Part shown: positions 1 to 64,000 of the stretch, piece after piece
How the letters are laid out: each line of letters begins with the position of its first letter
Numbering within the stretch: position 1 is the first letter of the stretch
Source: Plicaturopsis crispa FD-325 SS-3
Lineage: Eukaryota > Basidiomycota > Agaricomycetes > Amylocorticiales > Amylocorticiaceae
Length of the DNA: 64,000 nt
NCBI GenBank assembly: GCA_000827205.1
Contig: KN832555.1
Span: forward strand, 3,374,696-3,438,695
Reading direction: 5' to 3'
The notes under the pieces: model-generated
Told to the model about the DNA's origin: nothing
The model's input: only the letters and a program-made list of their open reading frames with translations
Database searches by the model: none
Translations under genes and position numbers: made by a program

Positions 1-3000
1 GAGTGGATTCCGAGGCGGAACAGATGAGCATTTCCAAAGGTTGGGGCTTCATGAGTTGAGCCTTCAAACCCTCGACGTCCGCGATAGCCTATGCGAAGTT
101 GGATGAGAGAAGCCGAGAGAATCAATCCAAGCACAGTACCTTGCGAGATTCCTCGGAGTCATAGATCTTGACAGGAATTGTAAACCAAAACATGGAGCCC
201 GAGTGCAGCTCCGACTGCACCCCAATCGCACCGCCCATGAGCTTGACGAGTTGTCGTGATATAGAAAGACCTAAGCCGGTTCCACCAAAGCGTCGCGTCG
301 ACGAGTTATCTGCCTGCTGGAAAGGAACGAAGAGAAGGTCCACATCACTTGACGACAAACCGATACCAGTGTCCCTGATAGATAGTAGTTGAGTGCTACT
401 GTCCGATTCGATAGCACATGTTTATAGACGCACTGAATGCTAAACTTCAGCTGCACCTCGCCAGGACCAGACGTGGCATTATCAGCGACAGAGCAATGGA
501 CTCGCACGGAACCCGCGGCAGTGAATTTGACAGCGTTTCCGATGAGGTTCATCAGCACTGGAAAAAGGAATGTCGGTATCTACGGTCAATTTATAAGAGA
601 AAGCTTACCTTGACGGATACGAGCGTAGTCTGCTGTTACCCCTACATTATATGCAGGTTATTAAAAGACTTTATCTAGATGAATACGGCTACGCACATTC
701 TGGAACGTTGGGTTCAATGTTGAATGACAGGTCCAGCTTTTTGGCGGCCATCGGCAGCAGAAGCTCCATGCAATCCTATGACAACAACTTCGAAACTCGT
801 CACGCATCAAGACCGCCAGCTGAGACATACAGCAATTATGTTCTCAACAGGAAAACCAGAGAATTCGAGTTTGACCGCTGGAAACGATGTCTGAGTAAGT
901 ATTCGACTCGAGCCGAGAAGAGACGAACCTGACGCTTCAAGCTTGCTGTAATCCAGGATGGAGTCGATGATCTGGATACTGGTTAGAACATTCTACGTCG
1001 CAAGGAGTCAATTTTTCACACCTTCAGTAGCAACTCGCACGATTGCTTAGCGGTTTGTACTGACATCGCGGTTAGCTAGATCTCGAGTCGTATCCTCTCG
1101 TGACTCACCAATTTCGCTCTGTCCAACATTCAACTCGGTGCCGCTCAAAAGATCAAGTAGACCGTAGAACGAGCTGTTCAAGAAGCTGAGTACATAGCCA
1201 GCCTCTTTTGATGCACAAAACCTACCTGAATGGAGTCCGTAATTCGTGGCTCATCGACGCCAGGAAATTGCTCTTGATCTGAGGGGGTGTCAGAAGAAGC
1301 GTCACATTGATAGATGATTGGAGAAGCATACCTTGGTTGCCTTGAGAGCGTCCTCTCGACTTCGTCGTGCGGCCTCGAGGGCATCGCGTTGCGCGGAAAT
1401 CATTTTCAAATTCTCCCTTGTTCCTGCCTGCACAGAACGGAATAAAAGGGCATTCGAAATGCTTATACTGGCTTGTTGACAAAGCAATGTCATGACGGTT
1501 ACGGTCTTTTGGGAGAACGCGTATCGTGAGGCGAGATAGACGGCACCGAACGTTTGTCCTCGGTTGCTGAATATCGGCAGACAAACCACAGATCGATGGG
1601 GACTTTCATTGGCTTCCGACGAGAATCGGGAATCAGCTGCGGCGTCGCCGTAGAACACGCGCTCCTTAGTGTTCATAGCTGTTAGAAAGCCAGTAAGTAT
1701 GACTTTCTCTGTGATTATTGTATGGTGAATATAACCAACCGTGCTGGATTATAGCCTTCTGTAACGGGTCACTGATAGTCCGGATGGACTTTGGATTTCT
1801 GTAGGACACATTAGTGAGGGGAACAAGATCAAGGAAAGATGGAACGCACTCGTGAACCTGACAAAGATCAGGGGGGACCATGCTCGTCGCAACAATGTAA
1901 TCTCCCGCTTCTCGGGCAATGATCACACACGTATTTTGAGAGCCTGATGTCTCTGGGAGTCGGACGGGGCGTCAGTGATAGACAAGGAAGCTGACATATG
2001 ATTAGTGTTACCCGTTGCGATTTCAGTCAGTCGTTGCAATGCTAGTGGCAGATTAGCCCGGATCGCCTTGAAATTATGGGTATCGCGTACCTGAGGACAA
2101 ATTGATATCACTAGATATGTCCTTGCTCCATCTAAGAATTGAAGCAAGGTCACTAGCAGTCAACGAAGAAATCTCCTGGTCCTCGGTAGCGTCCATCTTC
2201 TCTTGTCCGTACAAAAGTTGCGGCTCCGGACTGATGCCTATCATGACACTGTCGGTCTGCACAGCGACATCCGAGGAGAAAATGGGCCTCTTCAAGGGCT
2301 GCTGAGAACGTGAACCCACGACGGATGTCAGATAATTGCTATAATAAAAGGGTTAGCAGCGACGTTTACAGTGAACTGGGGTTACGCACACAATTCCATG
2401 CGCACCCCATTGCGACTGGCGTGCGATCCCACGGCGTTGTAATTCGCTGCCCAACCCTTCTACACCGCATCGAACGAAATGGCAGCCTTGCTGTATCAGA
2501 CACATTGCGTGAGAACTAGATCACTGTAGAGTGGGTGTGCTCATTATTACCAAGTAAAGACCCCATCCCTCTTCCAAAAGCCAATCGTTATTCACCGCAA
2601 GCCTGAAGAGAGCGATCAGGAGTAGCACTATAGGCATCATCAGGTGAAACCGCACTTCACAGCAATGTCATATAATTTAAACGCGTCTTGGTGCTGGAGT
2701 AACGAAGCCAACTCGGCATCAACAAGCGAAACCCACGTGCTGGTGTTAACGGGGCTGGGTGAGAGCCATCTAGAATCATATTAGTATAGATATCCATAAC
2801 ATATGAGATAGGTACTTACTTGCGGATGAAGGCTTGATTGAGGTCGATTTGCTTCAAGTAATCGCTTCGAAGATCCTGAGTAAGGTTGTCTTTCCGGATG
2901 CAAGCGATCATGGCAAGCCTGGCATGAAGTCAGTTTGACGTCTATGCATGCACAGAACTGATCAACTGACGAATGGAAAAACAGGGCATAACGGATATGA

Positions 3001-6000
3001 CGGTGACTGCCATGAGTTGTCAACATCGATGTAGTGTGAACAGAGAATGAATAACGCACTTTGGATGCCTGTCGCGGGTGTTATAGACGAGGAAGCCCAA
3101 AGCTGCAGCCTCCTCTACGTAACCAAGACAAAAAAGCCCAGCGACCTGGGAGATACGATGATAAACAACAGAGCGACAAAATCGGTTCATACAAGCGTCA
3201 GTACCTTGAAAGAATTGTACCTATTTAAGTGCACTTAGCGATCGAAACAAAGTATCGAGATCTACGAGAGGAAATATACCAATTCATAGCCAGTGGCACA
3301 TTGCCCGAGGTCGTATTGACATGCGTGACATATTCACTTTCGGTGAACGTGTCCATATCGAATGCAGTTTCCGGAGAATTGGCATACGTATATCCGCCGA
3401 TGGCACGTATGCAATTCAGCAGAGCTGCCAGATCCATTCAACACAATGCGTCTCTTGAAAGAACTGCGTTACGACGTACCAGTCGCAAGAACAATGCTAT
3501 CACTGCCAGGACTCCATAGTGTGACATCTTTTACACACTATACAGATGGTCAAGAAAAAAAGGGCCTCACAAAAAAATAAAACACACCTCCGTAGCGGCA
3601 ACCACGAGCTCGCTGACTACAAGTGAGATGAGTACGGTAAGATATGGTACATGGGGCATGACATACTATGATCGCATATGAAAAGGCGCGTCTGAATCGT
3701 ACAAATGGCGGCGAAACTTGTATATATTCTGCAAATGTCATAATGAGATAGCATCGTTGCCAGAGCTAGTTGTTTTCGTACCGGTCACCTGCACTGTTTC
3801 CGTATTTAAGAGCATTCTCCAGCCGCGGTAGATTTGCTCTGATGTGAACGCTATCAAAGCCGGACACCATCATGGAAAATAGCACCTGCGCCCGGCTACA
3901 TTGTCTCGAGTCAATCATTTGTTCGATGCAACATGTATAGGGTCTCACCAAAGCTCCTGGCTACCCCCGTGCTTTTCAGCTATTCGTAAGGCCAGTTTAG
4001 CGAGGTCCGCAGAAAATCTGTACATTTCTCGTCTCTCCGCGGCAGCTTTACTGACATCAGTTTCGAGTCGGAAACAAAACGATGGGACATACCCTCAAGT
4101 GCCCAGAAAAACCCTAGGGCTGTCCCTGGCGACATCCCCGACCTTGGTCGACACATAAGATATTGCTACATTAGTTAGGAGATATTCACATACATACCTA
4201 AACGCTACTTGAACTGTCTAGCAAGGCAATGCTACTGATTAGATGAAAAGTGCAGTCTGGTGTGAGCTTGACGTACTGTTAAGCCGATGACATCTGCAAA
4301 TCCCTCGCCGGTGCTCCAATATGCGTTTGTTCCTGCTGTCGTGATTAGTTTCGGATCGTGAAAGAAGCAAAAGGAACACTAACCAGCATCGTTGAGCAAT
4401 TGCACAGCAAGGTCAGTCCTGGGATCGGTTGCATGAGGAATAGCTAGGATGTCGTCGAAACCAACTGCTAGAATCTCATTTTTGACCTGCTCGAACATGA
4501 CGTCGGCTTCTCGTCGGGTTGGCGCAGCAATAACGTCAACTCCGAGGGTATGCAGCGCCGCGAGAGTATCTTTCAAAGCCGCCGAGTAGTCGTTGCGCAT
4601 CCAGTGATTCCGAGAACGTAGGCGCAAGGCTTTAGCAATGTCTTCAACCTGGTCGGTCTTCTCCAGACAATTTTGTATGATTCGATCCGATTCTTCGAAT
4701 TCGCCTATTCACAAAGGTGAGCACGTATATGAATCATGACAGCGGCAATTATACCTTTCCATGTGTGCAAACTAATACAATGTCAGGAGTGAATTTAGGA
4801 GTAAAGTGTTGTTGAACTCACGAGGCTAGCCGCAAGTACAGGGAGAACGTTCGTTGCGGGTTCTCGGTCCAGGTGTTTTTGAGTAGCAGTGACTTCGCAC
4901 TTTCGAAGGACCCTAGAGCAAGCTTATCCCAATTTTATCAAGTCCCGTTCAAGGAAACGAGATCAAGATCCTCTCATACCTCATGCGCTCCTCTGGACCA
5001 AGCAGATTCTCCGGCATCTATTAAAACCTCTAGAAGCTCTTCCCGCTTTGGATGTTCGTGAAGCAAGGGTAAACACCTTGAAACGGATGATCAGCATTTG
5101 CCCGTAAGTCGCAAATATTGCAACATACCGTTTGGCATGCTCTGCGATGCGGTACACCTCGGGAGGCGTCTCGTGCAGCATCATCAGTATTATCTAGGTA
5201 AGTCCCATAAATCACTGTTGAGCCCGTGCTCGCGGCACCGTTTTGATTAACTCACCCTGAAAGACATCTTGGCAATGGTCTCTTCACTGAGGCTTTCGGC
5301 TTCGGCTTGAGCCGCTTGCCTATAGCGGTCATGGGAGAAAGTACACATATCGCGAGCGAGTTGGACAAGCCAGCCTTCCGCAATAGCTGCCTGCAAACCG
5401 CGCATCGATCCCCTCGTGGAAGCATTACTGGTCTCCTTGATATTCGACAGGGCCTTCGAAAGATTCCACATATCCTCTTCCTCCTCGCTTCCGCTACTGC
5501 CACTGCTGTCAGTGAAGAAAATGGTTCCAAAAGGGGGAGCAACCATATCTACCTGGAGTCTTCCCAATCCATCATGAAGCTCACTTCGGTGGCTTTGAAT
5601 CTAGACAGGATGGTGAGGAATGGGAAACTCCGAGACATTTATCTACTACTTACGTCGAGCCGAAGAACGCTGCCCATATGAGGTACTTCCGCGCGTCGTC
5701 TGGCAGCTCCCGTAAGTGAGCAACGAGGAACGTCAGGTCGCTAGGATCAGAGAGCATATGCTGATTTGCTGCAGTAGCTTCAATGGCTTTCATGTCGTAT
5801 CTGTGGAGGAAATGGTCAACAGAAATCATGAGGTAGCTATTCGCCACATACTGCCAGTAATTCTTTTCCCAGTTGAACGTGATCTATAGGGTGCAAATCT
5901 AAGCATCAGTCAACGAGGCCCAAGACGTTCCAAGACGAACATGGTGTTGACGTTGAAATGTCGTCAAGATATTGCGTGCGGAGAACGCGTTTCCCGAGGA

Positions 6001-9000
6001 CGCAGCATGAACAAAGCGCGACAGGGGAGCGACATCGTCCCGGCTTCTGTGTAGAGTGCGCGACACGAGCGAAGATATCGCCGAGTACGACAGTGGCTCG
6101 ATATTGATCCACGTAGCTCTCGTTTTGTTCGAAAACATATTACGAACTCTGTCAACGACGTCGCTAAAAATGAAATGGTAAGTGACGCTTTAGGGCCATC
6201 AAGTGGCTGCTACTCACGATTGGCCATGTCGAAGGGTCATAAAAACGAGCTGTAGAAAAGACCGTTACTGTAGAGAACTTGAGAAAATCTTCGCGATGTA
6301 AGTTACCATGTGGCTTTTCGAGTTTATCAAGGTTTGAATGAGGTCCATCGTCCTGTCAGAAAGACATGAGCAAGGGGCAAACGTATTAGCAATGATTGAG
6401 ACTCAACGACTCGTCAGCTTCGTGGACATCATCCAGAAACAAGGCAAATAACCGTGTTTCCGCAAGAACCGAAAACACATTTTCCACCAAGCTTTGGAAC
6501 CTCGCGCGAAGCTCCCGGGTCGCAAGAGCTTCCTGTGGTGACGGAAATGCGACACCAAAAAGGGTCAGTATATCTCTAAGCTCCGGCGCTCCCTGGTAAA
6601 GCAGGGGGATGTTTCGCATCTGCGGTCCTAGCCGTATCTGCAGGGCATTGACAAAACGCGCTAGATCATTTTGAAAGACCATAAGCTGCCGCAAAACCGA
6701 GGACAGGCAGCTCAGCTAGATATTTTGTTAGTAAAGTGAAAATATGCAGAAGTCGCTGCCTACCAATGCTGCGAATGGGGCGGAATCGGCGTCTTGAAAT
6801 TTGGCCTGACCCCATAGGCCATGAGCTGTATTGGAGACAAAACATAAGCATCTAGGTTATTGGCTTCAAAATTCGCTCACTCCTCCATTTGGCCTGGTTC
6901 GCAAGAATTATTGAACTTTTCCCGATCCCGGGGGGACCGACCAAGATCACGGCATGTGCACGAGGCACTCGGCTTTTGGTACTCAAAGCCACCCTGCGAA
7001 GGCCATCGCCGGGAGGAAGAGAGCTAACGGTCGCAGATATCGTTGAGGTATTTACAGTGGCTGCCGTCTTGCCGGATGCCGCCACTGAAGGACTGTCCAT
7101 TGTTGGTGACATGTTGGAGGCCATAAGCCTAGGGCTGCCCTCGCCTGGAGGCAGAGCAGCATGGGAAGATGTGCTATGAGAGGATACAGATTCGCTGGGG
7201 TCCTCTCCAGTGCCGGTCTGAGTGCCTTGACTTCCTCCCGGGGACGAGATCGAGATGTATCCTTTCGCCGCCGAGAAATGCCGCGAGAAGCTGGTGGAAG
7301 TGTGGCGGATGACATTGCGGATGATCTCCATCTCTTTCTCTCGCCCGAACTGTGCACTAGATATCAATGGGACAGCTCGCACGCTCGGAGTATAGTCACT
7401 TACCAGAGCAACAGGTAGCGTGAAGTCCTAGATATACCATCAATATCGCAACGAGGTCAATCCAACGGTCATACTCACCATGTACCTGTCTTGTGAGGCC
7501 ACATCGAATATTGGAATGAGCTGCTTAGCATTAGTTGAAGCGAACACCTCTAAAGAGAGAAACCACCTGCGTACCTCGGAAGACTGGTCCGACACAGATG
7601 AGATACTTGCAAGTAGACGTCGCTGGGCTTCTATGAGGTCCGCCTTCAGCCCATACGCGCTTTGATATCGGTTGTCTGGATTTTTTGCGAGGAGCTGTGG
7701 CATGCGCGAAATATTAGGCGCTGCGTCAATAGGACAAGTATTGAAGGATACTTTACCTTGTCAACGATTAACGCCATCACTTGAGGAATATCTCGCCGAA
7801 CTTCATGAACCGGCATAGGTCGTTTTTGCACAATGCTATGGAGCAGCTCCATTGGTTCACCCTCGAACGGCATCGTGCCACGCCCAACGAGTAACGTCCA
7901 AAACAGCACGCCGATTGAATAGAGATCCGTTCGGTGGTCCTGAGACATAGTCTCGACGCTGCCGGTCTGCTCCGGGGCTAGGTAGCACAGTGCTTCCTTC
8001 ACCTTGGTCTTTTCAATCTCGTCGAACGCTTTGATGACAAGCGCAGAAGGTCCCCCGAATTGCTCCAGGGAGACCGCACGGTTGCCAAAGTGCACAAAGC
8101 GTACGAGTCCAGAGTGCGAGTTCAGATGGAACGCGTTGGCGCGTACTGCGAAGTATGTAGTTAGTTTCAACCCCAACAGCTTGTCCTTCAGTCGGATACT
8201 TACGTTCGCGGTGAATCAAACCGGATCTTATAGTAACAAAATCATTAGAGGTGCCCTTCATCGCTGTATACGGTGTGAACTTACTTATGCAATATTTCCA
8301 AACAGTGGGTCGCTTGGATAGCAAATCTAATTATGTGACTTAGCAATATTCCAAGTACTCACCAAAACGAGACATACTCCAAAAAGGTTCCCAGATCCAT
8401 GATATCAAAGGCTTCCAGCTCCTCCATCATGCTGGGCTCTTCGATTCCCGTCATGTATATGTCACCGTGCATGGAAGGTCTTGACCGTAGCACGTCGGCC
8501 AGAAGCAGGTCGTTGACTTTGGAAGGCGGGAAATGTCGACCGAGTAGGTTCAGGCCAGGGTGGAGCAACAAGAGGACCACGACGTCTCCGTTGGAGCGAG
8601 GAATAGTGAAGAAGTCGACCATTCGGAGGGTCATACTTAGGGCCTCCGAGGAAGAACTCATTTGTCCGAGACTACGCCCGACTACGTGAGGACGCTTTCC
8701 CAATAGCAAGTTGGGACAAAGACTCACATATGCGCCTCTCGTTCCAGACATAATGAGCCGTTTGAGAATGCCGGGGCAATCTTCGCAAGAACGCTACTAC
8801 CGTCTTTGAGACTGCTGCCCTCCGCGAGCAGAGTCATGCTGCCGGTGTCGTTCCATGGCGTGGCCTACGCGCCGTATTAAAAATGCAGCTCAGAAACAAA
8901 TGGCCGCAACAAGGACGCACCTTTTCGAATGTGTACCCGGGGACGGAAAGGACGTTGTCACGAAAGTACAACGTGAGTCCAGGCTGATATTTCCGTCGCA

Positions 9001-9001
9001 T
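1..9001 (-). CDS. Group X hybrid histidine kinase (pseudokinase-AAA-GAF-HisKA-HATPase), 3' end beyond window
   Basis: A multi-exon sensor kinase read right to left. From the N-terminus I see a protein-kinase-like domain (about 7650-8920), an AAA-type ATPase with Walker [10 protein letters not shown] near 6920-6960 behind a Ser-rich insert, a long helical region (about 4300-6700), a GAF domain (about 1320-2320), the phospho-acceptor H-box [10 protein letters not shown] (1230-1261), and an HATPase with N-box [11 protein letters not shown]-box FVPFQQAD and G2-box GGTGLGLSI (about 120-560). This order is that of the fungal group X histidine kinases (Schizosaccharomyces Mak2/Mak3, Candida Chk1), which act in stress phosphorelay. 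The receiver domain expected next lies beyond base 1; bases 1-69 read as a continuing exon. The kinase-like domain reads HRE for HRD and HFG for DFG, so it is probably catalytically dead. The start at 9001 (MRRKYQPG, spliced through VPGYTFEK to [12 protein letters not shown]) is the best I can find; an upstream exon is possible. Confidence 0.85.
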
Positions 9002-10283
9002 CCTCGGTAGTCTAGGAGGCCGCGACGGCCACTGTGGTAGTGTATTCGCAGATTTTGACGACTAGTTGAGTGCACAAACGCAGGGGGTATCTTGTGCTGT
9101 AGGGGCTGTCGAGGGGAAAGAGCAAGTATCGTGAATGCAAGGCGCTCCACCGCTGCTTGCACTGTGTAATAGATTAATGGCAACGGAAGCGGGTACCGGA
9201 TGCGCATGCCCGTTATCGAGCCGGTGGCGGCGGAGCCAGATCTTCCACAACTTGGATCAAATTCGACGGCGAATCAGCTCTCCTACAATTCGCGTGTGTG
9301 TATTTACGGAGTAGGGTAAGAGCGGGATCCCTCGAGGACAGGTACTCAGTCAGTGTAGTCAGGTATACTATAGATCGAGGTCTGCAAGTGGTCTGCATCG
9401 ATTATCCAGTGACACTGTGACAGCACCATAGATTAGAGTGGCGTTGTTCATAACATTGTCATGCCCCTCAACTCTGTGGCATGCACAGTGGTACGGTAAC
9501 CTACACCCACACCGTACATCGACGCGCAGCCCCAGTAAGCGACACCTTCTCCCAGGGAGAAATTGGACTGAACGGACGCAAGTCGCTGACTCGACGTCCC
9601 GAAGATGTTCTCAAGCTAAGTACTCGGACACTCCGTCTTTGATCTCATGAGATGATCATACGTCGGAATACCCATCGGAGTCGATGGGGTCTCTCTCTGT
9701 GTACGCCAAGATTCAATCAGCACCAGCATTTCCGGCGAGTTCAGACGATACTTCATTTTTGTGGAGGTCACTCGGCAACTTCAACTAACAGCATCTCTGC
9801 TGGAATATTGAGCTCCGCAAGGGAGACTTGGTCTCCATCTGTGAGCTTTGTTATGTCTGCCTATAAGCTGTTCTATCAGTAAATGTGATGCATGCAGAGA
9901 TGGCTATGGCTCACGACGCGAACTCTAAAGTACTATGTGACTTGGTAGAAACGGGTGGTATTTAAATTTAAGTATCAGTCTCGAAGGTTGCCTCAGATTA
10001 CTAGAGACAATCTTACCGTGACTTGAAGCTGGCAATAGCTGGCAATGGAGTCAGTCTCTCAACATTGAATCCACTGAACGGAATGCTGAGCTGAAGACGC
10101 GTTGAACTTTGAAGGCGCGCGGCGCGTGAGGGTGGCTGAGAAGAGTCACGAACAAACAGAAGCAAACAAGTTGCAGGCCAGTGGACCGCCTCCTCTTGTT
10201 TCTGTTTCCTCCTCCCGTCTTTCTTCCTCTGCTGCCCGTTTCTCCTCCTCTGCCCTTCCTTTTCTACTATCAATTCGACAAAA
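9002..10283. other. Divergent intergenic region between histidine kinase and SUB2
   Basis: No gene recognised in about 1.28 kb. The open frames here are short and have no family resemblance. It must hold both promoters. An ACGCGT hexamer lies at 10097-10102, about 180 bases upstream of the SUB2 start, and a pyrimidine-rich stretch (about 10195-10265) directly precedes that start, as is common for highly expressed fungal genes. Confidence 0.5.
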
Positions 10284-12329
10284 ATGAGCTCTCACGACAA
10301 CGAAGAACTTATCGACTACGAGGACGAACACGACGTCGTTCCCAATGGCGGTGCCGCCGCCTCGACGACAAACGGGGCAGCAGGTGACGGTGAAGGCGAC
10401 AAAGACAAGAAAAACTTTGCTGGCATCCATTCGACTGGTTTTAGGTATTATTCCTCTCACTCAGAAGGCCCCATTCATGTGTATACTCATTTTTCACTCT
10501 TTTTAAGGGATTTCTTGTTGAAGCCCGAGTTGCTGCGTGCTATCAGTGATCTCGGTTTTGAACACCCGTCAGAGGGTAAGTGCAATACAAACATGGACGT
10601 ACATCCATACTAAAACAGCCCACAGTTCAGCAAGAATGTATTCCGCAAGCCGTCCTCGGAATGGACGTCCTTTGTCAAGCAAAATCTGGTCACGGAAAAA
10701 CAGCCGTTTTCGTTCTGGCCACCCTTCAGCAACTCGAGCCGGTCGACGGCGAAGTCTCCGTCCTTGTACTCTGCCACACGCGCGAACTTGCGTTCCAGAT
10801 CAAAAACGAGTACACGCGATTTGCCAAGTACATGCCTGACGTACGGGTTAGCACCTTCTACGGCGGTATCCCCGTTGCAAAGGATGCGGAAGCCCTACGT
10901 GACAAGGCCAAGTGCCCGCACATCGTCGTCGCCACGCCCGGTCGCCTCAACGCACTCGCCAGAGACAAGATACTCGACGCCAAAAACGTGAAACACTTCG
11001 TCCTCGACGAGTGCGACAAAATGCTAGAACAGCTTGGTTAGTCCTGCGGCCTCCACCATCATCATCCTTTATATTCGTCGGCCATCTGGCTATAAAACCT
11101 CCCTGCGCACGATCGATTTGGACTTGCGGCTTGTCGGGGCTCGGGTGGATTCGCGTAGAGAGTTTCGGGGCGGCGGATACGTTGCTACACAGGGCACGTT
11201 GAGTGGGACGACTGAAGCATCGCTCGAGGACCGATTCCGAATACCGAAGACGCAACGTTCATGTGCTCTATGCCTCGCCGTTTTCTTCGTTCTCGCCTTG
11301 CTCAGCGAGGTTCTTTTGCTTCTTCCTCTTTTTTTCCGTTACCGCACTCCGTGTCGACATGCCATCTAATGAACGACACCGCCCACTAGACATGCGCCGC
11401 GATGTTCAAGAGATCTTCCGGGCGACACCTCACCACAAGCAAGTCATGATGTTTAGCGCAACATTGGCGAAGGACATCCGGGTGACATGCAAAAAGTTCA
11501 TGGCGAACGTACGTGTCTTCCGGTCGCAGGATGAACAACAACTAATTGTAAGCGTTTACACTACAGCCCCTCGAAATCTTCGTGGACGACGAGACGAAGC
11601 TTACACTTCACGGACTGCAACAACACTACGTCAAGCTGGAGGAGACGGGGAAGAACAGGAAGTTGAACGAGCTTCTCGACACTCTCGAATTCAACCAAGT
11701 ATGCACATCGTCCCTTCACACGCGGCGAGCTTCTCACCGTGTCATTCTTAGGTCGTGATATTCGTCAAGAGCGTTGCGCGAGCGATCGAACTCGACAAGC
11801 TTCTTGTCTCGTGCAATTTCCCGAGTATCAGTATCCACTCCGGGCTGCAGCAGGAAGAGCGGTATGTGGCGATATCCTTTGTAGGGCCCATCTGCTCACT
11901 TCCTATCTCAGTATCAACCGCTATACCGCCTTCAAAGCTTTCGAGAAGCGTATACTAGTAGCCACAGATATTTTCGGTCGTGGTATCGATGTCGAGCGTG
12001 TCAACATCGTCATCAACTACGATTGCCCACCAGACGCTGACAGCTACCTGCATCGTGTTGGGTGCGTGCTTACTCTCGTCGGCCGACCTCTTTATCAAGC
12101 GCTCACCATGTTTCGTTTTCAGTCGTGCTGGTCGTTTCGGAACGAAAGGTCTCGCGATAACGTTCGTGTCGTCCGAGAGTGACCAGCAGGTTATGGCAGC
12201 CATCCAATCGCGGTTCGAGGTTGCCGTGCCCGAGCTTCCCGACCACATCGACCCTGCGAGCTACAGTGCGTTCATTTTCTTGCCCAGCGTTCCATCTCGT
12301 ACTAACGCGGCTGTATAGTGACCTCGTAA
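10284..12329 (+). CDS. SUB2: ATP-dependent RNA helicase SUB2/UAP56 (DECD box)
   Basis: DEAD-box family helicase of the TREX complex. It acts in spliceosome assembly (displacing Mud2/U2AF) and in loading export adaptors on mRNA in the nucleus. The coding sequence reads in nine exons: 10284-10446, 10508-10575, 10626-11036, 11390-11508, 11567-11698, 11752-11861, 11912-12061, 12123-12265 and 12319-12329. Visible motifs are Q-motif residues before [11 protein letters not shown], Walker A AKSGHGKT, the diagnostic DECD in [16 protein letters not shown] in [10 protein letters not shown], and motif VI HRVGRAGRFG. The product is about 430 residues and ends DPASYMTS, with an acidic N-terminus ([15 protein letters not shown]) typical of the family. 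All introns are about 50-60 nt except the third, which is 353 nt. Start and reading frame are secure. Confidence 0.96.
11037..11389 (+). other. Unusually long intron of SUB2 (353 nt)
   Basis: The donor GTTAGT follows the DECD-box exon (codon split G|AC, Asp of EQLDMRRD). The acceptor CACTAG sits 36 bases after a good branch-like CTAAT in GCCATCTAATGAAC. The other SUB2 introns are about 50-60 nt. A pyrimidine-rich tract occurs at about 11285-11345. I could not recognise a snoRNA in it. Confidence 0.7.
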
Positions 12330-12929
12330 TTTCTCATTTTCTTTTTCGTGGTGATTGCTAGTGGCCCTGAAACTCCCACCTCTGTCTGTTCTTCTCGTCC
12401 TGCTGCCTACCTTTGAATACATCTTGAACGCATATTGTAATCGTACTCTTCCTCGTAAATGGACAGCTGCCACACCATACTGTGCACCACGATTTTGCAG
12501 CCTTTCTTGCAACTTTCTTGGGAGATCATCGCGAGTGTTGTTCGGGGCGGGCCGCGGCGGGCGCTCGCTGCGAGCGGCGTGTCCCCGGGACCGTAAGATT
12601 CGGTTGCAACTCGTTGTGGTTTTGCGCATGGGCAACTACGCCCATCCTTGATTCATAGCTTACGATTCACCTGAAGTATAGTATGCCCTGTTTCGTTAGC
12701 CAGCTTACCTGCTCCCTAGCTGTAAGTACCTGCACATGTCCCAGAGTTACTTTGGAGTTACTGGACATGTTATATTGCGCGGCGAGTCGGCATTATTCGG
12801 CATTATCTGCCATAAATATTTATCAGGCGTCCTCCGTCCTTTGCTTTCTACTTATCTTTATCTCTCGTTCTTTCTCTACCGCCAGGAGTACGCGCTGGAC
12901 CTGTTCACGTAGAGTCGTCTGTCTGGACC
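12330..12929. other. Intergenic region between SUB2 and the mitochondrial carrier
   Basis: Holds the 3' end of SUB2 and the promoter of the carrier. A GC-rich patch lies at about 12543-12592. An AT-rich TATA-like stretch (ATAAATATTTAT) lies about 110 bases upstream of the carrier start. No gene recognised. Confidence 0.4.
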
Positions 12930-14423
12930 ATGCCCGGCACCGGTTATCCATTCTGGTGTGTATTCTATGCTTCGTTTCTTCCTAGAATGGGCGCTGAACA
13001 TTTGCAGGCTCGGAGGTTAGCATGCTTATCATGAATGGTCAACGGAATACTGAAAAGAGATGGTTGGAATGCCAGGAGTCGCCGCGTCCAGTACGTACTA
13101 CCCTTTCGCTCTGCGTTCAGGGCTGACAAGATGCGCGGAATATCGCAGTGGCGGCGTGCTGCACGCACCCTCTTGATTTAGCGAAAGTGTGAGCGCTATT
13201 TCCCACCGGTCTCATGACCCTGCGTGCTGAAAAGAAATGCCTCACAGTCGGATGCAGACAGTGCAGCATCCGGGCGGCGGACAACCGTCTACGTACAGTG
13301 TCATCCGGTCCTCCATATCACAGCTAGGTTTCCGCAGTATCTATGCAGGTCTGACAGCCTCGCTGCTGCGGCAAATGTCCTACTCCTTGGTCCGCCTTGG
13401 AAGCTATGAGGAAATGAAGCGGTGGATGAACGAGTCTGGCGCTCCACCCTCTACGGCCCATTTACTTCTGGCAGCAGGCTTCGCGGGCGGCTTGGGCGGC
13501 ATCGCCGGAAACCCAGCTGGTAATTATTACTTGTCCATAGTGCTCACATGCCGACTTGCTAAACCGATCTGTCAGATATTCTACTGGTGAGAATGACTAG
13601 TGACGCGACGAAGCCACCAGAGAAGCGGTACGGGTACCGTAATGCGTTGAGCGGCCTCGTGAGCCTCGTCCGGGAAGAAGGTGTTCAGGGGCTAGCGAGA
13701 GGTCTCGGTGCAAATACTGTGTGTCCCTTACAAGCCTCCCTTTGCACCTGCTAAACGTACTTCTCTCGCAGACTCGGGCCATCCTGATGAACGTGCGTAT
13801 CTGCTCCCCCCATATGCTCCCGAGTATCTAAAATTTATTGTTAGTCTTCTCAGGTTGGATCGTAAGTGTCGCTGCTCATGGCGGTGTGCATTGTTATGTT
13901 AACCGCCGGCAACAGCTATGATTACTTCAAAACCGTTTTATTACGGAACCCAGTACCTGGGACCAACTACCAAATGAATGACAACCTTCTCCTACACGTC
14001 GTATCGAGTCTCCTAGCAGGATCTTTTGCGACAAGTGCGTAATGCCTAATGTTTATTACTGCAGAGTTTGACATTGGTTTACAGCCGTGTGTTCACCTGC
14101 GGACGTGCTGAAATCGCGCGTCATGTCTATGGTACGCGAACGGATCTCGGGTTCGATTATGCTGTACTCATGGCGTGATATTTACTAGTCTAACAACGCG
14201 AGCGTTCTGGATGTGTTCCGGCATTCCCTTCGAAGAGAGGGTCCGATGTTCCTGTTCAAAGGATGGACACCTGCCTTCATACGTCTTGGCCCTAACACCG
14301 TGCTCCTATTTGTGTTCTACGAGGTATACATACCGCCTTGGCATGCTGTTGCAAGCTCACTCATTTATGTGCATTACACAGCAACTGAAAAAGGGCTGGA
14401 GAGCCTTGACGGCGCCTTCATAG
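12930..14423 (+). CDS. Mitochondrial carrier, dicarboxylate (DIC1) type
   Basis: Mitochondrial carrier family protein of the inner membrane with three repeats of about 100 residues, each starting with a PxD/E-type signature: HPLDLAKVR in repeat 1, NPADILLVRM in repeat 2 and SPADVLKSRVM in repeat 3. The N-terminus (MPGTGYPFWLGG), the Gln-rich MQTVQHPGG after repeat 1 and the ending FVFYEQLKKGWR fit the dicarboxylate/phosphate antiporter DIC1 best. An oxaloacetate or other organic-acid carrier is the alternative. The coding sequence needs 12 exons: 12930-12955, 13008-13015, 13076-13090, 13149-13188, 13248-13519, 13576-13718, 13772-13792, 13854-13861, 13916-14034, 14085-14131, 14189-14323 and 14382-14423. 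Four of these are micro-exons of 8, 15, 21 and 8 nt, and every junction keeps the conserved protein in frame. Confidence 0.9.
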
Positions 14424-14972
14424 ACGCCCAGCCGACCGCTGGTTAGACTGCCTACAGTCTGCCCCCATTTCAGGACGGAGGGATGGCATGATAGATGTTT
14501 CGTATCTTTATGGACCCTACTACTTATTGTATAGACATCTAGATCCTCGCACACCCCAGGAGACGGCTGGATTTCACATAGTCTACCCACCCACCTATAC
14601 AGGCCATGCCATTGGCGTCCCATGCTGCTTACCATACCCACATTTACTGTAGTTCGGACCATGGCTGGCTTCATATAACGTAGATTTGGTGTTCAATACT
14701 AAGCGCTCAGCACCCGTATACTGGAGTAGCAATGTGCTCGACAGCTGAACTTGACTCTGGATTGGAGTGATGCAACAAATATTGCAGTACCAAACTAAAC
14801 GGGTGTGGAGACTTCAACGTTCAACGCTCATCCGAGCTTCGTTTCTCAAGGATTGGACTTCGCACGTTCCACACGTTGCTCACATCGTGAACCTCCTACA
14901 CAAGAAAGTAGAATCGCGGCCAAGAGCCATGCATGCTGCTAATTCCCGACAGGAAGCCACGCATGCATGGAC
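14424..14972. other. Convergent 3' intergenic region
   Basis: Lies between the stop codons of the carrier and the galactanase. No gene recognised. A double heptamer TTCAACGTTCAACG sits at 14813-14826; the same heptamer is repeated four times near 38.54 kb. Confidence 0.4.
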
Positions 14973-17030
14973 TTAAACGTCATAGACGACGATCCACCCT
15001 AGATTTCCGCCAGGACCTGCGAGTGGGATGTGAGCATATGGCATGTTGCCGATGATCGACCTGCTTACTGGTCTGGTTTGTTCCGAACGTGAGGTTGTTG
15101 GCACCCTTCTCGAGGTATACATTCACGGGCACACCGATGAAAGTACTGTTGCTAGACGTTGGTGATTGATCGACAGGTGTCACCGCGGAAGTGGAACCCC
15201 CGTTCACGCTGGATTGAAAGTAAATTGAATTGCAATGACTATGTGTGTGTGGAAAACGGCAGACCTGATGGTGGTGCTCGTCCACGAACCGGAGTTGGAG
15301 TAGTAGACTCCAATCCATTGATTCGCACCAGTCCCAGTTACATCCTCGATGGTAACAGAGCCGCCGGCGCCTGATAAATGCAATCGACGTCGAGCAAGTA
15401 TGTAGGCGGGCAGCTCAATCTTGAACTAACCGATGCCATTAACAAAGTGGGATGCAGTGTTGATCTTGGCATTCCCACTGACCGTGCCATCCGTCGCGTT
15501 GTAGGATGTGCCGCTATACACCTTATAAGTGCCTTCGAACTACGCTTAATACAATGTTTCCGGGCATAAATTTTGAGCATCTTACCTGCAGCTATATCCA
15601 AATCCCACACGTCCGCTTGGACCAGTTGAGGTTCACCGCTGGCCCAGCTCAAAGGCAGCCATATATATGTGCTGCTGCCTAACAGGCCCGAGCGCCAGCG
15701 ATCACCCAGATAAACAGCCTCACTACCGAGTGGAAGGTCGAAGGAGTTCTGAGAGTTATAAGTATCGAGCGAGGGGTCGGCTAGATCGGCCTCCGTCGTC
15801 CACGGACCGCTCAAAGACTGACATTTTTGAGCGGAAAATTCACAGAGAGAGGGAGGTTCAGCATACCGTTGAGTGGAAGTATTTGTTCGCATTCGGACTC
15901 CAACCGCTTTGGTGTGAAGCAAACAAGTAATATATCTGTCGAGAACATATGTTCGTCAGTGCTACCTTCAAGAACCACACGGCCATACTCACAGAGTCCC
16001 GTTTGACTATCCCTGGAGCCTCCAATCTGGAAACTGGGATCGCACGAATTAACAGCAGAATCACTCAGTCTTTCGAGCCGACTGTACCAATCTCAGATTT
16101 TTCGGTGGTGACATTATAGTAGTCATCGTCCAGCTGAGTTATCTTGAGGACGGTGTTTCCGTATGATGCATACAGCAAATATGCACTCTGGTCGTCTTTA
16201 AGAAGTAGTTTTAGTCTCGAATGACAGAGCCGACAGGGTGTTTTCACCATCCTGAAATAATCCCATGTCGCGAGAGTCGTTCTTGAGCGGCTGCCAAGAC
16301 GCTTTGAAGGTATACGGGCCGCATGGTGTCTTTGCTGTCGCTACCCCAACGTTCGCAAGGCCGTAACTGCGACAAAAAGCATAAGAATAGAGAAATTGGC
16401 CAGCGTAGTGAAGCCGTACTTGCTATCATCCGAGTGGAACCACATAACATATTCCGAGTTCTGCGCGACATCAGCCTCTTTGCAAATATGACGATACGCG
16501 GACTAACCTTCTCATTGTAGATGACTTTGTAGGTTGAGAGCACGATGTCAGCACCGGCGCCGTCATTCGGCGAAGGCTAAACGCATGGGCATACCTTTGG
16601 GGCGCTCGACAATGTTTGATGACGATATCAATGTGTTGGCTACAGGTGTGAGGGCATCGACTTCACGCGTCCACGTTCCAAAGTCTGTCGACTGCTCTTG
16701 TCCTTAGCATACCGCGACACCTATTTTTCTTGTATCGGTTGATCACACACCGAGTAGCACGAAACCGCGTGAAACAACGCGCTGTTTGCAGTCTTATCCT
16801 CGCCGTGCCAGTAGTAAGTATCATTGACCTATACCACGAAGGAGTCAATAAGCGCTAGATGGCGAACAACTCAGCCTCACCTTCAGGAAACCGCCTCCGT
16901 GCGCCTGAATGGCATTCCCGTCGGTATCCTTCCACGGAGCACCTGGGGTAATAAGCACTGCATACGAGAACGCGATGTTCGAGATACCGAGAAAAGCTGC
17001 TAAGACGCGGAAGATCGTCGGAGAAGGCAT
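14973..17030 (-). CDS. Secreted GH43 exo-beta-1,3-galactanase-like enzyme with C-terminal CBM35
   Basis: Predicted extracellular glycoside hydrolase. The start at 17030 gives a signal peptide (MPSPTIFRVLAAFLGISNIA...) followed by TPGAPWKDTDGNAIQAHGGG, the substrate-pocket start of the GH43_24 galactanase group. Further exons give NDTYYWHGEDKTAN, TREVDALTPVAN, SSSNIVERPK and YVMWFHSDDSKYG, all typical of this group. The C-terminal part (about 14973-15400) has the beta-sandwich pattern of a CBM35: VTIEDVTGTGANQWIGVYY, then VPVNVYLEKGANNLTFGTNQ, ending GGNLGWIVVYDV. Phanerochaete Pc1,3Gal43A has this same GH43 plus CBM35 layout and releases galactose from beta-1,3-galactan side chains of arabinogalactan proteins. 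The gene has many short introns. Family assignment is by motif memory; the substrate is inferred. Confidence 0.85.
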
Positions 17031-17751
17031 TTTCTAGTTGCAACATAAGACTCCGTCTTAGATGGCCTTTACTTATAGTTTTCTGGTCGCAAACGAAGAG
17101 CGACGCTTCGGCGATTCGACTGGCAGAGGCGGACCGACGGCCATTAATACCGCACATTCCAACGAGAATAAATGACGACTGACCATGAAGCTGGCACCAT
17201 TCCCATTCAACTAAACACATGATACCCCAGGATGCATACATGGGTCACAAGCAAAGCGCGTCTTGTGCGCGTTGGAAGACCTGTTGATAGGATATGAGCT
17301 CTGTGACCAGCTCGCCATGGGGTCAGTCCGACGACCGTACAACTTCTGTACCAGGCACAACTGGTGGTAAGTATACACTTTCTAGAGCGGTTCCGGACCG
17401 CCGTGCCAATGGTGAGTTCGTCAGAAGATGTAGATATTTCATAGATTACAGACTCTGTGCCATGACTTGGAGCTGGTCAAGTCCCAAGAGGTGAGATTTG
17501 AAGTTGAGCAAGCGTGAACTTGGCGCGACTGCCACCAAACCCATCGTCGGATCTCGGAACCAGAAGGTCCTCCCTCCTGCATTTGGATTGATTTTCTTAA
17601 ACACTTGGACAAGGACCAAGTTGAACTTGAACGTTTGCAGGCTCAAACGCTCTACGTACTAAGCTTATAGCTACACAGCGCGATAGAGTTCTCTCAAAGG
17701 CGCTGTACATCTCGCCCAGATCACACTCTAGGCACTGTTCGAATTTTACCG
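17031..17751. other. Divergent promoter region of galactanase and WRAP53-like gene
   Basis: No gene recognised. On the minus strand a TATA-like CTATAAGTA lies at about 17068-17076, some 40 bases before the galactanase start codon; its use as a promoter element is a guess. Confidence 0.35.
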
Positions 17752-19582
17752 ATGGAAACTCAATCCCGAGACAACACCGACCTTGCAGAATCTACGCCGT
17801 CTCCTCCTCTATACAACATCTCGGAAGCACCGATAACGCGCACCAGATATCACCCGCAGAATGACCCTTCGTTTCCTGAAAATTTCACCAGAACTGCTAA
17901 ATGGTAAATCTCTTGAACTTGTCTCTGGTCAAGCTGTCCTTGATTTATCGTCTAGGTGTTCGGACGGGTCGGCGGTGCTCGCGCAATGCGAGAACAGAAC
18001 ATTTCAGCTCCTAGACCTGCAAGTTCTTGTACTAAATTTTACCTGACCATACGTACTCACCCTTTAGGTACAGGCCAGTCGAAGTTGCCCAATTATCCGT
18101 CGATAATATAGGTATGTGCGTACGTGCATATATAGCTATATATTTGGCACTGATTAGTCTCCACGTCGCAGAAAAATGCCAGCGTGTCCTTCCCCAGCCT
18201 GCGTCGATCCTTGATTTCATCTGGTATCCGAGCGCGTCATCTAGAGATCCTGCAACATTTTGCTTCGTAGCATCCGTTCGAGAATGTCCGGTCAAGCTGC
18301 TAGATGCAGCAGATGGAAGAGTGCGTCCGTGCCCAATCTACGATTTTTTTGGCCTATTTTTTTATCGCAACACGGCAGGTACGGGCATCTTACAGAATTG
18401 TTGATCATCGCGAGCGGCAGATTGCGCCTCACAGTCTCTCATTCAATCTCATGGCAAACAAGTGCGTCAATCAAAATTTTATAGCCATGTTTGCACCAGA
18501 GCTCTACGCAAAAACCGTCTTACTGTCTTCATAGGCTATACTGCGGATTCGAAGACGCTATCGAAATATTTGATGTCCACCGCCCGGGTGAAGGTACGCG
18601 ACTTCACACGACCCCCACTAAACAGAGCAAAGAAGGGCTCAGAGGTAAGACCGGGCTTGCATATACAGGCAGCGATTCTAACGCATACGGCTAGGTATAA
18701 TATCTGCATTGGCATTCTCCAATAACTACGATTTCTACGCTGCCGGAAGCTTCTCCGTGTCGTCCGAGATGTCGCCGAATGTCGCCCTCTTTAGCGAGGC
18801 TGAGGAGACTCCCATAATGTTTATAGGAACTGGTGAGCATGGAGCTAAGACGGGTGTCACTCAGGTGAGTACATATCATGTCATGGGCTCTGGGCAAGCT
18901 AACTACTCGAGTAGCTTCATTTCCACCCCACCAAACCGCACATATTATATGCGGCTTTTCGACGGTCGGATACAATCTATAGCTGGGACCTCCGCGGTGA
19001 TGCTTCGGCGCCTATCAGAGTCTTCAAAACGGACGCTCAGCATGGGGAGGTGACCAACCAAAAGATGCGTTTTGACGTCGATTTGGGCGGAAAGTATCTC
19101 AGCACTGGGAGCAGGGTAAGTGGCATTGATCCGATCCAACTCTGCTCAATACGACTCGTTGATTCTCGATTGCGCTTTAGGATGGAACGATATCACTTTT
19201 TGACCTTGGTCCTGATTCTGAAACCGACGTTGAGGCAGTTTATGTCCAGACGGCAGGAGAAGTCAGCCCATCATTGACATTCCATGCACACGAGGGTGAG
19301 CCACATAATCCTGGTCTTGCAGACATTATCGTGTTGTTCACCTGCTTATTCTCACTTCCAGACGCTGTAGGCTCAGTCGCATTTCATCCCCGGCAGCCAT
19401 TTTTACTGTCTGCCTCTGGGTCTCGACATTTCGATCGTGCTGACGAGGATGATTCCAATTCCTCGGACTCCGTCGAGACGGAGGACGAGGACGACGCAGA
19501 GCGTGTAAGCATACGAAGAAATAGAAAAAGACCACAACCTCGCCCATTAGATTCATCGAATAAAATATGGGCTTTTCAGTGA
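17752..19582 (+). CDS. WRAP53/TCAB1-like WD40 protein
   Basis: WD40 beta-propeller protein. The order of conserved blocks follows human WRAP53 (TCAB1), the protein that binds CAB-box scaRNAs and telomerase RNA: WCSDGSAVLAQCENRTFQLL, then FIWYPSASSRDPATFCFVAS, VRECPVKLLDAADGRVRASY, LYCGFEDAIEIFDVHRPG, GIISALAFSNNYDFYAAGSF and ILYAAFRRSDTIYSWDLRG. Yeast Swt21 is a distant relative linked to snRNP and splicing, so an snRNP or scaRNA role is likely, but the fungal function is inferred. The start at 17752 gives METQSRDNTDLAEST; the exon then joins at AKW|CSDG. The C-terminus has an acidic stretch (about 19440-19500) followed by a basic RRNRKRPQPR tail. The stop lies only 44 bases from the stop of DIS3 on the other strand. 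Confidence 0.88.
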
Positions 19583-19626
19583 ACATCTGGATCTATGCTA
19601 TAGATTGAGTGTGTAAGAATACAATT

Positions 19627-22600
19627 CTAGAGTGCACGCGAGTCCACTGGGGTGACTAAGGTCATCTTGACCCGACCCCGCTGCGTGTTTTTGTCTTTCT
19701 CGACCTCGATGCTGACCGTTACTTTGTCGAAGACGGAGATGGTCACATCCTTCGCACCGGAAGGCACGGTAATCGTGTAATTATCCGCGTCGAACTGGGT
19801 GTCGCGCTTGAACATCACCAGGCCCTCGATTCCCAGTCTGCGGAGGTATCGTTAGCGTTCGTGATCCCAATAAACGGATTGGATAGCTTACTTGGATACG
19901 AAGACGTTCAGACCATTTCTAAACGTGCGGATCACAAAGGCTTCTTCAATTACGCCCTCGCCCTTCTGCCGCTCGCCTTTGCCTTTCAGCGCCAGCCCGA
20001 CATAGAACTCAACACTTGCGCGACCGGCCATCTGCGCCATCCGATGGCGCCTATTCACTACATCAAGGACCCGTTCGACGTGTGCCTTAGAGTGTAGGCT
20101 CGCGTGAAGAGGTGTGTATTGGATAGCCGCGGAGAGTTGACGATGAGCGAGAACATCTATGAAATGATAGGTCAGCTGCTACGAGGTGCCTGAAAGTAGG
20201 CGAGAAATAGGCTTACCAGCATATCGCCTGATAGGGCTCGTGAAATGTGTGTATATGGGACTTGCAAGTCCATAATGTCCGAAGGTCTCACGTCCGACGC
20301 TACCTGAGCAGAAGTACTCTGCGGACAGCATGCAGCGCGTTGCCATGATGCGCACGAGGGTATTGAAAGCAGGTTCTGTAGGGTCCTGGAGAACGGAGCA
20401 TGACTATACATTGGCTAGGGAGTGGGTGGTAGGACATACGATGCATTTATCCAACGACGCGGCCAGTGCCCCCGAGCTTGACACGTCGAGGGTCATTCCT
20501 TTCCGCTTCTGCAGAATATCTTGTAGCTTTTCGAAATTCGTGCGCGGAGGAGGCAAATGCCGTCTAAAACGAGGAATCTGGTCAGAAGGGATCCCAAAGT
20601 TTGAGCGGATCAGGTCTTACCGAAGGACGGCAGTCTGGGGGAATGTCTCCTGTATCTTGGCAGCAACACTAATGTTCGCAAGTAACATGAATTCCTCAAC
20701 GAGACTATTTGTCTCGCGCATCTCTTTCTGCTCAACGTCGATGGGGTCTGACGACTCCGAGCTATCAAGCTGAATTTTGACTTCCGGAGAGGCGAGGTTG
20801 AGCGCCCCGGCAGCCATACGAGCTGCCTTCAATTTTTGTGCCAGCTTGTTCAAAAGACGGATTCCGTTTGTGAGATCATCCTGCATATGCCTGTTACCTC
20901 ACTGGTAAGTGCATATCCAGCCTTGGGTTGTTACTAAGGAAGGCTCACGGGTCGTCTTTACGGATCTGCGCTTCTTCGTACGTGAAGGCAGCTTTTGACG
21001 CAATCACCGACTTCGTAAACCGCACATTGACGATCTCCGCTTCCGGTGTTAATTCCTAGGCACAAATGTTGAGTACGATAGGCAAGTGTAGGACGGGAGC
21101 AATTACCCATATTGCGGAGAAGGCGAGACGCTCGACATAGGGCCGCAGAGAGCAGAGGTTGGTGCCGAGGAGCGAAGGCAGCATGTCTATGCGCTTGTCA
21201 ACGAGGTAAACGGTGGTTCCGCGCGATGCGGCTTCGCTGTCCATAGGGTTGTCCGGAAGCACAAAGTGCGAAACATCCGCAATGTCTGGACGTGACGGTG
21301 AGAGAGGTTGATATGACGGGGAAGGTACGACTCACGAACGCCAGCCTCGATGTTTCCGTTTGGCAACGGTCGAGCATGTAATGCATCGTCGATATCCTGA
21401 CACCCTATAGCCGAATAGATTAATATCACTTAGAATTTTAAAGCAGCCTACGACGTACCTGGCGGGTCAATGCTGCAAATGATCATATCGCGCAGATCCT
21501 CCCTGTCTCGCCACTCAGGGCTGGTGTCACTCTTTGGAGGCACGACCCAGCTTTCGCCTTCGCTAGGGAGGCAATCCAATATAGCCTTCCCGAATGGTCG
21601 GTATGGCACCTCGAACTCCAGGAGTAGACTTTCCTGCTCCGCCTCCTTGCTCTCTACCTTGCCTAAGGCACGCACAAAATGACCTTCCGGGTAGCGGGAT
21701 GTGCTTTCCCATCTGTCGATAGACACGAGGATCTTCTGGCCAATCAGAGTGGGTGCTTGGCGTGTCCGAAGACGGATGCGTGGCAGCAAGCGCGATACCG
21801 GGGTGGCGAACACGGTTTGCTGAGACAAGGAAGTAGTGTTTGACGAAGTCAGAGAGGTGCTGTCGATGTGGCAAACGTATCTGCGGGCACAGGCGTTAGC
21901 TTAGTCTTTAAAATTGCTGCAAGTCTCTGGACGTACGCTCTCCAGTTGCGTTTAATGATACCGACTACACGGCCTGTGGGCTGTTTTTCCGCTGCAGAGG
22001 CTTTTGCCATTTCCGAGCGTAAAAGCTTCGTCTCCTCAGCAAGAGCCTCACTCTCTTCCTCCTCGTCCGACTCCTCCGCATCATCGTTCTTAAGAGTCGC
22101 TGGCATCAGGATTTGGTCAGGATGGTACCGTTTGAAAGAAATAGGGAGAAGAGCGTACCATCCTGGTCAACAACCTCATCCGCAGGAGCCTTCCACTCCT
22201 TTTCGTCGAAAACCTCCACGACAACTACATCGCCTTGAACTGCACGATTCATACTCTCCCGTCCAACCAACAATATGGGCTTGGAAAATTCTGGGACGGG
22301 TACACTGCCTTCCAGATAGTTGTACTGGTTGGCATTGAAATGTCCCTGATGTAGCTCGCCAGCTTTGACACCCGCTACCAGCGTTGACGTAGGGAGATAC
22401 TATTCAAATTGGCTATCAGCAGCTACACTGAAGGATAATGACCATACGCACGTCTGGATACAGTGCAGATCGCGCTGCGACTGCTTTGGTGGGCTCTATG
22501 TCATCGGATCCGGCTGCCGCTAGCAAATCGATTACTTCCGCGGAGTCGGGTAACGCCTCCACGTATTTACGGACTAAACGTAGGGAATGTTATTTTGTTG

Positions 22601-23508
22601 CGGTATGAATGGAGCGTCATGTACGAACCAGATATGCATGGGATATGCTCTTTCTCGGCCTTCTGGCGATTGGCAAAATCGTCTGTCATGAGGACGACGG
22701 TGGGTAGAATTGGCTCCGGCTGTCCACGGACAGGTGGGTGCATCAACGATATGTGGGAGTTGTACCAAGATGTGGCCTTGCGGATCCCTATTTTCCAGGA
22801 ACGATGATCAATATTGCACTTTCATTATCGGTCTGCAAACCAACCTCGATCATTGCGGTCATTAGGACTCTCGCCCTCCTCACGAATAATCGCAGTTTCT
22901 CTGTATAGTTGATAATTTTATATTTTGCAGTATGCATGTCTGGTGATAAAACGTACGATCGGTATTCGTTGTAAAACACCCAGACACGCTTCTCCTCTAC
23001 ATGTGTCAACGCTTTCAGGCGGTTGTACAAGGGCAGTGATCTGTGTCGGACTTCTTCTATGACAGTTTGGAGGAGTATTATAGGCGGGTTGAAAAGAGTG
23101 GATTCCATGAGGTCCATCTATCACGACAATGATACAACATGAGCGTTTCACCTCCGAAGCAATATGACATATCAAATACTGACCTGAGAGAGAAATACAT
23201 TGGTGTCTGGTAGTAAAAAGTGGCCATTGGTGTATAATGGATGGCTGCTTTTCCCTTCAGCAGGAAGAACAGCGGCATCCAAAGGCGCAGGGCATGCACG
23301 GCATTTCGCAATACCGCAGCTAACATCGTCTCTTAGGTATCTTTCGCGCAGAACTAGAAGCAGGTTTGTTTATCAGCGCATAAAGCAGGCAGCATACTGC
23401 GGGTAGTAGACCTTTGATAACTTTGCCTCGCGCTGTTTTCTTGAAAAACTTGCGCTGAGTAACGACTGCCTCTGCGCGTGGTCTCTTCTGTATCGTGATC
23501 TCCACCAT
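19627..23508 (-). CDS. DIS3: Exosome exonuclease/endonuclease DIS3 (RRP44)
   Basis: Catalytic subunit of the RNA exosome, with a 3'-5' exonuclease RNB domain and an endonuclease PIN domain. The start at 23508 gives [20 protein letters not shown]. Next comes the CR3 motif C-x4-C-x2-C (CGIAKCRAC), then a PIN domain with acidic residues in [23 protein letters not shown] and [12 protein letters not shown] (about 22550-23200). Cold-shock/OB domains follow ([20 protein letters not shown]; later [15 protein letters not shown]) with an acidic insert at about 22020-22090. The RNB active site is [15 protein letters not shown] (about 21360-21480), continuing through HIADVSHFV and [18 protein letters not shown]-like residues. 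The C-terminal S1 domain ends [11 protein letters not shown]. All key acidic residues of both nuclease sites appear present. Multi-exon, full length. Confidence 0.95.
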
Positions 23509-24264
23509 TTCCGCGATACCTTACACTTTCCGAGCTTAGTTCACGCGTTCCAGGATGTGATAGCGGCGGGCCAGGAAGGAGAGAACCTGAAAATGAGGCG
23601 CCGTCGTCGTTCAAGGTGTTCAGCTGGGACAAGATGAAGATAGGGGCCTGCGTCTCGAATGTGGGCATGAATAAGCCCCTGAGTATCACTGAATGAACAC
23701 CGCGGACAATTTGAAATTCATCATATTCGACGATGATTGAACGTTCACTGCCAGCGCTCATCGCGGAAAGCCTCGCCAACAACGACCAGAGCACGGGCAG
23801 AGTGTACAGGACACCTTTGACCTGGTGAGCTCGCCTGTTTCCAATCGAAATTTGATCTTTACCCTCAATGCAGTATTAGATAAAAATCATACAGCAGCAC
23901 ATAGTATTCATTGCGGCTTCGTTGAGAGCCCTACGACAGCGCTAGCATATTCAGGCATAGCTTTCTGCGTCGCTAAATCTCGGTGGATTGATTTTATGGG
24001 AGGTTGATTTCTCTACACGCATTACGTTGCACATTGTCGCATTACAACGGCCACGTTCGTAATCTGACTTGTCGACGTGCATGAGAAAGAACGTTTGCTG
24101 AACGCCGGAGCCAATACCCTACAGGTGCGCTGCACGCCTTCTGCTTTAGAGTGCATTCGCCAGGAACCTGAATGGTCCTAGGTGAACTATTCTGCCGTCC
24201 GTACCGTATCTATTTAATCCGCAAGAAACAACCATTTCCTGACCGGATTTGAATTTTTGCAGAT
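23509..24264. other. Divergent promoter region of DIS3 and the acid phosphatase
   Basis: No gene recognised in about 750 bases. A TATTTAAT element at 24211-24218 lies about 50 bases before the phosphatase start and could be its TATA box. An open frame at 23354-23794 on the minus strand runs through the DIS3 start region but resembles nothing. Confidence 0.35.
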
Positions 24265-25995
24265 ATGCCTTCCATCGGCGTATTTTCTATCGTTCGTCAT
24301 CTTCGTGCTCTCTTCGCTGTCGTCGGGTCCAGCGGACTAGCGGTGTCAGCGTACGATGGTGTCTATAACTCGTCGACTACGCCTGCGAGTTTACCGTGGA
24401 ACACGTACAACTACTGCAACGCGCCCCACGTCAATGCGGCACATTACGCGAAGCCCACGAACGTCGAGGGTGCAGAGCTAGTCTACATGAACGTCATGAT
24501 GAGACACCACAAGGTCGGTGACGCGAGCCAGGACCTTTGACATATGTCTAATACACATCCTTGACAGCGAACGCCTGACAATCTCCTTCCAAACGAAAAC
24601 GAGTTCAATCCATCTACAGGTTGGAACTGTGCTGTGTTCAAGCAGTTCAGCTATGGTGGCGGCGCCACAGACGTCTTCCATGAGACGTACATCCCTGCGT
24701 CACACCCGTTCCTATACTCGATATGGAATGGGACCTGTGACGCAGGCCAACTTACTCAACAAGGATTAGAGGACTCCATCAAACATGGCAAAGTATGTTC
24801 CCGATGCTCGTCCAGTGTCGACACGATCCTGACTGTAGTCCAATTGACAGGACTTTTGGTCGGTGTACCACGGAAAACTAGGATTCGTGAATAACCCGAC
24901 AAAAGATTTCTGGCTCCGCACTTCGACCGAAATTCGCACTCATCAAGTTGCTAGCGGACTACTCTATGGGATGGATCCGTCGACCGCGACTGTACCCCAT
25001 AAAGTATATACGCAGCCCGAAAACGTACGCTCCCTGTTTATTTGCACAGAGATCAGAATGCATGGTTCTAACGTTCTATCCTTATAGATCGACTCTCTCG
25101 TCCCAAATTATCCGTGTCCAGCTGCTAATGACATCAGGGCAGCCTACCAGTCCGTTCCGGCCTGGACAGATCATCTAGCGCATCATGCGGCTCTTAAAGC
25201 ACGGCTGGATGCTACGTTAGGCACTGCTGGCTTAGCAGACTGGGCATCATGGTGTGAGCCCTTATAGTCGCCTTTCGTGGGCCCGTCGGATATTAACGGT
25301 GCTGCACTCAGATGATCATTTCTTCGACGCTTTCACGTCCAGAACATGTAACGGCCATACATTGCCCTGCAATTCGACCGGCTCCTGTGTCTCACAAGAA
25401 GACGCAGATACAGTGCATGCACTTGGCGACTTCGAGTACAAGTGGGTGTCGTTACAGTGCTTACAAGGCCCGTTTACCGATCATACACTTTTAATGTCTT
25501 CCAGTTATATCTGGAATGCTGCCGTGAACGCATCCGATTACAACCAGCTTACTTTCGGTATGTGGCCTCTTCTTCTCGGTACCTCGACAGTTGGCTGACA
25601 ATTCTTCTGGCTCGTTTTTAGGTGTTATGTTTTCTGAGCTCGCATCGAACTTCAAATCATTCAAAGCGGGGGCCGAAAACGTCAAGGTGCGCTTCTACGT
25701 CGGCCACGATGGCTCGCTCGTCCGGCTCGCTGCTGGCCTCAAAGCTACACCGCTTCGCTGGCCAGCGATGGGTTCTGAGATCGTCATGGAGGTAAATCAA
25801 TCGCTATCTTGTATCCTGCGGGTAATCTGATCGACTCCTCACTAGGTGTGGCGGACGCGAAAAAATGACCATTTCGTGCGTGTGCTGCACGAAGGGACAC
25901 CATTAAAAGGGCTCGAATGGGTCGGGTTTGATGGGTTTGTGGGCTTGTTGGATGCCCAAGTGCCGCACAATATATCGGGGGCTTGTCAAGGATGA
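24265..25995 (+). CDS. Histidine acid phosphatase (branch 2), secreted or membrane-associated
   Basis: Histidine phosphatase superfamily enzyme. The catalytic RHxxRTP motif is assembled across an intron: MMRHHK joined to RTPDNLLP, so the nucleophilic His and flanking Arg are present. The later HD motif appears in FYVGHDGSLVRLAAGL (about 25690-25740), the proton-donor region of this family. The N-terminus (MPSIGVFSIVRHLRALFAVVGSSGLAVSA) looks like a signal peptide, followed by a mature start like that of fungal acid phosphatases (NTYNYCNAPHVNAAHY). Cys residues in the middle (SRTCNGHTLPC, CVSQEDAD) and at the end (GACQG) suggest disulfides of an extracytoplasmic enzyme. Several short introns. 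The substrate (phytate, phosphomonoesters or lysophosphatidate) cannot be read from the sequence. Confidence 0.88.
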
Positions 25996-26324
25996 TCTGT
26001 AAAATAGGACCCTACTGTAGCGCATCGTAGAATATGTGCTTAAGCTTACAATTACAGAACTGAAGTAACGAACGCATGACATTGCAGCAGAACAGACTTC
26101 CCTATGAAAGACAAGTGGCAGAATTCAAAAACAAGGTATTAAGTACACCGAGCACATCAGGAACGGAATAGCGGAATAGCACATATGTAAAAACAGAAAA
26201 AGAGGAAGCAAATAACTGTCAGGTATCATCTGCTTCCGATACGTAGGTATGCACAAGAGTCATTAACAGCGTGAGGCGACAAATTAACTTGCCTTCAAAT
26301 CATCAAATCTGCGGATCGTCGCAT
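25996..26324. other. Convergent 3' intergenic region
   Basis: Lies between the phosphatase and kinase stop codons. AT-rich and A-rich with several AATAAA-like stretches in either orientation; no gene seen. Confidence 0.35.
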
Positions 26325-28224
26325 CTAGTCCATAACCTGCACCTGCGCCTGCGCGAGCGCCCGCGCGTGCACATGCATGTGGGACGGCTTCGCGACGGCG
26401 TGGCACACCTCGACGCTCTGCACCCACGGGTGCTTGATCACGTCCTCGATCGTCGCGCGGCGCTTGGGGTCGGGCTCGAGCATCATGCGGATGACGGGCC
26501 TGCACGCGCGCGGGGAGAGGTTATTGATGGTCGGGGGACATGCTGCCTGAGCCGCCTGGGGGGAGGCGCATGCCTGCGTGTATGCGGCATAGAGTGGGTC
26601 GGATGTCTGCGCGACACGCCACGGCAGCTCTTGGAAGTGCAGGCAGTAGTACACGATGCCGCACGCCCAGATGTCGACGAGGCGAGCATCATACGCTGAT
26701 ATGTTGCGTAGCGGGCAAGCATGTATAGGTCATACACATAGTTAGGTGACCGCCTGAGATGAGGACAGGGCCAGCTTACGTTTGCCTAGAAACTGCTCGG
26801 GCGCGATGTAAGGCTCGCTCCCACAAAGCCCAGTTGACATGTGTATGGTGGCTTCCCATGGAAGACGATACACAGTCGAGGCACCGTAGTCTCCGATCTG
26901 CAACGCGTCAGATGCTTCGCGAGTTGGAGCAAAGCACGATACTTACCTTCAAGTGTCCCTTGGTATCGAAGAATAAATTCTCGGGCTTGATGTCACGGTG
27001 GGCCACACCCTGGCTGTGCAGGTAGGATACGCCGCAGAGTATTTGCTTGAAGCAGCATTCGACCTCGCTCGGCGACATGCCACCTTTCTTGATGGCGGCG
27101 TAAAGATCTCCACCGGGGCAGAACTCCATGACTTCACACCAACGAGACTGCTCGTCTTGGATGAGATCCACAGTCTCGACGATGTTTGTGTGATGCAGCG
27201 TAGATGATATACAGAACTCCGCGGTAAGTTTCTTGACGTATTCTTTTTCTGATTCGTTTTTCCGCCTCTTCCGGAACTCCTGTAACGATCATCGCCGTTA
27301 AGGGGAGTTTGGCCAAGATGGGAGACGACAACGTACCTTGACAGCGTACAGTTTCTCCTCGCTGCGATCCCACTTGTGAGCAAGACGGACGACGGAGGTG
27401 GCGCCTTTGCCAATTGCGATCTTTTGGCATACGCCGTACTTCTTTGTCAAGCTCACTGCGCTATCTCCGGCGGTGGACTTGTTAGCGCCGCCATCGGAGT
27501 CCGACTTCTTGCTACTGCCTGTCGACCGCTGGGAACTTTTCCGTGCGAGTTTCGGACCTGATGCAAGTAGGTCTTTGAGCGTAAACTTCGTGCCTCCTCC
27601 CTCGGACGCAACCGACGGCGGCCCTTTTGCCTTTACGGTAGTGGCTGAGCCGGGCTCGCTCTTCAGCGGTGGTGGTTGCGGCGAATGCGAGGCGTTGTCC
27701 TTCTTCTGCTCCTTCTTGGAAGATTTGGAAGCGGATGTGACGCCAGGCAGCTTTCCACCGGATACGCCCGAGGACATGCTGGGTGCCCGGCTTGCTGCCC
27801 GGCTTGGAGCAGCACTCGCTGGGCGAGACGAAGCTATGCTCCAGCTCTCGCTTTCGGAGGCCGACGGTGAGTCCATTGTCGACGGGGAGTACGAGCGAGC
27901 AGGCACGACAAAGTCTTGCGGGTGATCCGAAATCGAGAGTTTCTCGAGATCAGCAGCGGTGTGACCCGTTTCCTTGCGGTAGGAGCCCGCCTCAGGAGGC
28001 GGAAGCGGGATGGAGGCATGTGTGTCGGTGGAAGTCGAAGGAGATATGGATTGGGGTGCGCCACCGTTCGTCAGCCCGTTGAGCGGTACGACGTGGGCGG
28101 TGTTGCGTGCTGCGGGGGGTCTTGTTTGAGTCTGCTGGGATATCTGGCCATGGGGAGGTTTGTCAGAGCCCTCGGGTCCGTCGCTCTCTGCCTGAGCGGT
28201 TTCGGAGGAATCTGGGACGGCCAT
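26325..28224 (-). CDS. Oca2/Hrk1/Sat4-type serine/threonine kinase
   Basis: Fungal-specific kinase of the NPR1/HAL5 group, which controls plasma-membrane transporters and ion homeostasis. The N-terminal 260 or so residues are disordered and Ser/Pro-rich (about 27450-28224). The kinase domain follows: KYGVCQKIAIGKGATSVVRL, AVKEFRKRRKNESEKEYVKK, HHTNIVETVDLIQDEQ, the catalytic loop VAHRDIKPENLFF, and the activation segment LCGSEPYIAPEQFLG. The KEFRKRR and ESEKEYVKKLTAEF pattern is what marks the Hrk1/Oca2 group. The magnesium-binding motif reads DYG (26883-26891) instead of DFG. The domain ends MLEPDPKRRATIEDVIKHPW, then a short His/Ala/Gln-rich tail. The start at 28224 (MAVPDSSETAQ) opens a long uninterrupted exon. 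The specific target is unknown. Confidence 0.9.
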
Positions 28225-29653
28225 GACTGCGGTAAAGGGGGTATGCGAAGGTATGAAATGCGATTGGCAGATGGAAAAGGATGTCGAGGGAAAAGTCGGA
28301 AAGCGTCAATTATGGGATAGGTGGAGCTGGGTCGTGTCTATAGGGGAGTCATGGCTGCAAACACGTTTTACAAGGTATTTGGTGGCACGGAGTCGAGTAG
28401 GCAAGCGAGAGGGTGCGATTGGGTTTAAAACCCTCTCGCTGTCGCCTTTGAGATGACAGTAGAGAGTAAAAAGACTAGCAGCTGTCGAATGGCAGGAGGC
28501 GTTTTATCGGTCGATGGTTGTTGGTGATGGAAAGGAAAAGAAAATCGGGTCCTCGCCGCTTTATTTCAGGTTCCGGAACATCCTACCCCCCTCGGGCGTC
28601 CAACAGCTGACTCAGGCCCCTTTTCGTTTGCAAGACAATGATAATATTTCGTGGACTGTATGTATGCGCTTAGACACACACGAGGCGGCTACTACCAGCT
28701 CCTTCACCACAGAACAAGCCAGTTCTGATATCTCTGCGAGAACCTGATCATATTTACGGGCCTACCTGTGTGTAGGGAGCCTGTGGGTGAGCACGGTCAA
28801 GTGAAACACCGAGATGACACGATGTGGTATTCGCGGAATCAAATGGCACCGTCGGCGTATCCGCTCACCCACAGCGCAGTTCGCTTGATACGCCCACCAT
28901 GCTGTAATGGGAGTTAGCTTGTCGTAAATAGGCCCAACTAGGGCAAAACGGACCGTATGAGACGCAGAGCCTCTTCGCTGTGACAGCGGGCCTAAGAGGC
29001 GATGAATAGGAGTTCGACTTGATAGCCGAGGGGAAGGCTAGTGTATGTATCTGCCGGAAAGGCAAAGTGCATGCAGCCTGGGAGTTGCCCCATTCGAGCC
29101 AGTGCGACGTTGAGCGCACGAGAGACATACGTCTTGCAGCGTCGCGAGGACTCGCAATGAGAGATTGAGAACGAAAGACCCTTGTCCATGGAAGATTGCT
29201 CGAGACAGATCCAGCCTAGTGAGCACGGTCCGGAGCACACAGACGAAGTTGGAACTGTGCAGCTGACGCTGCCAGCGGAGAATAGATCCAGTTCCAGAAG
29301 CGCATACGCCAGCAATCAGCATCCAGCAAGCGAACCGATGGCGATATTATCGATGGGCCAGAAAAAAAATAAACTGCCTGCAGGACGGACGGCAGCGGCG
29401 TGGTGGCGGGCGAGCTGTGACAAGTAACGGACACGCGGGAAAGTCGCGCCTTGCAGTTCTTAGAAATAAAGTTCAAACCTTGTTTCAGCCACATCTTACG
29501 TAATTTCTCGGAGCCTGCCGACGAGGACTTTGGGTGATGTGCACTGACTCCAGCAACCGTACCGACCCCGTCCCTCAAGAACAAGGTATGTCCTCGCTCT
29601 GAACTACGATCCTTTCTCTTTACTGACCACTTCATTCGCAGACAACGCCGACG
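28225..29653. other. Divergent promoter region of the Oca2-type kinase and eL19
   Basis: About 1.4 kb without a recognisable gene, the longest gap in the window. Open frames on both strands are short and unlike any family. It includes the eL19 5' untranslated region and its intron (29586-29641). Confidence 0.45.
29586..29641 (+). other. Probable 5'-UTR intron of eL19
   Basis: GTATGT donor after ACAAG and a TTCGCAG acceptor preceded by a pyrimidine-rich tract. Removing it leaves a 16-nt exon (29642-29657) that carries the start codon. Introns in or next to the 5' UTR are common in fungal ribosomal protein genes. Confidence 0.6.
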
Positions 29654-30425
29654 ATGGGTTAGTCGGATACTTACATTTTATTTGCACAAAAGATAGTAAA
29701 CCGCTCACACGATGATGTCTACAGTCAACCTTCGCTCTCAAAAGCGGCTCGCCGCATCCGTCGCAGGCGTCGGCAAGCGCAAAATATGGCTCGACCCCGC
29801 CGAACAGGCTGAGATCGGAAACGCCAACTCGCGCACGCACGTCAAGAAACTTATCAAAGATGGCAGCGTTATCATTAAGCCCACCACCGTACACTCTCGC
29901 GCCCGCACCCGGGCTCTCCTCGCCGCTAAGCGCAAGGGTCGCCACACCGGTCCTGGTAAGAGGAAGGGTACCTCGGAGGCTCGTTTCCCCACGAAGGTTC
30001 AATGGATGCGGAGACAGAGGGTGCTGCGCCGGTTGTTGAGGAAATACAGAGAAGCGGGCAAAATCGATAAACATCTGTACGTCCTTTTCGCCATCTCTGA
30101 ATGTAGCGAGGGTGGCATTTTGAGATCTGGGGCAGATACCACTCGCTTTACCAGAAGTCGAAGGGTAACGTCTTCAAGAACAAGCGCGTCCTCATGGAGT
30201 ACATTCACAAAGCCAAGGCTGAGAAGTCCCGCACCAAGGTCCTCACAGACCAGATGGAGGCTCGCCGTGTCAAGAACAAGGTGCGCATTTTTTCCCTTCA
30301 TCTTATACATCGATCGGCGCTGACGCGATGTGTCCCAGGCTGCTCGCGAGCGTCGGCAAGCCCGTGTTGCGGAGAAGCGCCAGGGCATTCTCGCTGTCGA
30401 GCACGATGCACCGGTTCAGGAGTGA
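29654..30425 (+). CDS. RPL19: 60S ribosomal protein eL19 (RPL19)
   Basis: Large-subunit ribosomal protein eL19. The true start is the ATG at 29654. Only four coding bases (ATGG) precede an intron (29658-29724); joining them to TC at 29725 gives [14 protein letters not shown], the universal eL19 N-terminus. The nearby ATGATG at 29711-29717 lies in the intron and would give a wrong N-terminus. Remaining coding exons are 29725-30076, 30136-30280 and 30339-30425, with conserved blocks [80 protein letters not shown] and a basic tail ending EHDAPVQE. The length of about 195 residues is normal. Confidence 0.96.
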
Positions 30426-30636
30426 TTTCTGGGTTCTCGCTGCTCGTTCTTCATACTCGTTGTATCCTATGCTATGCACGCATGCTTCCCAATCTTACGC
30501 CAGGTTCATGTCCATTAATGTATCGTTCATAAGACGCCTCTTTGCATAAGCCGACGATAGCTAGCATACGGACTGGATAAAAAAATGTCTCGAACACTCC
30601 TTGTACGCTGACCACGACCCCGATATTTTTTCATAG

Positions 30637-31330
30637 ATGGCTAGACCAAGACGAATCGTCGTGCTTGTATCAGGATCAGGTATTTTTTTACAGCTTTCTG
30701 TGGTCGCCACCATCGACTTACTCAGATGCACACCAAGGAACCAACCTGCAGGAATTGATCGATGCACAGAACACGGATGCTCTTCCTCACGCGGCAATAA
30801 CGCTCGTCATCTCAAATCGCAAAGCGGCGTACGCGCTCACGCGGGCAGGCTCTGTGGGCATCCCCACCGCGTACCTTGCCCTGCAGCCGTTCTTGAAGGC
30901 CAACCCCGGGAGAACACGAGATGACTATGATGCGGCGGTCGCGCGGCTCGTCGTCGACGTTCGGCCAGACCTCGTCGTCCTCGCGGGCTGGATGCATATC
31001 TTCGGGGACGGGTTCCTCGATATCGTCAGCGGGGACGGGCGGATACCTGTGATCAATCTCCACCCCGCGCTACCGGGGACCTTTGACGGGGCCAACGCTA
31101 TCGAGCGCGCTTTTGCGGCGTTTCAGCAGGGCGAGATCGCGCATTCGGGTGCGATGGTGCACAGAGTGGTGAAGGAGGTCGATCGGGGCGAGCCGGTGAT
31201 CGTTCGAGAGGTGCCAATACTGGAAGAGGACACATTGGAGACGTATGCGGAACGATTGCACAAGGCGGAGCGGGAGATCATCGTATTGGCTACAGCGAAG
31301 ATACTGGACGAGGTTGCGCCAATCAAATAA
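30637..31330 (+). CDS. ADE8: Phosphoribosylglycinamide formyltransferase (GART)
   Basis: Monofunctional GAR transformylase of de novo purine synthesis, moving a formyl group from 10-formyl-THF to GAR. Exon 1 (30637-30679) gives MARPRRIVVLVSGSG. The intron (30680-30737) joins it to TNLQELIDAQN, completing the phosphate-binding SGSGTNLQ loop. The catalytic His sits in VINLHPALPGTFDGANAIER. The conserved Asp is in VVKEVDRGEPV, and the region ends LEEDTLETYAERLHKAERE. About 210 residues, full length. In fungi such as yeast this is Ade8. The stop is 73 bases from the stop of the convergent MYST gene. Confidence 0.95.
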
Positions 31331-31403
31331 ACTAAATGTCCTTTACGTTCTAAGCATTCTTAAGAAAGGCAAGGGAGTCGCACCAATAAACCAATCAATG
31401 CAG

Positions 31404-33528
<2,125 letters not shown>

Positions 33529-34032
33529 TATTCTTGCCTCACAGCGGCGGTAAGGTACAACGCTGCGCAATGCAGATTATTGTAGACGGAAATCCAGATA
33601 AATAGAGAGTATTAATGTGCGGGGAGAAACCAGGCCGCTGAGGCCCAGGACGGCGGGAGTCTCCCCGGAACCGGCCGGGCTCTCTACTTCCCCGCTGCAC
33701 TGCTCTGAGCTGCGGCCAAGACTTGTGCTTGGCTTCATTTCTCATGTACTTTTGCCTCGAGACTCGAGTGGGACAAAATCGACAAGTCTAGTATCGGTGC
33801 ACAGCCCTGCACGGTTAGCTAGCTTATATAGCTGACACAACCTAAGTAAGAGTGGGACTGCGGAAACGCACCTCAGCGCTCAGCTATAGTGTCTGCACAG
33901 AGTCCCAGCCGTCTACCTACCTATATCTGCAGGCTGCACATATACTTTCTCAAGGGAGCAACAACCGAAAGGCGCGTCGTTTTGTCATGCGCTGAGATAG
34001 AGTTCCATATAACGCGCCAATTTCTAGACAAT
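33529..34032. other. Divergent intergenic region
   Basis: Lies between the MYST start and the small membrane-protein gene. No gene recognised. An in-frame ATG at 33570 could extend the MYST protein by 14 residues, but the chromo-barrel alignment favours 33528. Confidence 0.35.
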
Positions 34033-34647
34033 ATGAGCGTTAAATATCTCAATAACGTGATACTATCGGTCACGGCCACTGTCATTCTCTTACCATCGGT
34101 ACGCGCGTGGTGTATAAGGGACGATCGGTGAGCTTCACCTTGTGCTCCGATTACATGCGGAATACTCAAGTAGATGCGAAGAAACGGATTTAACGAAAAC
34201 ACCAGAGGGTGTCTGAGTCGCTCCGCTGCGCTCGCTATATCCATCATCATCCGTTAGCTATTTCTCATATCGTGAGGCATGCACGTATTAACACGGATAA
34301 CAGCTGTCGGTTTTGTCCTATTGATGGCTTTACTTTGCTTCATGCGCCGTAGACGTATCCAGAGAGCAAACCTGGCCTACGTCCACAATGCGCAGGCTGC
34401 CGCTCAGCCGGGCCAGGGCCAGTACTACAATTCCCAGCAGTACAACCCACAGCCATGGAATCCACAGCAGTATAATCCGCCGCAATTTAACGGCGATGGT
34501 TACTCTTCCGGCTATCCCCAGGCTATGCAGTACGCGCCGCCCCCTGGACCGCCGCCGGGCGTCGAGGGCTACATGACATACCCACAGGATACGAGACCTC
34601 CGCATTCCCCGTACTCTCCTCAGTACCCACCTCCGACGCATGGCTGA
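34033..34647 (+). CDS. Small signal-peptide, single-membrane-span protein with Pro/Gln/Tyr-rich tail
   Basis: Hypothetical type I membrane protein. Exon 1 (from 34033) encodes a hydrophobic leader MSVKYLNNVILSVTATVILL followed by WCIRDDR. A small middle exon then gives RRCEETDLTKTPEG (about 34173-34208), and the last exon (from about 34277) gives MHVLTRITAVGFVLLMALLC, a transmembrane segment, then an RRRR stop-transfer cluster. The cytoplasmic tail is rich in Pro, Gln, Tyr and Asn with imperfect repeats (QYNPQPWNPQQYNPPQFN) and Pro-Pro-Gly runs. The overall plan of a short lumenal part, one span, an Arg cluster and a PY-like tail resembles fungal Rcr-type proteins, but I cannot assign a family. 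The exon joins are inferred from frame and splice signals. Confidence 0.6.
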
Positions 34648-35021
34648 TGTGCTTGTACCGCGATAGATATATATGATGGACGTTCCCTTGTAAAGTGTCT
34701 CTCTGTATTCTCACTGTATGAGTCATTTGTTGAACGTCCGCACATCGACTATTCCTCCGTCTGCTACTAGAACAGCGTTGCACGTTGAAAGTGTACTCGG
34801 ATGTGATACAGGTCGACAAAAATTCACGATAGTTTGCGGCGCCGGACGCGACCACGTGGCTCAACGCGCTCTATTTCAACTGGAACTGAATGCTTTCGCA
34901 GCTTTACCTCTCCCCGTCACCGCGATACCAATCTCTTCTTCTCTTTATTCTTGATTATCCTCCTCATACCATCTATTCATACCATGTAAGTACACTGGGC
35001 CTGCGTCTGTGCTCTTTGCTG
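34648..35021. other. Intergenic region upstream of the AGC kinase
   Basis: No gene recognised. A GTAAGT donor at 34985 and a GCATGCAG acceptor at about 35037 could mark a 5'-UTR intron of the downstream kinase. If it is used, the chosen kinase start at 35022 would be spliced out. Confidence 0.35.
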
Positions 35022-38000
35022 ATGTTCTGCATGCAGCGTGCGCGCTACTTTCAGTCTTCGACGCGTCCGCCCACTATCACAAACCCGCTGCGAAACCTTG
35101 ATCTGCAATCTATCTCAGGATATACCTATTCAATAGGTGAGCACATATCCTATAACACCACGGCTTTTTACCTTGCTAATGAGTCTCGCTATCTAGAGAA
35201 GCCTATAAAGATGTCGCATGAATCAGTTTTCGATGTACATGGGTACACTGGTGTCTATGTCGAGCATCTCAGTCTAACGGTCCTTGTCGGTTTTAGATCT
35301 TCTACGGACCATCGTCTGGGTCGTCGACCAAGACGACACCGGTATCTGACACTACAAGCCCGCAGCTTGACATCCATATACTGGACACTGTACCATTCGC
35401 AGTACGTCTTCTTTCCGTACAGAAGAATAGCAATGTCTGACGCCTGCTAATCAGGAATCGTTCTCTGGTCTGATCAATATGGACGACTCCGATGATGACC
35501 TTGACTACCACAAGGGTAGCCCGGAGGTCACCTACGATATTGAAGTAGGTCGTCTCAATTAATGCTCATTTTTTCCTGCATCTGACCGTGCACGTCATAC
35601 AGCACTTCAAAAATATCCCCGAACTGATGCCCGAGTGGGAACATGACGACATTGACGTGGGTTCGCTACGTGCTATCGTCTGTTGTTTGTTACTTATCAG
35701 AGGGCAGGAAATCATGGTAATCTCGACGAGAACGCGGCTTCGAACCATCACGGAGGAAAACGTCAAGGAAGCGCTCAATCCCCCGGTTAGATTGCCATCA
35801 TAAAAACCTGGGTGTCTAGCTAATCATATCGTTTAGCAGTCCATCAGTGTCTCTGATTTCGAATTCCTACGCGTCTTGGGAACTGGGAACACAGCGAGGG
35901 TCACTCTTGCCCGTACTCGTGACGATCAACGTCTATACGCCGTCAAGAGTATGCGTAAATCATTGATTTATACCGAAGGCTGCGCGGAGCACGCTCGCTC
36001 TGAGCAAGCTACCTTGAAGATGGCCACGGAACTGAATGCATCATTCTTGCCGAAGCTGTACTGGAGCTTTCAAGACGATGTGCGGTTGTATCTTGCCATG
36101 GTCGGTGTATCGAAAAGATCTGTATATTCTGTGGCTGATGCATGTCTCCCAGGAATTTTATAGCGGAGGTGACTTGCTGACGCATTTGACGCGAGGCGAT
36201 GCATTCGGTCCAGAACGCGCTCGCTTCTACGCAAGTGAAATTGTCCGTGATACTCCTTCGACGATTATGTGCACTGCTAATTGAGTGGATGCGGGTGCAG
36301 GCGCAAGGCATCGCCACTCTGCACGAGGCCGGTATCGTACATCGCGACCTGAAACCCGAAAACGTCATGATCGACCGTGATGGGCATATCGTGCTGACGG
36401 ATTTTGGATGTGCGAAGATGCTCGGAGGCCCAGGCACATCCCTGCGCAGGACTGTCACTACCTGCGGCACGCGGGAATACCAGGCCCCGGAGATGCTTCT
36501 TGGGTGGTCGCACGACTTTGCCGTCGACTGCTGGGGCTTTGGATTGCTGTTGTATGTCATGCTATATGGAAGCGTGCGTCTTTATCTCATCTTATGACTT
36601 TCCGAAATGGTGTCTGACACGAAACGTAGCATCCATTCATGGTCTGTAGTGACGCGCAGGATCTGTCGGCGCTGAGAAGTAGAATCGTGCATGGTCCTAC
36701 ACCGTTCAAGTCCACAAGGGAAATCGACGTTGACGGTCAAGACCTCATCGCCAAAGTGAGTGTTTGTGAGATCCCATCGCTCAAGCTTGTACTTGGTACC
36801 TTGTTGACTGGCTGACGTGCATGCTTAGTGCCTGGAGCGCAACTCTGCCGTGCGTTTGTCCATCCAGGAAATCAAGGAGCATGGGTATTTTTCTTCTGTG
36901 TGAGATCCAACATCTCTGGCGTTGTATGCTACGGATATCTAACGAAAGCCATAATGTATCGCAGGGATTGGATTTCCCTCGTTTCCAAGGCACTGCCAGG
37001 TTCGTCCAATTGAAATATCTCCGCGTGTTTGCCGTAGCTAATGCGTTCTTGTAGCCCCGTATATCCCGGCACTGGACGAAAGTGGCGTAGACGTCTCCTA
37101 CTTCGACAAAGAAGTCACGGAAATGGCCATAGATCTGATGTTACCTGCTCTTGATAGCGAATGGCAGAGCCTGTGCGTGCAACAGTCGCCCGACTCTTTC
37201 GACGGATTCTCGTACGCCCGCCAATCCCCAGGAGAAATCAACATAAACTCTGCGTCTTCCTCGTCGACTCTACCTGTGGCCGAATTCTCTCGCTTTCTTT
37301 CTCGCACGCAGAAATCGGTAGTCCCGCCTAACAGAAGGGAAGCTCGTAGCAAGATTGTTGTTGGTGGTGAGCAGCAGGGCAACCCCGAGGAAGCTGCTGC
37401 CAGTGACGTGGTCGACCCGATCTACGACCCCAACGACTTTAAACCTCTGGCGGCCGATACACTGAAGGACCATCAAGCCTTCTGGGATAGCCTCAGCGAT
37501 GATTCTAGTCCTTCAAACGCTGTCGAAAATGTTTTCACCTGGCCGTCTCACCCCCGCAAGCTTCGGAAGAAACGAGTCTCGTTCGAACCCTATCGCATGT
37601 CTGCGGCGTCGTCTTCTCTCGGTCGTCCTCGTGCGCAAAACAAATTACGGAAGAAGACATCTGGAATCTTTACGATGGCTACTCCAGCGCCACCTGAGGA
37701 TGTATCTCTGCCCACGGGTGTCAAGCAAATCGGAGACGGCATCGGCTACAGGCACCGTACACTGGCCGTACTACCGCGGTCTCGGTTCTCTATCTCGGGC
37801 AAGACACCTAGGCAATTTCTTCATCGGCTTTCGTCCTTTGGAGCTGTCGGTCTGGGATATGGCATCCAGAAAGCAAAGCGCCACATCGGCTTCCGAAGGC
37901 GGGTTATTGTCGAACCCGACCCAGCCTGCGATATTTTGCAAATCACAAGCGAATCAAGCACTGCTCTAACGAATGCCGATCTGGACGCGGACCTTGCTAC

Positions 38001-38187
38001 ATCGTTACCAGAAGACTTCCCACCTCTTGAGCCGTCGACCAACGTGGCCTGCAAAGGCGACGCGCACGCCACCGCCGGAGGACCTCACACGAGTTTGCGA
38101 TTGGTCTCTGCGCTAGGCCTCAGCCCGACCCTTCCGGAGCTCAAATACTTCGGTAACACGCAACACTGCGAGCAGCCCTTGGCCTGA
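35022..38187 (+). CDS. AGC-family serine/threonine kinase with long C-terminal extension
   Basis: AGC protein kinase. A variable acidic N-terminal region (MDDSDDDLDYHKGSPEVTYD; PELMPEWEHDDID) precedes the kinase domain: DFEFLRVLGTGNTARVTLAR, YAVKSMRKSL, EFYSGGDLLTHL, IVHRDLKPENVMID, LTDFGCAKML and TTCGTREYQAPEMLLG (T-loop). The AGC C-tail is present: VDWISLVSKALPAPYIPALD, turn-motif-like QQSP and hydrophobic motif FDGFSY. About 320 further residues follow in one long exon (about 37054-38187), mostly disordered, with a basic KLRKKRVSFEP and a second conserved-looking patch GAVGLGYGIQKAKRHIGFRR. AGC kinases usually end soon after the hydrophobic motif, so this extension is notable. The start is uncertain: 35022 is the first in-frame ATG fitting the exon chain, and 35211 is an alternative. 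The specific subfamily is not clear. Confidence 0.82.
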
Positions 38188-38718
38188 GTCTTTTGATGTT
38201 TTGTATTTTGTATTGTCGATCTTCGCATTGTCATTCTCCCTCCGTTTTCATACAGCCAACTACACACGCTATCAATTACGCTCGTACATCATCCCGCAAA
38301 CCCTGTAACACGTTCTCCTGTACTCCATATGCACCTCTACTAGCTGTACTTTTAGCTGTACTTCAAGTTTCCACTCGCTTTGTAGCTGTTTCCCCTTACT
38401 TCTTCGTCCATGTCACCGCACTCGATTGAATACTACCTGCCTTTCTTGGTGTGTAGATGTTGACCAGGTTTTTCGGATGGCAGTGAGTCCGAAGTCGCGG
38501 CCTGCTGCAGTACAGCAAGTATTAATTCTCTTGTGACTTCAACGTTCAACGTTCAACGTTCAACGTTGTCAACAGTCACCAGCGCTAATCGGGGTGCACT
38601 GCAACGTGGACTACTCCTTATGTGCCAGCAATCACGGCTTCAAATTCGGCTGTCCAAACCTCACATTTTGTACCCATGGCCAGGATAAAGTAAGTACCTT
38701 GACGCAATCCCCGAGCAA
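38188..38718. other. Intergenic region with tandem heptamers
   Basis: Contains the AGC kinase 3' region, the TTCAACG array (38538-38565) and the uncertain 5' end of the CS-phosphoesterase gene. A Cys-rich reading at about 38596-38690 is open but matches no family I know. Confidence 0.4.
38538..38565 (+). repeat. Tandem heptamer (TTCAACG)x4
   Basis: Four perfect head-to-tail copies of TTCAACG followed by a partial TTGTCAAC. Two copies of the same unit occur at 14813-14826, also between genes. Confidence 0.9.
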
Positions 38719-40119
38719 TTGAAGATAGTATCGAACTCAAAGTCACTTGCAATTGATGTCCATCCTAGGCACAACTGGACGCAGGACGATGAATCAGTCG
38801 TTATTTCGTACCCGATCAAAGGCTTGAACCCTTCCGATGTTGAAGCAGAATTTGCACCCTTCGAGGTCAGTTTCTATGTGACATTCCCGGTTCAATCGGT
38901 TTTATATCTAGATACTGAACCCCCCCATTGAAGTGCTCCGTCACGCTTTCCCTACTTATTGGCGCGGAGGCGTACTTCAACTTCGATCCTCTTTCCGGAG
39001 AAATCGACCCCGCAAAGTCGTATGTCCAGGTCCTTTCTGACGTGGTCAATGTCAACCTGCACAAGAAAAACACGGGGATACAGTGGAAAACGCTCACCGC
39101 TGATGAGGCTGAGGATATTGAATCCAACATTCAAACAACTGACTTGGACGCTCGTGAGTGCAGCATATGGGACTCAAACTGTCGACCTGTGCTTACCAGT
39201 CGAGCTTTCCCCAGCTACGGGGGACTCGGCTCCTATCCAGATAATGTCCGACCTTCACTTGGAGTTTCAATTCAACAATCCGAATGGTCCAGGTAGTATA
39301 CCTGGATACGAATTTTTCCAGTTTCCTCGTGTCGCCCCCAATCTCGCTCTCCTGGGTGATATTGGACTGGCTTGCCATGATGGACTGTTCGGCTTTCTCG
39401 AGCGCCAAGTACGGAGATTTGAAAAGGTCTTCTTCGTAATGGGCAACCATGAAGGCTACGAAAGCACCTACGTGCGCAGCCCCTCCATTTTGTTCTGTCT
39501 GAACTCCCAGAGACTTACCTGCCGCGCGGTTTAGGACGTCGCAAGATCGAGACTCCAGGAGTTTGCAGAAACGATGCGTGCCCAGAGACTGGACGATGAT
39601 GTCGGCAACGTTGGCGAATTTATATTTCTGGATCGCACTCGTTATGACCTAACGGCCACGCTTACCATCCTCGGCTGCCCGCTGTGGTCTTCCATACCCC
39701 CGTCTACAGCACCCTACGTTTCCCGTGGGCTCAATGACTTCGTTCAAGTGGAGAACTGGACTGTCGATGACTATAATTCAGCGCACGATGGTGATGTTCA
39801 ATGGCTGAACTCGCAGTGCGCACAGATCAAACGCCATGAACCAGGCAGGCGTGTCGTGATATTCACTCATCATGCCCCCGTCGTTGGTACTACGAGTAGC
39901 CCCGTCCACAAAGGAAGTCCAATCGGCGCCGGGTTCGCCACAGAAATGAGCGGCCAGCCATGCTGGGGCATGGACGGACTGGTGCGCGTGTGGGCTTTCG
40001 GACATACGCATTGGAATTGCGATTTCAAGAAACAGGACGTGCGCGTCGTATGCAATCAGAGGGGGTACGAGGGTGATCGTACACATGGGTTCAACGCCGA
40101 CAGAGTCTTCCACTTGTGA
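38719..40119 (+). CDS. CS (Sgt1/p23-like) domain joined to calcineurin-like metallophosphoesterase; 5' end uncertain
   Basis: The first part is a CS domain: VHPRHNWTQDDESVVISYPI, then KGLNPSDVEAEFAPFE spliced to CSVTLSLLIGAEAYFNF, then SYVQVLSDVVNVNLHKKN and GIQWKTLTADEAED, as in Sgt1-type cochaperones. A GTGAGT...ACCAG intron (about 39154-39200) then joins LDA to LELSPATGDSAPIQI, running straight into a complete metallophosphoesterase: MSDLHLEF (DxH), LLGDIGLA, VMGNHEGY, FTHHAP and FGHTHWN, ending NADRVFHL. All dimetal-site motifs are present. I find no good ATG for the CS part: the frame is open from just after a stop at 38687, and the listed start is only the beginning of clear similarity. 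Either a first exon lies upstream or the CS part is a remnant, with translation of the phosphoesterase starting elsewhere. Confidence 0.75.
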
Positions 40120-40362
40120 GGCCGCTTGTTTAAATTTTCAATGGGCCTCTTGGCCCCCACAAAGCTCTCTTTGCGCTGATACTACAGTGACCACATACAA
40201 CGTTCGAGGAAGCCTGAGGGTAATTCCATGTCAAAGCTATGCATAGGTGTACAATTATGTAGATCGATGTAACACATACAATATACACATGAAAAATGTC
40301 CTTGAGATTTGTCCGTGAAGAGATGCTCGTGTCGACGCACAATTCGACCTCGGTGACTTAAG

Positions 40363-43300
40363 TCAGACCTCTGTATCGATCCCCGGGGCCCTTTGGTTAT
40401 GGGGCGAGAATCCCGTTAGCTTGTCCTTCAGGTGTTCGGCCTTGTCCCCAACTTCCCGTTTCGCCCAAGCTAGCTGTCTCATGCCGTGCCACTGCATGAG
40501 CCCACGGTGCTTCCGGTGCAACGCTCCTTTGCGTTCCTTGAAGTCCTTGATCTCGCCGATTACACCGGTATGTTGTTGGGATTCGGCGTTCTCGTCCTGA
40601 TCCTCCCCGTCGCTCGACGATGAGTCCGAGTCGCTCTCTGAGCTGGACGCGTACTGGCCCCCATCGACTTGCTCCTGGGTTATTTCCCGGGACTCCTCTG
40701 CGCAGTCTAGCACCTCCATCACATCCCGTGCATTGAGGTCCTTGCTCGCAGCAGCTTTGTGATATCCACTAAGCCCCGGCCAGAAGCGGACGGTCAGCGT
40801 TACTTCGCCCACACGCTCGCCAAACTCGTCCGATGCATTGAGGCGTGCGCGATCAAATGCTCCATCCGTGTTCCGACAGACGGGAACAGTGATGGTCACC
40901 TCCTCGTCATCTGGGATGTCCTTGAACCATAAGGAGCTGAAAGCAGACGTGCGGTCGCGACCTGGAGAATTCTTCCTGAAAAGGAGCATGAGGTTGGACG
41001 CGTAGCGTTTCTGGACTGCTAGGCGAATCGGACGACCATGCTTAGGAGTCCAGCACCCCGTATGCTCTGGTCTGAGCTTGCCCTTCCCATACTCGGTCTG
41101 TGTGATGAGCCGACATGTCATCAACTCCGGAGGAAAATGCTCGGAGGGCTTGACATCGGACCGTATCTCCAGTGTACCCACGTCCCATCCAAGGAGTTCA
41201 CGAGGCAGGGACACCTTGGCAGATCTGAACATGATGGACAACTGTATGCGCCCAAAGCCTATGCCGCCAACAAGCGGGAAGAAATCAGAGACTTGAGACC
41301 GCTCTTTGAACAGGTCGCGGAGGGGCAATACAACGATGCCTAGCAAAGGGTCGTTTTCGTGCGTTCGGGCGTCGCGTACGGCAACGAAGACACTTGTTGT
41401 ACGCCAATCACGAACAAATCGTTCGGTGCCAGCGGAATACTAAATACGGCGTGTAAGTTTTCCCGTCTCAACTCTCAGACAGCACTAAACGCGGTACGCA
41501 CGTAGGGTCTGTTACTCTTGATTTTCGTCCTAGTCTTGTAGAGACGTTGGTGGTTGATCATGATGGTGCAGTATGCACTCGGCAGGTCGTCAGCGCCCTC
41601 GTCTTCGGTCTCCGACACGCCGCTCTCCTTTATCTTGACGGTTTCCAAGCCGTGTATCTGCTCGATCCACACTCGGAGCACGCCACTCGGCCATTCGCTG
41701 TTCGGTGGTGTGTTCGCAAATATCTCGTCCGTTTTCTCCTTCAAATCCTGGTCCTTCTGCTGTTCAATCTCGTTCGACTCGTTTCGCACTTTCGCCTCTC
41801 GCAGCTTCCTTTCTGCCTGCGCATCGACATCCTTCTTTATCTGGGCGACCTCGTCCGGCCGGTCTGCAAGGTGCTCGTGGAGATCGATCTTCCCAAAGTA
41901 CCCTACGGACCAAGACAGCGTCCCTGGCCAGGGCGTCCCGTCGACGTCGGTGACTTTGTCTTCACGGTTGGACATCCTATTCTTGGTACTGGGCGAATGC
42001 ATCAGGTCGTACAGGGACACCTCCACAGTGCCTAACGAGTCGTCGGCGGTCAAGCGGTCTGGGGAAGGAATCTTCATGAGAGGCTTCATGAATCTATCTA
42101 TAGATGAACGTACCGGAATCCCATATCTGGAGTCGGAGGCGCTCTTGGGCGTTCAGCTCAGGCTGACCGACAATCACGCCGGCCGTCTCCTCCCAAGTTG
42201 GTTGAGGCTCTTCATTGATTATCCTGTAACGTAGTCAGCATACATCCGTTGCAACATATACGCTACAACGTACCGTGAGGCCCACAAGGGTTTCCCCCAC
42301 TTTGCCCAGCTGATGGTGACATACACATCGCCCCGCTTTGAGTCCTTGCTTGCCAATACCTTGCCCTCATCCCCAGATTTCAACCCACTCGCACGCTTGA
42401 TGACGACGATCAGCAGGCCCACTGCATCTGTGTCCCTCTTCTCGGCTCCGGTCAACATGGTCTTCAAGTCGAGTGTCAGACTCCGTGGCGCAACATATGC
42501 CGAGACCGCCGAGTCGATGCTTTCTTGCAGCCACTTCGATAAGCCGGGTATATCCATGACGTTTACAAAGCCTTTGGACAGGGGAGTCGCTGCCATTGTC
42601 ACCTTTGGTTGCCCTAGGAGAGACATCGTCATCTCCGAGAGGAAGGGCGGGTTTGGAGTCAATTGTAGCCGTAGACGAGCGGTAGCTAGAATTCCGGTAA
42701 CCTCGACCCATACCTAGAAAAACGAAGGAGAATGTTCAGCGGGTACGCAAGTGCATTGGGGATCCTCGCATACCGGGATGCGGATATTGGCCACCGTCCA
42801 GAATTCGATGAGCAAATGGGCATTCTGGGCGCGCTCCCGCATGCCTTTTTTTGTGGGTCGCGACCGATAGGCAAATGCGACCTCCAGATTCACAAAATCG
42901 CCCTGTTCCGCAGTCATCCCTGGTTTTTCGACGGTGGCATCTCCCGGGTCAAGCCACCTTAGTCCTAGTATGCGCATTGGTTCGGCGCCTTGTCCAAGAT
43001 CTACGACGCGCACTCCGTGCACCATCCTGGGCAAGGACGCTTGCATGGCATCTTCAAGCATGTCTGATATTGACGTGAAGAGATCGGGATTGACGATTGG
43101 CCATAGCGAGTGAAGCAGTGAATTCAGCCAAGCGGCAGATTCAGGGCGCTCTTTCGTATCCTTTGTGGGTTGAACGTGTTCAGCACGAAGTGATTTCATT
43201 GGAACGCATGGACACACCTCGTCTACGGGCTGTTTCTCATGGTTGTATGCGTCTTGTACGGCGCCCACATCCAATGGGCGGTGTAGAAGAGCATATACTC

Positions 43301-43715
43301 CAGTAGCAAGGACCGAAGCTAGACATGCGGCGGTGGCAAGAAAAGTATACCGTCCACGAGCAAAGCTCGCTGCCAAGACGAGACCTCCAAGCACACCAGC
43401 ACCGCCACTTGCTAGGGCCGTCAGGAAGCTCTCTATCTTGCGCCGCCTTTCTGTTGACTGTGGGTCGGCCCAATTTTCACGGCCCTCTTTGTCGACAAGC
43501 CTCTGTACGGTGTCATGGCGTCTCTCCGAGTCTTCTGCACGCTCCCCCTCGTCCTTGGGCTGGCGCTGTGGTGAGCTGGCGGCTGGAGGAAGTCGGACAG
43601 AACCAAGTTCTTCAGAGGTGTTGTCGTGTATCGTGATTGGAAGGTGTGTAATGGGGTCTGTGACCTCCCGGCTAGTGGTCGCATTGGCCTTGGATGTAGA
43701 CTCGCCTTGCGGCAT
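40363..43715 (-). CDS. Mug190-like SMP/C2 lipid-transfer membrane protein
   Basis: Membrane-anchored lipid-transfer type protein similar to fission yeast Mug190 (tricalbin/E-Syt relatives). The start at 43715 gives a hydrophilic N-terminus, then two adjacent membrane segments (SGGAGVLGGLVLAAS and FLATAACLASVLATGVYALL, about 43260-43420). An SMP domain follows: ESAAWLNSLLHSLWPIVNPD, FTSISDMLEDAMQASLP, ILGLRWLDPGDATVEKPG, LQLTPNPPFLSEMTMSLLG and GLSKWLQESIDSAVSAY. C2 domains come next (VGLLIVVIKRASGLKSGDEG ... LRLQIWDSDRFTADDSLGTV; SGVLRVWIEQIHGLETVKIK ... TSVFVAVRDARTHENDPLLG). A long C-terminal region holds an acidic Ser/Asp run (about 40590-40650). Mug190 proteins sit at ER contact sites; the role here is inferred. 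Full length, few introns. Confidence 0.86.
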
Positions 43716-44246
43716 AGCGCGAAAGAGATGAAATAACGGCGTCTACCTGCGCGATTAATGTCGAGTATAAGTCCAAAGCCTCGCCGTTGAAACGTTGACG
43801 TGCTAAAGCTTGAACAATGAATGAGCAGCAAAATGCAGGTATTTTCATAGATGTGGGGTACACCGTATCCTTTGACGTCACCTATGCACTGACCGGGCTC
43901 TGATACTACGCCATGGCAACACCGAAACTTATCAAGTACTGCGCACATTTACGCAGGCTATAGAGGGGTAGATAGTAGCCGGAAAACTTTGTGGAGAGCA
44001 CAAGAACGGTCGTGCAAAGAAATAGAGAGGAACATGCATGACGAGCATGACGCGACGCCGAACTGTTCACCTAAAATGATATGAGAGTCCGACGGCCGAT
44101 GTGCGATTTTCGTTGCACTCGACGTCCACGCCCAAACACTCTGAAAAATAACTGAAGCTCCGCAGATAAACAGTAGTGGTATTATGGACACGAAACATAC
44201 CGTGGCATTAACATACAAAGCAAATGAACATTAAAAACTCGCCCCC
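43716..44246. other. Intergenic region between VPS35 stop and Mug190 start
   Basis: About 530 bases holding the Mug190 promoter and the VPS35 3' end. No gene recognised. Confidence 0.4.
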
Positions 44247-47200
44247 TCATCGGGTGATCCCCATTTTCAACAGCGCACCGACAACATCTACGTCGTCCCA
44301 TTTCGAGGGGCCAGCCTGAGCACCGGCGTCCTTCTTCGCCTGAATATACAGAAGCGTATTCCTGAAATGCCGCGTGATCATCTCTGGCGTCTGCACGTCC
44401 TCGAGAAGGCCGGGCGGCGCGCGCTGCGACGGGTGCACATTGGGCGAAGAGATGTTGTCGATCGATGATGTGATCAGCTCGACGAGGCTGTTCACGAACT
44501 TGGGCGCGATTGCCGGCGCGTCGCGGTCGAGGTAGTACAGATATTGGTCGAGTGTATCAACATACAGCTGCACAGTAACAATTTCTTCTGTAGCGGAGTT
44601 GGCGATTCTCAGAGATTTCTGGAGGCATTCCAGGACACGCTTGCTGTCCTGGTAAGGATACTGGGAGCAAGGTCAATACGCATATCGCGACAAGATTTTG
44701 CCTGAGGAGCACTTACAGCCTTTGGCGCATCTGACGCCCCATCCTCTTTGACCTTCGGTGCTGAGGGCTTCTCAGCTTCCTTTGCAACCTCGACCCCGCC
44801 CTCTTCACGGACGGGTGGCTCCTGCCACCATAGATGGCTGGCAAGATGTACTGCGGTAGCCTGGTGCGGCTTCTTCAGGAGTTTTGCGCCATGCAGTGCT
44901 GCCTTTGTAATCAAGGTGTCGTAGTTATCCTCGCTGAAGACTCTCGCGCCCTGCAGGGTCCCGATAATCAACGTTATCGCCTGCAGCTGCGCACGCGATT
45001 CCGAGATAGAGTCCTCGTATACGGTGAAGGCTTGGACATAGAGGTCGTATGTCAGGTCCTCAAATCCACACTCATCCGAGATCTGCGCGGCGAGCAAGAA
45101 CAGTCGGAGTGCGACGACCGGCGAATCAACTTGCGTGCCGAGAATGGACGTGAGCTGGCGAACGAATTTGAGGATGGTCTCGACTTTTGTCTGCCATTCC
45201 TCTTCAAGGTGTTCCCGCTCCTTGTAGCGCCGGCATAGCTTGATGGCAGATGTGATGAGTGCGGGGAATGTGTAGCGCATCCGCTCGCCACTCAGGTCGA
45301 AGTGTCTTCGGGCGGTTTGTAGGAGCTACATACAATGAGCATAAAGTATAGGCGATGTGGCAGGTTGAAATCACTCACCTCGAACTGAACATCCAAAGAC
45401 TCGGATCTGAACAGGTGTACCATTCGCGCGACCCATCCCTGTTCCTCAGCCATTTCCTCTTTCTCAATTCCCCATGCCCCTCTCCGCGGATCCCGCGCGA
45501 CAGCGGGGTTTGCACCGCCACTTCCGTCCTGCTGATCCTTGATCAGGACATGGCATAGACCCAGGATACCGTCAACATCCTCGGGAGTTTCGACGACCGT
45601 CTCGTTCTTCAGCACTGAAGATACGATCGAGTGCGCTATGGAGCGTCGCGTGGAGAACAGTTGCTGCGATAGCAGTGGCGTATACGCAGGAATTGCAAGC
45701 AATGTTAGGACCGATTGGTAGGAATTGATGGGGGCTACCAGGAGTGCTGCAAGGTTGTTACTGGTTTGTTGAGTGTGTAAGTCGGGACTACGAAATGGAA
45801 TTAGCTGGATTCAATCCGTAGATAAAAGAATGAGCATGCCTAGTGGAAAACTCCTTGATCTTCTCGCGGGCAAAGGCTAGTACTTGGTCCACATACTCCA
45901 ATCGGTCAGGATAACAACTCAAGGAAAGATTTGTTAATGAGACCAGGAGGGCGGTGATATCCTGGATGGAGAGGTCGGGCCGGGCCTGTAATATTCATAA
46001 GTAGACGCTTCGACGATGTGTAAGTTGTTCGAAATAGCATACCTTGATTAGTTCGACAACCTGCTGCCAGAACACCTCAAATAGTTGGACGTCCTCTGGT
46101 ACGCCCCGGAACTTGCGGACGGCGGATCCTTCCTTCTCCTTGCCCTTATCGAGGCTAGCCTTTTCCTCATCTGGCTTCCCATCGAGGCTTAACTGTGCGA
46201 CTTGCTTTTCAGCGTCCGCAACTGGGCTCTGGGGCGCAGGCGCACCCCAGGCGTTGTCGGAAGGCGGGGGACTAGACGGGTACCCGTTCCCGTTCTCTCT
46301 GACCCTCGCTTTCTGGATTTTTACCTTCTCCGCTAACCGTCTTGCGGCCGCTTCCTCCTGGCGTTTAGTTTCTTCCGGGTCCTCGCTCTCAGCTTCGCGC
46401 GCAGCGTAGGCTGCGAGACGATCGATGAGAGCGATGACGATTTGCTTGATATTGACCTTTGGGTGCAACTGCGCTGTGGCTGAAAGGAACGGGCCGAGGG
46501 AGTGTAAATGGAACTCGTCCGTGAATACCTGTACCATAAGGGTTAAATGAAGTAGGGCGGTGAGGATTTCTACGCACCTGAATCACGACTTCCATGAGGT
46601 ATTCCTGCGCAATCACGTCTTTGCAGTTGACGACCTGCTCCAGAACGCCAGGGAGGATAGTCCGTTGGTACATATCCAAATCCACGCCGTCTAGCTGAGA
46701 TAGGCGGACTAGGTTGGTGCCCACAAGGATACGAAGCTCGCGTCGCTCCATTTCGCGCTTTTCCCGATCACGCGAGTGCCCTTGGTGTTGCAGACGCACC
46801 CAAAGTTTGTTCATCTCGACGAAATTCGTAAGTACGAAAGTGATCGAGTCTTGGAGGTTGCCAGCCGGTCTAGACAGCATGTCAGTGGTTGAGTCACGAA
46901 TCGAGTGGGGAACAACTCACCCTGCATCATCTCCGACTGGTAAATGGTCCCTGGTCTGTCCACTGAGGTAGTGTCGAAGGAACAGTCCCCTTATTGGATG
47001 CAGAACTCCGCGCGACATCTCCATCATGTCCTTCATAATTTCCTTCACAGGTGCCTCGGGAATCGACATGTACACGGCGCCGACCGTAATCATCAGGTAG
47101 AGCCGGGGAATGATGTTCCCTGCATATTGGACCAGCTCGTACAAGTCGGCAAGGTGGTGTCGCGACTGCGTATGCGCGTCATACAAGTAATTTGACAAGT

Positions 47201-47549
47201 GTCGGAGGGCATCGAACACGGCCATGTCTGGAGAGCGCGTTAGTGTGGTCCATGCAGCATTTGAGGACCTCGTACATAGCTCGTAGTATTGCTTTGGAGA
47301 TAGTGACGATGTGCGTAGTTCGGCCAGCATGAGACTCGCGCTCTTTAGGGCGTCCATAAGCTGGTCCAGCTCCTACAATACAGAGCCCCGACATTAAAGC
47401 CCACTCAAACGCGTGTTTTCGCCGTATGAGGACGGAGAACACTGGAGAGTTGGACGTACAAGGTGTCTCTTCATCTGCTGAACCTGTATCTTTACAGTGT
47501 TCAGCGCCTCACTGAGCAACTTCCCCTCCTCCAGCGCCGGGACAGCCAT
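44247..47549 (-). CDS. VPS35: Retromer subunit VPS35
   Basis: Alpha-solenoid core subunit of retromer, which recycles cargo from endosomes to the Golgi. The start at 47549 gives [20 protein letters not shown], then [19 protein letters not shown]. The Vps26-binding PRLYLM motif is in [18 protein letters not shown] (about 47080-47110), followed by [20 protein letters not shown], all near-universal in Vps35. A charged, Pro-rich insert (about 46140-46400: [19 protein letters not shown], then [11 protein letters not shown]) interrupts the solenoid, as in other fungal Vps35 proteins. C-terminal helices bind Vps29 ([38 protein letters not shown]). About 950 residues, multi-exon, full length. VPS27 lies just upstream on the same strand. 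Confidence 0.95.
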
Positions 47550-47853
47550 CGTCGTTGTCGTCGTCGGGGACGACAGCGTAGATATAGGGTGCTCAAGACC
47601 GAGCTAGTAAAAGTAAAGTGGGTAAAGCAGAGCCAAGCAGCGCAACGGTATACGAGCTCCGTCGGTGTCACCGCTCGAAAGTGCTGCGTAAAATGAATGG
47701 CCAATTGGTCCCGGGCTCCCGGACTTCCAGCCACTGCTCAGCGGCAGTGCACCTCCTCAGTATTCAGATTTCTTGCCTTGCCCCAACTTTGCATTCTAGT
47801 CATGGACCGTCTTTACATTATACCCTATTAATTTATACAACCGACACATATAA
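47550..47853. other. Short intergenic region between VPS27 stop and VPS35 start
   Basis: About 300 bases separate two minus-strand genes. It holds the VPS35 promoter and the VPS27 3' untranslated region. Nothing else seen. Confidence 0.4.
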
Positions 47854-50369
47854 TCACAAGTCAATCAGTAATGCCTCCTTCCTCTCCGTTGGTGGTGAGT
47901 TCGGTAATGATGACCCATACATGGGAAATATCTGAGGTGCCGACGTCGGCGCCACCGGGAACGAAGGCAAAGCAGGCTCTGGCGGAGCTGAAGCATACTG
48001 ACTGTGGGCAGGTGGTGCCTGCGCAACAGTGTTGGATCGTGATAGGTAGTTCGACGGAGGGGACCGGCCGTAAGCAACCGTATTGTGTCGTGCAAGTGAT
48101 GATGTCACGGCAGGGGGAAGCGAAGTGGCAGAAATGGGGGCAGAAACGGGGGCTTGTGCTGGAGGTATAGCGAATGCATGAGATGGGGTAGCGGGCGGAG
48201 GTGACTGCGGTGTGGGAGTGGGTGCAGAAGGCGCAGCGTGATAGGTCGATGAGGTTGGGGGAGGAGCGGATGGCACGTTATTATATTGCGATATCGGGAC
48301 AGGTGGTTGACTATGCGACGGGGGGTTATCCAGCACTTGTGCAGGCTGCTGGCCGTATTGTGGCTGGTGGGACGCCTCAGCAAACTGCGATTGTTGAGGG
48401 TACCAGGTCTGCCTTTCCTGTTCCGGCTGCGCGTACCGCTGCTGACCCTGGTATTGAGCGTCGGCATTCGTATATTGGATCCCTGGTTGTGTGTATGCTT
48501 GAGGAGGTGGGGCGGATGGATACGCGGACTGTGGCGGCTGAGCTTGTCGGGGGTCATGCGCATAATCGCTCGAAGGTGCTATTGGTTGCGATGTCGTAGG
48601 ACCCCACTGGCTGTATCCATTTGGCACCTCGTAGGGCTGACCATACGGTGACATAGGCTGGTGGTACGCAGTCGGAGTAGGGGTGGCCTGGGGAGATCGC
48701 CACACAGGGTGTGAAACTTGTTCAGTTAGCAGATGGTCGTAGAGCTTGACAGCTTGCGACAATTTATCGTGCATGTCAGACAGCATTTCTACAGTATGTT
48801 CAATCAGTAACTGTTGGAGAAGAGAAAGAAATGGGACGCACGTTCTTTCCTGCCGGCGTCGTCCAAGCTCATCGCCAATTTCGGGCGCAGACCATTGGCC
48901 TTATCGAATAGCTCGTTGACAGCGGGATAACGCGAGATATCTCTGCCACCCTGGGCTTGCACCTGTTCTATCGTTTGGCTAAAAGTTAAGATTGCATCGG
49001 ACTCGAGGGGTTCCAGGTCGTAGTTGGGTACTTTATTGACGGATGGCGCAGGTATCGAAGCTGGGGGGTATGATTGGGAGTAGCCGGGTCCATCTCCGTT
49101 AGCATATGGTGAGTAGTCGGAACGAGGTGCCTCGACTGCAACAGGAGCACTAGGTCTAGGAGCATTCGCTTCGCGCAGGCTCGCCTCGATAGCAGCCTTG
49201 AGATCAGGGTCTTCATCTTCTTCTACAGGCGATTTGCGGTCAGACGGATATGAGCTGCGATCCACCAGGGGAGGTTCGGATGGCATAGACTCGTATGGGA
49301 CATATCCAGGTCGCCGCGACTGCGGGTTCGCAAAACCGGCCTCCTCAAGAGACAATTGAATCGCGCGTTGAAGTTCAGCGTCAGCCAACTCTCGTGCCGT
49401 ACGATGTCTCGAGGAATGCACGGAGCCGGAGCGACGGTGCACTTTGTCAACTCTGTAGATCACAAAAGAGTCAACTGGAAGGCACTCTTGACCAAGCGAC
49501 GTGCGGCTTACGGATTCTTGTAGAGCTTAGCATAACATCCATCACAAACCCGTACTTCCTGCGTTATACCAAAGTGTGGAAGTGCCATTGCCTTCGAAGA
49601 ACACGCCTGATCAAAGACTTGACCACAGTTGCGGCAGTGGTGTTTGCGGTTCGTGAAGCTGAATGCCGTTCTACAACGAAGACAGACGTCTGAGTCAATC
49701 CATTCAGGTGCCGTCTGAGTATCGACCATAGCGGCATTTGCCACGGCCATGTCCTGGGGTGGAAATGTATATCCTGGCGTGGCAGTGAGCCGACGTCATA
49801 CAATGAAGGGAAGGCAGGACATACCTTCGGACTTCAGGGTCTTAAATACCTGTCCAACATAGCTTAGAGTTGCTTTGCCCTCGAATGCGACTGCCCAATT
49901 CTGAACAAGGCGAAGGATCTTGGTCTTGACATCGAGGTTGAGAGTCGGCACTTTGAGAATGGAGACGAGATTGTCTATGAATTCACGCGAGGCTACCTCG
50001 ACCAAGAAATGATCCCCGCCATTCTTGATGCAAACGTCCGTCAACTAGGGGATTTACGCAAGTTAGTGTCGTTCACCGGCAGACGCGAATGACGCCGTAC
50101 CGCGAGTGCCAAGAGTTGCACGTTCGGATTCTTATGGTTAAGGCGCCGTTTGAGTGCACGCATTGCTTCCTTTGCAGAGACAGATTTCGAGCGAATTTGG
50201 TCGCATATTTCGAGATTCAGCGCGATATCTTCTGCACCAGTTGGCAGGAGCTCTGACGTCGCCTTGTCTGGGGACGCAAGTCAGTACTGCGAACAGCAGA
50301 CGATACGGACAACGCACCAACGGCATCGTCCAGCTGAGACGTTCCCCATAGCCACGTAGTGATCGACAT
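47854..50369 (-). CDS. VPS27: ESCRT-0 subunit VPS27 (VHS-FYVE-UIM)
   Basis: Endosomal ubiquitin-cargo receptor that starts the ESCRT pathway. The start at 50369 gives [20 protein letters not shown], the VHS domain ([20 protein letters not shown], then NCGHF-like [17 protein letters not shown]). The FYVE zinc finger that binds PI3P is at about 49510-49720: [38 protein letters not shown]. Two ubiquitin-interacting motifs follow: [14 protein letters not shown] and [15 protein letters not shown]. The long C-terminal half is Pro/Gln/Tyr-rich with several PSAP motifs of the kind that recruit ESCRT-I Vps23, and it ends in a clathrin-box-like LLIDL at the extreme C-terminus. Every hallmark of Vps27 is present and in the usual order. 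Confidence 0.94.
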
Positions 50370-50879
50370 TATAAAAGAAAGCAAAGAAGAGGGAAGAGTC
50401 AAGGTGTTGAGCGCGCAGGCTGAGGAACAGTTACAGCAGCGGCTGCGCAGAGTGCGGGCATCGACCTTGCGCCACAATGGCTGACTAAGCATTGAGCTCG
50501 GTTCTGCGCAAGCCCAAGTCAGCGCGGGTCAAGGCTTGTCCTCGACCACCACCCCCGTAAAACCCGTACCTTTCGTCAACGCTCTCTATCGCGTTTGACG
50601 CGTACCCTGGGTAGCTCGCGTCATCAGCAGTACTTCCGCGCTTTCGCCGCACCGCTGCTGTTCTTTTTGGCCGCTTGCCAACTTCAATTTCTCTGCGGGC
50701 GACATTTCATCAACATCGAAAAAAAGCTATCGAAAACTCCTTTCGAACGCTCAAAACTGCTCCGTCGTCGCTTCTATACCTCTAAAGGACACTCTACACC
50801 CGTTTTCCCGGCTTTTTTCTCGGTTTCTTTCGGTTTTTGATCGTGTCGTGTCGTCGCCCGTGTCCGACGTCTCGCAGCC
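50370..50879. other. Divergent promoter region of VPS27 and RPB1
   Basis: About 510 bases. A strongly pyrimidine-rich stretch (about 50800-50840) with CTTTTTTC-like runs precedes the RPB1 start, typical of constitutive fungal promoters. No gene seen. Confidence 0.45.
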
Positions 50880-53800
50880 ATGCTTGGTCACCAGTTCGCT
50901 TTTTCTGCGGCTCCTGTCCGCAAGGTCAAGGAGGTGCAGTTCGGTATCCTGTCGCCAGAGGAAATCGTGAGTACCAATTGTTTTAACCCTGGGCGCCTGC
51001 TGCCAAGCGGCCAACTAACGAGGCGATGGCGTCGCGGCAATACAGAAAGCATATTCGGTCGCAAAGATTGAACACCCCGAGGTCATGGACGAGTCCACAC
51101 ACAAGCCAAAACTCGGTGGCTTGATGGATCCTCGCATGGGTACAATTGACCGCAACTTCAAGTGCCAGACTTGCGGTGAGGGTATGTCCGAGTGTCCAGG
51201 GCACTTTGGACATATCGAACTCGCAAGACCGGTGTTTCATCCTGGTACGGTCTCCGACTCACTGTATTTGTGCTGAGCGCCGACATCTCGCTGCAGGTTT
51301 CATCATAAAAGTGAAGAAAATATTGGAGTGTATATGCGTAAATTGTGGAAAACTCAAAGCCGACATCGTGAGTCACGTTCCCTTTCCCTACTCGTTTCGC
51401 ACCCCACCATCCCAATTTTCTGGGGGCTCTCTCCACATCCCATGGAGAACCCCAAACCCGTACCACGTTCGACCCTTGACAATCGAGGGCGTTCAGCCAC
51501 CCGTGGCGGGGTCATGCGCGCGTTTTCGGTCGCTTGATCGCCGCGCTGACCACTGCAACCGCTCGGTGCTGGTTGGACACGAGGTTACGTGGTGAAATGG
51601 GGGGCTGAACGAGGAGTGCGAAAAAACACCATATCGAAACCGTGTTACCCGCGAGGGCCTCGGTCGAATGGACGGCCACCGCCCTCCCTGTAACGCAGAC
51701 AGAGGGTGTGTGTATGGCTTGCACTTGTGACTCGATGTCGATTGCCCCCTAATGTTCATGTCGTGTCCCCATGTTTGGATCCTGGCTGTTGTGGTATTTT
51801 ATAGACGTACACGCTGACTCTTTCATTCCTATATCCTTGATAACCTCCCTGCCTTGGCTTGTGCGATGTAAGTCGGACCCTAATTTTGCGGATAAAATTC
51901 GCCATGTCCGCGACCCGAAAGCGCGTATGGCTGTCGTATGGGCCCACTGCAAGACCAAGATGGTTTGCGAGCCGGACGATATCAAGGAGGAGGGCGACGG
52001 CGGCGACGAGGATGCGAAGAAGGGACATGGCGGCTGCGGCCACATCCAGCCCCTCATCAGAAAGGAGGGGCTCAAGCTCTTCGTGCAATACAAGAAGCCG
52101 AAAGATGATGACGAGGTATGTGAGTTTCAATTGTATCGAAACTAGCCTTACAATTCTTGCAGGAGGTGAAGTCGCTACAGCCTGACAGGAGGCTGTTTAC
52201 GGCCTCTGAGGTCTACACTGCGTTTAAGAAGATGCTTGACTCTGATCTACACCTCCTCGGTCTTTCGGACGAATACGCGCGGCCGGAGTGGATGATCCTC
52301 ACAGTAATGCCTGTGCCACCGCCACCTGTTCGGCCCAGTATTGCTGTGGACGGCGGCGCAATGAGAAGTGAGGACGATCTTACATACAAACTCGGCGATA
52401 TCATCAAGGCATCTGTAAATGTCCGACGATGCGAGCAGGAAGGCGCGCCGGCGCATGTTATCACTGAGTTTGAGCAGCTTCTGCAGGTTGGTCCATTGCT
52501 CTCTTCTACTAAAACTTTAACTCAGTGTCGTTTCCAGTTCCACGTTGCTACTTACATGGACAACGATATTGCCGGCATTCCTCAGGCACTTCAGAAGTCT
52601 GGTCGCCCAGTCAAAGCGATCCGGGCTCGGCTCAAGGGCAAGGAAGGTCGTCTCCGTGGCAATCTCATGGGCAAACGTGTCGATTTCTCTGCGCGGACGG
52701 TCATTACTGGTGATCCAAATTTAGAGCTCGATGAAGTCGGTGTCCCTCGCAGTATTGCTATGAATCTGACATTTCCGGAACGAGGTGTGTAATCTTCTAC
52801 TCTCAGTCGCAATGTTGGCTTAACCTGTATCAGTCACGCCGTACAATATCGCCTATCTGCAGGAGCTCGTGCGGAATGGGCCCACTGCATACCCTGGAGC
52901 TCGGTATGTAGTGCGAGACACCGGCGAGCGTATCGATTTGCGGTACAACAAGCGTGCGGATGCGTTTCTACAGTACGGCTGGGTTGTCGAGCGCCATTTG
53001 AAAGACGGAGAGTGGGTATCTTCTATTTCTACTTGCATGTGCGGAGACTAATGCCTGAATCCCTTTCAGTTTTGTCCTGTTCAATCGTCAGCCCAGTCTG
53101 CACAAAATGAGTATGATGAGTCATCGTGTCAAACTCATGCCGTATTCCAGTAAGTCTACCCATCACATAGACTCGTTCGATGTGCTCATTATATCTACGA
53201 ACAGCTTTCCGTCTAAATCTTTCCGTGTAAGCTGGCTGAGTGCACAACGCTGACACCGTTATTGATATATGGTTACAGAACGCCCCCCTACAATGCCGAC
53301 TTCGACGGCGACGAAATGAACATGCAGTAAGTATATGATCAAAGGGACACATGACACCTACTTACCCTACGGTCAGTATACCTCAGAGCGAAGAGACGCG
53401 TGCCGAATTGAGTCAGATTGCATGGGTTCCCCGCCAGGTACGTGGACCGTTATTTCTAAGACTTGCTCTCGTGCTGATCATATCTGCTCCCAGATTATCT
53501 CTCCGCAAGCCAATAAACCTGTCATGGGCATCGTGCAGGATACCCTCTGTGGTATTCGAAAGTTCACCCTGCGAGACACGTTCTTGGACTGGAACCAGGT
53601 GCAGAACATTTTGCTCTGGGTTCCGGACTGGGACGGTGCTGTCCCTGTTCCTGCTATCGTCAAACCGAAACCGCTCTGGACAGGGAAACAGATCCTCAGC
53701 TTATGCATACCTCGAGGTATCAACATCCATCGCTCGCCTGATCCCAAATCGTCCAATCCTGTCTTTGACGATGGTATGATGATTGAGAACGGCGAGGTCA

Positions 53801-56800
53801 TCTTCGGTATTGTCGAGAAGAAGACCGTCGGCGCGTCACAAGGCGGTCTGGTCCATGTCGTCTTCCGAGAGAAGGGACCCGACGCCACACGCCAACTTTT
53901 TACTGGTCTCCAAATGGTTGTCAACTACTGGCTGTTCCACAACGGTTTCAGTATCGGCATCGGCGACACTATCGCTGACCATGGCACGATGGAGTACATC
54001 ACCAACCACATTGCTGAGCGGAAGGCGACCGTTTCCGAAATCATCGAGGACGCAACACACGACAGGTTAAAAGCCGCTCCCGGAATGACTATTCGTGAAT
54101 CGTTCGAAAGCCGTGTCGAGCGAGAGCTCAATTTGGCTCGTGATACGTCTGGTCAGTACGCCCAGAAGAACTTGAAGGAGGACAACAACGTCAAACAGAT
54201 GGTGGTGGCCGGCTCGAAGGGTACTTTCATCAACATTTCGCAGATGTCGGTGTGTGTGGGGCAGCAGAGTGTGGAGGGTCGACGTATTCCATTCGGGTTC
54301 CGCCATCGGACGCTTCCCCATTTCACGAAGGATGACTTCAGTCCAGAGGCTCGTGGATTCGTCGAGAATTCGTATCTGCGTGGGTTGACGCCTCAGGAAT
54401 TCTTCTTCCACGCCATGGCCGGACGAGAGGGTCTCATCGACACTGCTATCAAGACTGCCGAGACCGGTTATATCCAGCGTCGGCTGGTCAAGGCGTTGGA
54501 AGACGTCATGGTATGCTACGACGGCACCGTTCGAAACTCTCTCGGTGACTTGATCCAATTCGTATACGGTGAAGACGGCATGGACGGCGCATTCATCGAG
54601 CGGCAAAACATCGACACCTTCGCTCTCAACAACGCACAGTTCGAGCACAATTATCGCGTTGATGTCACTGACCCCTCTGGTGGCTTCCTCCCTGGTGTAC
54701 TCCAGGTCGGGCTTGACGACAGCTCTCTTCAACTACAGGCGAAGCTCGACCAAGAGTACGCGCAGCTTGTGGAAGACCGAAGACTTCTACGGACGTTCAT
54801 ATTCCCTCGTACAGACCCCAGCTCTCCTCACTATCTGCCAGTCAACTTGCAGCGTATAGTTCAGAACGCTATGCAAATTTTCCACATTGACCGTCGAAAG
54901 CCGAGCGACCTGGAGCCCGCGTATATCGTGGATGCTGTCCGGGACCTTCTGGACCGATTGATCGTAGTTCGTGGCGACGATCCGCTTAGCCGAGAGGCGC
55001 AGCAGAATGCGACGTTGACATTCCAGATGCACCTTCGTGCTACGTTCGCGTCGCGTCGCGTTCTCGAGAAGTTCCACCTCAACCGCGAAGCCTTCGAGTG
55101 GGTTCTCGGAGAGGTTGAGGCCAAGTTCAACCAATCTGTCGTCAACCCTGGCGAGATGTGCGGCACTCTAGCAGCACAGTCCATTGGAGAACCCGCTACA
55201 CAGATGACTCTCAACACCTTCCACTACGCCGGAGTGTCCAGTAAAAACGTCACTCTTGGTGTGCCACGATTAAAGGAGATCATCAACGTCGCGACTAACA
55301 TCAAGACGCCTTCACTCTCGGTCTACTTGGAGCCCGAAATCGCGCGGGATCGATTCTTAGCCAAGAACGTTCAGCAGGAATTGGCGTACACCTCCCTCAG
55401 GACTGTGACCGCAGGTGTCGAGATCTGGTATGATCCTGACCCCACTTCGACTATCATCGAGGAGGACGCAGTCTTTGTACACTCATTCTTCGCCATCCCT
55501 GACGAAGAGATTGAATCCAAACTCCATCTTCAATCCCCTTGGCTTCTCCGCTTGGAGCTGGACCGCGCGAAAATGATTGACCGCAAACTGACGACCCCGT
55601 ACGTCGCCGGGCGCATCGCTGAGAGCTTCAAGACGGACCTTTTCGTCATCTGGAGCGAAGACAACTCGGACAAGCTTATCATCCGCTGTCGTGTATTGGG
55701 TGGCGCAGACAAAGATGAAGATGGTATGGGCACCATTGAAGAGGATATATTCCTGCGACAGCTGGAGAACACGATGCTCAATTCTGTGAGCTTGCGTGGA
55801 GTGAAGGACGTCAACCGTGTCTTCCTCATGGAACATGACAAGGTGGTCATCACGAAAGAGGGCAGCATCGAGGCACGAGAGGAGAAGGAGTGGGTGCTCG
55901 AGACCGACGGAGTCAACCTCAAGACCGTAATGTGCATTGACGGAGTGGACTTCAAGCGCACCTACTCGAACAGCTGCGTTGAGATCTTCAACGTGCTTGG
56001 GATCGAGGCCGCCAGGAATGCCGTTATGAAGGAGCTTCGAGGTGTCATTGAGTTCGACGGTTCCTACGTCAACTACCGCCATCTGGCATTGCTTTGCGAC
56101 CTTATGACGCACCGCGGGACGCTCATGGCTATCACGCGGCATGGTATCAACCGCACTGATACGGGAGCGCTCATGAGGTGTTCCTTCGAGGAGACGGTGG
56201 AGATTCTCATGGAGGCCGCAGCCGTCGGTGAGAAAGACGATTGCCATGGCGTAGCGGAGAATGTGATGTTTGGGCAGATGGCACCGATGGGGACAGGCTC
56301 ATTCGACGTCGCGCTGGACATAGACATGCTCAAGGACGCCATCGTTGACCACCGTCTTCCGGTGCAGAACATGCTCGCGGCTCAAGCAGACGGCGGTATG
56401 ACTCCGGGCCAAGTTGCTATGACACCGTATGATAGCAACTCTCCAGGGTGGAACGAGGCGAGCTTCAAGGGGGAATCAGCGGCATTCTCTCCTCTTGCTA
56501 TGACCGGTGGCGAAGAATCAGCGAACTTCCCCTACTTAGGTTTCGGCCAGAGTCCAGTCGGTGCAGGAGGCATGTCTCCGGCGGGACCCGGATACAGTCC
56601 AAGCTCGCCAAATGCTTACTCTCCGACGTCCCCTGGATATGTACCGCAGTCGCCTTTCAGTGGTGCTACATCGCCGTTCGGTACGTCACCATACGCGACA
56701 TCGCCCTTCTACGATCGTGGCCGTGGTGGTGCGACGTCGCCGACTTATTCACCAACGTCACCCGCCCTGAACCTCACATCTCCTGGGTATTCTCCTACGA

Positions 56801-57542
56801 GCCCTCGCTATTCCCCTACTTCCCCGTCGTTCTCACCGACATCCCCCCGGTATAGTCCCCAATCTCCTTCATTCAGTCCGACATCTCCTCGCTATTCACC
56901 CACGAGTCCATCGTTCAGCCCCGCGTCTCCACGATGTAAGTGCCCCTCTATACGAGCGTTATCATGTCGCTCATCGTTCTATTCTTCGTGTTAGATTCTC
57001 CAAGCAAGTATTTTGCTACTGATTTCCTGTTCCGTTTACTGACCTTTTTTGTTTCCTAATTCGCCATTACAGCTTGTGAGTTTGGTCTCCTCCCTTGTCC
57101 GCTGTTGAATTCTCGGTCTAATATGTGAAACAGCTCCTGCACAGATGTCACCCTCATCACCCAAATATTCTCCTACATCACCTACCTCGCCGTCGTCCCC
57201 AAAATATTGTAATTCCATCTCCATTGTCATGCTGCTCATAAGTAATTGGCTAACGCGCGCATTTAGCCCCTACCTCGCCCACGTACTCACCGGCTTGTGC
57301 GTGTTTGCATAATCTCTATCTTCTCAGCCTACTGACATTTGCACGCTTACTCGAACAGCTCCTGCATACTGTGAGTTTCATCACCCACTGATGCAATTCT
57401 TAGCTAACGTTATCGTCTTTCAGCTCCCGCGTCTCCTGCATACAGCCCAACGTCTCCGCAGTGGTCTCCCTCGAGTCCGGCGCAACAGCCAAACGGTACT
57501 AACAAGGGACATTCTTATTCGACATCACCCTCCTGGGAATGA
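50880..57542 (+). CDS. RPB1: RNA polymerase II largest subunit RPB1
   Basis: Catalytic subunit of RNA polymerase II. The start at 50880 gives [20 protein letters not shown]. The clamp zinc sites follow ([33 protein letters not shown]; later HCKTKMVCE and GHGGCGH), then [20 protein letters not shown], the active-site metal-binding loop [12 protein letters not shown], and funnel and trigger-loop regions including [21 protein letters not shown]. One large exon covers about 53494-56935. The C-terminal domain (from about 56570) has degenerate then canonical YSPTSPS heptads. Its 3' end is split into exons 56995-57003, 57073-57075, 57134-57208, 57267-57296, 57359-57370 and 57424-57542, ending SYSTSPSWE. 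The intron at 51368-51872 is 505 nt, against about 50-70 nt elsewhere. The gene is complete. Confidence 0.97.
51368..51872 (+). other. Unusually long RPB1 intron (505 nt)
   Basis: Donor GTGAGT after GKLKADI and acceptor GATGTAAG before [12 protein letters not shown]. Both flanking protein segments are conserved RPB1, so the intron ends are well fixed. The intron is about ten times the length of its neighbours and contains several stops in all frames. Confidence 0.75.
56571..57536 (+). repeat. RPB1 CTD heptad repeats, spanning six introns
   Basis: The heptads run from degenerate copies ([23 protein letters not shown]) to near-consensus [21 protein letters not shown] units up to 56935. They continue through small exons as [28 protein letters not shown] and YSPTSPQ. 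Arg or Phe often replaces Ser or Tyr at positions 7 and 1. All six introns are in phase 1. Confidence 0.85.
57004..57072 (+). other. Probable GC-AG intron next to a 3-nt exon in RPB1
   Basis: After TAT TCT CCA A comes GCAAGT, the classic form of a GC donor; no GT donor near here keeps the frame. The acceptor is TTACAG at 57072, followed by CTT (57073-57075) and a GTGAGT donor. A|CTT|CT then encodes Thr-Ser and restores a YSPTSP heptad. Skipping the CTT would give YSPTP. Confidence 0.6.
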
Positions 57543-57883
57543 GTGTTTTGCACTTTGTCTTTCTATCTCATCGGCCACAGTTGCCAGTATCTAGCTCTAG
57601 CCTTAGCTTCCATACACATCATGTAGAATAATGCATTTCTTACTATTCAGGCTGGTTGCACTGTGTATTGAATCGTGCGTGTCGACGTGAGTTGTGCCGT
57701 ACTGACTGTTGTGGGCAAGGGGTGATCCACGTCCCGCTATTGAGGCAGCCTCTGGCAGGTGGATTACTTGCAGAGCCAACACATAGATAGCCTCTGATTA
57801 AACAAGACGGCGCGTAGAACGCAGAACAGTAGAGTTATCCTGGGTAGTCCACATAAATATCCAACAAAAATCCCAGATACTAG
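57543..57883. other. Convergent 3' intergenic region
   Basis: Lies between the RPB1 and ABC transporter stop codons. No gene seen. Confidence 0.4.
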
Positions 57884-60800
57884 CTAGATCGATTTCTCAG
57901 ATGCCATGGCGTATAGCTTCTCCTTATCACCGCTCTCGTCGACAAGCGCTCGGAGGAAGCCCTTTTCGTTTTTCAACAGTTCGGCAGGGCTATTGTACTC
58001 GACCTGCAACAATGATTGTCAGGTCGACAGTGGTGAGACCGAAGACGATGCGACTTACCACACGTCCCGCATCAAGGACCATCTGGAGTCAAAACGCGGG
58101 GGATTATCAGTCCACACTCTATTCATTGTGACAGTGCCAGGATGCTTACAATCTTGTCCGCGTCCATAATCGTCTGCAGACGATGTGCGACGGTGAGCAG
58201 CGTGACATCGCCCTTCAGCTCGTTTCGAAGCGAAGACTGAATGACGGCGTCCGTTTCATAATCTGTTGTCAAGATGTTAGCCAGCTAACGTAGATCCTCA
58301 ATGGAGAAAGATACCTATGGCAGAAGTCGCTACAACCACGACATGTCAGCATCACCGTCGAGGATACATGCCAGGGGGACATACCTTCATCTAATATAAG
58401 CAATTTACTTCCTCGCACGATGGCTCTCGCCAGCGCAAGGATTTGCCGCTGGCCGACCGAAAGGTTTCCGCCCCCGCTCGCAATGGTGCTGTCCAGCGTT
58501 ATTTTGTGCTCGCCATCATCATTCTGCAGCGAGTAGAGACCGGCGGCACGCAGCGCATCGTTCAGCGTGGCATCGTCATATTGCGAGAACGGATCGAGGT
58601 TCTGACGGAGGCTGCCGCTGGAGGAGTTCAGGCTGGCGGAGGAAGTGAGCTACATGGTGGGACCTACGGCACGGAGTCATACACTTACCNNNNNNNNNNN
58701 NNNNNNNNNNNNNNNNNNNNNNNNNNNNNNNNNNNNNNNNNNNNNNNNNNNNNNNNNNNNNNNNNNNNNNNNNNNNNNNNNNNNNNNNNNNNNNNNNNNN
58801 NNNNNNNNNNNNNNNNNNNNNNNNNNNNNNNNNNNNNNNNNNNNNNNNNNNNNNNNNNNNNNNNNNNNNNNNNNNNNNNNNNNNNNNNNNNNNNNNNNNN
58901 NNNNNNNNNNNNNNNNNNNNNNNNNNNNNNNNNNNNNNNNNNNNNNNNNNNNNNNNNNNNNNNNNNNNNNNNNNNNNNNNNNNNNNNNNNNNNNNNNNNN
59001 NNNNNNNNNNNNNNNNNNNNNNNNNNNNNNNNNNNNNNNNNNNNNNNNNNNNNNNNNNNNNNNNNNNNNNNNNNNNNNNNNNNNNNNNNNNNNNNNNNNN
59101 NNNNNNNNNNNNNNNNNNNNNNNNNNNNNNNNNNNNNNNNNNNNNNNNNNNNNNNNNNNNNNNNNNNNNNNNNNNNTTTCGAAGCGAAGACTGAATGACG
59201 GCGTCCGTTTCATAATCTGTTGTCAAGATGTTAGCCAGCTAACGTAGATCCTCAATGGAGAAAGATACCTATGGCAGAAGTCGCTACAACCACGACATGT
59301 CAGCATCACCGTCGAGGATACATGCCAGGGGGACATACCTTCATCTAATATAAGCAATTTACTTCCTCGCACGATGGCTCTCGCCAGCGCAAGGATTTGC
59401 CGCTGGCCGACCGAAAGGTTTCCGCCCCCGCTCGCAATGGTGCTGTCCAGCGTTATTTTGTGCTCGCCATCATCATTCTGCAGCGAGTAGAGACCGGCGG
59501 CACGCAGCGCATCGTTCAGCGTGGCATCGTCATATTGCGAGAACGGATCGAGGTTCTGACGGAGGCTGCCGCTGAGGAGTTCAGGCTGCGGAGGAAGTGA
59601 GCTACATGTGGGACCTACGGCACGAGTCATACACTTACCACTTGGGGGATGATTGTAATGTTTGATCGAAGGGTATCTAAATTGACCGAGCTGGTGGGAA
59701 TACCATCGTAATAAACGGTGCCTTCCGTGAAAATGCACCGCAGGAGCGACAAAGTCAAAGAGCTCTGCGAGACGAAAGGTTCAGAATGCATCGATAAGAG
59801 GGTTGAACGAACATACCTTTCCTGATCCCGTACGTCCAACTAAGAGATGTTGTTAGCATCTGCTACTCCTACCGGTGGAAAGAGAACGCACCGACGCCGA
59901 CACGTTCACCTGATTTGATGTGGAACGAAATATCATGCAAAACTGTAGGCCCGTCGGGGGAATATTTGGCGGACAGGTTTTCTACGCAGATGTCGCCGCT
60001 AGCCGGCCAGTACGCAGGCGGGACTCCGCCCTCGCTAGGTTCTTGCTCTTGTTCGATGGTCAAATATCCGTGAATACGCTCGACGCTATTTCGCCCGGTC
60101 AGCCATCGCTTGGTACTCACAACATAAATCGGTATCGTTGCACACCTATTGGCTATGGAAGGAATCAGTACCGCAGTATATGGCTATCGCGAGGAGATGA
60201 ACGCACCTTGAGTTTCAAACAAGTTGAACAGTCTAACCCACCACATGATCATTGCCCCAAACGCAGCTGCAGTGTTGACAATAAATATAGTATGCAATCA
60301 GACAACAGCCTAAATACTACTGACCAGCCATATTCAATGAAAACCCGGTATCCCGGGCATGCGTGTTGTCCTTGAAGTAAACAAAGTAGGCAGCAAGAAA
60401 AGCAGCGAAAATGCCACTAAGGGCATCGATTCGGACAGTGAACCAGCTACAAGCAACCATGTAAGTCGGTGCACGCGAGACAGCCGGTCTAATTCTACTC
60501 GACATACCGATTTAGATCGTACACGACTCTGGAAGCACTATTGTATCGGTCAATACGTTTTTTGGACTCCTTCTCGAAGGCCACCTGTGCACCATAAGCA
60601 CGGATGGAGGCTGTGAGAGCAGATATATCAGAAGACATTGAGGGATTGCCACGGGGTACGCACTCAGCCCTGCAATAGCGCCGCCGAAATGTCCTAGAAC
60701 AGGAGCTTTGGCATTACTTTGCTCTCTCTTGACAGATAGTTGCGCTTTCATATAGACATGGCCAAGTAGGGACCCTGCTACCATGCCAAAGATGCCAAGG

Positions 60801-63800
60801 ACTACGAAGAGCGGAGTATAGGCGGCAACGGCGATGAACCTGACAAGCAAGATAGCGGTCACCTCCACAAGCCGCCAAAGGAACTCAGAAAGTTCATCTA
60901 TGTGTCAAGTTAGCAACAGGCTAAGAAGACACACGGGAAGGTCTAAATACCATCCACTACATAAATTTGAGATTCGCAAATCAGTAAGAGGCGGCATAGC
61001 ATAAGATAATGCATGCATACCGGACGCAATATCTTGAGTGCAACGAGATATCACTATTCATTGAAGATGGTTAGACATGTTTGTGAGTTCGCAGTACATC
61101 AACTGACCTCGCGAGACCGGTGTCTTGTCCAGCCATCGCAATGTCGTATGCAAGACCGAATGTATTAATCTCCTGTGTAAGATGGTGGACGCTTTCATGG
61201 ATCCAAACTTTGAGGTGTGAGCGTAAGACAACAGCTACACAACCCATACTTTGCACAGCACGCACCAAGAACAGTATTTGTGTCAAGGCAATTATCACAA
61301 GCCCTACGATAAGAAGAACAGCGTAGACGGACAGATATCTGCGACCTACAGGGTCAAAGACACGCATGCATGATATGAAAGCTTAGCACTCACAACGGGA
61401 CCGCGACTTCATCTGATGGATGGACCTCATACTGAGATGCCCAATACCCTAGCCACCACGTTTGGGCGGCGTCCAGCGAGCTACTACCCACATACCCAAG
61501 CACCAGTAAGACCCAGAAGAGAGCGATGTGTGAGCCTCCTAAACTAGAGAAGTATAGCTTCACTATCAGCGATTCGTCAGTGAGAGCAAATTCATCATCA
61601 CGAGAGCACGTTAAACACATACGAGAGGGCCAGCTAACGTGGCCGATTTGAATTTCTTCGGCAACGGTAAGCTTCCCATCTTGCTTTTCCGTGTCATCAC
61701 CCTCCGCAGTCTCGTCCCCTGCTTGCAGATCAATCTCTTCCTCAGCCTTACGTTCGACCTCCACTTCTTTAGCGACCTGTGCTGACAGCTCGGGGTCTGC
61801 AGACAATACGTCGGAGATGGTGCCTTGACTGGCAATGCGGCCATCTATCCCGAGGGCAACCACGTAGTCGGCGATTGGGCTGGCCATTGCTACATTGTGA
61901 GTCTAGTAATTTATTTGTGAGATGTGGTGAAGTCCGAGAGGTCTTGCCGAGGGACTTACGATAAGGATCACAGTCCGACCTCGGACCAAGTCTCCCGCAA
62001 AGCACTTTTCGACTATCCATTTTGACGTGTGTACGTCGAGAGCCGCTAGGACCTGTCGAAATGCATCAGCCTTCGTGACCCCAGAGAAATTCCGGGACGA
62101 ACATCATCTAGAAGGAGGATCTCTGCCGAGGAGTAGACCGCGCGAGCCAGAGTAACCCGTGCCTGTTGACTAGATTCAATTCAACTTTCATGCAGCGTGC
62201 ACGTATCAAAAACCTTCTGTCCACCACTGTCGATGAAGGGATTGAGTGGTCAAATTCGCAGAAGGAAACGAACGCATCACCTCAGCGTCAGGCCCTTCTC
62301 ACCAACCTCGGTGGCATCGCCAGCGTCAAATAGATCAATGTCGCGCTTCAAAGCGCATTGATGAATGACTGTGTATCTCGGTGAGTTCCTCTGCTCATAC
62401 AATACTGGACTGAGACGCCTGCCAACCTTTCTTGTAACGTGCCTCGTCGTAAGGAGAGCCAAAAAGGATGTTATCCTGCATAATGTTAGTCCCATACAAC
62501 AGTACACGCCTATCAACGGAAACCCACCCGAATAGTTTCGTTTTGAACCCATGACTCTTGCGCGGCGTATGCAATGCCTCCACTTCGAGGAAGGTTGTAC
62601 CACGAACTAGGGCCCGAGGGTTCAAAGTGCATCTCCCCTGCATAAGCTGTATCAGATGTTGCAGAACACCAAGTCCGAAAGCATACTGACCAAGTAAAGC
62701 CATCAGCACGCTTGTTTTTCCACAGCCAGTAGGGCCGATAAGGAGGTTGATGCCCCCGCGCTTGAATATGACTTCGCCATCGATGCGAAGCTTGAACTTC
62801 CTCTGGGAGGGCGTCACAGCGCCCTCGTTGCCATCGGCAGATGACCACGCGAACGTTGCGTCTCGGAACCCAATGGAAAGGTTACCATCCGTAGTCGGTG
62901 GGGAAAGCGCAGTCGCGTTCTCAGGTTTCTCGGTAAACTCATCCAAAAGCTCGGTCTAACAAACGACACATTTTATCAGCTCTGAGTTTACTCCAATGGA
63001 AATTATTACAATACGATACCTGGCTCAGGAACTCGGCAATGCGATTCAGCGATACTTTCGCTAAACGATCGTTTTCAATCGGGCATCATTTGTGCTAAAA
63101 ACGTGAAGTGCTTACCTTGCATGACTTGGGGAGCCTGATAAAACGTTACAAAGAGTTGAGAACGCAGCATCATGAATACTGGCAGGACATGCCTCAGTCC
63201 CACGCATCGACTCATCTCAGATATCAATACATACCAGCAATAGCTGAGAAAACCCGGGCAGAATCGAGCTCGCGCTTCATGACCACGGTCTGTCAACGGA
63301 GAGTGTTAGAAGCACTGCAAGATTTTGACCGTGCCAAAGACTCACGTATGTCACAAAGGTGATTATCATCGTGATTGGCGCAAGGCTCTCGCTACATAGA
63401 GCATTGTGAGTCTCTGCATTATGGGAGAGGCAAGAGCGAAGTGCATACGTCGCGACGTCAATAAAAACAGTATACATCTTGCGTCTCAAGATCGTTGTAA
63501 GTTCATCCTGCCTCTTCTCGTCGAGACGGTCGCTCATTTTCTTCTCCCTGTCAAAACATTGAGAATTTTATTTGCTAGGAATTTGCAGGTTACATACCAG
63601 CCAAACAGTTTGATCATGCGAATCACGCTCATAGCTAAATTAAGGACGTCAAAAAAATCGTTGAGCACAATTTCAGACGTTATACGCACTTTCGCTGACA
63701 GACTGCACCCGCGCGTCGCTCTGCGGAGAGACAACGATCAGTGAGATGCTATACGGAACGGATGACTCGCATTCGCCCGCACCTTCTTCATAGCTTTAGC

Positions 63801-64000
63801 CTGAGTCCCCTCAATCGTTTTAGCGAGCTGCACAGGGACGGGGAGCATGGCCACCATGAAGGCCAAGCCCACGAAGGAGCTCCATCCGAGGATTTGATAC
63901 AAAAACAGCGTGCAAAGGGCCGCTTGGATGGGCATGTAAAACACGACTAGCAAGAAGTCCCGCCCGGACGTGAGTTTCGCCAAATCGGTAGACACCAGGT
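57884..64000 (-). CDS. ABCC-type (MRP/YBT1-like) ABC transporter, N-terminal part beyond window
   Basis: Full ABC exporter of the multidrug-resistance-associated subfamily, vacuolar or plasma-membrane. Read right to left, the window enters in TMD1 (VSTDLAKLTSGRDFLL). NBD1 follows: Walker A LLIGPTGCGKTSVLMALLG, Q-loop AYAAQESWVQNETIRDNILF, signature LSGGQKARVTLARAVYSS and Walker B LLLDDVLAALDVHTSKW. An acidic linker leads to TMD2 (AQTWWLGYWASQYE; LAAYFVYFKD). NBD2 has VGVVGRTGSGKSSLTLSLLR, signature NLSVGQRQILALARAIV, and H-loop LLTVAHRLQTIMDADKI. The protein ends KEKLYAMASEKSI. The signature of NBD1 sits on a 13-nt exon (62214-62226) and Walker A of NBD2 on a 23-nt exon (59817-59839). The part from 58223 to 59176 is an assembly artefact inside the gene, so the raw span is not collinear with the mRNA. 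The substrate is unknown. Confidence 0.88.
58223..58689. repeat. Direct copy 1 of a duplicated block, error-bearing contig end
   Basis: 467 bases that match 59177-59639 almost perfectly, ending at the N gap. Relative to copy 2 it has four extra single G bases, all in the last 120 bases before the gap (GCTGGAGG for GCTGAGG, GCTGGCGG for GCTGCGG, CATGGTGG for CATGTGG, CACGGAG for CACGAG). Clustered single-base insertions at a contig edge look like sequencing error. Confidence 0.9.
58690..59176. other. Assembly gap (487 N)
   Basis: A run of undetermined bases inside the ABC transporter NBD2 region. It is flanked by two copies of the same sequence, so it probably represents no real DNA. Confidence 0.95.
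59177..59639. repeat. Direct copy 2 of the duplicated block, correct version
   Basis: 463 bases. On the minus strand its exons read properly: acceptor CCGCAG then PELLSGSLRQNLDPFSQYDD, through LSVGQRQ to KLLILDE. This makes it the version that belongs to the gene. Confidence 0.9.

Follow-up and report, generated by a model that had tools for sequence, protein, structure and literature searches.

The RPB1 gene and its introns

The window, by which we mean the whole stretch of 64,000 nucleotides of Plicaturopsis crispa FD-325 SS-3 DNA that was analysed, contains a gene for RPB1 of RNA polymerase II (Pol II) with a single stop codon at its end (Table 1). A Pfam domain scan of positions 53500-56934 detected Rpb1 domains 3 to 7 (E = 2.6e-35 or better), domains 1 and 2 lying upstream of the scanned part. 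When the same positions were compared with solved RPB1 chains, the best PDB match was 3h0g_A, an rpb1 chain (1551 bits), and the CTD repeats match the heptad family PF05001 with 26.9 bits against a cut-off of 20.3. The gene is the sole close match in the 33.2-Mb genome. Seven other matches, at no more than 56% identity and in two places on contig C1, presumably represent subunits of Pol I and Pol III.

The introns of the gene are distributed unevenly: 11 fall within its first 2.6 kb and six within its last 0.6 kb, and the 3,442 nt between these parts are intron-free. Loss of introns through cDNA, which is biased toward the 3′ end, predicts the opposite of a cluster at that end. Over the 11 introns upstream the phases run 0,1,0,0,0,1,2,1,2,2,0; the 3,442-nt exon follows, and each of the six introns after it is in phase 1. 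The third intron of the gene (positions 51368-51872) is 505 nt long, about nine times the median of the introns sampled from the genome (56 nt), and has an AAG acceptor; it may contain a further small exon or some other element. Just downstream of the gene, positions 58690-59176 are a run of 487 N, which is either a gap or sequence that was withheld.

Mini-exons in the distal CTD

The RPB1 CTD contains 16 units that match the pattern [YF]SPxSPx, only two of which are exact YSPTSPS. In the proximal CTD (about 56790-56935), Y- and F-heptads alternate and form a two-heptad repeat. In the part encoded by mini-exons, unlike the proximal CTD, heptad position 7 is occupied by A, K, T, and Q. Apart from the two lysine-7 repeats, which are both encoded by the 75-nt exon, there is one further lysine, in the non-heptad tail.

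Table 1. Positions of the RPB1 gene and of the exons and introns at its 3′ end (a slash marks the place of the intron in a split codon)
Feature	Position in window	Strand	Description
RPB1 gene	50880..57542	+	18 exons, 17 introns, 1,749 aa
Intron-free 3,442-nt exon	53494..56935	+	Core end, linker, proximal CTD
CTD intron 1	56936..56994	+	GT-AG, phase 1, Tyr split T/AT, heptad position Y1
9-nt exon ATTCTCCAA	56995..57003	+	Made 13 nt by the unconstrained gene-finder
CTD intron 2	57004..57072	+	GC-AG, phase 1, Thr split A/CT, position T4; rival GT at 57008 gives a frameshift
3-nt exon CTT	57073..57075	+	Supported by gene-finder and splice scores
CTD intron 3	57076..57133	+	Phase 1, Ser split T/CN, position S5
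75-nt exon	57134..57208	+	Holds both lysine-7 repeats, MSPSSPK and the 6-residue SPSSPK
CTD intron 4	57209..57266	+	Phase 1, Ser split T/CN, position S2; lowest score of the six
30-nt exon	57267..57296	+	Supported by gene-finder and splice scores
CTD intron 5	57297..57358	+	Phase 1, Ser split T/CN, position S5
12-nt exon CTCCTGCATACT	57359..57370	+	Supported by gene-finder, splice scores and heptad model
CTD intron 6	57371..57423	+	Phase 1, Ser split T/CN, position S2
Last exon	57424..57542	+	Final repeats, SPSWE end, stop

An earlier note on this DNA had described the last six introns as all interrupting codons in phase 1, with exons of 9, 3, 75, 30, and 12 nt between them. We read the same structure from the sequence, and a gene-finder agrees on five of the six introns. 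The split codons, which the note had called mostly serine, are indeed Ser T/CN at four of the six introns, the other two being Tyr T/AT and Thr A/CT. The note had also placed the introns repeatedly at one point of the heptad; this does not hold, because the split codons lie at Y1, T4, S5, S2, S5, and S2. With all five exons included, the full tail is regular in heptads except for one 8-residue unit (QMSPSSPK) and one 6-residue unit (SPSSPK).

Support for the mini-exon model

A simple gene-finder was trained on sequence from contig C1 (20 segments of 10 kb each) and on the window minus RPB1, which gave 78 predicted gene models with 534 introns (median, 56 nt; 11 of them GC-AG). It was then run on the forward strand of positions 50001-58600 with loosened site cut-offs. 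Although blind to RPB1, it recovered the exons of 3, 75, 30, and 12 nt, and its boundaries were exact for five of the six CTD introns. For CTD intron 2 it used the same acceptor with a GT donor at 57008, which gives a 13-nt exon, a frameshift and a stop at 57502. The 9-nt exon of the earlier model requires a GC donor at 57004, and hence a GC-AG intron, which was not mentioned there. The total score of intron 2 is 5.2 in the GC version versus 5.7 in the GT version. At position −1 the GC donor carries A; the 11 GC donors of the training set have G there in ten cases, T in one and A in none. Two other gene-finder calls were dismissed. An intron at 54809-54859 would delete part of the alignment to solved RPB1, and a start of RPB1 at 51960 was replaced by one placed by hand in the final model; the latter call is probably a product of the 260-nt intron limit of the gene-finder against the 505-nt intron.

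When the CTD frame was required, the combination of the 9-nt and 3-nt exons (9+3) was the best of 19 possible chains (12.0), ahead of the 3-nt exon alone (11.4) and of two 3-nt exons (3+3; 9.9); on splice scores without codons the corresponding values are 13.0, 11.6, and 10.8. The chain with only the 3-nt exon thus trails by 0.6 log units with codons and by 1.4 on splice scores alone. Because this margin is small, splice signals by themselves cannot settle the 9-nt exon, and it is the heptads that do. Together the two exons give YSPTS, which with the next PA makes one full heptad between FSPASPR and QMSPSSPK. Under a CTD heptad model, 9+3 is ahead of the 3-nt exon alone by 13.5 log units and ahead of four alternatives by 6.8-15.0, and inclusion of the 30-nt and 12-nt exons (30+12) is ahead of three alternatives by 13.1-34.0. 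Heptad scores favour longer tails, and since the units tested for 30+12 lie in the model itself, the latter comparison is partly circular. Scored as chains, 30+12 inclusion reaches 15.6, and the three skipping chains reach 6.7, 8.6, and 7.9.

We also shuffled the dinucleotides of the 198-nt stretch that contains the 9-nt and 3-nt exons. None of the 1,500 shuffles produced a chain that continues the heptads, and none produced a mini-exon chain with an equal or better splice score. The enumeration in this test yielded 11 chains for the real sequence, compared with 19 in the scoring run, as weak donors were dropped, two extra exons rather than three were allowed and shorter exons were permitted. 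The exon sizes and the predicted splice signals fit the description of microexons, and, as far as the DNA alone shows, the mini-exon structure is real.

Among the training introns, the splice scores of CTD introns 1 to 6 lie at percentiles 66, 86, 65, 34, 96, and 99. For the most part these values appear to fit constitutive inclusion, with no clearly weak site of the kind that would suggest regulation.

Rarity of the shared phase and of the tiny exons

Phases 0, 1, and 2 are represented by 222, 149, and 163 of the 534 sampled introns. Against this background, the probability of six successive phase-1 introns at a site fixed beforehand is about 0.0005, and that of six introns in any one shared phase is 0.006. 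Since equal phases make the exon lengths between them multiples of three, these two properties are one fact and not two. Of the 33 sampled genes whose predicted models have six or more introns, three contain a run of at least six introns in one phase, and in all three the run is of seven or more. When phases were shuffled, a run of six or more appeared somewhere among the 78 genes in 62% of the shuffles. A longer run than that of RPB1 is predicted within the window itself, where a model on the forward strand at 34889-38429, which looks protein-kinase-like by eye, has nine consecutive phase-0 introns.

Internal exons of 12 nt or less make up 16 of the 460 in the sample models, some of which are artefacts (two of the 460 have length 0). 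RPB1 has three such exons (9, 3, and 12 nt), more than any of the 78 sampled genes, in which the maximum is two, and tiny exons are therefore ordinary only in a relative sense. Five consecutive internal exons that together span 129 nt or less were found in just one of 33 genes, in a model containing a 0-nt exon.

Predicted effects of exon skipping and intron retention

The prediction in the earlier note that skipping any of the five exons would leave the frame and the SPSWE end intact was borne out in all 32 include/skip combinations. The number of heptads would change as predicted as well, computed values falling from 16 to 11 over contiguous skips, with 11 of the 16 heptads left when all five exons are skipped. 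Removal of whole heptads, that is, of a multiple of 21 nt, is achieved by no single skip, by 2 of the 15 contiguous runs (75+30 and 30+12) and by 6 of the 31 non-empty subsets of exons. Given that the normal tail already has an 8-residue and a 6-residue unit, irregular spacing might be tolerated.

Retention of any one CTD intron would cost the protein its SPSWE end, through an early stop in the case of introns 1 to 3 and through a shifted tail in the case of introns 4 to 6. Use of the GT donor at 57008 would likewise remove SPSWE and the downstream heptads, so that 10 of the 16 heptads remain. The shared phase 1 thus makes skipping errors neutral for the frame; by itself it is not evidence of regulation.

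Origin of the CTD introns

The earlier note had offered two origins for the CTD introns, copying along with the repeat and insertion at a repeated proto-splice site. Insertion at canonical sites (AG/G-like) is not supported as the cause by the exon flanks, which are T/C in four cases, T/A in one, A/C in one and AG/G in none, together with the phases predicted from the exon-flank preference of the genome, whose shares for the CTD are nearly equal (0.32/0.33/0.35). At position −1, five of the six CTD introns have T, compared with 83 of the 534 sampled donors; T-first splits account for 18 of the 149 phase-1 introns in the sample.

Copying has weak and mixed support. Introns 3 and 5, separated by 105 nt of coding sequence, share a heptad position, as do introns 4 and 6, separated by 42 nt. 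The mean similarity of the six introns was matched by 21 of 2,000 random sets of sample introns; for the two pairs in register the count was 18 of 2,000 (P of about 0.01). With random introns matched in length, the counts were 16 and 23 of 2,000. When interiors only were compared, 3 of 2,000 sets were as alike as the six and 154 of 2,000 as alike as the in-register pairs. Shuffles of the introns' own interiors, however, were as alike in 184 of 2,000 cases for the six and in 146 of 2,000 for the in-register pairs (P of 0.07-0.09). Because shuffled interiors are equally alike so often, shared base composition explains much of the similarity.

Individual comparisons give a similar picture of mixed signals. 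Against random sample introns, 3 of the 15 pairs had P < 0.05 (introns 3 and 6, P = 0.005; 4 and 6, P = 0.035; 1 and 4, P = 0.043). The most similar pair, introns 3 and 6, lies out of register, and the in-register pair of introns 3 and 5 had P = 0.075. Introns 1 and 2 occupy heptad positions unlike those of any other CTD intron, and of two neighbouring heptads with TCTCCTGCATAC in common, one is interrupted at S5 and the other at S2. Moreover, among 202 windows of six successive introns from 33 other genes, eight, from five genes, were as alike as the CTD set (three when interiors were compared), as was one of the five six-intron windows among the upstream introns of RPB1. A DNA search of the own genome with positions 56380-57545 (E up to 0.001) for near-identical copies of the introner type returned only the query region itself; diverged copies could escape such a search. 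On what is a weak test, it seems more likely that the CTD introns were gained or kept separately than that they were copied with the repeats.

Interpretation of the mini-exon string

We consider it probable that the distal CTD is encoded by a constitutively spliced string of mini-exons, all of them normally present in the transcript and held in place by heptad spacing. Because the CTD introns are short (53-69 nt) and each has its own donor, branch point and acceptor, they could be recognised by intron definition and spliced out one at a time, which would let even a 3-nt exon stay in. Selection on heptad spacing would fix the exon lengths: the tail is near-regular in heptads when all five exons are present, and whole heptads are lost by no single skip. 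That some mini-exons have been misread is improbable. In such a case the 9-nt exon would be absent, either because the 3-nt exon stands alone or because the stretch is one 198-nt intron, or else the GT donor at 57008 would produce a shifted tail ending at 57502. The unconstrained gene-finder path does take that donor, the GT version has the higher total score, the 3-nt-only chain is barely behind 9+3, and the GC donor is unusual in its A at −1. Against this stand the loss of the downstream heptads and of SPSWE from a shifted tail, the clear preference of the heptad model for 9+3 over the 3-nt exon only, and the shuffles, none of which continued the heptads.

Regulated splicing of the mini-exons, which would yield CTD isoforms that differ in length or content, for instance with and without the lysine-7 repeats of the 75-nt exon, is very unlikely in our judgment. 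It would draw on the frame neutrality of every combination of skips, on the range of heptad numbers that these would generate and on the precedent of a switch-like microexon in Trichoderma virens (PMC11121469). On the other side, hardly any contiguous skip removes whole heptads, the splice signals are mostly middling to strong, and reports of spliced CTD variants were not found in the titles and abstract openings of the literature matches listed. A particular form of this idea, which we regard as a long shot, is regulated omission of the 75-nt exon, either by itself or, keeping whole heptads, together with the 30-nt exon; the cell would then make Pol II that has or lacks the only lysine-7 repeats of the CTD, and Pol II would thereby feed back on its own splicing. 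Tandem duplication that copied introns along with the CTD repeats is an unlikely source of the string, though one with something in its favour: the heptad positions shared by introns 3/5 and 4/6, the three pairs with P < 0.05 and the excess of similarity over random introns. These points are offset by the own-interior shuffles, by windows elsewhere and upstream in RPB1 that are as alike, by a best pair that is out of register and by introns 1 and 2 at positions of their own. The gene structure is striking, and the DNA gives no sign that the cell varies the tail with it.

The CTD tail couples transcription to splicing, and the number of its repeats is usually regarded as fixed within a species. 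Because any set of the five tail exons can be dropped with no frameshift, this gene is a natural place to test for CTD variants. If splicing is constitutive, as we favour, the locus is a hard case for gene-finders, given its 3-nt exon and a GC-AG intron whose neighbouring GT donor would shift the frame, and a useful one for how fungi splice tiny exons.

Comparison with microexons and CTDs of other organisms

Tiny exons are described in another basidiomycete, Phanerochaete chrysosporium, whose P450 genes have microexons encoding 2-10 amino acids, introns of 45-55 bp and a smallest exon of 6 bp (PMC1184071). These resemble the RPB1 mini-exons in their size of a few codons and in the shortness of the introns around them; they are, however, spread over P450 families (PMC1184071), whereas those of RPB1 form a string in a repeat tail. 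In Fusarium, CYP621A has a single-nucleotide exon, deduced from the frame and from an intron of doubled length, and the same source mentions exons of 2-5 bp for Arabidopsis, Drosophila, and humans (PMC12940212). Both CYP621A and RPB1 have exons at the lower limit of size, but the Fusarium exon is backed by sequencing reads and 24 aligned sequences (PMC12940212) and those of RPB1 by sequence logic in one genome.

Of the cases found, the closest precedent for the idea of a CTD switch is Xlr2 of T. virens, in which inclusion of a microexon alters a transcription protein and two isoforms were observed (PMC11121469); the RPB1 gene described here, by comparison, is known from DNA alone. Among the literature matches listed, no title or abstract opening concerned spliced CTD variants or CTD mini-exons, in a search whose range left out most subscription journals.

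In the animal CTD, lysine-7 occurs in distal non-consensus repeats and is acetylated by p300, an enzyme for which the source paper reports no clear homologue in fungi. Apart from Plasmodium, the plants, algae, and other non-animals examined there have at most two lysine repeats each (PMC4362643). The gene described here likewise has lysine-7 in distal non-consensus repeats, two of them, both in one 75-nt exon.

RPB1-like sequences in other collections

Scans of viral and genome contigs for relatives gave no fungal RPB1 among the matches listed. In the genome-contig scan, the best 80 of 313 loci bear archaeal names except for two with bacterial ones (L028 and L029). Two or more heptads in one frame were present at 5 of 113 loci, of which two (L001 and L108) are the RPB1 gene itself and three (L025-L027) are viral contigs. 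The latter, from IMG/VR, encode RPB1-like proteins with 6, 5, and 9 uninterrupted CTD-type heptads in L025, L026 (about 6430-6660), and L027 (about 6520-6760), respectively, and they may belong either to large DNA viruses or to misfiled eukaryotes.
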